From: an uncultured Prevotellaceae bacterium | GTDB lineage: Bacteria > Bacteroidota > Bacteroidia > Bacteroidales > Bacteroidaceae | Direction of reading: 5' to 3' | Assembly: GCA_900316355.1 (NCBI GenBank) | Contig: ONCQ01000025.1 | Span: 1 to 38,270 of the forward strand | Length of the DNA stretch: 38,270 nt | Shown here: piece by piece, positions 1 through 38,270 of the stretch | Layout of the letters: every line of letters starts with the position of its first letter | How positions within the stretch are numbered: the stretch's first letter is position 1 | Program-made: the position numbers and the translations under genes | Notes under the pieces: generated by a model | Seen by the model: the letters and a program-made list of their open reading frames with translations, nothing else | Told to the model about the DNA's origin: nothing | The model's database searches: none

Positions 1-193
1 TGAAGCGTGGCGACCACGTGACGGCCACGTCATAGCGTCCGGCAGGGATGGCCTTGGGGCGCAGGTGGTTGGTGGGATGGAGGCTGGGCTCCAGCGTGTC
101 GCAGAAGTAGGCCTTGCCCAGCTCGTTGACGACGTACAGGCTTCCTGCCGTGTACGTCTGTGTCTTCTCAGTTCTTTCAAGTAGTAGTTCCAT
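1..193 (-). CDS. DUF5675-like phage-associated protein, C-terminus beyond window
   Basis: The minus strand reads from an ATG at 193 out of the left edge, 64 codons without a stop. The protein starts MELLLERTEKTQTYTAGSLY and continues through FCDTLEP and IPAGRYDVAVTWSPRF. This order (opening strand, short glycine turn, FCDTLE, then IPAGxYxV with SPRF) is what I know from DUF5675 proteins of Bacteroidota prophages and mobile islands, where they often sit near lysis or structural genes. The biochemical role of the family is not established. It is the last visible gene of a leftward run that begins near 2857. The reading is confident as a gene, moderate for the family. Confidence 0.7.
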   Translation of the reverse strand, partial: MELLLERTEKTQTYTAGSLYVVNELGKAYFCDTLEPSLHPTNHLRPKAIPAGRYDVAVTWSPRF

Positions 194-220
194 GATTTTT
201 CAAGTTTCAGGTTTCAAGTT

Positions 221-757
221 TCAGGTTGGGACTCGTCCTTCTGCCTTCAGCCTTTGGTATTCCCCGTAGCTGACGCAGCCTCGTGCCCATTCCTCGCGCT
301 GCCGTGCCCTACGCTCGCGCTCCTCCTCCTCGATGCGTCGGGCTTCGGCGCGGCGCTCTTCCTGTTGCTGGCGGTAACGCTCCTGCTCCAGCTGCCGCTG
401 CTCCTCGGGCGTGAGCTCGGTGGTGGGCGGGTTGTCGTACTTGCCGTTGGCCAGATCTGCCATAATCTCATCCTTGCTAAGCATCCACGGGAATGAGGCT
501 TTCCAACCATCCAGCTTTGTGCGGCACCGCCCGTTGCAGAGGTTGCTCTTGGCCATGGCCACCACGGCATCGATGAGCACCTGCTTTGTGCCGAGTTCAT
601 TGACAATACGCTGTGCCTGTACGCGCTTGCCCTTGGTGATGTACTTCAGCGGGGCGATAGAGCTGCCGTACATCTGGAGCGTAGCGTTGAACCACTTGAT
701 GAACTGATTCCAGTCTATCCGCAGCTCTGCGGGGTGATTGTTTCTGATGTTAGCCAT
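221..757 (-). CDS. Mobile-element protein resembling a DUF7833-type replication-associated domain
   Basis: 178 residues from ATG 757 (MANIRNNHPAELRIDWNQF). The frame stays open to a TTG at 787, but the ATG opens directly onto conserved-looking sequence and is preferred. Residues about 13-105 (WNQFIKWFNATL, then I..LKYITKGKR, then NGKYDN) resemble the module found after helix-turn-helix or primase-like domains in Bacteroidota phage replication proteins, usually ending in EGNYDN. Here only that module is present. The last third is a highly charged Glu/Arg/Gln coiled coil (about residues 112-165). It lies in the same leftward series as the HNH and DUF2693-like genes. A DNA-replication or packaging accessory role is inference only. 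Confidence 0.6.
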   Translation of the reverse strand: MANIRNNHPAELRIDWNQFIKWFNATLQMYGSSIAPLKYITKGKRVQAQRIVNELGTKQVLIDAVVAMAKSNLCNGRCRTKLDGWKASFPWMLSKDEIMADLANGKYDNPPTTELTPEEQRQLEQERYRQQQEERRAEARRIEEEERERRARQREEWARGCVSYGEYQRLKAEGRVPT

Positions 758-920
758 AACGATTTCGATTTTTTCGGAAGCGCCCAAACAGACCTCCTCC
801 GGGTTCTCTTTCTAACTTCTTTCTTATTTCTTTTCTTTTTGCTTCTTTTTCGTTTCTTTTCTTTCTTCATTCTTTCTAAAACCTGCCCTTTTCGCACCTT
901 CATTTTTAGCTTCGCTGAAC

Positions 921-1070
921 TTTCGGATGTGTTTTTTATTGATCAAGAATTAGAGAATTAGAGAATTTACTAGCTTTTGCAAAGCAAAAGACATTCTATT
1001 CATTCTCATCAATTCTAATTCTTGATAGAAATAAAATACTTGACAGACAACAAGTTGTTTACATCCGAAA
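921..1070. repeat. Nested inverted repeats in a 330-base non-coding stretch
   Basis: The gap 758-1087 has no convincing gene. Its left half (about 800-880) is a pyrimidine-rich tract. Inside 921-1070 three nested inverted pairs occur: TTTCGGATGT (921-930) with its complement at 1061-1070; ATCAAGAATTAGA (942-954) with its complement at 1014-1026; and CTTTTGC (974-980) with its complement at 984-990 around an AAA loop. The arrangement could fold as one long stem-loop. It may be a small MITE-like element or a structured leader of the gene starting at 757. Confidence 0.5.
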
Positions 1071-1087
1071 CTTGAATTTTTCATTCG

Positions 1088-1432
1088 TCATTCCTTACGC
1101 TCCCCTTTAGGGGGCTCGGGGGCTTTACGCTCCCCTTTAGGGGGCTCGGGGGCTTCAATCCACCCCATCAGCCTATCACGCAGCAGGCATCGCCATCCGC
1201 CGCGGTCAGTGTCCCAGTATGTCAGCACCAAGGGCGATGCCTTGCGTCGTCCCTGTGCGCGGTAGCCCACGGGGATGAGGGCGTTGGCGCGTGTGCCATG
1301 GGCATCGCGCATAGCGCCGTTCTTCTTGACGTAAACCATGTGTACGACGCGCTCTTTCAGCGCCTCTTCCAGCGCCACGATGTCGTGGCTTATCACGGTG
1401 CTCGCAGCACCCGAGTTGTCAATCTTCTTCAT
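1088..1432 (-). CDS. DUF2693-like SH3-fold small protein
   Basis: 114 residues from ATG 1432. The core VVHMVYVKKNGAMRDAHGTR (strand, K-x-x-G, charged turn, then GTR) matches the pattern of the DUF2693/SH3-barrel family common on Bacteroidota conjugative and phage elements, whose function is unknown. A second in-frame ATG at 1450 would give a longer overlap with the upstream HNH gene. From 1432 the overlap is 14 bases, typical of translational coupling. The last 20 or so residues are APEPPKGERK written twice, encoded by an exact 30-bp tandem duplication at 1095-1154, so the natural C-terminus has probably been extended by a repeat element. Confidence 0.65.
   Translation of the reverse strand: MKKIDNSGAASTVISHDIVALEEALKERVVHMVYVKKNGAMRDAHGTRANALIPVGYRAQGRRKASPLVLTYWDTDRGGWRCLLRDRLMGWIEAPEPPKGERKAPEPPKGERKE
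1095..1154. repeat. Two exact 30-bp tandem units extending a coding region
   Basis: Units at 1095-1124 and 1125-1154 are identical and each contains the imperfect dyad CTCCCCTTTAGGGGG. Thirty bases equal ten codons, so the duplication keeps frame and adds a second APEPPKGERK to the protein. The CCCC-TTTAG-GGGG core resembles patches at 1976-2014, 18036-18072, 24560-24603, 24702-24737, 32199-32288, 33330-33421 and 34180-34345. Confidence 0.85.
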
Positions 1433-2039
1433 AGTTGAATTTATGCTCAATCAGTAACTGCGTAAGTTCCATTTCCACGTCAATGGCGGTGGCACCGGGG
1501 CCGAGGGCTGCGATGACATGTGGGCGCATCTGTTCGCGCCATGCGATACGAATCCGCGCGCGTCGCTTGCGTTCAGCCGGGGAGAGACGCTGGTTCTCCC
1601 AGTATTTCTCACTGCTGTGAAGGTTCTCACGCTGGGGGATGACGCGCAGGTTGCTGAGGCGGTCGTCCAGCGTGTTGCCGTTGATGTGGTCGATGACCCA
1701 ATAACGGCGGTTACTGAGTGCGAAGCCCGTCCAGGCCAGCATCGTGGCGTGGGAGCGGAGGAGTTGTATGAACTTACCCTTATGCATGAACACGAATTGG
1801 TATCGCGGCTGTAAAGCAAGGCATCCTTTGTGTTTTTCGACACTGCCCTTCAGCTCATAGCGTATGCGCACACCATGATGGCTGCGCACACGCCACAGGC
1901 GCAGCGGACGGTTGTAGAGCAAGTCCTCGGGGTCGTACATCAGCACTCCCTCCCATGTCGGGAGCCATTCCAGGGCCTCTCCCCCGGCCCCGCCCCTGTT
2001 AGGGTGGGGAGATTGCTTCTTGTTGTCAGTTGTTTTCAT
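1419..2039 (-). CDS. HNH homing-type endonuclease
   Basis: 206 residues. The diagnostic HNH segment is VIDHINGNTLDDRLSNLR, residues about 114-131: D-H-I-N-G, a four-residue spacer, then R-x-x-NLR and a following EN. This is the HNH_3 pattern of phage and intron endonucleases, where the His and Asn pair bind the metal and activate water to nick DNA. N-terminal residues about 35-105 hold a basic region (RLWRVRSHHGVRIRYELKG) that may bind DNA. Near the start, residues about 10-22 (SPHPNRGGAGGEA) derive from a palindromic patch at 1976-2014 and look inserted. The start overlaps the frameshifted gene upstream by the ATGAAAACAACTGA junction. It may be a free-standing homing endonuclease or a phage packaging nuclease. 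Confidence 0.8.
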   Translation of the reverse strand: MKTTDNKKQSPHPNRGGAGGEALEWLPTWEGVLMYDPEDLLYNRPLRLWRVRSHHGVRIRYELKGSVEKHKGCLALQPRYQFVFMHKGKFIQLLRSHATMLAWTGFALSNRRYWVIDHINGNTLDDRLSNLRVIPQRENLHSSEKYWENQRLSPAERKRRARIRIAWREQMRPHVIAALGPGATAIDVEMELTQLLIEHKFNYEED

Positions 2040-2282
2040 AGTCGTAATCTTTTAATAATGTCAGCAATTCTTTTGTCTTTTCCTTGATTAACTTCAAGAT
2101 GAAGTCGCGTTTGTTGGCCAGCATGGCGCACGTCGTTGTCTGGTCGCGCAGATACACCTCCAGCCAGTCCTGTGGCTCGCTTTTGTCCGCTTCAATATCA
2201 CCCCTTCGAGCTCCTCCAGGTCCTCGCGCAGCCCGAAGATCTTATCAACCAAGCTCTTGAATCGTTCACTGTTGATTTCCAT
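2026..2282 (-). pseudogene. Small phage-type gene with a one-base frameshift
   Basis: From ATG 2282 the frame gives MEINSERFKSLVDKIFGLRE and continues to about residue 27 (LEELEG). It then drifts into improbable Arg/Cys/Trp-rich sequence and stops at 2094. The next frame carries sensible protein onward from the same place (GDIEADKSEPQDWLEVYLRD, later KRDFILKLIKEKTKELLTLL) and ends at 2026, overlapping the HNH start exactly as expected for an operon. The break is at a run of four G on the minus strand (near 2201-2206). One extra G would restore a continuous protein of about 85 residues. It is a deletion, a sequencing error or, less likely, a -1 slip site. Function unknown. Confidence 0.7.
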
Positions 2283-2371
2283 AATTGTACCTTGTTTTTA
2301 GTTTATTATTTAAGATGTTTAAGTGGTTTCACGGTGCAAAGGTCGGAAGTTCTTTCCGGGGCGAAAAACAT

Positions 2372-2857
2372 TTATTTTCGACTTGCAAGAAAATCTTTCA
2401 ATTCGCGTATGCGCCTCTTCTGATCAAAGGAGAGCTGGTATTTGCAGGCACCCTTATAAACGCTATTCCTATCATTCACGTTCTCCAGCCTCCTGTGAAG
2501 CTCAATCTGGATAACGTTCTGATAGATGTCCAGCGCCTGCAAGTAGAAAACAATCGCCGTCATTACGTAGCGATTCAACAGTCCTCGCTGCCGCCCTTTC
2601 TTCATCACCAACGCATTCGTGAACATCTCATCGCAGACCACAGCCTGCCACAGCTGCCGTAGCTGCGGCCGCCACACCTCTGTTGCATACTCGTCGATGG
2701 CGGAAACATACGCCAGCGCTTCACTAATGCAACGTTGATGAAGCTCTTCGCGTGTCAGTTCTTTTTTCTTGGTGTAAAGTTCACCCTGCAGCCAAAGAGT
2801 CAGCACCTCCTCAGCCGTCATGCCCCGTACGGGGACTTTCACAATGTCCTTGGTCAT
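2372..2857 (-). CDS. Unknown accessory protein, first gene of the leftward mobile-element operon
   Basis: 161 residues from ATG 2857 (MTKDIVKVPVRGMTAEEVLT). I do not recognise a family. It is predicted mostly helical, with an acidic N-terminal helix, a Trp-containing middle (VWRPQLRQLWQAVV) and a basic C-terminus (QKRRIRELKDFLASRK) that could bind nucleic acid. There is no signal peptide or membrane segment. It lies upstream of the frameshifted gene, HNH and DUF2693-like genes with a 90-base gap and is probably read with them. The composition fits coding sequence, and no better frame overlaps it. Confidence 0.6.
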   Translation of the reverse strand: MTKDIVKVPVRGMTAEEVLTLWLQGELYTKKKELTREELHQRCISEALAYVSAIDEYATEVWRPQLRQLWQAVVCDEMFTNALVMKKGRQRGLLNRYVMTAIVFYLQALDIYQNVIQIELHRRLENVNDRNSVYKGACKYQLSFDQKRRIRELKDFLASRK

Positions 2858-2888
2858 AACCTCGAAGTGTTATGCTCGGCTCGCAGAG

Positions 2889-2917
2889 TGGATGCGCATC
2901 CAAAATGCACCGGTGCA
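2889..2917. promoter_or_regulatory. Two adjacent perfect dyads upstream of the mobile-element operon
   Basis: TGGATGCGCATCCA (2889-2902) is a perfect 14-bp palindrome. Three bases later, TGCACCGGTGCA (2906-2917) is a perfect 12-bp palindrome. They lie 32-60 bases upstream of the ATG at 2857 on the side from which the leftward operon would be transcribed. Adjacent dyads of this size are typical operators for dimeric repressors. No repressor gene is visible in the window. Confidence 0.4.
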
Positions 2918-3028
2918 GGCTCAAGCGCGCTTCGCGGTTAGATAAAAATGATTAGCTTGCATTCAGCAGAATGCGAGCACAAACTTAGAAACTTTTGCCG
3001 AAACGGCAATAAAAAAAGCAAATAAAAA

Positions 3029-3060
3029 ATGCGACCTTCGTAAAGTTTCGAAGGTCGCAT
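3029..3060 (-). terminator. Rho-independent terminator after the AT-rich unknown gene
   Basis: ATGCGACCTTCG (3029-3040) pairs perfectly with CGAAGGTCGCAT (3049-3060) around an 8-base loop. On the minus strand the stem is followed directly by a T-rich run (positions 3028-3011). It begins about 46 bases past the stop of the gene at 3107-4468. A second small hairpin, TTGCCG/CGGCAA, sits just beyond at about 2995-3009. Confidence 0.8.
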
Positions 3061-3106
3061 AATTATCGTTTTTAGCTGATTATCAGCGGATATATACGAG
3101 TCATAT

Positions 3107-4468
3107 CTATGTCGCAAAGAATTTTTTGATTATATCACTTGCATAGGATATAATTCTTTTACGTTTTGCTAAGTAAAATGGCTTTCCGTTCTTCACGAAG
3201 CATTTTGGTGTCAGTTCTTCCAAATCTGAAAAGCGAAAGCTTTTACTCTCCAGTAAAGGCAAGAAAGCATGTTCCAATAAATCTCGAAGAAGTTGTTTGT
3301 TTTGACACCAAGGGATTAACTTCAATTCAGTAGGTTGTTCAGATGTGCATCCCATTAGGTATAGAAACGAAGGCATATCAGTCATCGCATCAATGAAAGA
3401 TTTAGCAACAAGATAGCGATGCAAATCGCGTCCCTGCTCAATGCTCATGCATGGAGGAAAATGGTCATTTTGCTTTATCTCATTGGCTTTGTGTGAATCC
3501 TGTTGTTCATCATGATCTTGCAAAAGAGCGGCAACTGTTAGGAGATCCATCCAATTGGAAAAGCCTTTGATAGCAGTTTCTACCGAAAGCGCAGGAACAG
3601 TTTTGTCTATTATACTTGTCTTATATTGCTTGAGAAGGGGAGCATATCTGTGTTCGTCCTCGTTGAGTATTATCTCCAGTTCTTTGCGAGTAGTAATGTT
3701 AGAGAAGTTATCTCTTATACGATGATAGTAATTACTCTTCCTAAATACTTCTATATGGCTGATAGACTCAGAAGAAGGTAGTTTCTTTCTTTTTGTATAG
3801 GAAGTATTTATATATGGATAATACATCTTCTGAAATTCAAAAAGTACCTGATTTACAGCCGAAAGATATTTCTCCATAAAATCTCCCATCAAATCTGATG
3901 GAAAATCCTCTTTTGCATCAAACTTATGAATACCACAGATGAAAGAACCAATTGCATGATTCCACTCATCAATATTGTCAATTTGATCATAACCTTCATC
4001 GAATAATGTTTGGCTATGCTCCAAAATTGAACTATACAAATGGTTGCTGGCTGCAAAGATGTTATTACCATTTTCACCACGACAATGCGTTTGAAAGTTA
4101 GTGCTTACTAATGTTTTCTGCAGTTCCGAGATCTGTTCTATTCGTGCTAGAACCCACGGATTAAAGGGGCTCTCTATTTCTTTATCAAATGTAATATTCA
4201 GGGCATCTTTCCAATTCTTCAAAAAAGTAAGTCGCCAAAAGAGGGTCTCAGATATAGAGAATACTAGCTCAGCCTCTTTCTTCCTTAACTGGCTGTCAGC
4301 GTACTTGAGAAATAAATCTAGATGCTGAGATATAGATTTAATCTCTATGCATGCATAGTCCCATTGCTTATCTGCAAGAACGAATGTATCATATACATTG
4401 TTCTTTTGGAACAAGCATGAAGTCAGATTTATGAATCTGTCATAATCATCCATTGTAAATTCTCGCAT
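3107..4468 (-). CDS. Unknown AT-rich Bacteroidota protein
   Basis: 453 residues from ATG 4468 (MREFTMDDYDRFINLTSC). The frame extends to an ATG at 4504, but those codons lie inside the terminator hairpin of the upstream gene, so the inner start is chosen; MDDYDRF at 4453 is also possible. No signal peptide, no transmembrane span. It is rich in helices and aromatic residues. The C-terminal part (about residues 370-450: LIPWCQNKQLLRDLLEH, then FVKNGKPFYLAKRK) resembles a tail I associate with uncharacterised Bacteroidota accessory proteins, but I cannot name a family. It is markedly more AT-rich than the cobalamin genes, which suggests recent acquisition. It is a single-gene unit between two terminators. 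Confidence 0.6.
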   Translation of the reverse strand: MREFTMDDYDRFINLTSCLFQKNNVYDTFVLADKQWDYACIEIKSISQHLDLFLKYADSQLRKKEAELVFSISETLFWRLTFLKNWKDALNITFDKEIESPFNPWVLARIEQISELQKTLVSTNFQTHCRGENGNNIFAASNHLYSSILEHSQTLFDEGYDQIDNIDEWNHAIGSFICGIHKFDAKEDFPSDLMGDFMEKYLSAVNQVLFEFQKMYYPYINTSYTKRKKLPSSESISHIEVFRKSNYYHRIRDNFSNITTRKELEIILNEDEHRYAPLLKQYKTSIIDKTVPALSVETAIKGFSNWMDLLTVAALLQDHDEQQDSHKANEIKQNDHFPPCMSIEQGRDLHRYLVAKSFIDAMTDMPSFLYLMGCTSEQPTELKLIPWCQNKQLLRDLLEHAFLPLLESKSFRFSDLEELTPKCFVKNGKPFYLAKRKRIISYASDIIKKFFAT

Positions 4469-4482
4469 AATAATGATATAAC

Positions 4483-4517
4483 AACCTATGGGACGATTTA
4501 ACATCTTCCCATAGGTT
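4483..4517 (-). terminator. Hairpin between the BspA-like gene and the unknown gene
   Basis: AACCTATGGGA (4483-4493) pairs perfectly with TCCCATAGGTT (4507-4517), 11 bp around a 13-base loop, 22 bases past the stop of the BspA-like gene. The downstream sequence in the transcription direction is only weakly T-rich, so termination may be partial and let some message reach the next gene. Confidence 0.6.
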
Positions 4518-4539
4518 AAACAATTTATTTGTTATAGAA

Positions 4540-6186
4540 CTATTTATTCATGACCTTCACACTCTTCTCGCCGACCTTCACAATCAGCATCTTTTCGCCA
4601 GCCGGAACCGCAATCTTTGTTGTGCCAGTTGCCGCGACCTTTGTATGACTGATGAGACGACCATTGAGGTCAAAGATTGCTATACCTGCACCAGTAGGAG
4701 CACCTTCGATAGACAGCTGGGTGCCCGATGTTTGAATCAGCACGGGCACCGCCTTTACCTCTTTCACCGATACAGCATCGTCCGTAATGCCCTCCGTTTG
4801 CGGTTCTGCTTCTATCCAACATAGAGTCGCGGTAGCGGTTTCGGAGTTTTCATAGTCTGTCTTTTGGGCATAAACTGTAATATTATAGGTTGCACTTAAA
4901 TCTATTTCGCTGCTATAATACTTCTTGATGTCCACATCTGTTATTTCCGAAACGAACTCAACTCCTTCCGTCTCGCACTCAAACGACAACTTGCCATTGG
5001 CAAAATGAATTGTCGGCATTGCACATTGTTCAACGATGGGCTCTTCACCACCTCCTGCCATCTCTTCAATAAACACAAAATCCTTCCATCCAGCAGTTGT
5101 TTTATACTTCTCAATGGTACCTTCGGGCACATACAAAGTAGAATTATAGAAGGTATTTTTACTAAACGTTGGATACGTATCATTTCTTCCTTTAATAACA
5201 AAAGGATTCTTAATATATGAAAATACAGTTTCTAAGTTAGAACCATAAAATGCATTTGATCCAATATTCTCCAAACTACTGGGGAGGGTAACGGACTGCA
5301 ATTTATAACAATTATAGAATGCTTTCTCACCAATGCTTGTCACGTTATTCGAGATGGTTAGCTCACTCAATGCGTTACAATTATGGAAAGCCTTCGCTCC
5401 AATAAACATTACACTGTTTGGGATGCTCACAGAAGTTAAACTACTGCAACCATCGAATGCAGAATCGCCTATGTCTGTCACGCTGTTCGGAATGTTCACG
5501 GAAGTCAAACCTATACATTTTTGAAAAGCACAAGTGCCTATACTCTCAACGCTGTTAGGGATGATAACAGATTTAAATCCAGCACCGTTTAGGAAAGCAT
5601 AGTTGCCAATACTTTTTACGCCATCTGGTACAACTAACTCTGTTATTTCAATATTATCCAAGAATAAATGACGAGCTTTAGATAGAGGGTTGCTTTCATC
5701 GTTATAAAATGAAATATTGCACCAAGAGCCTATCTCCTCAATTTGAACTGAGGTTAAACCTGTACAGCCTTTAAATGCATCACGTCCAATGGTTGTAACG
5801 CTGCTTGGAATCATTATAGATGTTAGTTTCTGACATCCATAAAATGTGCCTTCCCCAAAATTCCCTACTCCTATGCTAGTCACACTTTTTGGAATAGTAA
5901 TAGAAGTGATGTTACAATAATAGAAAGCTTGTGTGCCAATTGATGTGACCTTTCGTGTCCTTCCACTATAAGTTACTTCTTCTGGAATAACTATAGAGTC
6001 TGTGTATTTGGGGTATGTCCATTCTGGAACGGCTGTCACCTCCAATTCTCGTCCTTCATTGTAATAATTATAGTAAATAGTTACGCCATCTGCATTTTCA
6101 ACTGCGATATCGTAGGAAAAAGCATTGATACTGACCATACTCATGAATATGGTGATAACTGTAGAAATAAGATTTTTCTTTAACAT
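4540..6186 (-). CDS. BspA-like leucine-rich-repeat surface protein with sorting-type C-terminus
   Basis: 548 residues. A signal peptide covers about residues 1-24 (MLKKNLISTVITIFMSMVSI...). About nine copies of the 23-residue LRR_5/BspA repeat run from about residue 60 to 320, with the pattern VTSIGxxAFxxCxxLTSVxIPxS. A C-terminal segment (about 480-548) contains IAIFDLNGRLISH, IAVPAGEKMLIVKVG and a final KSVKVMNK, the pattern of type-9-secretion type A sorting domains. LRR proteins of this class are exported and mediate adhesion to host or bacterial surfaces. Secretion by the type 9 system is inferred from the tail only. It is AT-rich compared with the cobalamin genes. No clear TAnnTTTG box is seen in the 278 bases before it (6187-6464), which hold no gene I can support. 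Confidence 0.88.
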   Translation of the reverse strand: MLKKNLISTVITIFMSMVSINAFSYDIAVENADGVTIYYNYYNEGRELEVTAVPEWTYPKYTDSIVIPEEVTYSGRTRKVTSIGTQAFYYCNITSITIPKSVTSIGVGNFGEGTFYGCQKLTSIMIPSSVTTIGRDAFKGCTGLTSVQIEEIGSWCNISFYNDESNPLSKARHLFLDNIEITELVVPDGVKSIGNYAFLNGAGFKSVIIPNSVESIGTCAFQKCIGLTSVNIPNSVTDIGDSAFDGCSSLTSVSIPNSVMFIGAKAFHNCNALSELTISNNVTSIGEKAFYNCYKLQSVTLPSSLENIGSNAFYGSNLETVFSYIKNPFVIKGRNDTYPTFSKNTFYNSTLYVPEGTIEKYKTTAGWKDFVFIEEMAGGGEEPIVEQCAMPTIHFANGKLSFECETEGVEFVSEITDVDIKKYYSSEIDLSATYNITVYAQKTDYENSETATATLCWIEAEPQTEGITDDAVSVKEVKAVPVLIQTSGTQLSIEGAPTGAGIAIFDLNGRLISHTKVAATGTTKIAVPAGEKMLIVKVGEKSVKVMNK

Positions 6187-6464
6187 AGTTTTGTTTATTT
6201 GAGGGTATAAATAAATACAACAAAAACGTGGACAAATTACTTCGTCTACGTTTCCGAGGTGTTGGGGCTACCTAATCATCTTAAACGAGTAAATGTCCAC
6301 GCCGAGCGGCGTGAACGATCTACTTCAGTTCTTGATGATTTCCTTCAAATTCCCCAATCTTTCGGAAACAAGAATCAAAAGTGGACGTTCATCCTATATG
6401 TCCTTTATCGTATCTCAGCTCATAGGCAAATTATAGTTAAGGGTTAATGGTTAAGCTTGAAGCC

Positions 6465-6803
6465 TCATTCCCCAAGCATCTCGCGCAACTCACTCTCCAA
6501 CAGCGGCAGATGGTTGATGATGATACTCCAGAGGATGTCGGAAGAGAGGCTGTCGTAGCCATGGATAATGTAGTTGCGTGTGTCCACAATCCTGCGGGCA
6601 TTCGTAATCTTGATGTCAGGGACAGCTTTCAGGACTCGGTTCATGGCTTCGCCCATAATCTCTATGTTCCGTTCCACCGCACGCCGAAGCATGAAGTTGT
6701 TATGGAACTCCTCAAATAGCATGGGCTTATCGTCGAAATAGCTGTTGATTTCCTCTACTGCGCCAAGCACATCATAGAGATATTTCTGAATCGTCTCATC
6801 CAT
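6465..6803 (-). CDS. hepT: HepT-like HEPN ribonuclease toxin
   Basis: 112 residues from ATG 6803 (MDETIQKYLYDVLGAVEEI). It is all-helical, with the family motif RNYIIHGY near residue 78: R, four residues, H, one residue, Y. The Arg and His form the HEPN RNase site, and the Tyr is the target of AMP addition by the partner MntA in characterised pairs. The length is normal for DUF86/HepT. Its start overlaps the end of mntA by 8 bases, so the two are coupled. The upstream in-frame extension to 6908 lies inside mntA and is not used. Expected role: RNA cleavage toxin restrained by polyAMPylation, serving plasmid or island stability or phage defence. Confidence 0.9.
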   Translation of the reverse strand: MDETIQKYLYDVLGAVEEINSYFDDKPMLFEEFHNNFMLRRAVERNIEIMGEAMNRVLKAVPDIKITNARRIVDTRNYIIHGYDSLSSDILWSIIINHLPLLESELREMLGE

Positions 6804-7101
6804 AGACGGCTGTCTTAGTTCGTTCGATATTACGCTTGAAGATGGGGTTGCGCACAGCTTTCTCCTCCACGAGATCCACCTCGCGTCCCAAGGCCTCCTG
6901 CAGCGCATCTTTCAGTTCGAAATAGTTGGTGAGGTAGTCGCCAATCTCATCCGTGTTGAAATCCACGAGGAAATCCACGTCACTCTCATCCGTGAAGCGT
7001 GGTGTCAGCACAGAACCGAAGACATACAGATGCCGCACCCTGTGCTTACGGCACAGAGCGGCGATGCGTGCGTGAGAGTGTTCAAGGAGACTATTCTTCA
7101 T
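6796..7101 (-). CDS. mntA: MntA-like minimal nucleotidyltransferase antitoxin
   Basis: 101 residues from ATG 7101 (MKNSLLEHSHARIAALCRKH). The catalytic motif GSVLTPRFTDESDVD (about residues 30-44) fits GS-x10-DxD exactly, and a third acidic residue comes in REVDLVEE near residue 78. MntA enzymes transfer AMP to the motif tyrosine of HepT and so neutralise it. The longer frame to 7191 has a hydrophobic AT-rich leader without coding character and spans the promoter, so it is rejected. A -7 box TAnnTTTG lies at 7121-7128. Confidence 0.9.
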   Translation of the reverse strand: MKNSLLEHSHARIAALCRKHRVRHLYVFGSVLTPRFTDESDVDFLVDFNTDEIGDYLTNYFELKDALQEALGREVDLVEEKAVRNPIFKRNIERTKTAVYG

Positions 7102-7120
7102 CGTTTTTTGTTTTACGTCA

Positions 7121-7128
7121 CAAAAGTA
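7121..7128 (-). promoter_or_regulatory. -7 box for mntA-hepT
   Basis: On the minus strand the sequence is TACTTTTG, an exact TAnnTTTG box, 20 bases before the chosen mntA start. I see no clear TTTG at the usual -33 distance. Confidence 0.6.
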
Positions 7129-7332
7129 CATATTATTGTGAAAAATGAAAAAAGAAAAAGTAAAAAATAGCGATAAATGGTGAATTTTCACGAACTTTTA
7201 CCGATTCCCCACCATCTTTCTCGCATAATATACATCATCTGCCCATTGTTATTTGCAAGAATGTGCGCAACAAAGAAAGCGCCTCAAAGTTAACGATTTA
7301 ACTCGAATAACTGATGCCGTAGGCTCTATTTT

Positions 7333-7500
7333 TCACCTTTCCACGCTGATTTTCGTTTCAATATAGTCCGAAGCATCCAGAACAATGTTACCATTTCGAT
7401 ACATCCGCCTCACCACCTTGACGGCATCTGCCTCATTCTCTGCATCCGTCTCAATCGTGCGACTCAGTTTCTCTGTTATAACAACTCTGTACCTCGTCAT
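7333..7500 (-). CDS. DpnD/PcfM-like small protein
   Basis: 55 residues from ATG 7500 (MTRYRVVITEKLSRTIETDA). The pattern Y-x-V-x-I-x-E-x-L-S-R, then an acidic A-E-N-E-A-D-A helix, then NIVLDASDYIET, is that of the DpnD-PcfM family: one beta strand, helix, strand. Members sit beside restriction-modification or conjugation genes, with no defined biochemical role. The frame remains open to 7560 but that extension is AT-rich and non-conserved. It lies alone between mntA-hepT and the abi cassette. The 231 bases 7102-7332 show no further gene. Confidence 0.65.
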   Translation of the reverse strand: MTRYRVVITEKLSRTIETDAENEADAVKVVRRMYRNGNIVLDASDYIETKISVER

Positions 7501-7696
7501 ATTTCGTGCAAAGTAATACAAAAAAGGTGAGAAAAAAACGAAAAGATCAAAAATTAACAAAAGAGAGCAACAAGGATCAGCTATATGGGGTTATGACAAC
7601 TGCATCTGCGTCTGTCGCCACAAAGATACAACTATTCAATTAAAAACGAAAAATGAAACGTGAAAAATGAGGAAAGAAGGGGATTTTTCCTCCAGC

Positions 7697-7733
7697 TCAT
7701 CTTCTGTCATCTGTTTAAGGGATTAAGGGTTCA
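7697..7733 (+). repeat. Left copy of 37-bp direct repeat flanking the abi cassette
   Basis: This 37-bp segment, starting TCATCTTCTGTCATCTG and ending GGGTTCA, recurs in the same orientation at 8838-8874 with a single difference (A versus G at repeat position 26). The two copies enclose the abi promoter, leader RNA and gene; their starts are 1141 bases apart. Confidence 0.9.
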
Positions 7734-7801
7734 AAAAATCAGGACTCAGGCGCTATTTATATGTTTGATAGCATATTTTACACCTTTTTGAATGGGTCTT
7801 G

Positions 7802-7833
7802 TTTGGCCATTTCGGTGAAACAGCGTACTTTTG
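7802..7833 (+). promoter_or_regulatory. Bacteroidota-type promoter of the abi leader RNA and gene
   Basis: TTTG at 7802-7805 and TACTTTTG (TAnnTTTG) at 7826-7833, separated by 20 bases, match the -33/-7 consensus of the primary sigma factor of this phylum. Transcription would start about 7837-7840, some 60 bases before the ATG. Confidence 0.8.
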
Positions 7834-7837
7834 CGCT

Positions 7838-7895
7838 CGGATAGTTCCCGCCACGCTTCCCGAAGAACAGCGCACCAGGGCGGGACGGTTTTTTT
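7838..7895 (+). ncRNA. Candidate abiF-type structured RNA ending in a terminator just before abi
   Basis: TCCCGCC (7846-7852) pairs with GGCGGGA (7879-7885), enclosing a 26-base loop that itself can form CTT-CCCG-AAG (7856-7865). A run of seven T follows at 7889-7895 after CGG. The promoter at 7802-7833 would therefore make a roughly 58-base RNA terminated two bases before the abi ATG at 7898, with gene expression needing read-through. A conserved 'abiF RNA motif' upstream of Abi_2-family genes is known, and recent work treats such RNAs as antitoxins of AbiF. Assignment to that family here is from position and fold only. It could instead be a simple attenuator. Confidence 0.6.
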
Positions 7896-7897
7896 AT

Positions 7898-8791
7898 ATG
7901 GAATATACCAAACAACCTTTCACCATTGTCGAACAAATAGCAACGCTGAAACAACGGGGCCTCATCTTTGACGATGAGGCTGCTGCTGCGGAGGTGCTTG
8001 AAAACATCAGCTATTTTCGTCTGGCGGCATACTGGCGATTGATGGAGGACGATAGCAGCCGGCATCACTTTCGTGAGAACAGTCATTTCGAAGCGGCTCT
8101 CGACCTCTATCGCTTTGACAGCGAACTGAAATCGCTTGTTTTCCGCGCGATACAGATTATCGAAGTCGCCGTACGAACTCGGATGATTCAACACTTCTCC
8201 ATCAAGTTCGGTTCGTTCTGGTTTATGAAGAAGGAGTTGTTCATCAGCGAAGAACTGTTCCAGAATCATATGAGCAAATTGCGGGATGCCCTTGACAGGA
8301 CACTTGATGACTTCATCTTGGAGCATTTTAAGCAGTACGATACTCCCGATATGCCACCAGCATGGAAAACACTGGAAATGGCTACGCTGAGCACCCTTTC
8401 GCGCATATACAGCAATTTCTCCGATAATGTGACCCGTAAAGAAGTGGCGCGTAGCTTTGGGATTCCACAGCATGAATTTATGCGGAATTGGTTGGAGAAC
8501 TTGACAATCATTCGTAATGTTTGTGCTCATCATGCGCGTCTCTGGAATCGTCGATTTGCCATCAAGATGCGCTTGCCACATCGGTCGAGGCAGCCTTGGA
8601 TAAAAGAATTCGCCTTTCCTGAAGACAGACTTTATCCGCAACTGTGCGCGATTGCCTATTGGCTCAATGCCATTGATCCGTCTAACACATTTGCCACAGA
8701 ACTCAAAGGGCTGTTGGTATCGTATCCGACTGTTGATCCGCGAGCTATGGGATTTCCTGATAGCTGGCAGCAGGAACCCCTTTGGCAATAG
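7898..8791 (+). CDS. Abi_2 family (AbiD/AbiF-like) HEPN abortive-infection protein
   Basis: 297 residues from ATG 7898 (MEYTKQPFTIVEQIATLKQR). The N-terminal pattern P-x-T-x-x-x-Q-x-x-x-L-x-x-RG and SYFRLAAYW (about residues 38-47), the central LYRFDSELKSLVFRAIQIIE, and the C-terminal WLENLTIIRNVCAHHARLWNR with the HEPN motif R-x4-H near residue 210 are characteristic of Abi_2 (PF07751). Family members stop phage growth, presumably by RNA cleavage. The frame opens at 7799, but that stretch covers the promoter and the hairpin, so the later ATG is used. An overlapping minus-strand frame (7778-8851) is a shadow. The gene is a single unit between 37-bp direct repeats, next to two other toxin-antitoxin loci. 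Confidence 0.9.
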   Translation: MEYTKQPFTIVEQIATLKQRGLIFDDEAAAAEVLENISYFRLAAYWRLMEDDSSRHHFRENSHFEAALDLYRFDSELKSLVFRAIQIIEVAVRTRMIQHFSIKFGSFWFMKKELFISEELFQNHMSKLRDALDRTLDDFILEHFKQYDTPDMPPAWKTLEMATLSTLSRIYSNFSDNVTRKEVARSFGIPQHEFMRNWLENLTIIRNVCAHHARLWNRRFAIKMRLPHRSRQPWIKEFAFPEDRLYPQLCAIAYWLNAIDPSNTFATELKGLLVSYPTVDPRAMGFPDSWQQEPLWQ

Positions 8792-8837
8792 TTCCCTTCT
8801 CCCTCGCCCCGTGGCGGGGATTCTTGTATCCGCATAT

Positions 8838-8874
8838 TCATCTTCTGTCATCTGTTTAAGGGGTTAAGGGTTCA
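8838..8874 (+). repeat. Right copy of 37-bp direct repeat flanking the abi cassette
   Basis: 36 of 37 bases are identical to 7697-7733. It lies 46 bases after the abi stop and 14 bases before the premature stop of the truncated toxin at 8889, so the cassette boundary and the toxin break nearly coincide. Confidence 0.9.
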
Positions 8875-8888
8875 GACGCTGTTGCAGA

Positions 8889-9008
8889 TTAGGGCCGAGC
8901 GAAGGATTTAATTATCGTTATAATGTTCTTGAAGAGCTGAGGGTTAGACTTCTTCCATTTGCGTAGCGTCTTGTCCGCTTCCCTGGAATAATCAATGGTA
9001 TAGATCAT
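8889..9008 (-). pseudogene. Truncated YoeB/Txe-type toxin remnant
   Basis: From ATG 9008 the frame gives 39 residues: MIYTIDYSREADKTLRKWKK, then SNPQLFKNIITIIKSFARP and a stop. The pattern (strand, A-D-K-x-L, W-K-K-S-N-P, L-F-K-x-I) is the N-terminal half of RelE-superfamily YoeB/Txe toxins, which cut mRNA in the ribosome and are normally about 85 residues. The catalytic C-terminal half is missing; the sequence beyond is the abi-cassette repeat. Its ATG overlaps the antitoxin stop (ATGA). It is too short to be an active RNase. Confidence 0.75.
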
Positions 9009-9265
9009 AGGCTTTCGAAATAGCGTTGCATCTCCTCTGGGGTGCTACACTTGATGGTTTCGCCATTCGCATATTCTCGGCGAGCTTTGTTGATGGAGCG
9101 TCGCATGACGGGAGTGATGGCATTGTCATCGTTGATGTTGGCCACACGCACCGATGCCACGCCACGTATCATCTTCAGAGCCCGTTTGATATCGGCCACG
9201 AGCGCATTATCTTCCAGAGTGATAACCATCTGGGGCGGCTTGGAAAAAGATGTTGCTACTGCCAT
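9005..9265 (-). CDS. Antitoxin-like protein paired with the toxin remnant
   Basis: 86 residues (MAVATSFSKPPQMVITLEDN). It has a strand-helix N-terminus and a helical C-terminus (SINKARREYANGETIKCSTP, then EEMQRYFESL) like antitoxins of RelB/YefM-type pairs in Bacteroidota, and the four-base ATGA overlap with the YoeB-like remnant supports the pairing. Middle residues about 27-50 (KMIRGVASVRVANI) resemble the segment often annotated in small Bacteroidota antitoxins. With the toxin truncated it is an orphan. A TATCTTTG box on the minus strand at 9295-9302 may drive it. Confidence 0.65.
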   Translation of the reverse strand: MAVATSFSKPPQMVITLEDNALVADIKRALKMIRGVASVRVANINDDNAITPVMRRSINKARREYANGETIKCSTPEEMQRYFESL

Positions 9266-9294
9266 AATCTTAATGTATTAATGAATATTCGCCA

Positions 9295-9302
9295 CAAAGA
9301 TA
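9295..9302 (-). promoter_or_regulatory. -7 box for the orphan antitoxin
   Basis: The minus strand reads TATCTTTG, an exact TAnnTTTG, about 30 bases before the antitoxin ATG at 9265. No -33 TTTG is evident. Confidence 0.5.
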
Positions 9303-9415
9303 GTCATTATTTTCGATTCGAAGATGTACAGCTGACACTTTTTCCTCACTCCCACCCTTTTTTTTGCTCTTTTCGCGCGAGCGGGTCTTAAAAAGCGACT
9401 TCTCAGGGCAAAAAG

Positions 9416-9456
9416 GGAGGGCGGTGCCGTCCGTTGTCGTGGAAGCACCGCCCTCC
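9416..9456 (-). terminator. Terminator of the lipoprotein gene
   Basis: GGAGGGCGGTGC (9416-9427) pairs perfectly with GCACCGCCCTCC (9445-9456), 12 bp with a 17-base loop, followed on the minus strand by CCTTTTT. It lies 56 bases past the stop at 9512 and closes the leftward SIMPL-greA-lipoprotein unit. Confidence 0.75.
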
Positions 9457-9511
9457 ATTCAGTAAAACAGCAATAGCGTTTTTCGGGGCGCCATGCGTTA
9501 TAAGGGATAAG

Positions 9512-10303
9512 TTACTCTACGTTGGCCGGGAAGGTCCTTTTCCATATCTCGGTGACCTTCTTGTCGAAGAAGCCGGTCTTGGTGACGGCGACGGTGACCT
9601 CTACGGCCAGCACATCGTTGACGTGTTCGTCGGCGATTTGGTTACAGTTGGTTATGAGGCCCTGAGTGCTGGTTTCATCGTCCAGCCAAGGCTTCGTGAA
9701 TTCTTCCTGATAAGGTGTTTCGAACACCGAGGTGACACTGTGTATGATAGTTCCTCCCGTTGGCGAATTGGTGGCCTCGTGTTTGCTCACCAATTTCCTC
9801 AGCGTTGTGAGGCTGGCCTGGTAGGTCTCTTCGTCGAGTGTGGCTTTCTTGGCCTCCAATGCGGCGTAGGCCTCATCCCTGTTGGTGACGAAGGCGTAAT
9901 AGACGTATGGATTGGTGAGAGCTTGGCCGAACTCGTAGTTGGCGATGACAGTCGATACATCCTGGCTTCCTACGGCGCTCGCGATGCGGACGAGTTCGTA
10001 CTTGAGATAGACGCTCTTGATGTCGGTGTAGCGTTTCTTGACGCCATCGCAAGCGGATTTCATCTGACTGTCCTGGTTGTCTTTGTGATAGGTATAGACC
10101 GTACCGTCGGTGCCGATGGCGTTGTTGAAAGCCGTCTGTAACTGATTGGTTTCATCGGTGTAGTACCTTGCATATTCCACTAATTTCACTTCATACCTGT
10201 AGGTAGTGGGGGTTTCCTCCTCAGCAGAGCAGGAGGTGAACACTGTTGTTGTGGCCCCGCAACAAAGGACGGCGGCGAGCGTCATAAGAATCTTTTTCAT
10301 CAC
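9512..10303 (-). CDS. Uncharacterised lipoprotein
   Basis: 263 residues from ATG 10303, or 262 from the adjacent ATG 10300 (MKKILMTLAAVLCCGATTTV). A lipobox, VFTSC-S, puts the lipid-bearing Cys near residue 25, followed by an acidic SAEEE that favours surface or outer-membrane retention in this phylum. The mature part (Y-R-Y-E-V-K-L-V-E-Y, then regularly spaced Tyr and charged residues) has no family I can name. It sits 40 bases after greA on the same strand, so it may share its message, and ends at a strong terminator. Confidence 0.7.
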   Translation of the reverse strand: MMKKILMTLAAVLCCGATTTVFTSCSAEEETPTTYRYEVKLVEYARYYTDETNQLQTAFNNAIGTDGTVYTYHKDNQDSQMKSACDGVKKRYTDIKSVYLKYELVRIASAVGSQDVSTVIANYEFGQALTNPYVYYAFVTNRDEAYAALEAKKATLDEETYQASLTTLRKLVSKHEATNSPTGGTIIHSVTSVFETPYQEEFTKPWLDDETSTQGLITNCNQIADEHVNDVLAVEVTVAVTKTGFFDKKVTEIWKRTFPANVE

Positions 10304-10343
10304 TTAATTTGTTAATGGTTTGTGTGTAATAATCGTCGTATTT

Positions 10344-10847
10344 TTACATATCAGCGGCCTCGTCGGGGGCTTCGCTGGGCGCCTCGCCGAGTGTGATGCT
10401 GTCGATGCGGAGTTTGAGGGCACCGGCGGGCACCTGCACCTCTACGGTGTCGCCCACTTTCTTGTTGAGCAGTGCCTGTCCGATGGGCGACTTGATGGAG
10501 ATCTTGCCTTCGCGAAGGTTGGCTTCGTGGGGACTGGCGATAGTGTAGGTCATCTTGCTGCCGTTGGTGAGATTGGTCATCTCCACCCTGCTGAGTAAGC
10601 CGACACTGTCGCCGTGGAGGCGCGACATGTCGATGACACGGGCGAACTCCAGCACGCGCTGCTTGAAGCGTATGCGCCCCAAGAGGCGGGCCTGCTCGCG
10701 CTTGGCGGCGTGGTATTCAAAGTTCTCGCTCAGGTCGCCCTTGTCGCGGGCCTCCGAGATTTCCTGCTTCACGCGCGGCAGCTCGCTCTCCAGCTGCCTG
10801 AGCTCGGCCACGAGTTTGTCGTAGCCTTCCTGTGACATATATTCCAT
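10344..10847 (-). CDS. greA: Transcription elongation factor GreA
   Basis: 167 residues, close to the usual 157-160 with a short acidic tail. The N-terminal coiled coil contains EARDKGDLSENFEYHAAKRE (about residues 32-51) with the acidic tip (D-x-x-E) that GreA inserts into the RNA polymerase secondary channel to trigger cleavage of backtracked RNA. The C-terminal FKBP-like domain has SPIGQALLNKKVGDTVEV (about residues 119-136). An alternative start is ATG 10838 (MSQEGYDKL). It follows the SIMPL gene by 27 bases on the same strand. Confidence 0.95.
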   Translation of the reverse strand: MEYMSQEGYDKLVAELRQLESELPRVKQEISEARDKGDLSENFEYHAAKREQARLLGRIRFKQRVLEFARVIDMSRLHGDSVGLLSRVEMTNLTNGSKMTYTIASPHEANLREGKISIKSPIGQALLNKKVGDTVEVQVPAGALKLRIDSITLGEAPSEAPDEAADM

Positions 10848-10874
10848 GTCTGTTCTGCTATGTCAACAGAGGGG

Positions 10875-11597
10875 TTAGTCCTTGAGGTAATAGACGACGG
10901 TGGTGACCACGCGGACGTTCTTGAGCCAGGGCGTGTTCTGGTCGCGGCTGTCGATGCTGAACTGCCCTTGGTCGGCGGTGCGTATCTTGCCCAGCTCGCT
11001 GTCGGAGTCCTCGGCGAAGCGCTCGGCGGTCTTGCGGGCGTTCTTGGTGGCCTCGGCAATCATCTCGGGCTTGATGTTGTTGAGTCCCGTGAACTCATAG
11101 GTCACGACGGAGCCCTCGTCGTACTCATTGCCGACGATGGTGATGCCCTGGCGCATGAGCTCTGCCTGGCGGCTCACGAGCTTGCGCACGAGATCGACAT
11201 TCCTGGAGACGACGGTGACGACGCAGTTGGCCTTGTAGCGGTAGCGCACGGTCTCGCTGGAGTAGCTCATGTTGGCCTGCTGGTCCACGAGCGTGGGGGG
11301 CGCCAGCGATATCTCATCATCGCTGAAGCCGTTGGCCTTGAGGAAACCGACGATGGTCTTGGTGTTCTTCTCAATGCGGTCATAGAGCTCTGCCGGCTCG
11401 TTGCCGAGTTCCTTGAACTTCAGCGGCCACGTGGCCTTGTCGGCCTTGACTTCCTTCTCGGAGAGACCCTTGGCGGTGACGGTGCGGTCGAGTTCCTTGA
11501 ACTGCACGATGCCTTGTTTGATGGCTTTGCAGCCAAAGAATATACCACATGCGAGGATCAGCGCCTCGCCGAAAAACTTGAAATGAAAGGTTTTCAT
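10875..11597 (-). CDS. SIMPL domain (DUF541) periplasmic protein
   Basis: 240 residues. One N-terminal hydrophobic segment (about 10-24, ALILACGIFFGCKAI) acts as a signal anchor. Next comes the DUF541 pattern: RTVTAKGLSEKEVKADKATW, the helix NTKTIVGFLKANGFSDDEI, and the C-terminal ATKNARKTAERFAEDSDSEL with the final VRVVTTVVYYLKD. Family members are periplasmic or membrane-anchored and poorly understood, with stress or signalling roles proposed. It is the first gene of the leftward unit with greA. A -7 box lies at 11637-11644, and its control region is shared with the divergent cbiA. Confidence 0.88.
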   Translation of the reverse strand: MKTFHFKFFGEALILACGIFFGCKAIKQGIVQFKELDRTVTAKGLSEKEVKADKATWPLKFKELGNEPAELYDRIEKNTKTIVGFLKANGFSDDEISLAPPTLVDQQANMSYSSETVRYRYKANCVVTVVSRNVDLVRKLVSRQAELMRQGITIVGNEYDEGSVVTYEFTGLNNIKPEMIAEATKNARKTAERFAEDSDSELGKIRTADQGQFSIDSRDQNTPWLKNVRVVTTVVYYLKD

Positions 11598-11636
11598 AGT
11601 CGTATGGAATAATGATAATTGATGTTATTTCGCTGG

Positions 11637-11644
11637 CAAAGGTA
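11637..11644 (-). promoter_or_regulatory. -7 box for the SIMPL-greA unit
   Basis: The minus strand reads TACCTTTG, an exact TAnnTTTG, 39 bases before the SIMPL ATG. It is divergent from the cbiA promoter about 100 bases away. Confidence 0.65.
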
Positions 11645-11723
11645 TATATTTTTGCGGGAAGCGCGCAAGAAAGAAGCCACAAAATGAGACAAACCTGCTT
11701 TTTTGCATTCTTTTCTATCTTTT

Positions 11724-11755
11724 TTTGGAGGTTCAAAAGATTATACTTACATTTG
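11724..11755 (+). promoter_or_regulatory. cbiA promoter, placing the start codon at or beside the transcription start
   Basis: TTTG at 11724-11727 and TACATTTG at 11748-11755 with a 20-base spacer match the -33/-7 consensus. The cbiA ATG is at 11760, only four bases after the -7 box, so the message would be leaderless or nearly so, and there is no room for a cobalamin riboswitch. Confidence 0.7.
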
Positions 11756-11759
11756 CCGC

Positions 11760-13097
11760 ATGAATCCACGATGGCTGATAGCGGCACCTATGAGCGGCTC
11801 GGGCAAGACAACGATTGCGCGAGGGCTGATGGCGTTGTTTGCCCGCCGAGGGTGGCGCGTGCAGCCCTTCAAATGCGGACCGGACTACATCGACACGAAG
11901 TTCCATGCCGCCGCCTGCGGGCGCCCCAGCATCAATCTGGACACGTTCATGGCCTCACGCCATCATGTGCGGGAGCTCTTCGAGCGCTATGCGCGCGAGG
12001 CTGACATCTGCATCATCGAGGGGATGATGGGGCTGTTCGACGGCTACGACCGCGACCGCGGCTCGTCGGCAGAGGTGGCCGCCACGCTGGACGTCCCCAT
12101 CGTGCTCGTCGTGGATGCTCGCTCGGCCGCCTTCTCGATGGCCGCCCTCCTGCAGGGCTTCCTGCATTTCCGCCCGGAGCTGCGCTTTGCCGGCATCATC
12201 TTCAATCGCGTGGGCAGCGAGCGCCATGCGGCAATGCTGCGCGAGGTGGCTGCCGAGGTGGGCATCGACTGTCTGGGCTGTCTGCCCAAGAGTGCGCAGC
12301 TGGAGCAAGGCTCGCGCTATCTGGGCCTCGACTTCTCCGAGGCGGCAGAGACAGACGAGCTCATGCGCCTGCTGGAGGAGCACATAGACCTCGACAAGCT
12401 GACGCAGACGGGACTGCCTGCCGACCATGATGAGAGCGCTACGCCAAGCCCTGAGGGCTGCACGCCTTGCGCCCACGCGGCACCCGCCGCCGACCGGCAG
12501 AGCGCCGGCCTCACCCTGGTGGCACGCAACGACGAGGCGTTCTCCTTCATCTATGAGGAGACGCTGGAGCAGCTGCGCCAGCGAGGGCCGTTCCGCTTCT
12601 TTGACCCCGAGGAGCCCGGCGATGCGGGTGTCCTCCGTCTGCTCGCAGCGCTCATAGGGAGTGATGAGGGCGTGGCGCTGCTCTATCTGCCAGGCGGCTA
12701 TCCCGAGAAGCATGTGGAGAAGCTGGTGGCCAACGAAGCGCTCCGCAATGCCATCCGCGACTATGCCGAACGCGGCGGCCGCATCGTGGCGGAATGCGGG
12801 GGGATGATGTACCTCTGCCAGAGCATCGTGGACGACGAGGGCGAGCACCCCATGTGCGGCGTACTGCCCTACTCCATCACTGCCCGCAAGGCCGACCGCC
12901 ACCTCTCTCTCGGCTACCGGCGCTTCGAGCTGGACGGACGGGAATATCGCGGTCATGAGTTTCACTACACACAGTTCCTGGGCCCCACGCCGCCCTCCGC
13001 ATGCCAGGTCTTTAATGCCAAAGGAGAACCGGTGGCCACGCCGGTGTTCCGCCATAAGAATGTGCTCGCCAGCTATACGCACCTGTATTGCTCTTGA
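11760..13097 (+). CDS. cbiA: Cobyrinate a,c-diamide synthase
   Basis: 445 residues from ATG 11760 (MNPRWLIAAPMSGSGKTTIA). It amidates the a and c side chains of cobyrinate with glutamine and ATP. The N-terminal P-loop domain has APMSGSGKTT (residues 9-18), KCGPDYID and IIEGMMGLFDG. The C-terminal class I glutaminase domain carries the nucleophile region RIVAECGGMMYL (about residue 345) and the His of HEFHYTQFL near the end. The domains are joined by a long low-complexity linker (about residues 215-245, HDESATPSPEGCTPC) not typical of the family and possibly repeat-derived. It is the first gene of the rightward cbiA-cbiP-cobD-cbiB set. The frame opens at 11703, but that part spans the promoter. 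Confidence 0.95.
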   Translation: MNPRWLIAAPMSGSGKTTIARGLMALFARRGWRVQPFKCGPDYIDTKFHAAACGRPSINLDTFMASRHHVRELFERYAREADICIIEGMMGLFDGYDRDRGSSAEVAATLDVPIVLVVDARSAAFSMAALLQGFLHFRPELRFAGIIFNRVGSERHAAMLREVAAEVGIDCLGCLPKSAQLEQGSRYLGLDFSEAAETDELMRLLEEHIDLDKLTQTGLPADHDESATPSPEGCTPCAHAAPAADRQSAGLTLVARNDEAFSFIYEETLEQLRQRGPFRFFDPEEPGDAGVLRLLAALIGSDEGVALLYLPGGYPEKHVEKLVANEALRNAIRDYAERGGRIVAECGGMMYLCQSIVDDEGEHPMCGVLPYSITARKADRHLSLGYRRFELDGREYRGHEFHYTQFLGPTPPSACQVFNAKGEPVATPVFRHKNVLASYTHLYCS

Positions 13098-13253
13098 CGA
13101 ATGACGAATGACGAAGGCTGCGATTAAGCGAGAGGAGAGTCAAGCTCGCTTGAACTATCCCGAGCGTGAGCAGGCTCGACTGAAGGTCAATGACGAATGA
13201 CGAATGAAACTTGAAACCTGAAACCTGAACCTTTAAACTTTAAACATAAAAAA
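13093..13253. repeat. Micro-repeat patches between cbiA and cbiP
   Basis: The 156-base gap holds no gene. It is built of short iterated units: GACGAATGAC three times at the left and again near 13190-13207, then GAAACTTGAAACCTGAAACC and TTTAAACTTTAAAC running up to the cbiP start. The same unit families recur, inverted, at 198-233 (CAAGTTTCAGGTTT) and 1070-1093 (CATTCGTCATTCC), and inside cbiB at 15987-16003. Confidence 0.75.
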
Positions 13254-14738
13254 ATGCACCCTATCATGTTCGCCGGCACCGGCAGCGACGTAGGCAAGAG
13301 CGTGGTGGCCACCGCCTTCTGCCGTATCTTCCGACAGGACGGCTACAGCCCTGCGCCCTTCAAGGCGCAGAACATGGCGCTGAACTCCTATGCCACCCCC
13401 GAGGGACTGGAGATAGGGCGCGCACAGGCTGTGCAGGCCGAGGCCGCCGGCATCCCCTGCCACACGGATATGAACCCCCTGCTGCTGAAACCCAGCTCCG
13501 ACCACACCTCGCAGGTGGTGCTCAACGGCCGCCCCATCGGCAACCGCGACGCGTATGACTTCTGGCGGCGAGGCCGCACCACGACCTGCGCCTCGCGGTT
13601 CTCCTGCGAGGAACAGACCTTGGATTTCCGGCAGGAGGTCTGCGCCGCCTTCGACCGTCTGGCAGCGCGCTACAACCCCATCGTCATGGAGGGCGCCGGC
13701 AGCATCTCAGAGCTGAACCTGCGCGACACAGACCTCGTGAACTTGCCGATGGCGCGCTATGCCAAGGCGTGCGTGATTCTCGTGGCCGACATCGACCGCG
13801 GCGGCGTCTTCGCCTCGGCCTACGGCAGCATCGCACTGCAGACGCCCGAAGACCGCAGCCTCATCAAAGGCATCATCATCAACAAGTTCCGCGGCGACCT
13901 GCGCCTCTTCGACAGCGGGCGCAAGATGCTGGAGGACATCTGCGGCGTGCCCGTGCTGGGCGTGATACCGTATGCCAAGGATATTCACATCGAGGAAGAG
14001 GACAGCGTGGTGCTGGGCGAAAAGCTGAAAGCCAGAAGCGAGCAGGCTGCTGCCGGAAGGGTGAACATCGCCGTGGTGCTGCTGCGCCATATCAGCAATT
14101 TCACGGACTTCGACACACTGGAACGCGACCCTCGCGTGAACCTCTTCTACACCAACAACACCGATGACATCAGCCACGCCGACATCATCATCGTGCCAGG
14201 CAGCAAGGCCACCCTCGACGACCTGCTGGAGCTGCGCCGCAACGGCTGCGCACAGGCCATCCAGCGTGCTCACCGCGACGGGAAGAGGATTGTGGGCATC
14301 TGCGGCGGCTATCAGATGCTGGGACAGATGGTGGAAGACCCCGAAGGCATCGAGGGCGATGTCGCGCGACTGCCGGGACTGGGACTGCTGCCCATCACCA
14401 CCACGATGGCAAACGAGAAGACCACACGACAGACGACCTTCGAGTTTCAAGGCGAGAAATGCCAGGGCTACGAGATTCACCAAGGTGTCAGCACGCTGGC
14501 AGACGGGCGTCAGGCAGACGCCATCGTGCAGACGGAACGCTGCATCGGCACCTATATCCACGGCTTCCTGGACAACAGCCCCGTCATCGAGTATCTGCTG
14601 CGCGGCTTCGACACACAGGCCCTCTCTCCTGCCCTCTCACCACAAGAATATAAGGAACAGCAGTACGACCTGCTGGCCGACCATGTGCGCCGCCATGTGG
14701 ACATCGACCGAATATACCAAATCCTGCAAGCACCATGA
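13254..14738 (+). CDS. cbiP: Cobyric acid synthase
   Basis: 494 residues, normal length. It amidates side chains b, d, e and g of adenosylcobyrinate diamide. The N-terminal dethiobiotin-synthetase-like domain shows FAGTGSDVGKS (residues 6-16), APFKAQNMALNSY and EGAGSISELNL; the glutaminase domain has RIVGICGGYQML (Cys near 349), GYEIHQG and GTYIHGFLD (His). Near the C-terminus, ALSPALSPQEYKEQ looks like a degraded copy of the LSPxPSP repeat-derived peptide found elsewhere in the window. The stop overlaps the next start (ATGA at 14735). Also called cobQ. Confidence 0.95.
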   Translation: MHPIMFAGTGSDVGKSVVATAFCRIFRQDGYSPAPFKAQNMALNSYATPEGLEIGRAQAVQAEAAGIPCHTDMNPLLLKPSSDHTSQVVLNGRPIGNRDAYDFWRRGRTTTCASRFSCEEQTLDFRQEVCAAFDRLAARYNPIVMEGAGSISELNLRDTDLVNLPMARYAKACVILVADIDRGGVFASAYGSIALQTPEDRSLIKGIIINKFRGDLRLFDSGRKMLEDICGVPVLGVIPYAKDIHIEEEDSVVLGEKLKARSEQAAAGRVNIAVVLLRHISNFTDFDTLERDPRVNLFYTNNTDDISHADIIIVPGSKATLDDLLELRRNGCAQAIQRAHRDGKRIVGICGGYQMLGQMVEDPEGIEGDVARLPGLGLLPITTTMANEKTTRQTTFEFQGEKCQGYEIHQGVSTLADGRQADAIVQTERCIGTYIHGFLDNSPVIEYLLRGFDTQALSPALSPQEYKEQQYDLLADHVRRHVDIDRIYQILQAP

Positions 14739-15697
14739 TTCAAGGCCACGGCGACGATATCTATCAGTACACGGGCATCCGGGCGAACTTCAGCTCCAAC
14801 ATCTATGCCCACCAGAGCCACCAAGCCCTCATGGACTTCTTGGCGGCACAGCCACAGCTCATCGATCACTATCCGGAACCTGAGGCATGGTCGCTGGAGC
14901 GCCTGATAGCCGAGCGGCTGAGCATCGAACCCGCCAACGTCATCGTCACCAGCGGCGCCACAGAGGCCATCTATCTCGTGGCACAGACGTTCCCGTTTCG
15001 CGCCGTCATCCCCACGCCCACCTTCAGCGAGTATGCCGATGCTTGCCGCATGTTCGGCCGTGAAGAGGGCGGCGAGAGCACCATGCTGTGGCTCTGCAAC
15101 CCCAACAACCCCACAGGCGAGGTCTATGACCAGACATACATCGACCGCATGATGGCAGAGCACCAGCTGGTGGTGCTGGACCAGTCCTACGAGCACTACA
15201 CCCCGCAGCATGTGATGTCGGCGCAGGAAGGCTGCCGCACAGCGCGCTGCGTGCAGATTCACTCCATGACGAAGACCTATGGTGTGCCGGGTCTGCGGCT
15301 GGGATTCATCACGGCACACGAACAGCTCACGGCACGCATCCGCGAGAAGCTGCGCCCGTGGGCTGTCTCGCCATTGGCCATCGAGGCGGGGAAGTACCTG
15401 TTGGCACACGATGAACTCATCTGCCGACCTGACTTCGACGAGGCACAACGCCTGCGCCAGCGGCTGCAGGAGATAGAGGGCGTGGAGGTGATGCCCACAC
15501 AAACGAATTTCATGCTCTGCCGACTGACCTGCGGCACGGCAGCCGCGCTGAAGGACTACCTCGCACGCCAACACGGCCTCCTCATCCGCGATGCCTCGAA
15601 CTTCGAGGGACTCACGCCGCAGCACTTCCGCATAGCGGCACAGCGGCCGGAGGAGAACGATGCGCTGGTGGAGGGGATGGTAAGGTTTAAGGGTTAA
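14735..15697 (+). CDS. cobD: PLP-dependent aminotransferase, threonine-phosphate decarboxylase type
   Basis: 320 residues. Fold-type I aminotransferase with VTSGATEAIYL, LCNPNNPTGEVYD and the PLP-lysine motif HSMTKTYGVPGLRLGF (Lys near residue 181). In cobalamin clusters this family decarboxylates threonine phosphate to the aminopropanol phosphate used by CbiB, and it is adjacent to cbiB here. The opening GHGDDIYQYTGIRANFSSNI resembles the start of Salmonella CobD, but the protein is shorter (320 against 364), mainly from a shortened region around residue 105. A histidinol-phosphate aminotransferase is the alternative; context argues against it. Confidence 0.88.
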   Translation: MIQGHGDDIYQYTGIRANFSSNIYAHQSHQALMDFLAAQPQLIDHYPEPEAWSLERLIAERLSIEPANVIVTSGATEAIYLVAQTFPFRAVIPTPTFSEYADACRMFGREEGGESTMLWLCNPNNPTGEVYDQTYIDRMMAEHQLVVLDQSYEHYTPQHVMSAQEGCRTARCVQIHSMTKTYGVPGLRLGFITAHEQLTARIREKLRPWAVSPLAIEAGKYLLAHDELICRPDFDEAQRLRQRLQEIEGVEVMPTQTNFMLCRLTCGTAAALKDYLARQHGLLIRDASNFEGLTPQHFRIAAQRPEENDALVEGMVRFKG

Positions 15698-15760
15698 GGG
15701 TTTAAGGTTTAAGGTTTAAGGTTTAAAGTTGATAGTTTATAGTTGAATGGCTGAGGGTTA
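15685..15760. repeat. TTTAAGG short tandem patch after cobD
   Basis: Units of TTTAAGG / TTAAGGG repeat about six times from within the last codons of cobD (ending VRFKG) through 15727, then degrade into GTTTATAGTTGAATGG. The repeat supplies the stop codon of cobD and fills the gap to cbiB. Confidence 0.75.
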
Positions 15761-15761
15761 A

Positions 15762-16745
15762 ATGGTTATGCATTATGAATTGTGCATCATAGCGTTGCTA
15801 GCAGGTTGGGGGCTTGACCTCTGCCTAGGCGACCCGGCATGGTTGCCACACCCCATTGTGTGGTTCGGCAAATGGATAAGCTTCTGGGAGCATCGCCTCA
15901 ACAAGGGCGCTCATCGCAAGCTGAAGGGCGCCGTCATGGCCGTCGGCAGCATCGCACTCGTCTTCGCCCTCACATGGCTTATCAATTCTTCATTCGTCAT
16001 TCTACCTTCGTCCCTCTTCATCCTGTGGAACACCGTCATCGTCTTCTACTGCCTCGCCGGCACCACGCTGATTCGCGAAGTGCGGCAGGTGTTCCTGGCA
16101 CTGGACCGCTCCCTCGACGAGGGCCGTCGGCAGGTGGCGCGCATCGTGGGACGCGACACCTCGGAGCTCACGGCACAGGAGGTGCGCACGGCAGCGCTGG
16201 AGACGCTCGCCGAAAACCTCAGCGACGGCGTCATCGCTCCGCTCTTCTGGTTTATGCTGCTGGGCGCGCCAGGGATGCTGGCCTACAAGATGGTCAACAC
16301 GCTCGACTCGATGATAGGCTACAAGACGCCACGCTACAAGGACTTCGGCTGTTGGGCTGCACATCTCGACGACATCGCCAACTTCATCCCCGCACGCCTC
16401 ACCGCCCTGCTGATGACCGCTCCCCTCTTCCTGCCCCGCGCGGGGAGACTCCTTCTTAACGCTCCACAGCGCGGAGGCCTGGACTGCATCGCCTTCATCC
16501 GCAAGTACGGCCGCCAGCACGCCTCGCCCAACAGCGGCTACCCCGAAGCGGCACTGGCAGCTATCCTCGACTGTCGCTTCGGCGGACCACACTACTACTT
16601 CGGACAACTCTTCCCAAAACCTTACATCGGCGACAACGACAGACCGCTCACCACAGCAGACATGAGAACTGCCGTTCGGGTGAACCGGACGGCAGAGGTG
16701 CTGATGGTGATAGTCGTGTGCCTTTGTCTCTTGGCTATATCCTAA
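15762..16745 (+). CDS. cbiB: Adenosylcobinamide-phosphate synthase
   Basis: 327 residues, integral membrane. It joins aminopropanol phosphate (made by CobD) to adenosylcobyric acid. Motifs: LDLCLGDPAWLPHPIVWFGK (about residues 19-38), ETLAENLSDGVIAPLFWFML, VNTLDSMIGYKTPRY, and the C-terminal SPNSGYPEAALA. Four to five hydrophobic spans. Residues about 75-82 (INSSFVIL) are encoded by CATTCGTCATT-type micro-repeat DNA. An alternative start is ATG 15768. Its stop overlaps the stop of the convergent cobT by two bases. Confidence 0.94.
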   Translation: MVMHYELCIIALLAGWGLDLCLGDPAWLPHPIVWFGKWISFWEHRLNKGAHRKLKGAVMAVGSIALVFALTWLINSSFVILPSSLFILWNTVIVFYCLAGTTLIREVRQVFLALDRSLDEGRRQVARIVGRDTSELTAQEVRTAALETLAENLSDGVIAPLFWFMLLGAPGMLAYKMVNTLDSMIGYKTPRYKDFGCWAAHLDDIANFIPARLTALLMTAPLFLPRAGRLLLNAPQRGGLDCIAFIRKYGRQHASPNSGYPEAALAAILDCRFGGPHYYFGQLFPKPYIGDNDRPLTTADMRTAVRVNRTAEVLMVIVVCLCLLAIS

Positions 16746-17809
16746 AAGTACTTGGTAATCTTCGCGTTGTCGAAGTTGTTCATCTCGTTCATCATGCGCA
16801 CAGCAGAATCCACGATGGGGAAGGCGCAGAGGGCACCCGTGCCCTCGCCCAGGCGCAAGCCGAGCTGAAGCAGGGGACGGGCATTCATGGCTTCCAACAT
16901 CTTACGATGGCCGCTCTCGTCACCACAATGGGTGAAGATCATGTAGTCCTGCGCTGAGGGATAGAGCCGAATGGCAGCAAGGGCACAGGCGCTCATAATG
17001 AAGCCGTCCACCAGCACCACAACATGTTGCTCTGCCGCCCGCAGCATAGCACCGATGGCCGTCACCATCTCGAAGCCGCCAAAATAGCGAAGCGCCAACA
17101 AGGTGTTCTTCTCATCCCCCTGCTGAGACTCGTTGGCCTCAAAAGTCTTGTAGGCCTGAACAGCCTGCGACAACACCTCATGCTTATGGCGGACGCCAGG
17201 AGCATCGAGGCCGGCACCGGCTCCTATGCACTCTTCCAGCGGGATGTGGCAGAAGAGATGCATCCAGATGCTGGAGGGTGAGGTGTTGGCAATGCCCATC
17301 TCGCCGATGCAGAGAACGCGACAGTCCTCGGCCACGCAGTCGTCCACCAGATCGCAACCGATTTGTATGGCGTGGTTAAACTCATCCTCGCTCATCGCCG
17401 CCTCGTGCAGGAAGTTCCTGGTGCCACGAGCAATCTTACGGTCGAGGATACCTGGGATGGAAGAGAGGTCGTAATCCACGCCGACATCGACAATGCGCAA
17501 CGTGAAGCCATGCTGGCGACAGAACATGTTCACGCCACCGCCGCCGCGGGTGAAGTTAATCATCTGCTGCCAGGTCACCTCGCGCGGGGAGACACTGACG
17601 CCTTCGCGCTCGATGCCATGGTCACCCCCCAACAGCAGGTGACAAGGATGTGCCAGCGAAGGCGCTAACGTCTGCTGGACAAGGCACACCTGTTGCGCCA
17701 ACTCCTCCAAGCGACCCAGCGAGCCCTTGGGCTTGTTCAGATTATCTATCTTCTGCTGAATGGCAGCCTGCAACGCTCTATCTACAGGTTGTATATTAAA
17801 CTCTTTCAT
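16742..17809 (-). CDS. cobT: Nicotinate-nucleotide-dimethylbenzimidazole phosphoribosyltransferase
   Basis: 355 residues, normal length. It makes alpha-ribazole phosphate from the lower-ligand base and nicotinate mononucleotide. Signatures: LNKPKGSLGRLEELA (residues 24-38), the LLGGDHGI segment, FTRGGGGVNMFC, EMGIANTSPSS, and the catalytic Glu in GLRLGEGTGA near residue 322. It starts in a 4-base ATGA overlap with cobU and is the last gene of the leftward operon. Confidence 0.96.
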   Translation of the reverse strand: MKEFNIQPVDRALQAAIQQKIDNLNKPKGSLGRLEELAQQVCLVQQTLAPSLAHPCHLLLGGDHGIEREGVSVSPREVTWQQMINFTRGGGGVNMFCRQHGFTLRIVDVGVDYDLSSIPGILDRKIARGTRNFLHEAAMSEDEFNHAIQIGCDLVDDCVAEDCRVLCIGEMGIANTSPSSIWMHLFCHIPLEECIGAGAGLDAPGVRHKHEVLSQAVQAYKTFEANESQQGDEKNTLLALRYFGGFEMVTAIGAMLRAAEQHVVVLVDGFIMSACALAAIRLYPSAQDYMIFTHCGDESGHRKMLEAMNARPLLQLGLRLGEGTGALCAFPIVDSAVRMMNEMNNFDNAKITKYF

Positions 17810-18342
17810 TTGATTTGAAGTGGTAATCCGGACACCATGAGAAAAACTTCGTCAGCCTTGGAGGCGATGTATTGGTTCATCCACCCTTGCAGGTCCGCAA
17901 AGCGACGCTGCAGGGCATTCTCCGAGACGCCACCCAATCCGATTTCGTTGGTCACGAAGATGAAGGTAGCCTCATACTGTGTGAAAGCATCAAACTCACG
18001 CTTGGCCTCGCTGAGAATCCTGTCAACATCTATACTCCCCTCGCCCTTTGGAGAGGGGTCGGGGGTGAGGCCTAAGAAGTTCGTAAGCCACAGCGTCACA
18101 CAATCTACAAGGACGACACGCCCGCTGACATCGTGGCGGCTGAGCGTGCGCTCTTCCTCGATGTTTGTCCACTGCGGGCCGCGCCGCTGCTGGTGGCGAC
18201 GCACACGCTCGCGGAACTCCTCATCCCAGATGTGGGCTGTCGCCACATACACGGGATGCTCTGAGAGCTGCAATGCCAGCTCCTCCGCTTTCGCGCTCTT
18301 GCCGGAGCGCTGTCCTCCGGTGATGAGAATAATCTTGCTCAA
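17806..18342 (-). CDS. cobU: Adenosylcobinamide kinase / guanylyltransferase with a repeat-encoded insertion
   Basis: 178 residues. It phosphorylates adenosylcobinamide and then transfers GMP. The P-loop ITGGQRSGKS (residues 7-16), YVATAHIWDEEFRERVRRHQ (with the catalytic His) and VDCVTLWLTN are intact, as is VTNEIGLGGV. Between the last two, residues about 91-102 read LTPDPSPKGEGS, encoded by the palindromic patch at 18036-18072. It falls in the surface loop that in Salmonella CobU holds an unrelated segment, so activity may be kept. It overlaps cobT by 4 bases and lies 39 bases after cobS. Confidence 0.95.
   Translation of the reverse strand: MSKIILITGGQRSGKSAKAEELALQLSEHPVYVATAHIWDEEFRERVRRHQQRRGPQWTNIEEERTLSRHDVSGRVVLVDCVTLWLTNFLGLTPDPSPKGEGSIDVDRILSEAKREFDAFTQYEATFIFVTNEIGLGGVSENALQRRFADLQGWMNQYIASKADEVFLMVSGLPLQIK
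18036..18072. repeat. GGGG/CCCC palindromic patch inside cobU
   Basis: CCCCTC (about 18037-18042) pairs with GAGGGG (18053-18058) around a loop containing GCCCTTT, followed by TCGGGGGTGAGG. It encodes LTPDPSPKGEG in the cobU frame and is closely similar to patches in the CbiG-CbiF gene at 33330-33421 and 34290-34330. Confidence 0.85.
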
Positions 18343-18381
18343 TGTTTCTATGCTTTATGCTTCATTCCTTTATCCCGACAG

Positions 18382-19185
18382 TCATCTGACCATCTCCGCG
18401 GCCACGACCATCAGTATCGAGAGTTCCACAAGCAGACAGACAGCCCCGCAGCAGTCGCCAGTGTAGCCACGCAGCCGCCGCCAGATGTGGAGACTGAGCA
18501 GCGTCATCACCAGAGTGGGAACGATGACCAGCCAGCCCCAATAGATGTTCGTGAGCCAGATGAAAATGCCCATCGGCAACACGCCCTGAATCAGGAGACT
18601 GACACCGGCCCACCAGCTCATGCTGCGATAGACGACCTTTGCCTTCGCCTCCTCTTCGCGACGAGCGTAAGGCATCACCACCACGAGCGGTGCCGTCAGC
18701 ATCTTGGCAAAGGGGTCGGCAGCCCAGATGGCGACGGCCGCCATGAGAGGCGACAGCGAGAAGAGCGAGGCGGCAAGCATGAGCTCGTAGAGAATCAGGC
18801 CGAGGACACCGAAGGTGCCGATATGGGAATCCTTCATGATGGCGAGGATGCGGTTGCGGTCTGTGCCGCCGCCGAAGCCGTCCATGAAATCTGCCAGCCC
18901 ATCCTCGTGGAGAGCGCCCGTCAGCAGCAAGCGAGCCACGATGGCCAGCAGCACAGCCAGGGCATAAGGCAGATACTGGCTGCACACCCATAGCGTGACA
19001 GCCGCCACGCCACCCGTCAGCCACCCCGTCAGCGGCCAATGCTCTACCACCGTTCGGTAGCACGCCTGCGGCGGCTGATGCAGACGCCAGAAGGGAAGGC
19101 GCGTGAAGAATATCAGTGCCGCCCAGATGCGGTCGTACCAATGTGTCTGTTCCATTTCTGCTTCTTTCGCATACTGCTGTGGCAT
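18382..19185 (-). CDS. cobS: Adenosylcobinamide-GDP ribazoletransferase
   Basis: 267 residues from ATG 19185, or 257 from ATG 19155 (MEQTHWYDRIW). The integral membrane enzyme joins alpha-ribazole (phosphate) to adenosylcobinamide-GDP. Signatures: FFTRLPFWR, GALHEDGLADFMDGFGGG (about residues 90-107), ILAIMKDSHIGTFG, and RGYTGDCCGA near the C-terminus. It starts 5 bases after the stop of the hemerythrin/LuxR gene, so it is co-transcribed with that regulator and ccsBA rather than with the other lower-pathway genes. Confidence 0.95.
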   Translation of the reverse strand: MPQQYAKEAEMEQTHWYDRIWAALIFFTRLPFWRLHQPPQACYRTVVEHWPLTGWLTGGVAAVTLWVCSQYLPYALAVLLAIVARLLLTGALHEDGLADFMDGFGGGTDRNRILAIMKDSHIGTFGVLGLILYELMLAASLFSLSPLMAAVAIWAADPFAKMLTAPLVVVMPYARREEEAKAKVVYRSMSWWAGVSLLIQGVLPMGIFIWLTNIYWGWLVIVPTLVMTLLSLHIWRRLRGYTGDCCGAVCLLVELSILMVVAAEMVR

Positions 19186-19190
19186 CCGTG

Positions 19191-20159
19191 TCAGAGCTTG
19201 ACAGACGAGATATCCACGAGATTGTTGACAATGGCGTAGATGGTGAGGCCTGCCGGCGAGTGGATTTGCAGCTTGCGGGCAATATTCCGGCGATGTGTAA
19301 TGACGGTGTTCACGGAGATGAACAGGCGGTCGGCAATCTCCTTGTTCTGCAAGCCCTGCACAACGCCAATGATGACCTCACGCTCGCGATCGCTCAGCGC
19401 ATCGGTGCCTTCTGCCCCACCATTGGCGACCATCGCCGAGATGTTCTTCGACACATCATCCTGCTGCGCCAAGCGCTCCAGACGCTGGATGGCAGGAGCG
19501 AAGATATGGTCCTCGACCTCAGCATGCTGGCGCAGCCATTCCTCGTTGTTGTAGATATCGTAGAGCGTGGCCGTCAGCTGGTTGTTGTGCAACGCATCAG
19601 AGGGCAGATATTTGATAATCATGAGCTTCAGCTCGCGCAGCATCTTGTCGGTCTGCTCATGATGTTTGGAAAAGGTCTCTATGTTATAGGTGTTCAGGGG
19701 AGAGCCTGCGAGCAGCGACTCCACATAGGGGAAGAGCGTGCGCTCCTCATATTTCATGTGGCGACGAATCTCCTGGGCATAATCATCATAGAACTTCATG
19801 ATGAGGTGGCCCAGTGCATCGTCCTCACTGAGGCTTTCCTGCAGCTCACGTCGGATGAAGGGAAGTTGGAAATCGAGATAATAGGTGTGACTGGCCTTCA
19901 GGTAGTGCAACAGGGTGGCCACACTGATGTGCTCATCATTGTCGAACTCGCCGTAGCCATTGATGGTGTAGTTCACAACAGCCAGGAAGGTGTAGGTATC
20001 GACACCATTCATCTCACAGGTCTCGCTGACCGTCTTGTCGCCAAAGCCCAATTGGATGCCAAAGGAGCCCAATGTCTGCAAGACGCTGGAGTTATCCTTG
20101 ATCAGCGTGACCATCTTGTCGCTGGCTTCATACATCTTCAAGTTCTTCATATCATTCAA
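19191..20159 (-). CDS. Hemerythrin-domain LuxR-type regulator
   Basis: 322 residues. Residues 1-60 look like the DUF542/ScdA_N domain (MVTLIKDNSSVLQTLGSFGI) of di-iron repair proteins, but without its usual Cys pair. Residues about 75-235 are a four-helix hemerythrin-like region with candidate iron ligands in the HISVATLLHYLKASH, RRHMKYEERTLFPYV, FSKHHEQTD and RQHAEVEDHIFAP segments. Residues about 255-322 are a LuxR helix-turn-helix: LSDREREVIIGVVQGLQNKE, then ADRLFISVNTVITHRRNIARK. This predicts a transcription factor sensing oxygen, NO or iron through a di-iron centre. It overlaps ccsBA by 4 bases and precedes cobS by 5. Its targets are unknown. Confidence 0.85.
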   Translation of the reverse strand: MNDMKNLKMYEASDKMVTLIKDNSSVLQTLGSFGIQLGFGDKTVSETCEMNGVDTYTFLAVVNYTINGYGEFDNDEHISVATLLHYLKASHTYYLDFQLPFIRRELQESLSEDDALGHLIMKFYDDYAQEIRRHMKYEERTLFPYVESLLAGSPLNTYNIETFSKHHEQTDKMLRELKLMIIKYLPSDALHNNQLTATLYDIYNNEEWLRQHAEVEDHIFAPAIQRLERLAQQDDVSKNISAMVANGGAEGTDALSDREREVIIGVVQGLQNKEIADRLFISVNTVITHRRNIARKLQIHSPAGLTIYAIVNNLVDISSVKL

Positions 20160-21313
20160 GCATAACTATGAAGACCTCCCAACAAGTAATTCACGCCGAA
20201 GTAGGTCATGAGCAGGGAGGCCAATGCGATAATGGAATAGAGACGATAGTTGCGGTCGGAGCGGAACCACGGCAGACTCTGGTGGTGTAGCGGCAGGCTA
20301 TAGACGATGAGCGTCACCAGCGCCCATGCCTCTTTAGGGTCCCACGACCAGTAGCTGCCCCATGAGACATTAGCCCACACAGCGCCGAGGAAGATGCCCG
20401 TGGCCAGGAGGAACACTGCAGGACGCAGTGCCTCGCGACGCACAACACTCACCACCAACAGGATATAGCTCAACATGATGGTGCCCACATGGACAAAGAG
20501 GAATGGCGAACGCAGGATGGGCACCAGCGGCTGCATGGCGATGGCAATCACCATATACGATGCCATCGCTGTGCCACAGAAGGCGAACAGCGCCGTGGAG
20601 AGCCAGGAGGCACGCCGTGCACCGGGCTGGCGATGGCGACGTTTGCTCACGGAAACAGCAATCATGCTCAGCGCCAGCAGCAAGTAGCCAGCATACGTGA
20701 CAGCCGTCCCCCAAGGGTCGTAGCTGATGGTGAAGGTGCTGCCACAGCCATCGTCGTCGAAGGAGGTCTGATAGATGCGGTAGCCCTCCACACGGCCGAT
20801 ATTATTCATGGAGATCGTCGCCTCTTCCTTACCTTCTGTTGTGGCGATGACGACATGGCTGACATAGTCGGCAGGAGTCGTGCCATCATCGTCGTATTTG
20901 ATTTCAAAGTCCTCCAGTGCCAGATAGAAAGGCATTTCGCCGGTTCGGGTGTAGGCTCCGTGGTCGTCCTTCGTCCAGTAGATGCTGGTCGCCTCGCCCT
21001 CGCGCAGATGCGTCATACCCCTGCGGCTTGTGAGGTGGGTGGTCAGCGCACCGGCTAAGATGACGAGGAAACTGACATGCAACAGCAGCACCGGCCAGTT
21101 CTTCCACATCTTTCTCTTCCACAGCTGGCAGCAGCCAGCAACAGCCACGGCAGCCCACAAGGCGATGAACCACCAGGCACCATAAACATGCTGCAAGGCG
21201 TAATGCGTTCCGTACTGATTCTCAACAACGGTGGCAATGGCTATCGCCACGGCCACGGCCAGCAGCAGGATGAAGGGGAGCCTGCGCCAAATGTTCGAAG
21301 TATTCATTTTCAT
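20156..21313 (-). CDS. ccsA: ResB-CcsA type cytochrome c biogenesis protein
   Basis: 385 residues from ATG 21313; ATG 21307 is also possible. A short ResB-like N-terminal half (three hydrophobic spans around a periplasmic domain: LLHVSFLVILAGALTTHLTS, RGMTHLREGE, FYLALEDFEIKYDDDGTTP) is joined to a CcsA half with the heme-handling WWD motif WGSYWSWDPKEAWAL (about residues 315-329). Such fusions export heme and attach it to CXXCH apo-cytochromes. The nearby DUF1111 and single-heme lipoproteins are natural substrates. A -7 box only 5 bases before the ATG implies a leaderless message. It is the first gene of the operon that continues through cobS, cobU and cobT. Confidence 0.87.
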   Translation of the reverse strand: MKMNTSNIWRRLPFILLLAVAVAIAIATVVENQYGTHYALQHVYGAWWFIALWAAVAVAGCCQLWKRKMWKNWPVLLLHVSFLVILAGALTTHLTSRRGMTHLREGEATSIYWTKDDHGAYTRTGEMPFYLALEDFEIKYDDDGTTPADYVSHVVIATTEGKEEATISMNNIGRVEGYRIYQTSFDDDGCGSTFTISYDPWGTAVTYAGYLLLALSMIAVSVSKRRHRQPGARRASWLSTALFAFCGTAMASYMVIAIAMQPLVPILRSPFLFVHVGTIMLSYILLVVSVVRREALRPAVFLLATGIFLGAVWANVSWGSYWSWDPKEAWALVTLIVYSLPLHHQSLPWFRSDRNYRLYSIIALASLLMTYFGVNYLLGGLHSYA

Positions 21314-21317
21314 GGTG

Positions 21318-21325
21318 CAAAGGTA
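21318..21325 (-). promoter_or_regulatory. -7 box of the ccsBA-cob operon, adjacent to the start codon
   Basis: The minus strand reads TACCTTTG and then four bases to the ATG at 21313. As at cbiA, the start codon coincides with the expected transcription start. Confidence 0.65.
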
Positions 21326-21379
21326 AGCATTTTCGCTGACACGTGCGCACATCTGCGCACAAATTCATCTGTCGGGACG

Positions 21380-22522
21380 TTAAAATGGACGGTACTGCGG
21401 ATGATGGTTACGTTTCACGGCGATACATTCCATCTCAATGAGCCAGGTAGGACGGCAGACGGGTGCCAGCGTGATGACTGTCGGGATCTCGGGGAAGCGC
21501 TGTCGGAACATCTCGCTGACCAGCTCGTAGTCGCCCGTGTCGCGCAGATAGACCACGAGGTGCATGACATTGGAGTAGTCCATTCCGCCCTCGCTGAGCA
21601 GCATTTCGACATTCTCCCACATACGTAGCGTTTGTTGGCGGATATCTCCTACATACATGACCTCACCTCGATTGTTGATGCTGGCGGTGCCGGAGATGAA
21701 AACATGTGAGCGGTCGCCATATTCCACACATGTGCCTCGCTCGAAGGTGACACCGTATTCGTAGGTCGGGTTCAGGTGGGTCTTGGCGTAGAGATAGCGC
21801 TGCTGTGAGGGTTGGAAGCCTGTGAGGGCGTAGGTGCCCATCTGTATGAGTGCTTTCGTGTCAGCAGGTCCGCCACCAATGCCCGTGGAGGCGATGTAAT
21901 GGGTTGCAGGTGTCAGTCCCTGCCGCTCGAAGTTCTCGCGTCGCGCCTTCACCATTCCTGCATATTGAGTATCCACATCACGCACAAAGAACCATGTGCG
22001 GATGCAGTTGTCGGCCAGCGTAGCCCCGAAATATTGCAGTTGCTGTTCGTAGTGATTCAGGATGGCTTCAGTCTGCTCTGCCGAGTCGCCTTGATTGCAG
22101 ATGAGGCCCATCTGCCACAGGTGGCGGTAGCCATTGTGGCTGGCTACAACCATTCCGTGCTCTGTTGCTATCTGCTGTCCGCTCGTCAGGTAGAGCCATG
22201 CCGCCACCTTGGAACCATCCAACGGCTGTTGCTGGATGATGGAGATGGCGATGTCGGGTTGCTGACGCATGAAGGGCTGCTGGTTGGTGCTGTCAGACAG
22301 GAAGTAGCGCTTGAGGATGTACTGCGCTCCTTCAAATCCTGGCATGTGGGGCAGACGATCCTCAGCCTCATACATTCGGCGCAACTGGTCTTCGAAGCGC
22401 TCACCGCGAGATTCCACATGCAACATCACGTGCCATTCTCCAACGCCTGTCTCCGGGCGGAAACTGGCCACCTCGGCACGGACGCCGATGTCTTCAAGAT
22501 ATAAAATGTTTCTATTATTCAT
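21380..22522 (-). CDS. Double RidA/YjgF-like protein
   Basis: 380 residues from ATG 22522 (MNNRNILYLEDIGVRAEVAS). Two YjgF/RidA-like folds: an N-terminal degenerate one (about 30-190, with WQMGLICNQGDSAEQTEAIL) and a C-terminal one (about 215-375, with HVFISGTASINNRGEVMYVG, DIRQQTLRMWENVEMLLSEG, MHLVVYLRD and the final LIEMECIAV). Rid proteins deaminate reactive enamines/imines; the two-domain form also resembles chorismatase-like proteins, so exact chemistry is open. It lies last in the leftward envelope/heme operon, 61 bases after the heme lipoprotein. The open frame up to 22591 overlaps the preceding gene and is not used. Confidence 0.75.
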   Translation of the reverse strand: MNNRNILYLEDIGVRAEVASFRPETGVGEWHVMLHVESRGERFEDQLRRMYEAEDRLPHMPGFEGAQYILKRYFLSDSTNQQPFMRQQPDIAISIIQQQPLDGSKVAAWLYLTSGQQIATEHGMVVASHNGYRHLWQMGLICNQGDSAEQTEAILNHYEQQLQYFGATLADNCIRTWFFVRDVDTQYAGMVKARRENFERQGLTPATHYIASTGIGGGPADTKALIQMGTYALTGFQPSQQRYLYAKTHLNPTYEYGVTFERGTCVEYGDRSHVFISGTASINNRGEVMYVGDIRQQTLRMWENVEMLLSEGGMDYSNVMHLVVYLRDTGDYELVSEMFRQRFPEIPTVITLAPVCRPTWLIEMECIAVKRNHHPQYRPF

Positions 22523-22583
22523 CTTTTCAATTTTTCCGCTCGGCGCCTTGCGACGCTTCACGCTTGAAGAATCTTTCAATCTC

Positions 22584-23357
22584 TCAATCATCCCCCTTCA
22601 AATCTGCGATCCAGTCATCAATCAGTTGTCTGACTTCATTCAGGTTTTCTCTGAACTGGTTGCTGAGAATTTCCGTATGGTTCACATGCAACAGGTTTTC
22701 TCCACCTTCGGAGACGAGTTGGTGCAGAAGGGATGCTTGGCTATTTCCGCTGACCACGCGCACAGCACCCTCCTTGCGGGTGCTGGGCACATCCACCAGA
22801 TTGGCAAACGAGTGTCCTGCTGTCAGATTCAGTTTGGCTGCTCCGGCACCTCCATTCCCGCCATGACACTGTATGCAAGCTCGGTCAAACAAGCCGAACT
22901 GCAGTGCGCCCATCCGGCTCACGTCCATCACTCCGAGATCCATGCGAATCGTGTCTTTCTGCTCCGCGAAATCCTCCATATTCACACTGGCGAGGGTGAT
23001 GATGCGTTCGCGCAGTCGGTTTGTGATGGCCAACTCCACCGTATTGATATTATTGCCGATATTGGAGAGCACCAGCTCCACCGCTGTGCCATCGGCCGTG
23101 GTATTGGGAAGGGCGCGCACCACCTGAGCGTAGTTGTCGCCCGCCGTAAAGCCAGCCAGCGACACAGAATATTTCCTATCCCAGGAGTCGATGCCTGAGA
23201 GGACAGCGGTCAGCTTCACCGTGCGTCCGTTATCGGTGGTGGCCAGTGTCTGCTCCTCAATGTCACCCGAGTCACAGGCGGCAAAGAGTAGCGCAAGAAG
23301 TGACACGAAAGCAAATAATGATGTACGATGTGGGATGTACGATGTACGATGTGTCAT
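22584..23357 (-). CDS. Single-heme (CXXCH) lipoprotein
   Basis: 257 residues from ATG 23357 (MTHRTSYIPHRTSLFAFVSL). The lipobox LLFAAC has its Cys at residue 28. After about 130 residues of strand-rich sequence comes CIQCHGG (residues 161-167), a c-type heme site, then a helical cytochrome-like C-terminus with GNSQASLLHQLVSE and the final EVRQLIDDWIADL, like the end of cytochrome c domains. It is probably an outer-membrane electron-transfer partner of the DUF1111 protein. Odd: the signal-peptide start THRTSYIPHRTS is encoded by GATGTACGATGT micro-repeats (23318-23354). Confidence 0.78.
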   Translation of the reverse strand: MTHRTSYIPHRTSLFAFVSLLALLFAACDSGDIEEQTLATTDNGRTVKLTAVLSGIDSWDRKYSVSLAGFTAGDNYAQVVRALPNTTADGTAVELVLSNIGNNINTVELAITNRLRERIITLASVNMEDFAEQKDTIRMDLGVMDVSRMGALQFGLFDRACIQCHGGNGGAGAAKLNLTAGHSFANLVDVPSTRKEGAVRVVSGNSQASLLHQLVSEGGENLLHVNHTEILSNQFRENLNEVRQLIDDWIADLKGDD

Positions 23358-23370
23358 GTCAAGTGCGATT

Positions 23371-24675
23371 TTAGAAACTGAACTGAGCCTGCAGCGAGGC
23401 ATAGTGTGTGCTGATGCCCAAGTCATCGTTATCGCGGTCGAGTTGAGTGTCATGACCCCAGCGGCCTGTGAACTGGTACATAGCAGAGAGCTTCAGATGC
23501 ACCTTGGGGATGTAGTAGTTGCAGACCACGGCCGGCATATTCAGGAAACCATCCTTTGAAGTGCCGTTGCGGTCCATGAAGTCATAGCGCACACCCAACT
23601 GCACCGTCTTGCAGACGAAGTAACCCACCTGCGCATAGGCACCCCAGTAGTTGAACTTGTCGCTGATTTTCTGCCGTTTGGTGAAGCTCACGTGCATCCA
23701 ATAGGCCTCAGCGCCCACATACCAGCGGTTGTAGAGCATGGCGAACTCGGCCCCCAGGCGTGCGTCGTTGGTGCTTTCGCTCTCGCTCTCCACATTCAGT
23801 CCGCCGGAGATGCCGAACTGCATGTGGCGCCCCTTCAGCATTCGGGCGTTACCCTGCGTCTGCGGCATCTTCCCCCATGGCATAAAGGTCAGGCGGCCGG
23901 CATAGAGCAGCGATGGGATGTGCCAGTCATCGGAGATGGTCTTGGTGGCGCCGTTCACGACAGAGCCGCTGCCGTTCCACAGTCCCACCTCGTAGCCCAT
24001 GAGCCAGCTGTCCTTTTTCTTATTCAGCTTGGCCACGCCGTGGAACTGTACGCCGACGTCAAAGCCGGTGGCAATCTGCGGCGTCACTGCATTCAACGTA
24101 TGCGGCATGATGGTGGACGTGGAGAGTGAAGTCGGTACAATGGGGAACAGCGTCTCGCCCAGCGTGGTCAGATAGGCGTGGGTGAAGGGCGTCTTGAACT
24201 TACCCACACGGAAGCGGGCTGCGGGCGAGATGCTGTAGTCCAGCCACGCCTGCTGCAGGATGTTGGCGCCCGTGGCGGCCGCATTGATGCTCAGGTTGTA
24301 GTCCAGACAGCCGAAGGTCTTGCCCGTGAATCCCAGGATGGCGTAGGGCATGGCGAAGCCGGAGTTGGCGATGTTGTCCTGGTTGTAGGCTTTGTCCAAA
24401 CCCTCGTCGTCGTAATAATTGAACTGACCGCGCGTCTGCAGCATCAGATAGGGTTTGAAGACAAATTTGCCGTTCTTGGACTGCAGCGTGAAGCCGCGGT
24501 TGTCGGCAATGCCCAGCACACCGTTTTCCATGTCGATGCTAGGTGAGGAGGAAGAAGACCCTACAGACCCTCCCCCCGCCCTCCCTTGTAAGGAGGGAGT
24601 GGTTTCCTGTGCTGCGAGGGGAACCGATTGAATGGCTAAACAAATGATAAATAAGAGTTTATTATATGTTCTCAT
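23371..24675 (-). CDS. Outer-membrane porin, OprO/OprP-like
   Basis: 434 residues. Signal peptide to about residue 22 (MRTYNKLLFIICLAIQSVPL-AAQ). The mature part opens with a repeat-encoded TTPSLQGRAGGGSVGS (patch 24560-24603), then the porin body: NGKFVFKPYLMLQTRGQFNY, YNLSINAAATGANILQQAW and RFRVGKFKTPFTHAYL, which is the phosphate-selective porin pattern, alternating strands, and a terminal YASLQAQFSF ending in Phe as expected for BAM-inserted barrels. The substrate is unknown; the context suggests iron or heme-linked traffic. It ends 13 bases before the heme lipoprotein start. Confidence 0.8.
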   Translation of the reverse strand: MRTYNKLLFIICLAIQSVPLAAQETTPSLQGRAGGGSVGSSSSSPSIDMENGVLGIADNRGFTLQSKNGKFVFKPYLMLQTRGQFNYYDDEGLDKAYNQDNIANSGFAMPYAILGFTGKTFGCLDYNLSINAAATGANILQQAWLDYSISPAARFRVGKFKTPFTHAYLTTLGETLFPIVPTSLSTSTIMPHTLNAVTPQIATGFDVGVQFHGVAKLNKKKDSWLMGYEVGLWNGSGSVVNGATKTISDDWHIPSLLYAGRLTFMPWGKMPQTQGNARMLKGRHMQFGISGGLNVESESESTNDARLGAEFAMLYNRWYVGAEAYWMHVSFTKRQKISDKFNYWGAYAQVGYFVCKTVQLGVRYDFMDRNGTSKDGFLNMPAVVCNYYIPKVHLKLSAMYQFTGRWGHDTQLDRDNDDLGISTHYASLQAQFSF

Positions 24676-24701
24676 AATAAGGTAGTTTTTTATATGTAAT
24701 C

Positions 24702-24737
24702 ACCCCCTCCCTACAAGGGAGGGTGAGGGGAGGGTCT
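24702..24737. repeat. Intergenic copy of the GC-rich palindromic patch
   Basis: CCCTCCCTACAAGGGAGGG is a near-perfect hairpin, followed by TGAGGGGAGGGTC, in the 62-base gap between the DUF1111 stop and the porin start. A related copy in opposite orientation, CCCTCCCTTGTAAGGAGGG, lies inside the porin gene at about 24580-24598. Confidence 0.8.
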
Positions 24738-26258
24738 TTATAGTGACTCTAAGAATTTTATCAGTGCCGAGCGGTCATCCTTGTGCATATTCTTATAGAG
24801 GTTCTTGCTTGCTTCGCCTTCACCTCCGTGCCATAGGATGGCCTCCTGCAGGTTGCGGGCTCTGCCGTCGTGCAGGAAATAGGTGTGCGCATTCACCTTC
24901 TCTTGCAGCCCGATGCCCCACAGCGGGGTCGTGCGCCACTCGTTGCCGCGAGCCAGTCCGCTGACATAGTGGTCGTCAAGTCCAACGCCCATGATCTCAG
25001 AGCCCATATCGTGAAGCAGGTAATCGCTGTAGGGATGAATGGTCTGGTTGCCCAGCCACGGCAGCTCGGTGCCATTGAGTAACTTAGCGCCACGGGGTTT
25101 GGTGTGCAGCGTGGTCACATGACACAGGTGGCACTTGGCCTCGAAGAACTTCTGTTCGCCGATGGCCACCATCTCGCGTTCCGTGATTTGGCGTTGTTTG
25201 TAGCTGACTTGTGTGGACGTGCTACCCAGCCTTCGGGCAGGAACGCCCAGTCCGTGCAGGTAGAAATCGACATCTTCCATATCCTCTGTCGAGATCTCCA
25301 GCTTGTCGTAGAGCAGTCCCATCATAGACCCCTGCTGCATCTGGCTCTGCCCCTCACAGATCTCCTCGGGGTAGCGGCTGTTGGTGACGCCCATATCGCT
25401 GGAGAAGCCCAGCTCCACGGTGAGGTCGGCGTGCTGTGCCTTGTTGCCCGAGAGTCCCAACTGCAGGCGCCCACGCTCCGTGATGTAGTTGGCGCGTCCT
25501 GAGATGCCGTATTCGGGGTAGTTCGAGCGGCGCGCCAGTTCCTCGATTTCTGCTGGGTCGAGCGCCATCATCTGCCCCATGCCCACATGGCGCAGAGGAA
25601 TGCGCACGGTGCAGAAGAGGTCCTCCGGACGGATGGGTTCATCGGTGTCGCGATAGGTGGGCTTATACCAGTCGGTGATGGTGTATTCTGGATAGACAAG
25701 CTCATAGGGAGTGCCGTCGGGGAAGGTGAACTGCTGGCTGTGCCAACGGCATTCCAGCTTGCCTTCTGCTGTCACACCCATAATGCTTTGATCGTGAATC
25801 ACACGTCCGTAATCCTGAAAGAAAGCGCCGTTCTTGCGGGTAACATACACCAGCATCGACGAGAAACCGTAGGCACCGCTGCCGTAGTAGGGCGTGCCGT
25901 CGGGGTCGGTGCCGGTCTGTGTCCACAGGCTCGGCTTGGTCCGACCTGCATTACGATGACACGAGCCGCACGAGTAGCCTGCATAGACAGGCCCAAGGCC
26001 GTTGCCGGAATTCATGGGATTGTCATAGAGGCGGTCGCCATGCGTGAACCGCTTCTCATTGGCCGGGATATTGCCCACCCAGTCGGCATCCGTGTCATAG
26101 GCATAGCTGGAATTCTTGAAGACCGTAGAGGTGCCGGCAGAAAGAACAAAACCCTCCGGCACCTCGATGTCGCGAATGTCCTTCACCTCTAAACCATCAT
26201 TCTCACAACCCCAGAGGGCTGTGAGAACAATGCACCATAATATGGTATGGTTCTTCAT
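24738..26258 (-). CDS. DUF1111 di-heme c-type lipoprotein
   Basis: 506 residues. The lipobox LTALWGC places the Cys at residue 18. Two heme-binding motifs, CGSCH (97-101) and CHLCH (376-380), and conserved blocks GLGPVY, GRANYITERGRLQLG, RTTPLWGIG and YFLHDGRARNLQEAILWHGG are the DUF1111 ('thiol oxidoreductase-like') pattern, related to di-heme peroxidases. It is typically encoded beside imelysin in Bacteroidota and probably acts in the periplasm in iron oxidation/reduction linked to uptake. It starts one base inside the imelysin stop (TGATG) and is matured by CcsBA-type machinery such as that at 20156-21313. Confidence 0.92.
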   Translation of the reverse strand: MKNHTILWCIVLTALWGCENDGLEVKDIRDIEVPEGFVLSAGTSTVFKNSSYAYDTDADWVGNIPANEKRFTHGDRLYDNPMNSGNGLGPVYAGYSCGSCHRNAGRTKPSLWTQTGTDPDGTPYYGSGAYGFSSMLVYVTRKNGAFFQDYGRVIHDQSIMGVTAEGKLECRWHSQQFTFPDGTPYELVYPEYTITDWYKPTYRDTDEPIRPEDLFCTVRIPLRHVGMGQMMALDPAEIEELARRSNYPEYGISGRANYITERGRLQLGLSGNKAQHADLTVELGFSSDMGVTNSRYPEEICEGQSQMQQGSMMGLLYDKLEISTEDMEDVDFYLHGLGVPARRLGSTSTQVSYKQRQITEREMVAIGEQKFFEAKCHLCHVTTLHTKPRGAKLLNGTELPWLGNQTIHPYSDYLLHDMGSEIMGVGLDDHYVSGLARGNEWRTTPLWGIGLQEKVNAHTYFLHDGRARNLQEAILWHGGEGEASKNLYKNMHKDDRSALIKFLESL

Positions 26259-27439
26259 CAGTAACTGCGTGCCTTACCGTTTTTGAACAACAGGAACTCC
26301 AACGTGTGGAATCCGCGCACATTCTGGACAGCCTCGATATCCTCATTATCCTCGCTGTATTCGCCTTCCCACTTGATCAGCTCCTCAATCTTGCCACTTT
26401 CCAGCACACCTTTGATGGCATCGACGTCCAAAGGCCAGGAATCCATGTTGGGATCAAGTCCCAGGTCAGCAACGGGACCGAAGAGGAAAGCTTCGCTGGT
26501 TTCCCAGGGCTCGCGAGCCTCAATCCACAAGTCAGCAGCTCTCTTGAAAGCGGCTGATGAAGGTTGCTGGCTCAGCTCCACAATAGACTGGCGCAGCAAT
26601 GTGGTCTTGCTGACCAGGTCGGCGTAGGTGGGAAGAACCACCTGATCCACATAGTTGTGCACGATAGCCTCCAGCTCATCGTCATCAGCATGGGCGATGA
26701 CGAAGGTGGTGAGATTGTTCTGCAGCACATCCACCAGTTCTGAACAGGCAACCATCGCCTTGAGCACAGTGGGATTGCCGATATGGCTGCGGAAGGGAGC
26801 ATTCATTCCTTTGATCGCATTGTAGGCAGCTTCGATGCGCAGCTTTACTGACGCATACAGGCCTTCATCCACCGCTTTCGTGAAAGCTGCCAGAGAGTGG
26901 GCTGCTTCCTGATTGTTACGGGTGCCGTTGAAGGCATTGCGAATACTGAGGATGTTATTGGAATAGTCATCAATAGAGTGCCAGCTGTACCATGACTCCA
27001 CAGCATACACCGCCTCCGTGTACTTCCCGGCCTCCCACAGATCACGCGGCTCACCAATCTTGGCGGTGCCCACCTCACTCGCGATATCGATGCATCCGTC
27101 AACAATCTGCTGCACACAGGCTGCTGCACTCTGGTATTCGCCACCGAAGTCCTTAAAGGTCTGGGCGTAAGGTTCTCCGTCGTTGTAGCTGACGCTCCAC
27201 GCCTTATTCAAGTCCGAAGCATCCTTGGTCAGCAGATTGGCCACGGCTGTGGCATACTGCGTCCAAGCGGTGATGTTCTCGGGCGTCACATCGATGTTGT
27301 TGTCCTGAATCTCCACATCTTCAGTCCCTTCGGGAATGGTATTCAGGCCCCCACCGTTGTCATCTTTGTTGTCATCGCTACAGGCGGCAAAGCCAAGGCA
27401 CAAGGCCATCAGGCCAATCATCAGTACATTCTTTCTCAT
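26258..27439 (-). CDS. Imelysin family (M75) lipoprotein
   Basis: 393 residues. Lipobox LGFAAC with Cys 20, then the acidic SDDNKDDNGGG stretch typical of surface lipoproteins. The imelysin signature GxHxxE is at 376-381 (GFHTLE), and the paired helical bundles include TAWTQYATAVANLL and the later WETSEAFLFGPVADLGLDPN. Imelysin proteins (IrpA/ICMP) are iron-regulated envelope proteins thought to bind metal rather than cut peptides. It lies between a porin and the DUF1111 gene, giving a porin-imelysin-diheme-porin iron module. Confidence 0.93.
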   Translation of the reverse strand: MRKNVLMIGLMALCLGFAACSDDNKDDNGGGLNTIPEGTEDVEIQDNNIDVTPENITAWTQYATAVANLLTKDASDLNKAWSVSYNDGEPYAQTFKDFGGEYQSAAACVQQIVDGCIDIASEVGTAKIGEPRDLWEAGKYTEAVYAVESWYSWHSIDDYSNNILSIRNAFNGTRNNQEAAHSLAAFTKAVDEGLYASVKLRIEAAYNAIKGMNAPFRSHIGNPTVLKAMVACSELVDVLQNNLTTFVIAHADDDELEAIVHNYVDQVVLPTYADLVSKTTLLRQSIVELSQQPSSAAFKRAADLWIEAREPWETSEAFLFGPVADLGLDPNMDSWPLDVDAIKGVLESGKIEELIKWEGEYSEDNEDIEAVQNVRGFHTLEFLLFKNGKARSY

Positions 27440-27469
27440 GTCCGTTAATGTTTTAAGTTTTTTTATGGT

Positions 27470-28885
27470 TTAATGATCAATTCTGAATTTATTGTCCTTC
27501 AGGAACCATCCCACGAACGCCACGCCGAGCGCGAACTCGTTCTCCGACTTGTACTTTCCGTCGCCGATGCTGCGATGCGTGTAGTCTGCCTTTATCACCA
27601 GATAGGGCAGGGGGCGATAGTTCAGGCCTGCCACCCACATGTGGGTCTTCAGCCTGTCGTCAGCACCCTTCAGGTTATTGGCATCCACAACTACTTTCTC
27701 CTGCGGATTGTAGTATTCATAGCGGAAGAAGGGCGTGATGTCCCACCATTTGGGATTCCGCACGAAGCCCTTCACATGGATACCAGCCTCTGCGCCATAG
27801 CTCACGCCGCGCTCCGCAATAGGTGCCAGACGACTGTAGGGGGATTTGCTGCTCAGGCGGTTGTTCTTGGCTGTCAGCAGGGAGCTGTTGCCAATCTTAC
27901 CGCCGAGGATATTACCCCGGACCGTGAAGTAACGGTGCACATACTGTGCATCTACAGACCATATTCTTACAGGCACGTCGAAGGTGTAGGTCTGAGGCTT
28001 GTCGCTGTTGGCAGCCGCATTATGCACATAGTAGAAAGAGGCACCCAGGCGCAAACCGGGAACACCTTTATAATTGACACGCGCGACATAAGCGGGCGAG
28101 GTGAAGTTGTCCACCTCGAAGAAGCCCTGCTTGCCGCCGGCCACCCACGTGTTGCGGTCGAAGCCGTTGGCATTGAGACCTGCCAGCACCATGGCCTGAT
28201 AGTCGAACAAGGTCCATTGCTTGCCCACTTCACCAAGAATGCTGAGACCCGTCTCGTGCCACGTGCTGGGTAAGAGTGTGGTCTCGCCTTCCGGACGCAC
28301 GGTGCCGAAGAAGTTCACTGGCTCATGGTGAGTATTGGTCAACCCCACGGGCACAATCTGATGTCCCACGCGCACCATGAAGGCGTTGTTCAGCCGGTAG
28401 GTGATGTGGAACTGCTCCAGCGCCACCTCGCCGCCTTTCTCCACCTCGGTCTCATATTCTCCATTCTCGGTGTTCTCTATCTCGTAGGCTGTGCCGGTGC
28501 CGCCTGCCTCAAACTCCACTTCCATCCCAAGCATCCAGTGCTTGTTGAACTTATAGTCACCGGCCAACACAAAACGGGGAATGGAGATGGTATTGCGCTT
28601 AAAGTCACTATTTCCCTGGGCGGTGCCGTTGAAGCGGTTAATGCCGTAGTTCTTGAACTGTGCCAGGATCTCGCCATAGCCGCCCACGCGGTACTTGCGA
28701 TAGCCGTCCGCCTCCGTGTAGTCATCATGTGCCTTCACCTCTGGAGCCTCACTGACAGCCTCGGTCCCCGGCCGCTGCGGCGAAGCGCCCGTCACGCCAT
28801 CTACGCGCTGGTCCTCAGCATCTTGTGCCATTGCACTGATGCTCAAGAGCATCATCCCGGCACTCACAATCAATCCTTTTATCAT
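27470..28885 (-). CDS. Outer-membrane porin (beta-barrel) upstream of imelysin
   Basis: 471 residues. Signal peptide to residue 20 (MIKGLIVSAGMMLLSISAMA-Q). A disordered segment (about 25-60, RVDGVTGASPQRPGTEAV) precedes the barrel, which begins YRKYRVGGYGEILAQFKNYG. The pattern YRLNNAFMVRVGHQIVPVGL and the terminal EFALGVAFVGWFLKDNKFRI (followed by a final DH) fit a large porin of the OprO/P or DUF type. The function is not more precisely known. It is the first gene of the leftward operon; a TAnnTTTG box lies at 28929-28936. Confidence 0.78.
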   Translation of the reverse strand: MIKGLIVSAGMMLLSISAMAQDAEDQRVDGVTGASPQRPGTEAVSEAPEVKAHDDYTEADGYRKYRVGGYGEILAQFKNYGINRFNGTAQGNSDFKRNTISIPRFVLAGDYKFNKHWMLGMEVEFEAGGTGTAYEIENTENGEYETEVEKGGEVALEQFHITYRLNNAFMVRVGHQIVPVGLTNTHHEPVNFFGTVRPEGETTLLPSTWHETGLSILGEVGKQWTLFDYQAMVLAGLNANGFDRNTWVAGGKQGFFEVDNFTSPAYVARVNYKGVPGLRLGASFYYVHNAAANSDKPQTYTFDVPVRIWSVDAQYVHRYFTVRGNILGGKIGNSSLLTAKNNRLSSKSPYSRLAPIAERGVSYGAEAGIHVKGFVRNPKWWDITPFFRYEYYNPQEKVVVDANNLKGADDRLKTHMWVAGLNYRPLPYLVIKADYTHRSIGDGKYKSENEFALGVAFVGWFLKDNKFRIDH

Positions 28886-28928
28886 ACTGTATGCTTTGTA
28901 TATCCGACAATGTTATTTTTTCCGGCTG

Positions 28929-28936
28929 CAAAGGTA
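28929..28936 (-). promoter_or_regulatory. -7 box of the porin-imelysin operon
   Basis: The minus strand reads TACCTTTG, 43 bases before the porin ATG. No clear -33 TTTG. Confidence 0.6.
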
Positions 28937-29067
28937 CGGCGAATTCCCGCATGTCGCAATACCTAAAAAAGGTGTTTTTAGACTCTTCACAACAATTATT
29001 ACCCATAAAGACAGTAATCAAAAGTAGGTATTCTCCCATTTATGTGTGTGGAATCAATTATTTTACG

Positions 29068-29075
29068 TACTTTTG
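29068..29075 (+). promoter_or_regulatory. -7 box of the btuF-btuC pair
   Basis: TACTTTTG is an exact TAnnTTTG, 26 bases before the btuF ATG. The leader is too short for a cobalamin riboswitch; none is seen in the 216-base divergent region either. Confidence 0.65.
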
Positions 29076-29101
29076 CAGGCAGAAACAAAACACTGATAAT
29101 C

Positions 29102-30264
29102 ATGAACAAGATTTTCTGTTTCCTGACGGCCCTGATGCTGATGACCGCTTGCGGACAACGGACGGCGAGCACAGGCGACGCTGATAAGGCAAGCACTGCG
29201 GACACCACAGTAGCCGTGGAGGTGAACTACGCCACCGAGTTCTCCGTGCGCGACTCCGCCGGCATCCGCCTCGTAGATGTCGGTAGCCACTATCACTTCG
29301 CCCTCATCCCCGCCTCCCTTACCGTTCCCGAGGGTTCTCCCGAGGTTCCCGAGGGCTACACCCCCATCCGCGTCCCCATCCGCCGCGCCCTCTGCATGAC
29401 CGCCCTACAGCTCTCCAACTTCACAGCCCTCGATGCCCACGACTTCATCAGCGGCATCACAGGAACCAAGAACCTCTTCAACGCCGACATACGTCAACGC
29501 ACGGATGACGGCCGCATCGTGAAGATAGGAATGGAAGGGAATTTCGACACGGAGATGGTGCTGGCCGCCAATCCCGATGTCATCTTCATCTCACCTTCCA
29601 AGCGTGGCGGCTACGATGCCATCAAGGAGACGGGCATCACCCTCGTGCCTCACCTCGGATATAAAGAACTCGACCCGCTGGGGCAGGCGGAATGGATAAA
29701 GTTTGTGGGGCTCTTCATCGGACGCGAAGCAGAGGCCAACGCCATCTTCGCAGGCATCGAGCAGCGCTACAACGAGTTGAAGAAGCGTGTCGAGGAGAAA
29801 CTCGACCAAGCGGCCGCACAGGGGCTCACCCATCAGCGCCCCACCATCATCAGCGGCGAGATGCACTACGGCTCATGGCACGCGGTAGGCGGCAAGAACT
29901 ACCTGGCACAGATCTTCCGCGACGCCGGTGCCGACTATGTCATACACGACGACGAGACCTCCGGTGAGAACCTGGAGTTTGAGAAGGCGTATGCCCTCGC
30001 TGCCGATGCCGACTACTGGCGCATCCTCAACAGCTTCCCGGGAGATTTCTCCTATGAAGCCCTGCGCGCCTCTGAACCACGCAATGAACTCTTCAAGGCC
30101 TTCCGCGAGCGCAAGGTCATCTACTGCAATATGCGTAAGACGCCTTACTATGAGATTTCACCTGTGCAACCCGACGTCCTCCTCAAGGACCTCGTCGCCA
30201 TCCTGCATCCTGAGCTCATGGAATCCGACTATCAACCGACCTTCTACCGCCTCTTAGCCCCCTA

Positions 30265-30265
<1 letters not shown>
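29102..30265 (+). CDS. btuF: BtuF-like corrinoid/metal-chelate binding lipoprotein
   Basis: 387 residues from ATG 29102 (MNKIFCFLTALMLMTACGQR). Lipobox LMTAC, Cys 17. The body matches class III periplasmic binding proteins: an N-lobe with RRALCMTALQLSNFTALDAH and DFISGITG, the characteristic NPDVIFIS segment with a long inter-lobe helix, and C-lobe SWHAVGGKNYLAQIFRDAGA. The tail runs VQPDVLLKDLVAILHPEL. Such proteins deliver vitamin B12, heme or siderophore to a BtuC-like permease. The corrinoid assignment comes from the flanking cobalamin genes. Its stop overlaps btuC by one base (TAATG). Confidence 0.82.
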
Positions 30266-31323
<1,058 letters not shown>

Positions 31324-33249
31324 TTATTCATAAATCCGCCCATCGTCATCCATCAGCAGGATGGTCAGCTGCCCGTCGGGCAGCAGGGGATGGCAGTGCG
31401 CGTAGCACCGACGGATAACGATGTCGGCAAAGCGAGGCAGCAATGCAGCGGGCAGCAGATGCCACAGCTCGCGAGCCAACGTAAACGAGGGTGACAAGAC
31501 AGCCTCAACGGCATCCTCAGCACAGCCAGCCTCGCGCAACAGCTCCGCGATGAACGCCTTGTCCATCACCACCTTCTTGCTGTGTGTGTCGAGGTTGCCG
31601 GCGGCCAGCTTCACCGCCTTACCCAACATCACGCCCAGCGTGACGTGCTTGATGCCCAGCTCATTGGCTATCCTCAGCGTCTCGCCGATATAATTGCCGT
31701 ACTCCACAAACGCCTGACGCGGCAGGTCGGCATAGCGCGCCTTCAGGAAGCCCTCGCTCTTGGCGCCGCTGTTGATGACCACGCGCTCAGCACCACTCGC
31801 CTTGGCCACAGTCATACATTTGCGGATGGATTCAATGAACGCCTCTTCGCTGAACGGTTTCACGATGCCCGACACACCGATAATCGAGATGCCTCCCTCA
31901 ATGCCCAGACGGGGATTGAAGGTGCGTCGGGCAATCGCCTCGCCCCCGGGCACTGAGATGGTGACTGTCCATTGGCTATTGGCTGTTGGCTGTTGGCCAT
32001 TAGCTGTTGGCCATTGGTTGTTGGCCATGACTATCCGCTGCAGGTTCTTGCGAATCATCTCGCGCGGTCCTTTGTTGATAGCGGCCTCACCCGGGGGATA
32101 GTCGAAGCCGGGCAGCGTGAACCGCCCTACCCCTTCACCGCCAAGGATTACTATAGACCCAGACCCTTCTAAAGACCCCTCTAAAGACCCCTCTAAATCT
32201 CCCCGTAAGGGGAGACTTTCATTCCTGCTTGCCATCTCTGCGCCAGCCTCTCCCCTCCCTCCACGGGAGGGGTCGGGGGTGGGTCTTCTCTCTGCGCCAG
32301 CCTCCGCCCTCACTTCAATACCATTCGTCACATCTGGGTCATCGCCCGCCTCCTTGATACAATAGGCATACCCGTCGCCATAACCGACAGGAACCGTTAT
32401 CGTCTCGCCGTTGGGCAGCACCACCGGCACCTCCTCGGGTGTTTCGCCTTTCGTCAGCCGTAGCATAGCAGCCACAGCTGCCGCCGTAGCACACGTTCCC
32501 GTAGTCAGCCCGCTATGTAGCGGGAAGAACTCCGGCAACAGTCTCTCCACCGCCCGCCGCAAGCCATAGGGACCGTTGACAATGGACAATCGATTGTCCA
32601 TTGTCAACGGCCTCTTGATCGCTATCACCCTCATGCCTCTGTCGCGGGCCGCCTTCACCTTCTCCGTGAAGCCGCCGCTCTCGCCGCTCTCCTTGAGCAG
32701 GATGGCATCGGCCTCAACGCCTATCTCATCCGCCTCGGTATAGTAGCAGAGCTGGTCAGCGGCAGCACCCTGTGCCTTGGCCAGCGCAATGGAACTCTCG
32801 CGGTGGAGGATGCGGTAGAACACCTTGATGCCTTTGCCCTCCAGCCACTTCAGCTTGCTGATGCTCTGCACGCCCGTGGTGGCCAGCAGGGAGCTGATGT
32901 CTGTGGGAACCTGTGTGTAGTCGTCAATCCATGTGATGTCGGGGTCGCGGGGAGGATAAATCCGTTCGTAGCGGACAACGGGGATGTCCTGTGCTGCCGC
33001 CACCTCCTGGATGGTCGAATGCAACGTAGCGGCAAAGGGATGGGCAGCGTCGATGATGAGCCGGATATCATGGTCGCGACAGAAGGTGCACATCGCCTCA
33101 GCATCCAAGGCCCCATCAATGCGCAGCCCATGGTGCAGCGTGAGCTCCTGCTCACCTGTCTTCGTGCTGTAGAAGTAGGTTTTCCCCGCCTCTTCCAGCA
33201 CCTCCACGGCCTTACGCCCTTCCGTTGTTCCACCAAATACCAACAACAC
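31324..33249 (-). CDS. cbiD: CbiJ-CbiD fusion (precorrin-6A reductase and corrin C1-methylation protein)
   Basis: 641 residues. Residues 1-240 are CbiJ/CobK (MLLVFGGTTEGRKAVEVLEE, then IIDAAHPFAATLHSTIQEVA and FYRILHRESS), the reductase of the corrin ring. Residues about 244-641 are CbiD (LHSGLTTGTCATAAAVAAM, INKGPREMI, then ISIIGVSGIVKPFSEEAFIE and VMLGKAVKLAAG), needed for methylation at C1. CbiD contains two large repeat-derived insertions: about 325-370 (PTPDPSRGGRG, then LEGSLEGSLEGS) and about 405-425 (NNQWPTANGQQPTANSQW). A 38-bp perfect palindrome in CbiJ (32573-32610) encodes RPLTMDNRLSIVNG. It follows cbiG-cbiF by 91 bases and is convergent with btuC. Confidence 0.93.
   Translation of the reverse strand: MLLVFGGTTEGRKAVEVLEEAGKTYFYSTKTGEQELTLHHGLRIDGALDAEAMCTFCRDHDIRLIIDAAHPFAATLHSTIQEVAAAQDIPVVRYERIYPPRDPDITWIDDYTQVPTDISSLLATTGVQSISKLKWLEGKGIKVFYRILHRESSIALAKAQGAAADQLCYYTEADEIGVEADAILLKESGESGGFTEKVKAARDRGMRVIAIKRPLTMDNRLSIVNGPYGLRRAVERLLPEFFPLHSGLTTGTCATAAAVAAMLRLTKGETPEEVPVVLPNGETITVPVGYGDGYAYCIKEAGDDPDVTNGIEVRAEAGAERRPTPDPSRGGRGEAGAEMASRNESLPLRGDLEGSLEGSLEGSGSIVILGGEGVGRFTLPGFDYPPGEAAINKGPREMIRKNLQRIVMANNQWPTANGQQPTANSQWTVTISVPGGEAIARRTFNPRLGIEGGISIIGVSGIVKPFSEEAFIESIRKCMTVAKASGAERVVINSGAKSEGFLKARYADLPRQAFVEYGNYIGETLRIANELGIKHVTLGVMLGKAVKLAAGNLDTHSKKVVMDKAFIAELLREAGCAEDAVEAVLSPSFTLARELWHLLPAALLPRFADIVIRRCYAHCHPLLPDGQLTILLMDDDGRIYE
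31969..32028. repeat. TTGGCCATTGGCTG-type tandem patch inside cbiD
   Basis: Iterated units TTGGCTA, TTGGCTG and TTGGCCATT fill about 60 bases and give the low-complexity WPTANGQQPTANSQW in an otherwise conserved protein. The frame is kept. Confidence 0.8.
32162..32288. repeat. Composite repeat patch inside cbiD
   Basis: Three 12-bp units of the form GACCCCTCTAAA (32162-32197) encode LEGS repeats. They are followed by CTCCCCGTAAGGGGAG (32199-32214), a perfect hairpin, and by a related GC-rich patch at 32248-32288 that encodes PTPDPSRGGRGE. All keep frame. Confidence 0.8.
32573..32610. repeat. Perfect 38-bp palindrome inside cbiJ
   Basis: The left half CCGTTGACAATGGACAATC is the exact reverse complement of the right half. 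The centre is AATCGATT. It lies in coding sequence near the end of the CbiJ domain (LTMDNRLSIVNGPYG) without interrupting the frame. Confidence 0.95.
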
Positions 33250-33329
33250 GTATTAATTTGACGATTTTACAATTTTACAATTTTACGATTTACAACCCAT
33301 TCCCTTCTCCTCGCACACTCTTTTTTGTT

Positions 33330-33421
33330 CCCCTCTCCCTTTAGTTCCCCTCGCCCTTTAAGTTCCCCTCGCCCTTTAAGTCCCCCTCGCCCTTTGGAGA
33401 GGGGTTAGGGGTGAGGTCGGG
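33330..33421. repeat. 18-bp tandem units and palindrome at the 3' end of cbiG-cbiF
   Basis: Units of the form AGTTCCCCTCGCCCTTTA repeat about three times at 33342-33397, and the last merges into a GGAGAGGGGTTAGGGGTGAGG palindromic patch. They encode the C-terminal tail LTPNPSPKGEGDLKGEG plus further KGEG copies. The gap 33250-33340 holds a third kind of patch, ATTTTACA units, but no gene. Confidence 0.85.
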
Positions 33422-35344
33422 GTGAGGCTCCTCTCCCTTGCGGAACAAGTGTGTGAAATGTTTGTTATACAGCTCCGAGAGTCCCTTTCGGTTGTCGATG
33501 GCCTCGCCCACGACGAGCATGGTGGTGAGCGTGAGGTGGTTGTCGTGCACCATCTTCGCCAGGTCCTTCAGCACGCCGCGATAGATCTTCTGGTCGGGCC
33601 ACGTCAGATGGTAGCACGCTGCCACGGGCGTGTCCTCGGGATATTCCCGCAACAATTCACGCTGCACGTCATCTACGATGGCTGCCGAGAGGAAGATGCA
33701 CATCGTGGATTGGCTCCTTGCCAACAGATGCAGCTGCTCCTTCTCGGGCATCGGCGTGCGGCCCTCGCCACGCGTCAGGATGATGGTCTGCGTACGTTCG
33801 GGGATGGTGAACTGACTCCGCAACTCGGCAGCCGCCGCCAGGAAGCTGCTGATGCCGGGGGTGATATGATAGCGCATCCCCTCCTTGTCGAAGAAAGCCA
33901 TCTGCTCCTGGATGGCACCGAAGATGCAGGGGTCACCGGTGTGCAACCGCACAATGAAATGTCCTTTGTCGTAGTGTTCCTTCATCAGTGCGCACTGCTC
34001 TTCGAGATTCATGTCCGCCGAGCTGCGCACCACAGCGCCCTCCTTGTGACACTCCGTCAGTGCCTTGGGCACCAGCGAACCCGCATACAGAATCAAGTCT
34101 GCCCGCTCCAGCATCTTACGCCCCCTGACAGAGACGAGGTCCGGGTCGCCAGGGCCGGCACCGACAATCTCAATGAAACCGGACCCTCCCCCCTGCCCCT
34201 CCCTTGTAGGGCGGGGAGTAGTTTCTACTGAGCAGGCATCCGCCAAGTTTAATCTCTCGTCCTGAAGGCTATTACTCCCCTCCCTAAAGTTCCCCTCTCC
34301 CACAGGAGAGGGGTTAGGGGTGAGGCTCGGGAGGGGCTGGGGGGTGGGTCTTCTAATCGCCAGCGCCGCCGTCCAGTTCTTGCCCTTCATCTTAGGCACA
34401 ATCAGCTCACCACCGCCGGAACCCAAGATGGCCGCAGCCTCGCAGACACTGGGCGTGCCCACGTGCTTCGCCACCGTGTCGCTGGGATTCGGCACCTCCA
34501 CCGCAGCCAGCTGTTCTGCCGTGAAGAACTCCACGGTGATGTCTTTCTCCTCTTCCAGCACCCGGATGAAAGGCTCGTCGCGCTTCACATCGATGGTGCA
34601 GTAGCGCAGCGCACAGGGCAGCACGCCGCGCTCCGTGAGAGCGCGGTTCATCTGGTCGTAGATATCCTCGTAGTCCTCAGGATGATGTGCCAGGCCGAAG
34701 CCCATCACGCCTACGAAAGGAATATAGTGGACGCACAACACACCCTCGGGCGCCGTGCGCTCATAGGGCGACACGATGATTAGCAACTTGTAGTTTCCTG
34801 AGGCTGCCTCGCTGATATCGTTGATGACGGTCACATGCTCTGGCAATGTGGACTCCATGTAGTCTGTACCTTCATCGCGGGCCTCTATGAGCAGCGCCGT
34901 AGGCTCGCGGTTCACGAAAGCGATAACGCTTTCATTCATGTCATTGGGGTTGCCTACGAGGCCCCATCCGTAGCGTTCGGCCAGCGTGTCCAGCGCCCAC
35001 AACCCTGCGTTGTCGCTCTGCGTGGTGATGACCTCATGAGCGTCAAGCAAGTCTGCGATCTCGTGCGTCAAGGCGTTGGCGCCGCCCACATGACCGCTCA
35101 GCACTGCCACCACATTGTGACCCATGCTGTCGATGCACACCACCGCTGGGTCGGTGTGCTTGTCCTCGATATAAGGTGCTATCGTGCGGACACAAATGCC
35201 CATGGCGCTGATGAACACGAAGGCATCATAGTCCTTCCAACGTTCGCCCACGTCACCACGCGAGATGACGTCGGCATGGTATGCCGCCTGCAGCTGACGA
35301 GCTATCTCGCCGCCCGCTGCATTAATCTGTACAACTGCTATCAT
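33341..35344 (-). CDS. cbiG: CbiG-CbiF fusion (cobalt-precorrin-5A hydrolase and precorrin-4 C11-methyltransferase)
   Basis: 667 residues. Residues 1-330 are CbiG (AMGICVRTIAPYIEDKHTDP, VVAVLSGHVGGANALTHEIA, ITTQSDN, and a C-terminal GSGGGELIVPKMKG part), which opens the delta-lactone. Residues about 392-640 are CbiF/CobM (IEIVGAGPGDPDLVSVRGRK, VVRSSADMNLEEQ, RLHTGDPCIFGAIQEQM, ITPGISSFLAAAAEL), using S-adenosylmethionine. The linker (about 333-390: PTPQPLPSLTPNPSPVGEG, then ETTPRPTREGQGGG) and the C-terminal 23 residues are repeat-derived (34180-34345 and 33330-33421). A -33/-7 promoter lies at 35369-35400. Confidence 0.94.
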   Translation of the reverse strand: MIAVVQINAAGGEIARQLQAAYHADVISRGDVGERWKDYDAFVFISAMGICVRTIAPYIEDKHTDPAVVCIDSMGHNVVAVLSGHVGGANALTHEIADLLDAHEVITTQSDNAGLWALDTLAERYGWGLVGNPNDMNESVIAFVNREPTALLIEARDEGTDYMESTLPEHVTVINDISEAASGNYKLLIIVSPYERTAPEGVLCVHYIPFVGVMGFGLAHHPEDYEDIYDQMNRALTERGVLPCALRYCTIDVKRDEPFIRVLEEEKDITVEFFTAEQLAAVEVPNPSDTVAKHVGTPSVCEAAAILGSGGGELIVPKMKGKNWTAALAIRRPTPQPLPSLTPNPSPVGEGNFREGSNSLQDERLNLADACSVETTPRPTREGQGGGSGFIEIVGAGPGDPDLVSVRGRKMLERADLILYAGSLVPKALTECHKEGAVVRSSADMNLEEQCALMKEHYDKGHFIVRLHTGDPCIFGAIQEQMAFFDKEGMRYHITPGISSFLAAAAELRSQFTIPERTQTIILTRGEGRTPMPEKEQLHLLARSQSTMCIFLSAAIVDDVQRELLREYPEDTPVAACYHLTWPDQKIYRGVLKDLAKMVHDNHLTLTTMLVVGEAIDNRKGLSELYNKHFTHLFRKGEEPHPDLTPNPSPKGEGDLKGEGNLKGEGN
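34180..34345. repeat. Palindromic patches forming the CbiG-CbiF linker
   Basis: At least three GC-rich dyads are present: CCCTCCCTTGTAGGGCGGG near 34198, CCCCTCTCCCACAGGAGAGGGG near 34294-34315 (interrupted pairing), and CGGGAGGGGCTGGGGGGTGG near 34328. Together they add about 55 in-frame codons between two enzyme domains. Confidence 0.8.
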
Positions 35345-35368
35345 TCTTTACGTTCCTGTTATGCGCTG

Positions 35369-35400
35369 CAAAATTAAAGACTTTCTCCCTTCCATCCAAA
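35369..35400 (-). promoter_or_regulatory. Promoter of cbiG-cbiF and cbiJ-cbiD
   Basis: On the minus strand TTTG (35397-35400) and TAATTTTG (35369-35376) are 20 bases apart. The -7 box is 24 bases before the ATG at 35344. Confidence 0.75.
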
Positions 35401-35469
35401 TTTTTTCTGTTTTCTTGCAGTCCGCTCCTCATAAAAATGCTATCCATCCGTCATTTTTCTCTTCTTAAA

Positions 35470-35501
35470 TTTGGCCACCACCGATTATAGCACTATTTTT
35501 G
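35470..35501 (+). promoter_or_regulatory. Aquaporin promoter
   Basis: TTTG at 35470-35473 and TATTTTTG (TAnnTTTG) at 35494-35501, with a 20-base spacer, 52 bases before the aquaporin ATG. The gap 35345-35553 holds only these divergent promoters. Confidence 0.75.
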
Positions 35502-35553
35502 AAGCGGAAAAGCCTAATTAACACATCTATTAACCCTCAAAATCGTAGCAAAC

Positions 35554-36228
35554 ATGAAAAAGTATCTTGCTGAAATGGTAGGCACTTTCGTGCTGACATT
35601 GCTTGGTTGCGGCACGGCCGTGAGTCTCGGTTGCGGCATCGACACCGCTTCGGTCGTGGGCACAGCCATCGCCTTCGGTCTCTGCGTCATCGCCATGGCC
35701 TACACCATCGGCGGCATCAGCGGCTGCCACATCAATCCCGCCATCACCTTGGGCGTCCTCCTCAACGGCGGCATCTCTGCCAAGGACGCGTGCGGTTACA
35801 TCTGTGGACAGGTCATCGGTGCCATCCTCGCAGCTGCTGTCCTCTACGGCATTGTCAGTATGGATCCCGCCATCGTCATCACCACGGCTACGGGTGCCAA
35901 CGCCTGCACCTACGGTGCCGTCAACGGCTTGATAGTTGAGATTGTGCTGACGTACATCTTCGTGCTCGTCGTCCTCGGCGCCACCTCGAAGACCAATGGT
36001 GCCACCAACAACTTCGCAGGTCTGGCCATCGGCCTCTCCCTCATCCTGATTCATCTGGTCGGCATCCATTACACCGGCACGAGCGTGAATCCCGCACGCA
36101 GCATCGGTCCCGCCCTGTTCGAGGGTGGTCAGGCTCTCGCCGACCTCTGGGTCTTCATCGTAGGTCCCTTCGTCGGTGCTGCCCTTGCCGCAGGCTGCTG
36201 GAAGATGATCTCCTGCGACGAGAAGTAA
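35554..36228 (+). CDS. aqpZ: Aquaporin Z-like water channel
   Basis: 224 residues, six spans with two half-helices. NPA motifs at 61-63 (HINPAIT) and 179-181 (SVNPARS). The selectivity-filter positions look like those of AqpZ: Phe near 41, His 167, Arg 182. The small His/Arg filter predicts water rather than glycerol. Start at ATG 35554, preceded by promoter 35470-35501 and followed by a strong terminator, so it is a single-gene unit inserted between leftward cobalamin genes on the opposite strand. Confidence 0.95.
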   Translation: MKKYLAEMVGTFVLTLLGCGTAVSLGCGIDTASVVGTAIAFGLCVIAMAYTIGGISGCHINPAITLGVLLNGGISAKDACGYICGQVIGAILAAAVLYGIVSMDPAIVITTATGANACTYGAVNGLIVEIVLTYIFVLVVLGATSKTNGATNNFAGLAIGLSLILIHLVGIHYTGTSVNPARSIGPALFEGGQALADLWVFIVGPFVGAALAAGCWKMISCDEK

Positions 36229-36248
36229 GCCTTTTCATTCATCTACAT

Positions 36249-36290
36249 CTTATCGGTTTTCCCATGCGTGGGAAGGCCGATAAGTTTTTT
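36249..36290 (+). terminator. Aquaporin terminator
   Basis: CTTATCGG (36249-36256) pairs with CCGATAAG (36277-36284), with an inner TTCCCATGCGTGGGAA helix, and is followed by six T (36285-36290). Confidence 0.9.
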
Positions 36291-36314
36291 ATGCCTCCTT
36301 CACGGTCAATCTCA

Positions 36315-37556
36315 TCAGCGAAGATGAGCCTTGAGGATGACAATAGGATGATGGTCATCGATGACCACGCGCATGGGCGGCTCCTGCCGGAGGCCCAGCT
36401 CACGGCACGCCTCATCCCACAGCTGGTGGCTGCTGGGGCGATGGTTCGTCATCTGTTCCACAACGGGCGTGGTGACGCTGTTCATCACGATGACACCGCC
36501 GGGCGCCATCACCCTCACCACCTTCGCCATCATCTCCTTCAGCTTACCCCCATGCCCGCCGATAAAAACGGCATCACAGATTTTGCATGTTGCGATATCG
36601 CAACATGCAAAATCTGTGATATGCACTTCTATTCCCGGAGCCCCATGCCTGCGGCAGTTCTCATGGATGATGGCCTCGCACTCCGGACGTATCTCGAAAG
36701 CCTCGACATGCAGATGCGGGAACAGTAGCCGAGCCTCGATGCTCACGCTGCCCGTGCACGCTCCGATGTCCCATAACACCTTCTTTGTGGGCAACTCCAG
36801 TGCCTGCAGCGTCAACAGCCGTATCGGCATCTTCGTGATCATCTTCTCGCGCCCGTTCAACAATGCGAAGGAGGAATCCGGAATGCCGAATATCCCAGTG
36901 CGCTCGACGGTTTGCCCGTCGAGAATCACGCAATTCGGCATCGCGAACTCCTGCCCTGCCGCCTCTTCCAGCGTCAAGGTCGTCACACGCTCCTTCTCGG
37001 GATTGCCGAGATGTTCACCCACACACATATTATAATAGGTGTAGCCATACTCCAGCATCCGCTGGGCGATGGCAGCCGGCGTGTGCTCCTTATCCGTCAG
37101 CACGCCTATCTTCGGTGCCCGCTCTATCAGCGCACGGTCGAACTCCTGCCACGGGCGCCCCGTCAGCGAGACGATGCGCATATCGTGGTACGGCATCACC
37201 AGCCTGTGCGCCAGCATCTGCAGCGAGTTGAACGTGGGGAACACCTTCATCTCCGCCTCCGGGAACTCACGCTTCAGGGTGTTCGCGAAGCCGAAGAACA
37301 ACGGGTCGCCCGAGGCAAACACGCCTATCGTCTTCGCAGCGTTGCTGCGAAGACGATAGGCATTGAACACCCTCTCCAGCGGCACCGTGATATCTATCCA
37401 CTCCGCTCCCTCGGGCAGCAACGGTGCCACAATCTCGTGGTGGCGCTTACCACCCGAGAACACCTTTCCTTCCTTGATGATCTCCATCACCTCTGGCGGA
37501 AACCAGGGGTGCGGCGCGTCTGTAATCCCTATGACGATAAACCGTAAGTGACTCAT
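36315..37556 (-). CDS. cobL: CbiE-CbiT fusion (CobL-type precorrin-6Y/7 methyltransferase-decarboxylase)
   Basis: 413 residues. The CbiE domain (1-205: FIVIGITDAPHPWFP, VFASGDPLFFGFAN, FNSLQMLAHRL, ISLTGRPW-like VSLTGRPW) methylates C5; the CbiT domain (about 225-413: KMPIRLLTLQALELPTKKVL, DIGACTGSVSIEA, AVFIGGHGGKL, then VMAPGGVIVMNSVT) methylates C15 and decarboxylates. Two palindromes are inside the gene and in frame: 37323-37361 in CbiE (RLRSNAAKTIGVFASGD) and 36573-36620 in CbiT (ITDFACCDIATCKICD), the latter at a normally variable loop before the FIGG strand. The promoter is at 37610-37640. Confidence 0.94.
   Translation of the reverse strand: MSHLRFIVIGITDAPHPWFPPEVMEIIKEGKVFSGGKRHHEIVAPLLPEGAEWIDITVPLERVFNAYRLRSNAAKTIGVFASGDPLFFGFANTLKREFPEAEMKVFPTFNSLQMLAHRLVMPYHDMRIVSLTGRPWQEFDRALIERAPKIGVLTDKEHTPAAIAQRMLEYGYTYYNMCVGEHLGNPEKERVTTLTLEEAAGQEFAMPNCVILDGQTVERTGIFGIPDSSFALLNGREKMITKMPIRLLTLQALELPTKKVLWDIGACTGSVSIEARLLFPHLHVEAFEIRPECEAIIHENCRRHGAPGIEVHITDFACCDIATCKICDAVFIGGHGGKLKEMMAKVVRVMAPGGVIVMNSVTTPVVEQMTNHRPSSHQLWDEACRELGLRQEPPMRVVIDDHHPIVILKAHLR
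36573..36620. repeat. Perfect 48-bp palindrome inside cbiT
   Basis: ATCACAGATTTTGCATGTTG followed by CGAT is repeated as its exact reverse complement with no spacer. It is coding and keeps frame. Confidence 0.95.
37323..37361. repeat. 18-bp perfect inverted repeat inside cbiE
   Basis: GCCTATCGTCTTCGCAGC (37323-37340) and its exact complement (37344-37361) flank a 3-base loop. It is in frame, just before the conserved FASGDPLFFG segment. Confidence 0.95.
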
Positions 37557-37609
37557 GGGTTTGATGATAATTTAACTTAATGGCGATGCGCAGGATATTG
37601 CCGTCGATG

Positions 37610-37640
37610 CAAAAGTATAACAAAATACGCTGTCGGCAAA
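37610..37640 (-). promoter_or_regulatory. Promoter of cbiE-cbiT
   Basis: On the minus strand TTTG (37637-37640) and TACTTTTG (37610-37617), 19 bases apart; 54 bases of leader to the ATG at 37556. Confidence 0.75.
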
Positions 37641-37651
37641 ATATTTTCGCC

Positions 37652-37674
37652 GAAAACACTACGAACACTACGCA
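37652..37674 (+). repeat. Left copy of a 23-bp inverted pair flanking a 290-bp segment
   Basis: GAAAACACTACG-A-ACACTACGCA here and its complement at 37917-37939 differ at one base. The weaker match extends a further 10-12 bases outwards (AAA...TTTT). The enclosed 242 bases hold no supportable gene. Confidence 0.75.
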
Positions 37675-37789
37675 ATTCCCCCCTCACCCAACACCCAACC
37701 ACCAACCGCCAAAAGCCAAAAGCCAACGCCCAAGACTCTGCTCGTCACTTGCGACGCTTCGCTCTGCTAAGAACGGTCAATAGATTATT

Positions 37790-37855
37790 CCATCATGATG
37801 GAATGATTAATCCATCATGATGGATTGATTGTGCCATCATGATGGATTAATGAAA
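37790..37855. repeat. Three 22-bp-period copies of palindrome CCATCATGATGG
   Basis: Perfect 12-bp palindromes at 37790-37801, 37812-37823 and 37834-37845, each exactly 22 bases from the next (two helical turns). The first two extend to 18 bp (ATT...AAT and AAT...ATT). The linkers are AATGATTAAT and ATTGATTGTG. There are no unique spacers, so it is not a CRISPR array. It could be an operator array or an iteron set. Confidence 0.85.
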
Positions 37856-37916
37856 AGAGCATGGTGCTTAGGGCTGCGCGCCACAACGCCCTCCCTCGCA
37901 CCCGCTATCTGCCACC

Positions 37917-37939
37917 TGCGTAGTGTCCGTAGTGTTTTC
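37917..37939 (-). repeat. Right copy of the 23-bp inverted pair
   Basis: TGCGTAGTGTCCGTAGTGTT then TTC, complementary to 37652-37674 at 22 of 23 positions. It begins next to the end of the surface-protein tail remnant frame. Confidence 0.75.
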
Positions 37940-37961
37940 CGCAAAAGTTTTTTCTGAAACA

Positions 37962-38000
37962 CTGCCGCCAATGCATGTGAGGATGATGCATTGGCGGCAG
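37962..38000. repeat. 15-bp perfect hairpin
   Basis: CTGCCGCCAATGCAT (37962-37976) and its complement (37986-38000) around GTGAGGATG. There is no T-run of terminator length on either side in the visible direction, so it is classed as a palindromic element. Confidence 0.85.
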
Positions 38001-38021
38001 ATAGTTATTGCACTCCTGTCT

Positions 38022-38138
38022 TTCCTTCAACAGCACCTTGCGGGTAGAGCCGTCGGCAGAGCGGACGATGTTCACGCCGCGCTGGGGAATCTGGATTTCA
38101 TGACCGGAAAGGGGGCGGGATTTAATCGATGCACGCAA
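38022..38138 (-). pseudogene. Possible remnant of a type-9-secretion sorting tail
   Basis: The minus-strand frame from 38138 reads MRASIKSRPLSGHEIQIPQR and then GVNIVRSADGSTRKVLLKE. The last part, G-V-x-I-V-R-x-x-D-G-x-x-R-K-V-x-x-K, is the terminal strand pattern of Prevotella sorting domains (compare the tail of the protein at 4540-6186). There is no stop directly after the Lys; the frame runs on through the hairpin to 37905. There is no body upstream; a bidirectional terminator lies at 38172-38213. Probably a fragment left by recombination, or chance. Confidence 0.35.
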
Positions 38139-38171
38139 AAGAAAAGGGGATGAAATTCACTTTTGGGCATG

Positions 38172-38213
38172 AAAAAGAGGTCGTGTCAAAAGTACCAGAC
38201 ACGGCCTCTTTTT
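38172..38213. terminator. Bidirectional terminator near the right edge
   Basis: AAAAAGAGGTCGTGTC (38172-38187) pairs with GACACGGCCTCTTTTT (38198-38213) with a single T/G wobble. T-runs occur on both strands. It separates the fragment region from whatever lies past 38270. Confidence 0.85.
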
Positions 38214-38270
38214 GTCTTAATACATCCTCTTCCATAGTAATGGTACATTTTTAGGCTGCGGTTCTATAAA

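Follow-up and report, generated by a model that had tools for sequence, protein, structure and literature searches.

A cassette at positions 7802-8791 of a 38,270-nucleotide contig from an uncultured Prevotellaceae bacterium of the gut (the whole contig is hereafter termed the window) very probably constitutes a self-contained AbiF/AbiF-RNA toxin-antitoxin module of the type III-like kind, running from promoter to the end of the toxin gene and having a short structured leader RNA as its antitoxin. AbiF toxin-RNA systems are already known as a kind; what is new is a widespread class of their RNA, termed class B, that is unrecognized by Rfam. We document here the parts of the module and their conservation, the covariation of the RNA, its linkage to Abi_2 genes, the co-diversification of RNA and protein, and the survival of RNA copies beyond the loss of the toxin.

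Organization of the locus

Read along the + strand, the cassette begins with a -33/-7 element (TTTG at 7802-7805, a spacing of 20 nt and TACTTTTG at 7826-7833), which follows a consensus that we take to be the promoter kind of Bacteroidota and by which 7802-7833 is assigned as the promoter. Next lies a predicted terminated leader RNA of ~55-58 nt (7838-7895), the putative AbiF antitoxin RNA of class B, whose start is placed from the promoter and whose end is placed from a T7 tract (7889-7895). Its conserved abiF-type fold, delimited by matches to RNA models and by covariation, occupies 7846-7885: an outer stem, P1, pairs TCCCGCC (7846-7852) with GGCGGGA (7879-7885), and an inner stem of 3 bp, P2, pairs 7854-7856 with 7870-7872. 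P1 and the T7 tract together form a predicted intrinsic terminator, T runs being found in related leaders as well. The tract ends two bases upstream of the ATG (7898-7900) of an ORF (7898-8791) encoding a predicted AbiF/Abi_2 HEPN ribonuclease toxin of 297 aa. The layout is, by sequence, that of a type III toxin-antitoxin system, with the RNA gene 5' of the toxin gene, a terminator between them and a single promoter. Promoter, leader with its stem, T7 tract and Abi_2 ORF had all been marked in an initial annotation of this DNA, and each is present where it had been placed.

The ORF product scores 169.3 bits with PF07751 (Abi_2; curated cut-off 25.6) and 249 bits with the PADLOC AbiD model, and it keeps the HEPN RNxxxH motif as RNVCAH at residues 206-211 (R206, H211), aligned with RNSCCH of PDB 8vz6. 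A search of solved structures returned one good match, chain A of 8vz6 (E 1e-58, 202 bits), which is titled "Abi family protein" and aligns with residues 6-297; the available text of PMC12737573 describes this entry as PbAbiF, and it represents a solved complex of an AbiF protein with its RNA, AbiFr (Zilberzwige-Tal et al., as cited in PMC12373285 and PMC12737573). PbAbiF and the window locus have in common near full-length homology, the RNxxxH motif and an RNA leader 5' of the gene. The closest to 8vz6 among the proteins fetched, at 90% identity, is encoded by G017, a genome from the genus to which the window belongs, and the nearest relatives of PbAbiF here have class A leaders that Rfam recognizes, whereas the window leader is of class B. 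The solved complex is closest to class A loci. Two points weigh against a toxin-antitoxin reading of the window locus: its protein is only 38% identical to the printed 8vz6 residues, and the nearest relatives of that homologue have another RNA class.

Relatives of the protein on phages and plasmids (58 and 421 records, respectively) are all <60% identical, so that the window cassette is traced to none of them, and we set aside these two candidate origins. A search of the window Abi_2 protein (P0001) against viral contigs, which reaches close relatives only, gave no match.

A leader RNA class below the Rfam threshold

At gathering thresholds Rfam returned no match in the whole window. At a loose threshold the abiF model (RF03085) aligned to 7847-7885 with the correct fold, scoring 25.2 bits where the cut-off is 37; of the covariance check proposed in the initial annotation, fold and alignment therefore held and the threshold score was not reached. 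The identification of the leader as an abiF RNA, though below the Rfam cut-off, was borne out with a model built here. Upstream regions were collected beside Abi_2 homologues in 15 of 61 relatives, 59 of 139 same-genus genomes and 70 of 393 genomes of the order (the last by means of the Pfam model), the window genome being counted in each. The leaders comprise class A, corresponding to the Rfam consensus; class B, that of the window; an intermediate, Bi; and class C. The Rfam family and the window RNA have in common an outer GC stem, a bulged A, a short inner stem and a place before an Abi_2 gene; they differ in the remaining parts, where the Rfam consensus reads AGCCUCUCAA...GCUCAAA and class B reads CGCUUCCC...CAGCGNACC. 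From 36 distinct class-B and intermediate leaders of this order, 30 entered an alignment (A2) and served to build the RNA model R1, which matches the window leader, itself one of those 30, at 7846-7891 with 63.1 bits.

Rfam, run on 20 loci, gave six abiF matches above its cut-off (two class A, three Bi and a Legionellales locus, L008) and missed all 14 class-B loci tried, some of which are near-copies of one another. Class B is the commonest class among the leaders collected (31 of 81 rows), which suggests that surveys using the Rfam cut-off undercount AbiF systems in Bacteroidota. The order of promoter, RNA, terminator and gene is kept across these leaders. TAnnTTTG occurs in 37 of 38, accompanied by TTG at the right distance in 34 of the 38; P1 was found in 37 of 38, and at least four consecutive T lie within 13 bases 3' of it in 35 of those 37. 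Among the rows of an 81-protein set that have an RNA class, TAnnTTTG is present in 63 of 65, versus 11 of 65 when they are read backwards.

Some individual leaders have further features. One of class A (L019, G023:C18) has a hairpin of 119 rather than 38 bases and keeps the outer stem. Related class C leaders (L063, L065 and L066) share an extension of ~45 bases 5' of the hairpin that is absent from classes A and B. At L012/L188 (G018:C151:485-589) two tandem class-B motifs precede one toxin gene with two stops, an arrangement comparable to the two motifs of RCd22 from Clostridioides difficile; the same locus also has a diverged direct repeat of ~95 bp.

Covariation of the predicted stem

The fold energy of the window RNA alone is unremarkable (z -0.22) and uninformative; support for the RNA comes from comparison among sequences. 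The stem covaries among the 30 leaders of A2. In an alignment of 49 distinct sequences fitted to the R1 model (A3), 92% of cells pair, seven of the ten P1/P2 pairs vary on both sides, and the covariation score is 0.307, as compared with 0.138 in shuffled alignments (0 of 500 as high) and at most 0.127 in slid controls. The number of further pair types was not above that of shuffles, of which 480 of 500 were as high for A2 and 249 of 500 for A3. The A2 leaders were picked by a pattern requiring a P1 of at least five pairs; this pattern and the fitting of A3 to R1 favor the fraction paired (the pattern does not favor compensatory changes), so that the argument leans on the compensatory changes and on the test made beyond the order. 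Covariation among homologous loci, on which the initial annotation had made its reading depend, is present in both alignments.

Several unpaired positions are also among the most conserved in A2, and these bear on an alternative in which the hairpin acts only in cis, as an attenuator limiting transcription into the gene, without antitoxin action in trans. The resemblance of P1 and T7, directly before the ATG, to a terminator is what such a role would predict, as are the T runs that follow P1 in nearly all leaders. A plain terminator, however, would have no need of highly conserved unpaired positions; the RNAs persist, moreover, where no intact toxin gene lies downstream (see below), and RCd22 of C. 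difficile is described, in the available text of PMC12373285, as acting in trans and binding AbiFCd, which it neutralizes. We consider a purely attenuating hairpin improbable and retain the antitoxin reading.

Linkage to Abi_2 genes outside the order

R1 contains no protein information, and linkage of its matches to Abi_2 genes is therefore independent support for class B as an AbiF RNA. When applied to 395 genomes across the phylum it gave matches in 49, including the window's genome. We followed up the 44 strongest matches from beyond the order, omitting one located at the start of a contig and any that were weaker. A full-length Abi_2 gene (>250 residues matched) starts no more than 64 nt downstream of 22 of these RNAs, and for two more a second RNA intervenes, the Abi_2 gene being ~600 nt distant; six RNAs stand before a partial gene, ten have none that was found (one with only 630 nt to inspect) and four are at contig ends. 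Away from contig ends, 22 of 40 RNAs are thus directly 5' of a full-length Abi_2 gene, in a set that comes largely from a single family (f132) of the phylum and does not amount to 44 independent cases. Two loci (L275, G694:C81; L276, G754:C29) contain pairs of class-B RNAs ~570-580 bp apart, in which full-length Abi_2 follows only the second; both belong to one family of the phylum.

RNA classes on the protein tree

Mapped onto a tree of 81 Abi_2 proteins, RNA class can be explained by 14 changes, versus 43.4 with shuffled labels (0 of 200 as low); the presence of near-identical rows favors clustering of whatever label is used. Class C forms one clade, class A requires two changes, and class B is spread around both; the window protein groups with two relatives of 71% identity, both of class B. 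Class B together with its own protein branches offers natural pairs for the study of RNase/RNA-inhibitor co-evolution and of pair exclusivity. Sixteen rows were labeled as having no RNA, of which seven form a deep separate Abi_2 branch without recognizable RNA and nine fall in the AbiF clade; five of these nine do have an RNA that was missed by the pattern or by the choice of start codon (L187, L158 and L008, by R1; L172, by eye; and L161), so that a recognizable RNA is missing from about four of the 74 AbiF-clade rows. ORFs for the tree, leader and repeat counts were called from ATG only, a procedure that gave none for L188 and L204, missed at least one Abi_2 gene that does not begin with ATG (in L171) and set starts too far upstream in L161 and L187. 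Duplicate loci of one place, and a leader at a contig start (L064), were dropped from the rows.

Persistence of the RNA without an intact toxin gene

Within the genus, R1 matched 34 of 139 genomes. There were 42 matches of at least 30 bits, and 38 places remain once three that lie at contig ends are excluded and the double motif of G018:C151 is treated as one. Of these, 16 have a toxin gene that is complete or almost so (one with two stops, one shortened), ten have a partial or broken gene, and none was found at 12 (two with <750 nt to inspect). A broken toxin gene or none therefore occurs at 22 of 38 RNA places in the genus, as compared with about four of 74 AbiF-clade toxins that have no recognizable RNA. 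Loss of the antitoxin is expected to come last in the decay of a module, and the order of loss suggested by these sequences, toxin before RNA, would fit such a role, as would the scarcity of toxins without RNA. The asymmetry could partly arise from size, in that deletions are likelier to spare a 46-base element than a 900-base gene. Chance, or a very diverged toxin that was overlooked, may also account for some of the toxin-less matches. Several toxin-less RNA copies keep a promoter and others are without one.

The window genome itself has four R1 matches: those on contigs C50 (the window) and C17 have intact toxins, that on C55 has an internally deleted toxin and that on C56 has none. Toxin-less copies raise the question of protection in trans, and with four RNAs and two intact toxins in one genome, cross-talk is testable within a single set.

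Predicted mode of action

By analogy with tested relatives, the locus is predicted to be transcribed, its RNA to bind and neutralize the protein, and the protein to be toxic. Transcription from one promoter would in most cases end at the hairpin and T7 tract of the RNA itself, giving a short abiF-type RNA, with occasional read-through yielding the mRNA of the Abi_2 HEPN RNase with the same RNA as its 5' leader. The free RNA would bind the AbiF dimer and block the RNase, in the manner of a type III-like antitoxin, the excess of terminated RNA over read-through mRNA setting the dose; were the RNA lost or diluted, for instance by phage infection or loss of the locus, the toxin would be freed and growth would stop.

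Much of this scheme has its counterpart in AbiFCd/RCd22, for which the available text of PMC12373285 describes a promoter, an abiF-motif RNA, a terminator, expression of the toxin by read-through from that one promoter, and the R/H catalytic pair. RCd22 differs in having two abiF motifs, a separate terminator, a ribosome-binding site and a transcription start 168 nt before the ATG; the window has one motif whose own stem is the terminator, and its T tract ends so close to the ATG that there is no space for a ribosome-binding site between them.

The initial annotation had proposed that the RNA restrains or guides the HEPN protein. Restraint is supported by homology to the tested systems and by RNAs that outlast toxin genes. 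Guiding would make the RNA a Cas13-like director of AbiF to target RNAs, an idea that draws on the proposal, in the available text of PMC12737573, that AbiF modules stand at the root of Cas13. The RNA is short, however, and ends at its terminator, and the 30 aligned leaders contain no variable segment of guide length, the only variable stretch being a loop of a few bases; having found nothing that supports guiding, we regard it as highly improbable and continue with the RNA as a candidate antitoxin.

A broader synthesis may be offered tentatively, and we hold it to be possible though rather doubtful: that among the AbiF antitoxin RNAs of Bacteroidota class B is the principal and older form, from which the class known to Rfam branched off later; that RNA classes and toxins form separate recognition groups; that toxin-less copies are kept as trans-acting protection against resident or incoming AbiF modules (RNA anti-addiction); and that the modules spread as tiny, recombinase-free, target-duplicating cassettes. 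In the literature searched, which covered few subscription papers, we recognized no description of a class-B RNA, of RNA copies lacking a toxin or of target duplications at AbiF loci, and the words solitary, orphan and direct repeat are absent from the text of PMC12373285 that was available.

Genomic neighborhood and flanking repeats

The module sits amid other toxin-antitoxin genes. To its left, on the - strand, is a HepT/MntA-type pair (6465-7191) whose Pfam scores of 67.6 and 49.3 bits are above the cut-offs and which lies below the NCBIfam equivalog cut-offs. To its right, beyond the right-hand repeat described below and also on the - strand (8891-9265), are a small antitoxin-like gene (9005-9265), which has no Pfam match over cut-off and is placed like an antitoxin, and a YoeB-like toxin gene that, compared with G152, has lost ~170 internal bases and is thereby broken. 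A paralogue on contig C36 of the window genome is also short. No phage genes were seen among the neighbors annotated around the cassette, whereas AbiFCd/RCd22 is described as prophage-borne in the available text of PMC12373285.

The cassette is enclosed by two copies of a 37-bp direct repeat on the + strand (7697-7733 and 8838-8874), identical at 36 of 37 positions, the right copy having G instead of A at position 26. Sequence comparison confirmed both copies as initially annotated, and none of 100 shuffles gave such a match. Further occurrences of the repeat without the gene, which the initial annotation had named as evidence against its reading, were not found in the assembly (3.16 Mb, 91% complete), where these two were the only copies detected.

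Direct repeats were scanned for without gaps, scoring +1 for a match and -3 for a mismatch, with a threshold of 18. In a preliminary look, pairing the upstream flank of one locus with the downstream flank of another gave scores of up to 15, a value exceeded by eight of 32 loci. In the full comparison, repeats of at least 18 flank 14 of the 74 Abi_2 ORFs with enough flanking sequence, versus 12 of 266 similar-size ORFs of the same stretches (p = 0.0002); the figures are 11 of 71 versus 11 of 265 (p = 0.002) when the window and near-duplicates are removed, and p is about 0.01 when hits in RNA-less rows are dropped too. The repeat sequences vary from locus to locus; both copies in G018 are the start of the same neighboring gene, and both in G006 end a short reading frame. 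Insertion with long target duplication would be expected to leave such a pattern.

The window repeats most likely record an insertion event in which the target was duplicated. Restriction-modification genes have been described as inserted with long target duplication (PMC3874152, available text), and there likewise a small addiction-type unit lies between direct repeats with no recombinase in the unit; those duplications are of ~100 bp and concern a different gene class, as against repeats of 37 bp and no empty site for the window. A search with each flank against 139 same-genus genomes gave none with both flanks together among the matches listed, and the single repeat copy at an empty site that the initial annotation had expected of relatives was accordingly not seen among them; a partial repeat match in G149 is single and in unrelated sequence. 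The proposal that the repeats allowed the cassette to move thus agrees with the enrichment of repeats at Abi_2 genes and lacks its empty site, and for this reason mobility by way of long target duplication is something that we infer, as likely, rather than observe.

The alternative is that the repeats are left over from local recombination unrelated to the cassette, the module not having moved by itself, and to this we give somewhat under an even chance. It gains from the missing empty site among the matches listed, from the neighboring ORFs that also lie between long repeats (12 of 266, many of these control repeats being in the same variable islands), from Abi_2 repeats that look like plain gene duplications (L183, L184, L176 and L177) and from the rearranged surroundings, where the YoeB-like gene beside the right copy is itself deleted internally. 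Local recombination accounts less readily for the enrichment at Abi_2 genes, at each of the three p values given above, or for repeats that vary by locus and that, in G018, both correspond to the start of a neighboring gene; target duplication on insertion remains our preferred explanation of the window repeats.

On plasmids, a Bacteroides fragilis pair and an IncX4 plasmid showed no long direct repeats and no clean empty-site case. A repeat scan of seven plasmid loci gave a single score >18, which was due to a second copy of the RNA rather than to a flanking repeat. On a Phocaeicola plasmid (L262), a stretch matching the start of a class-A-like leader recurs 3' of the Abi_2 gene. Two Abi_2 copies ~1.8 kb apart at L150 (G319:C11:3299-5679), which encode identical proteins and share one class C leader sequence, look like a recent tandem duplication.
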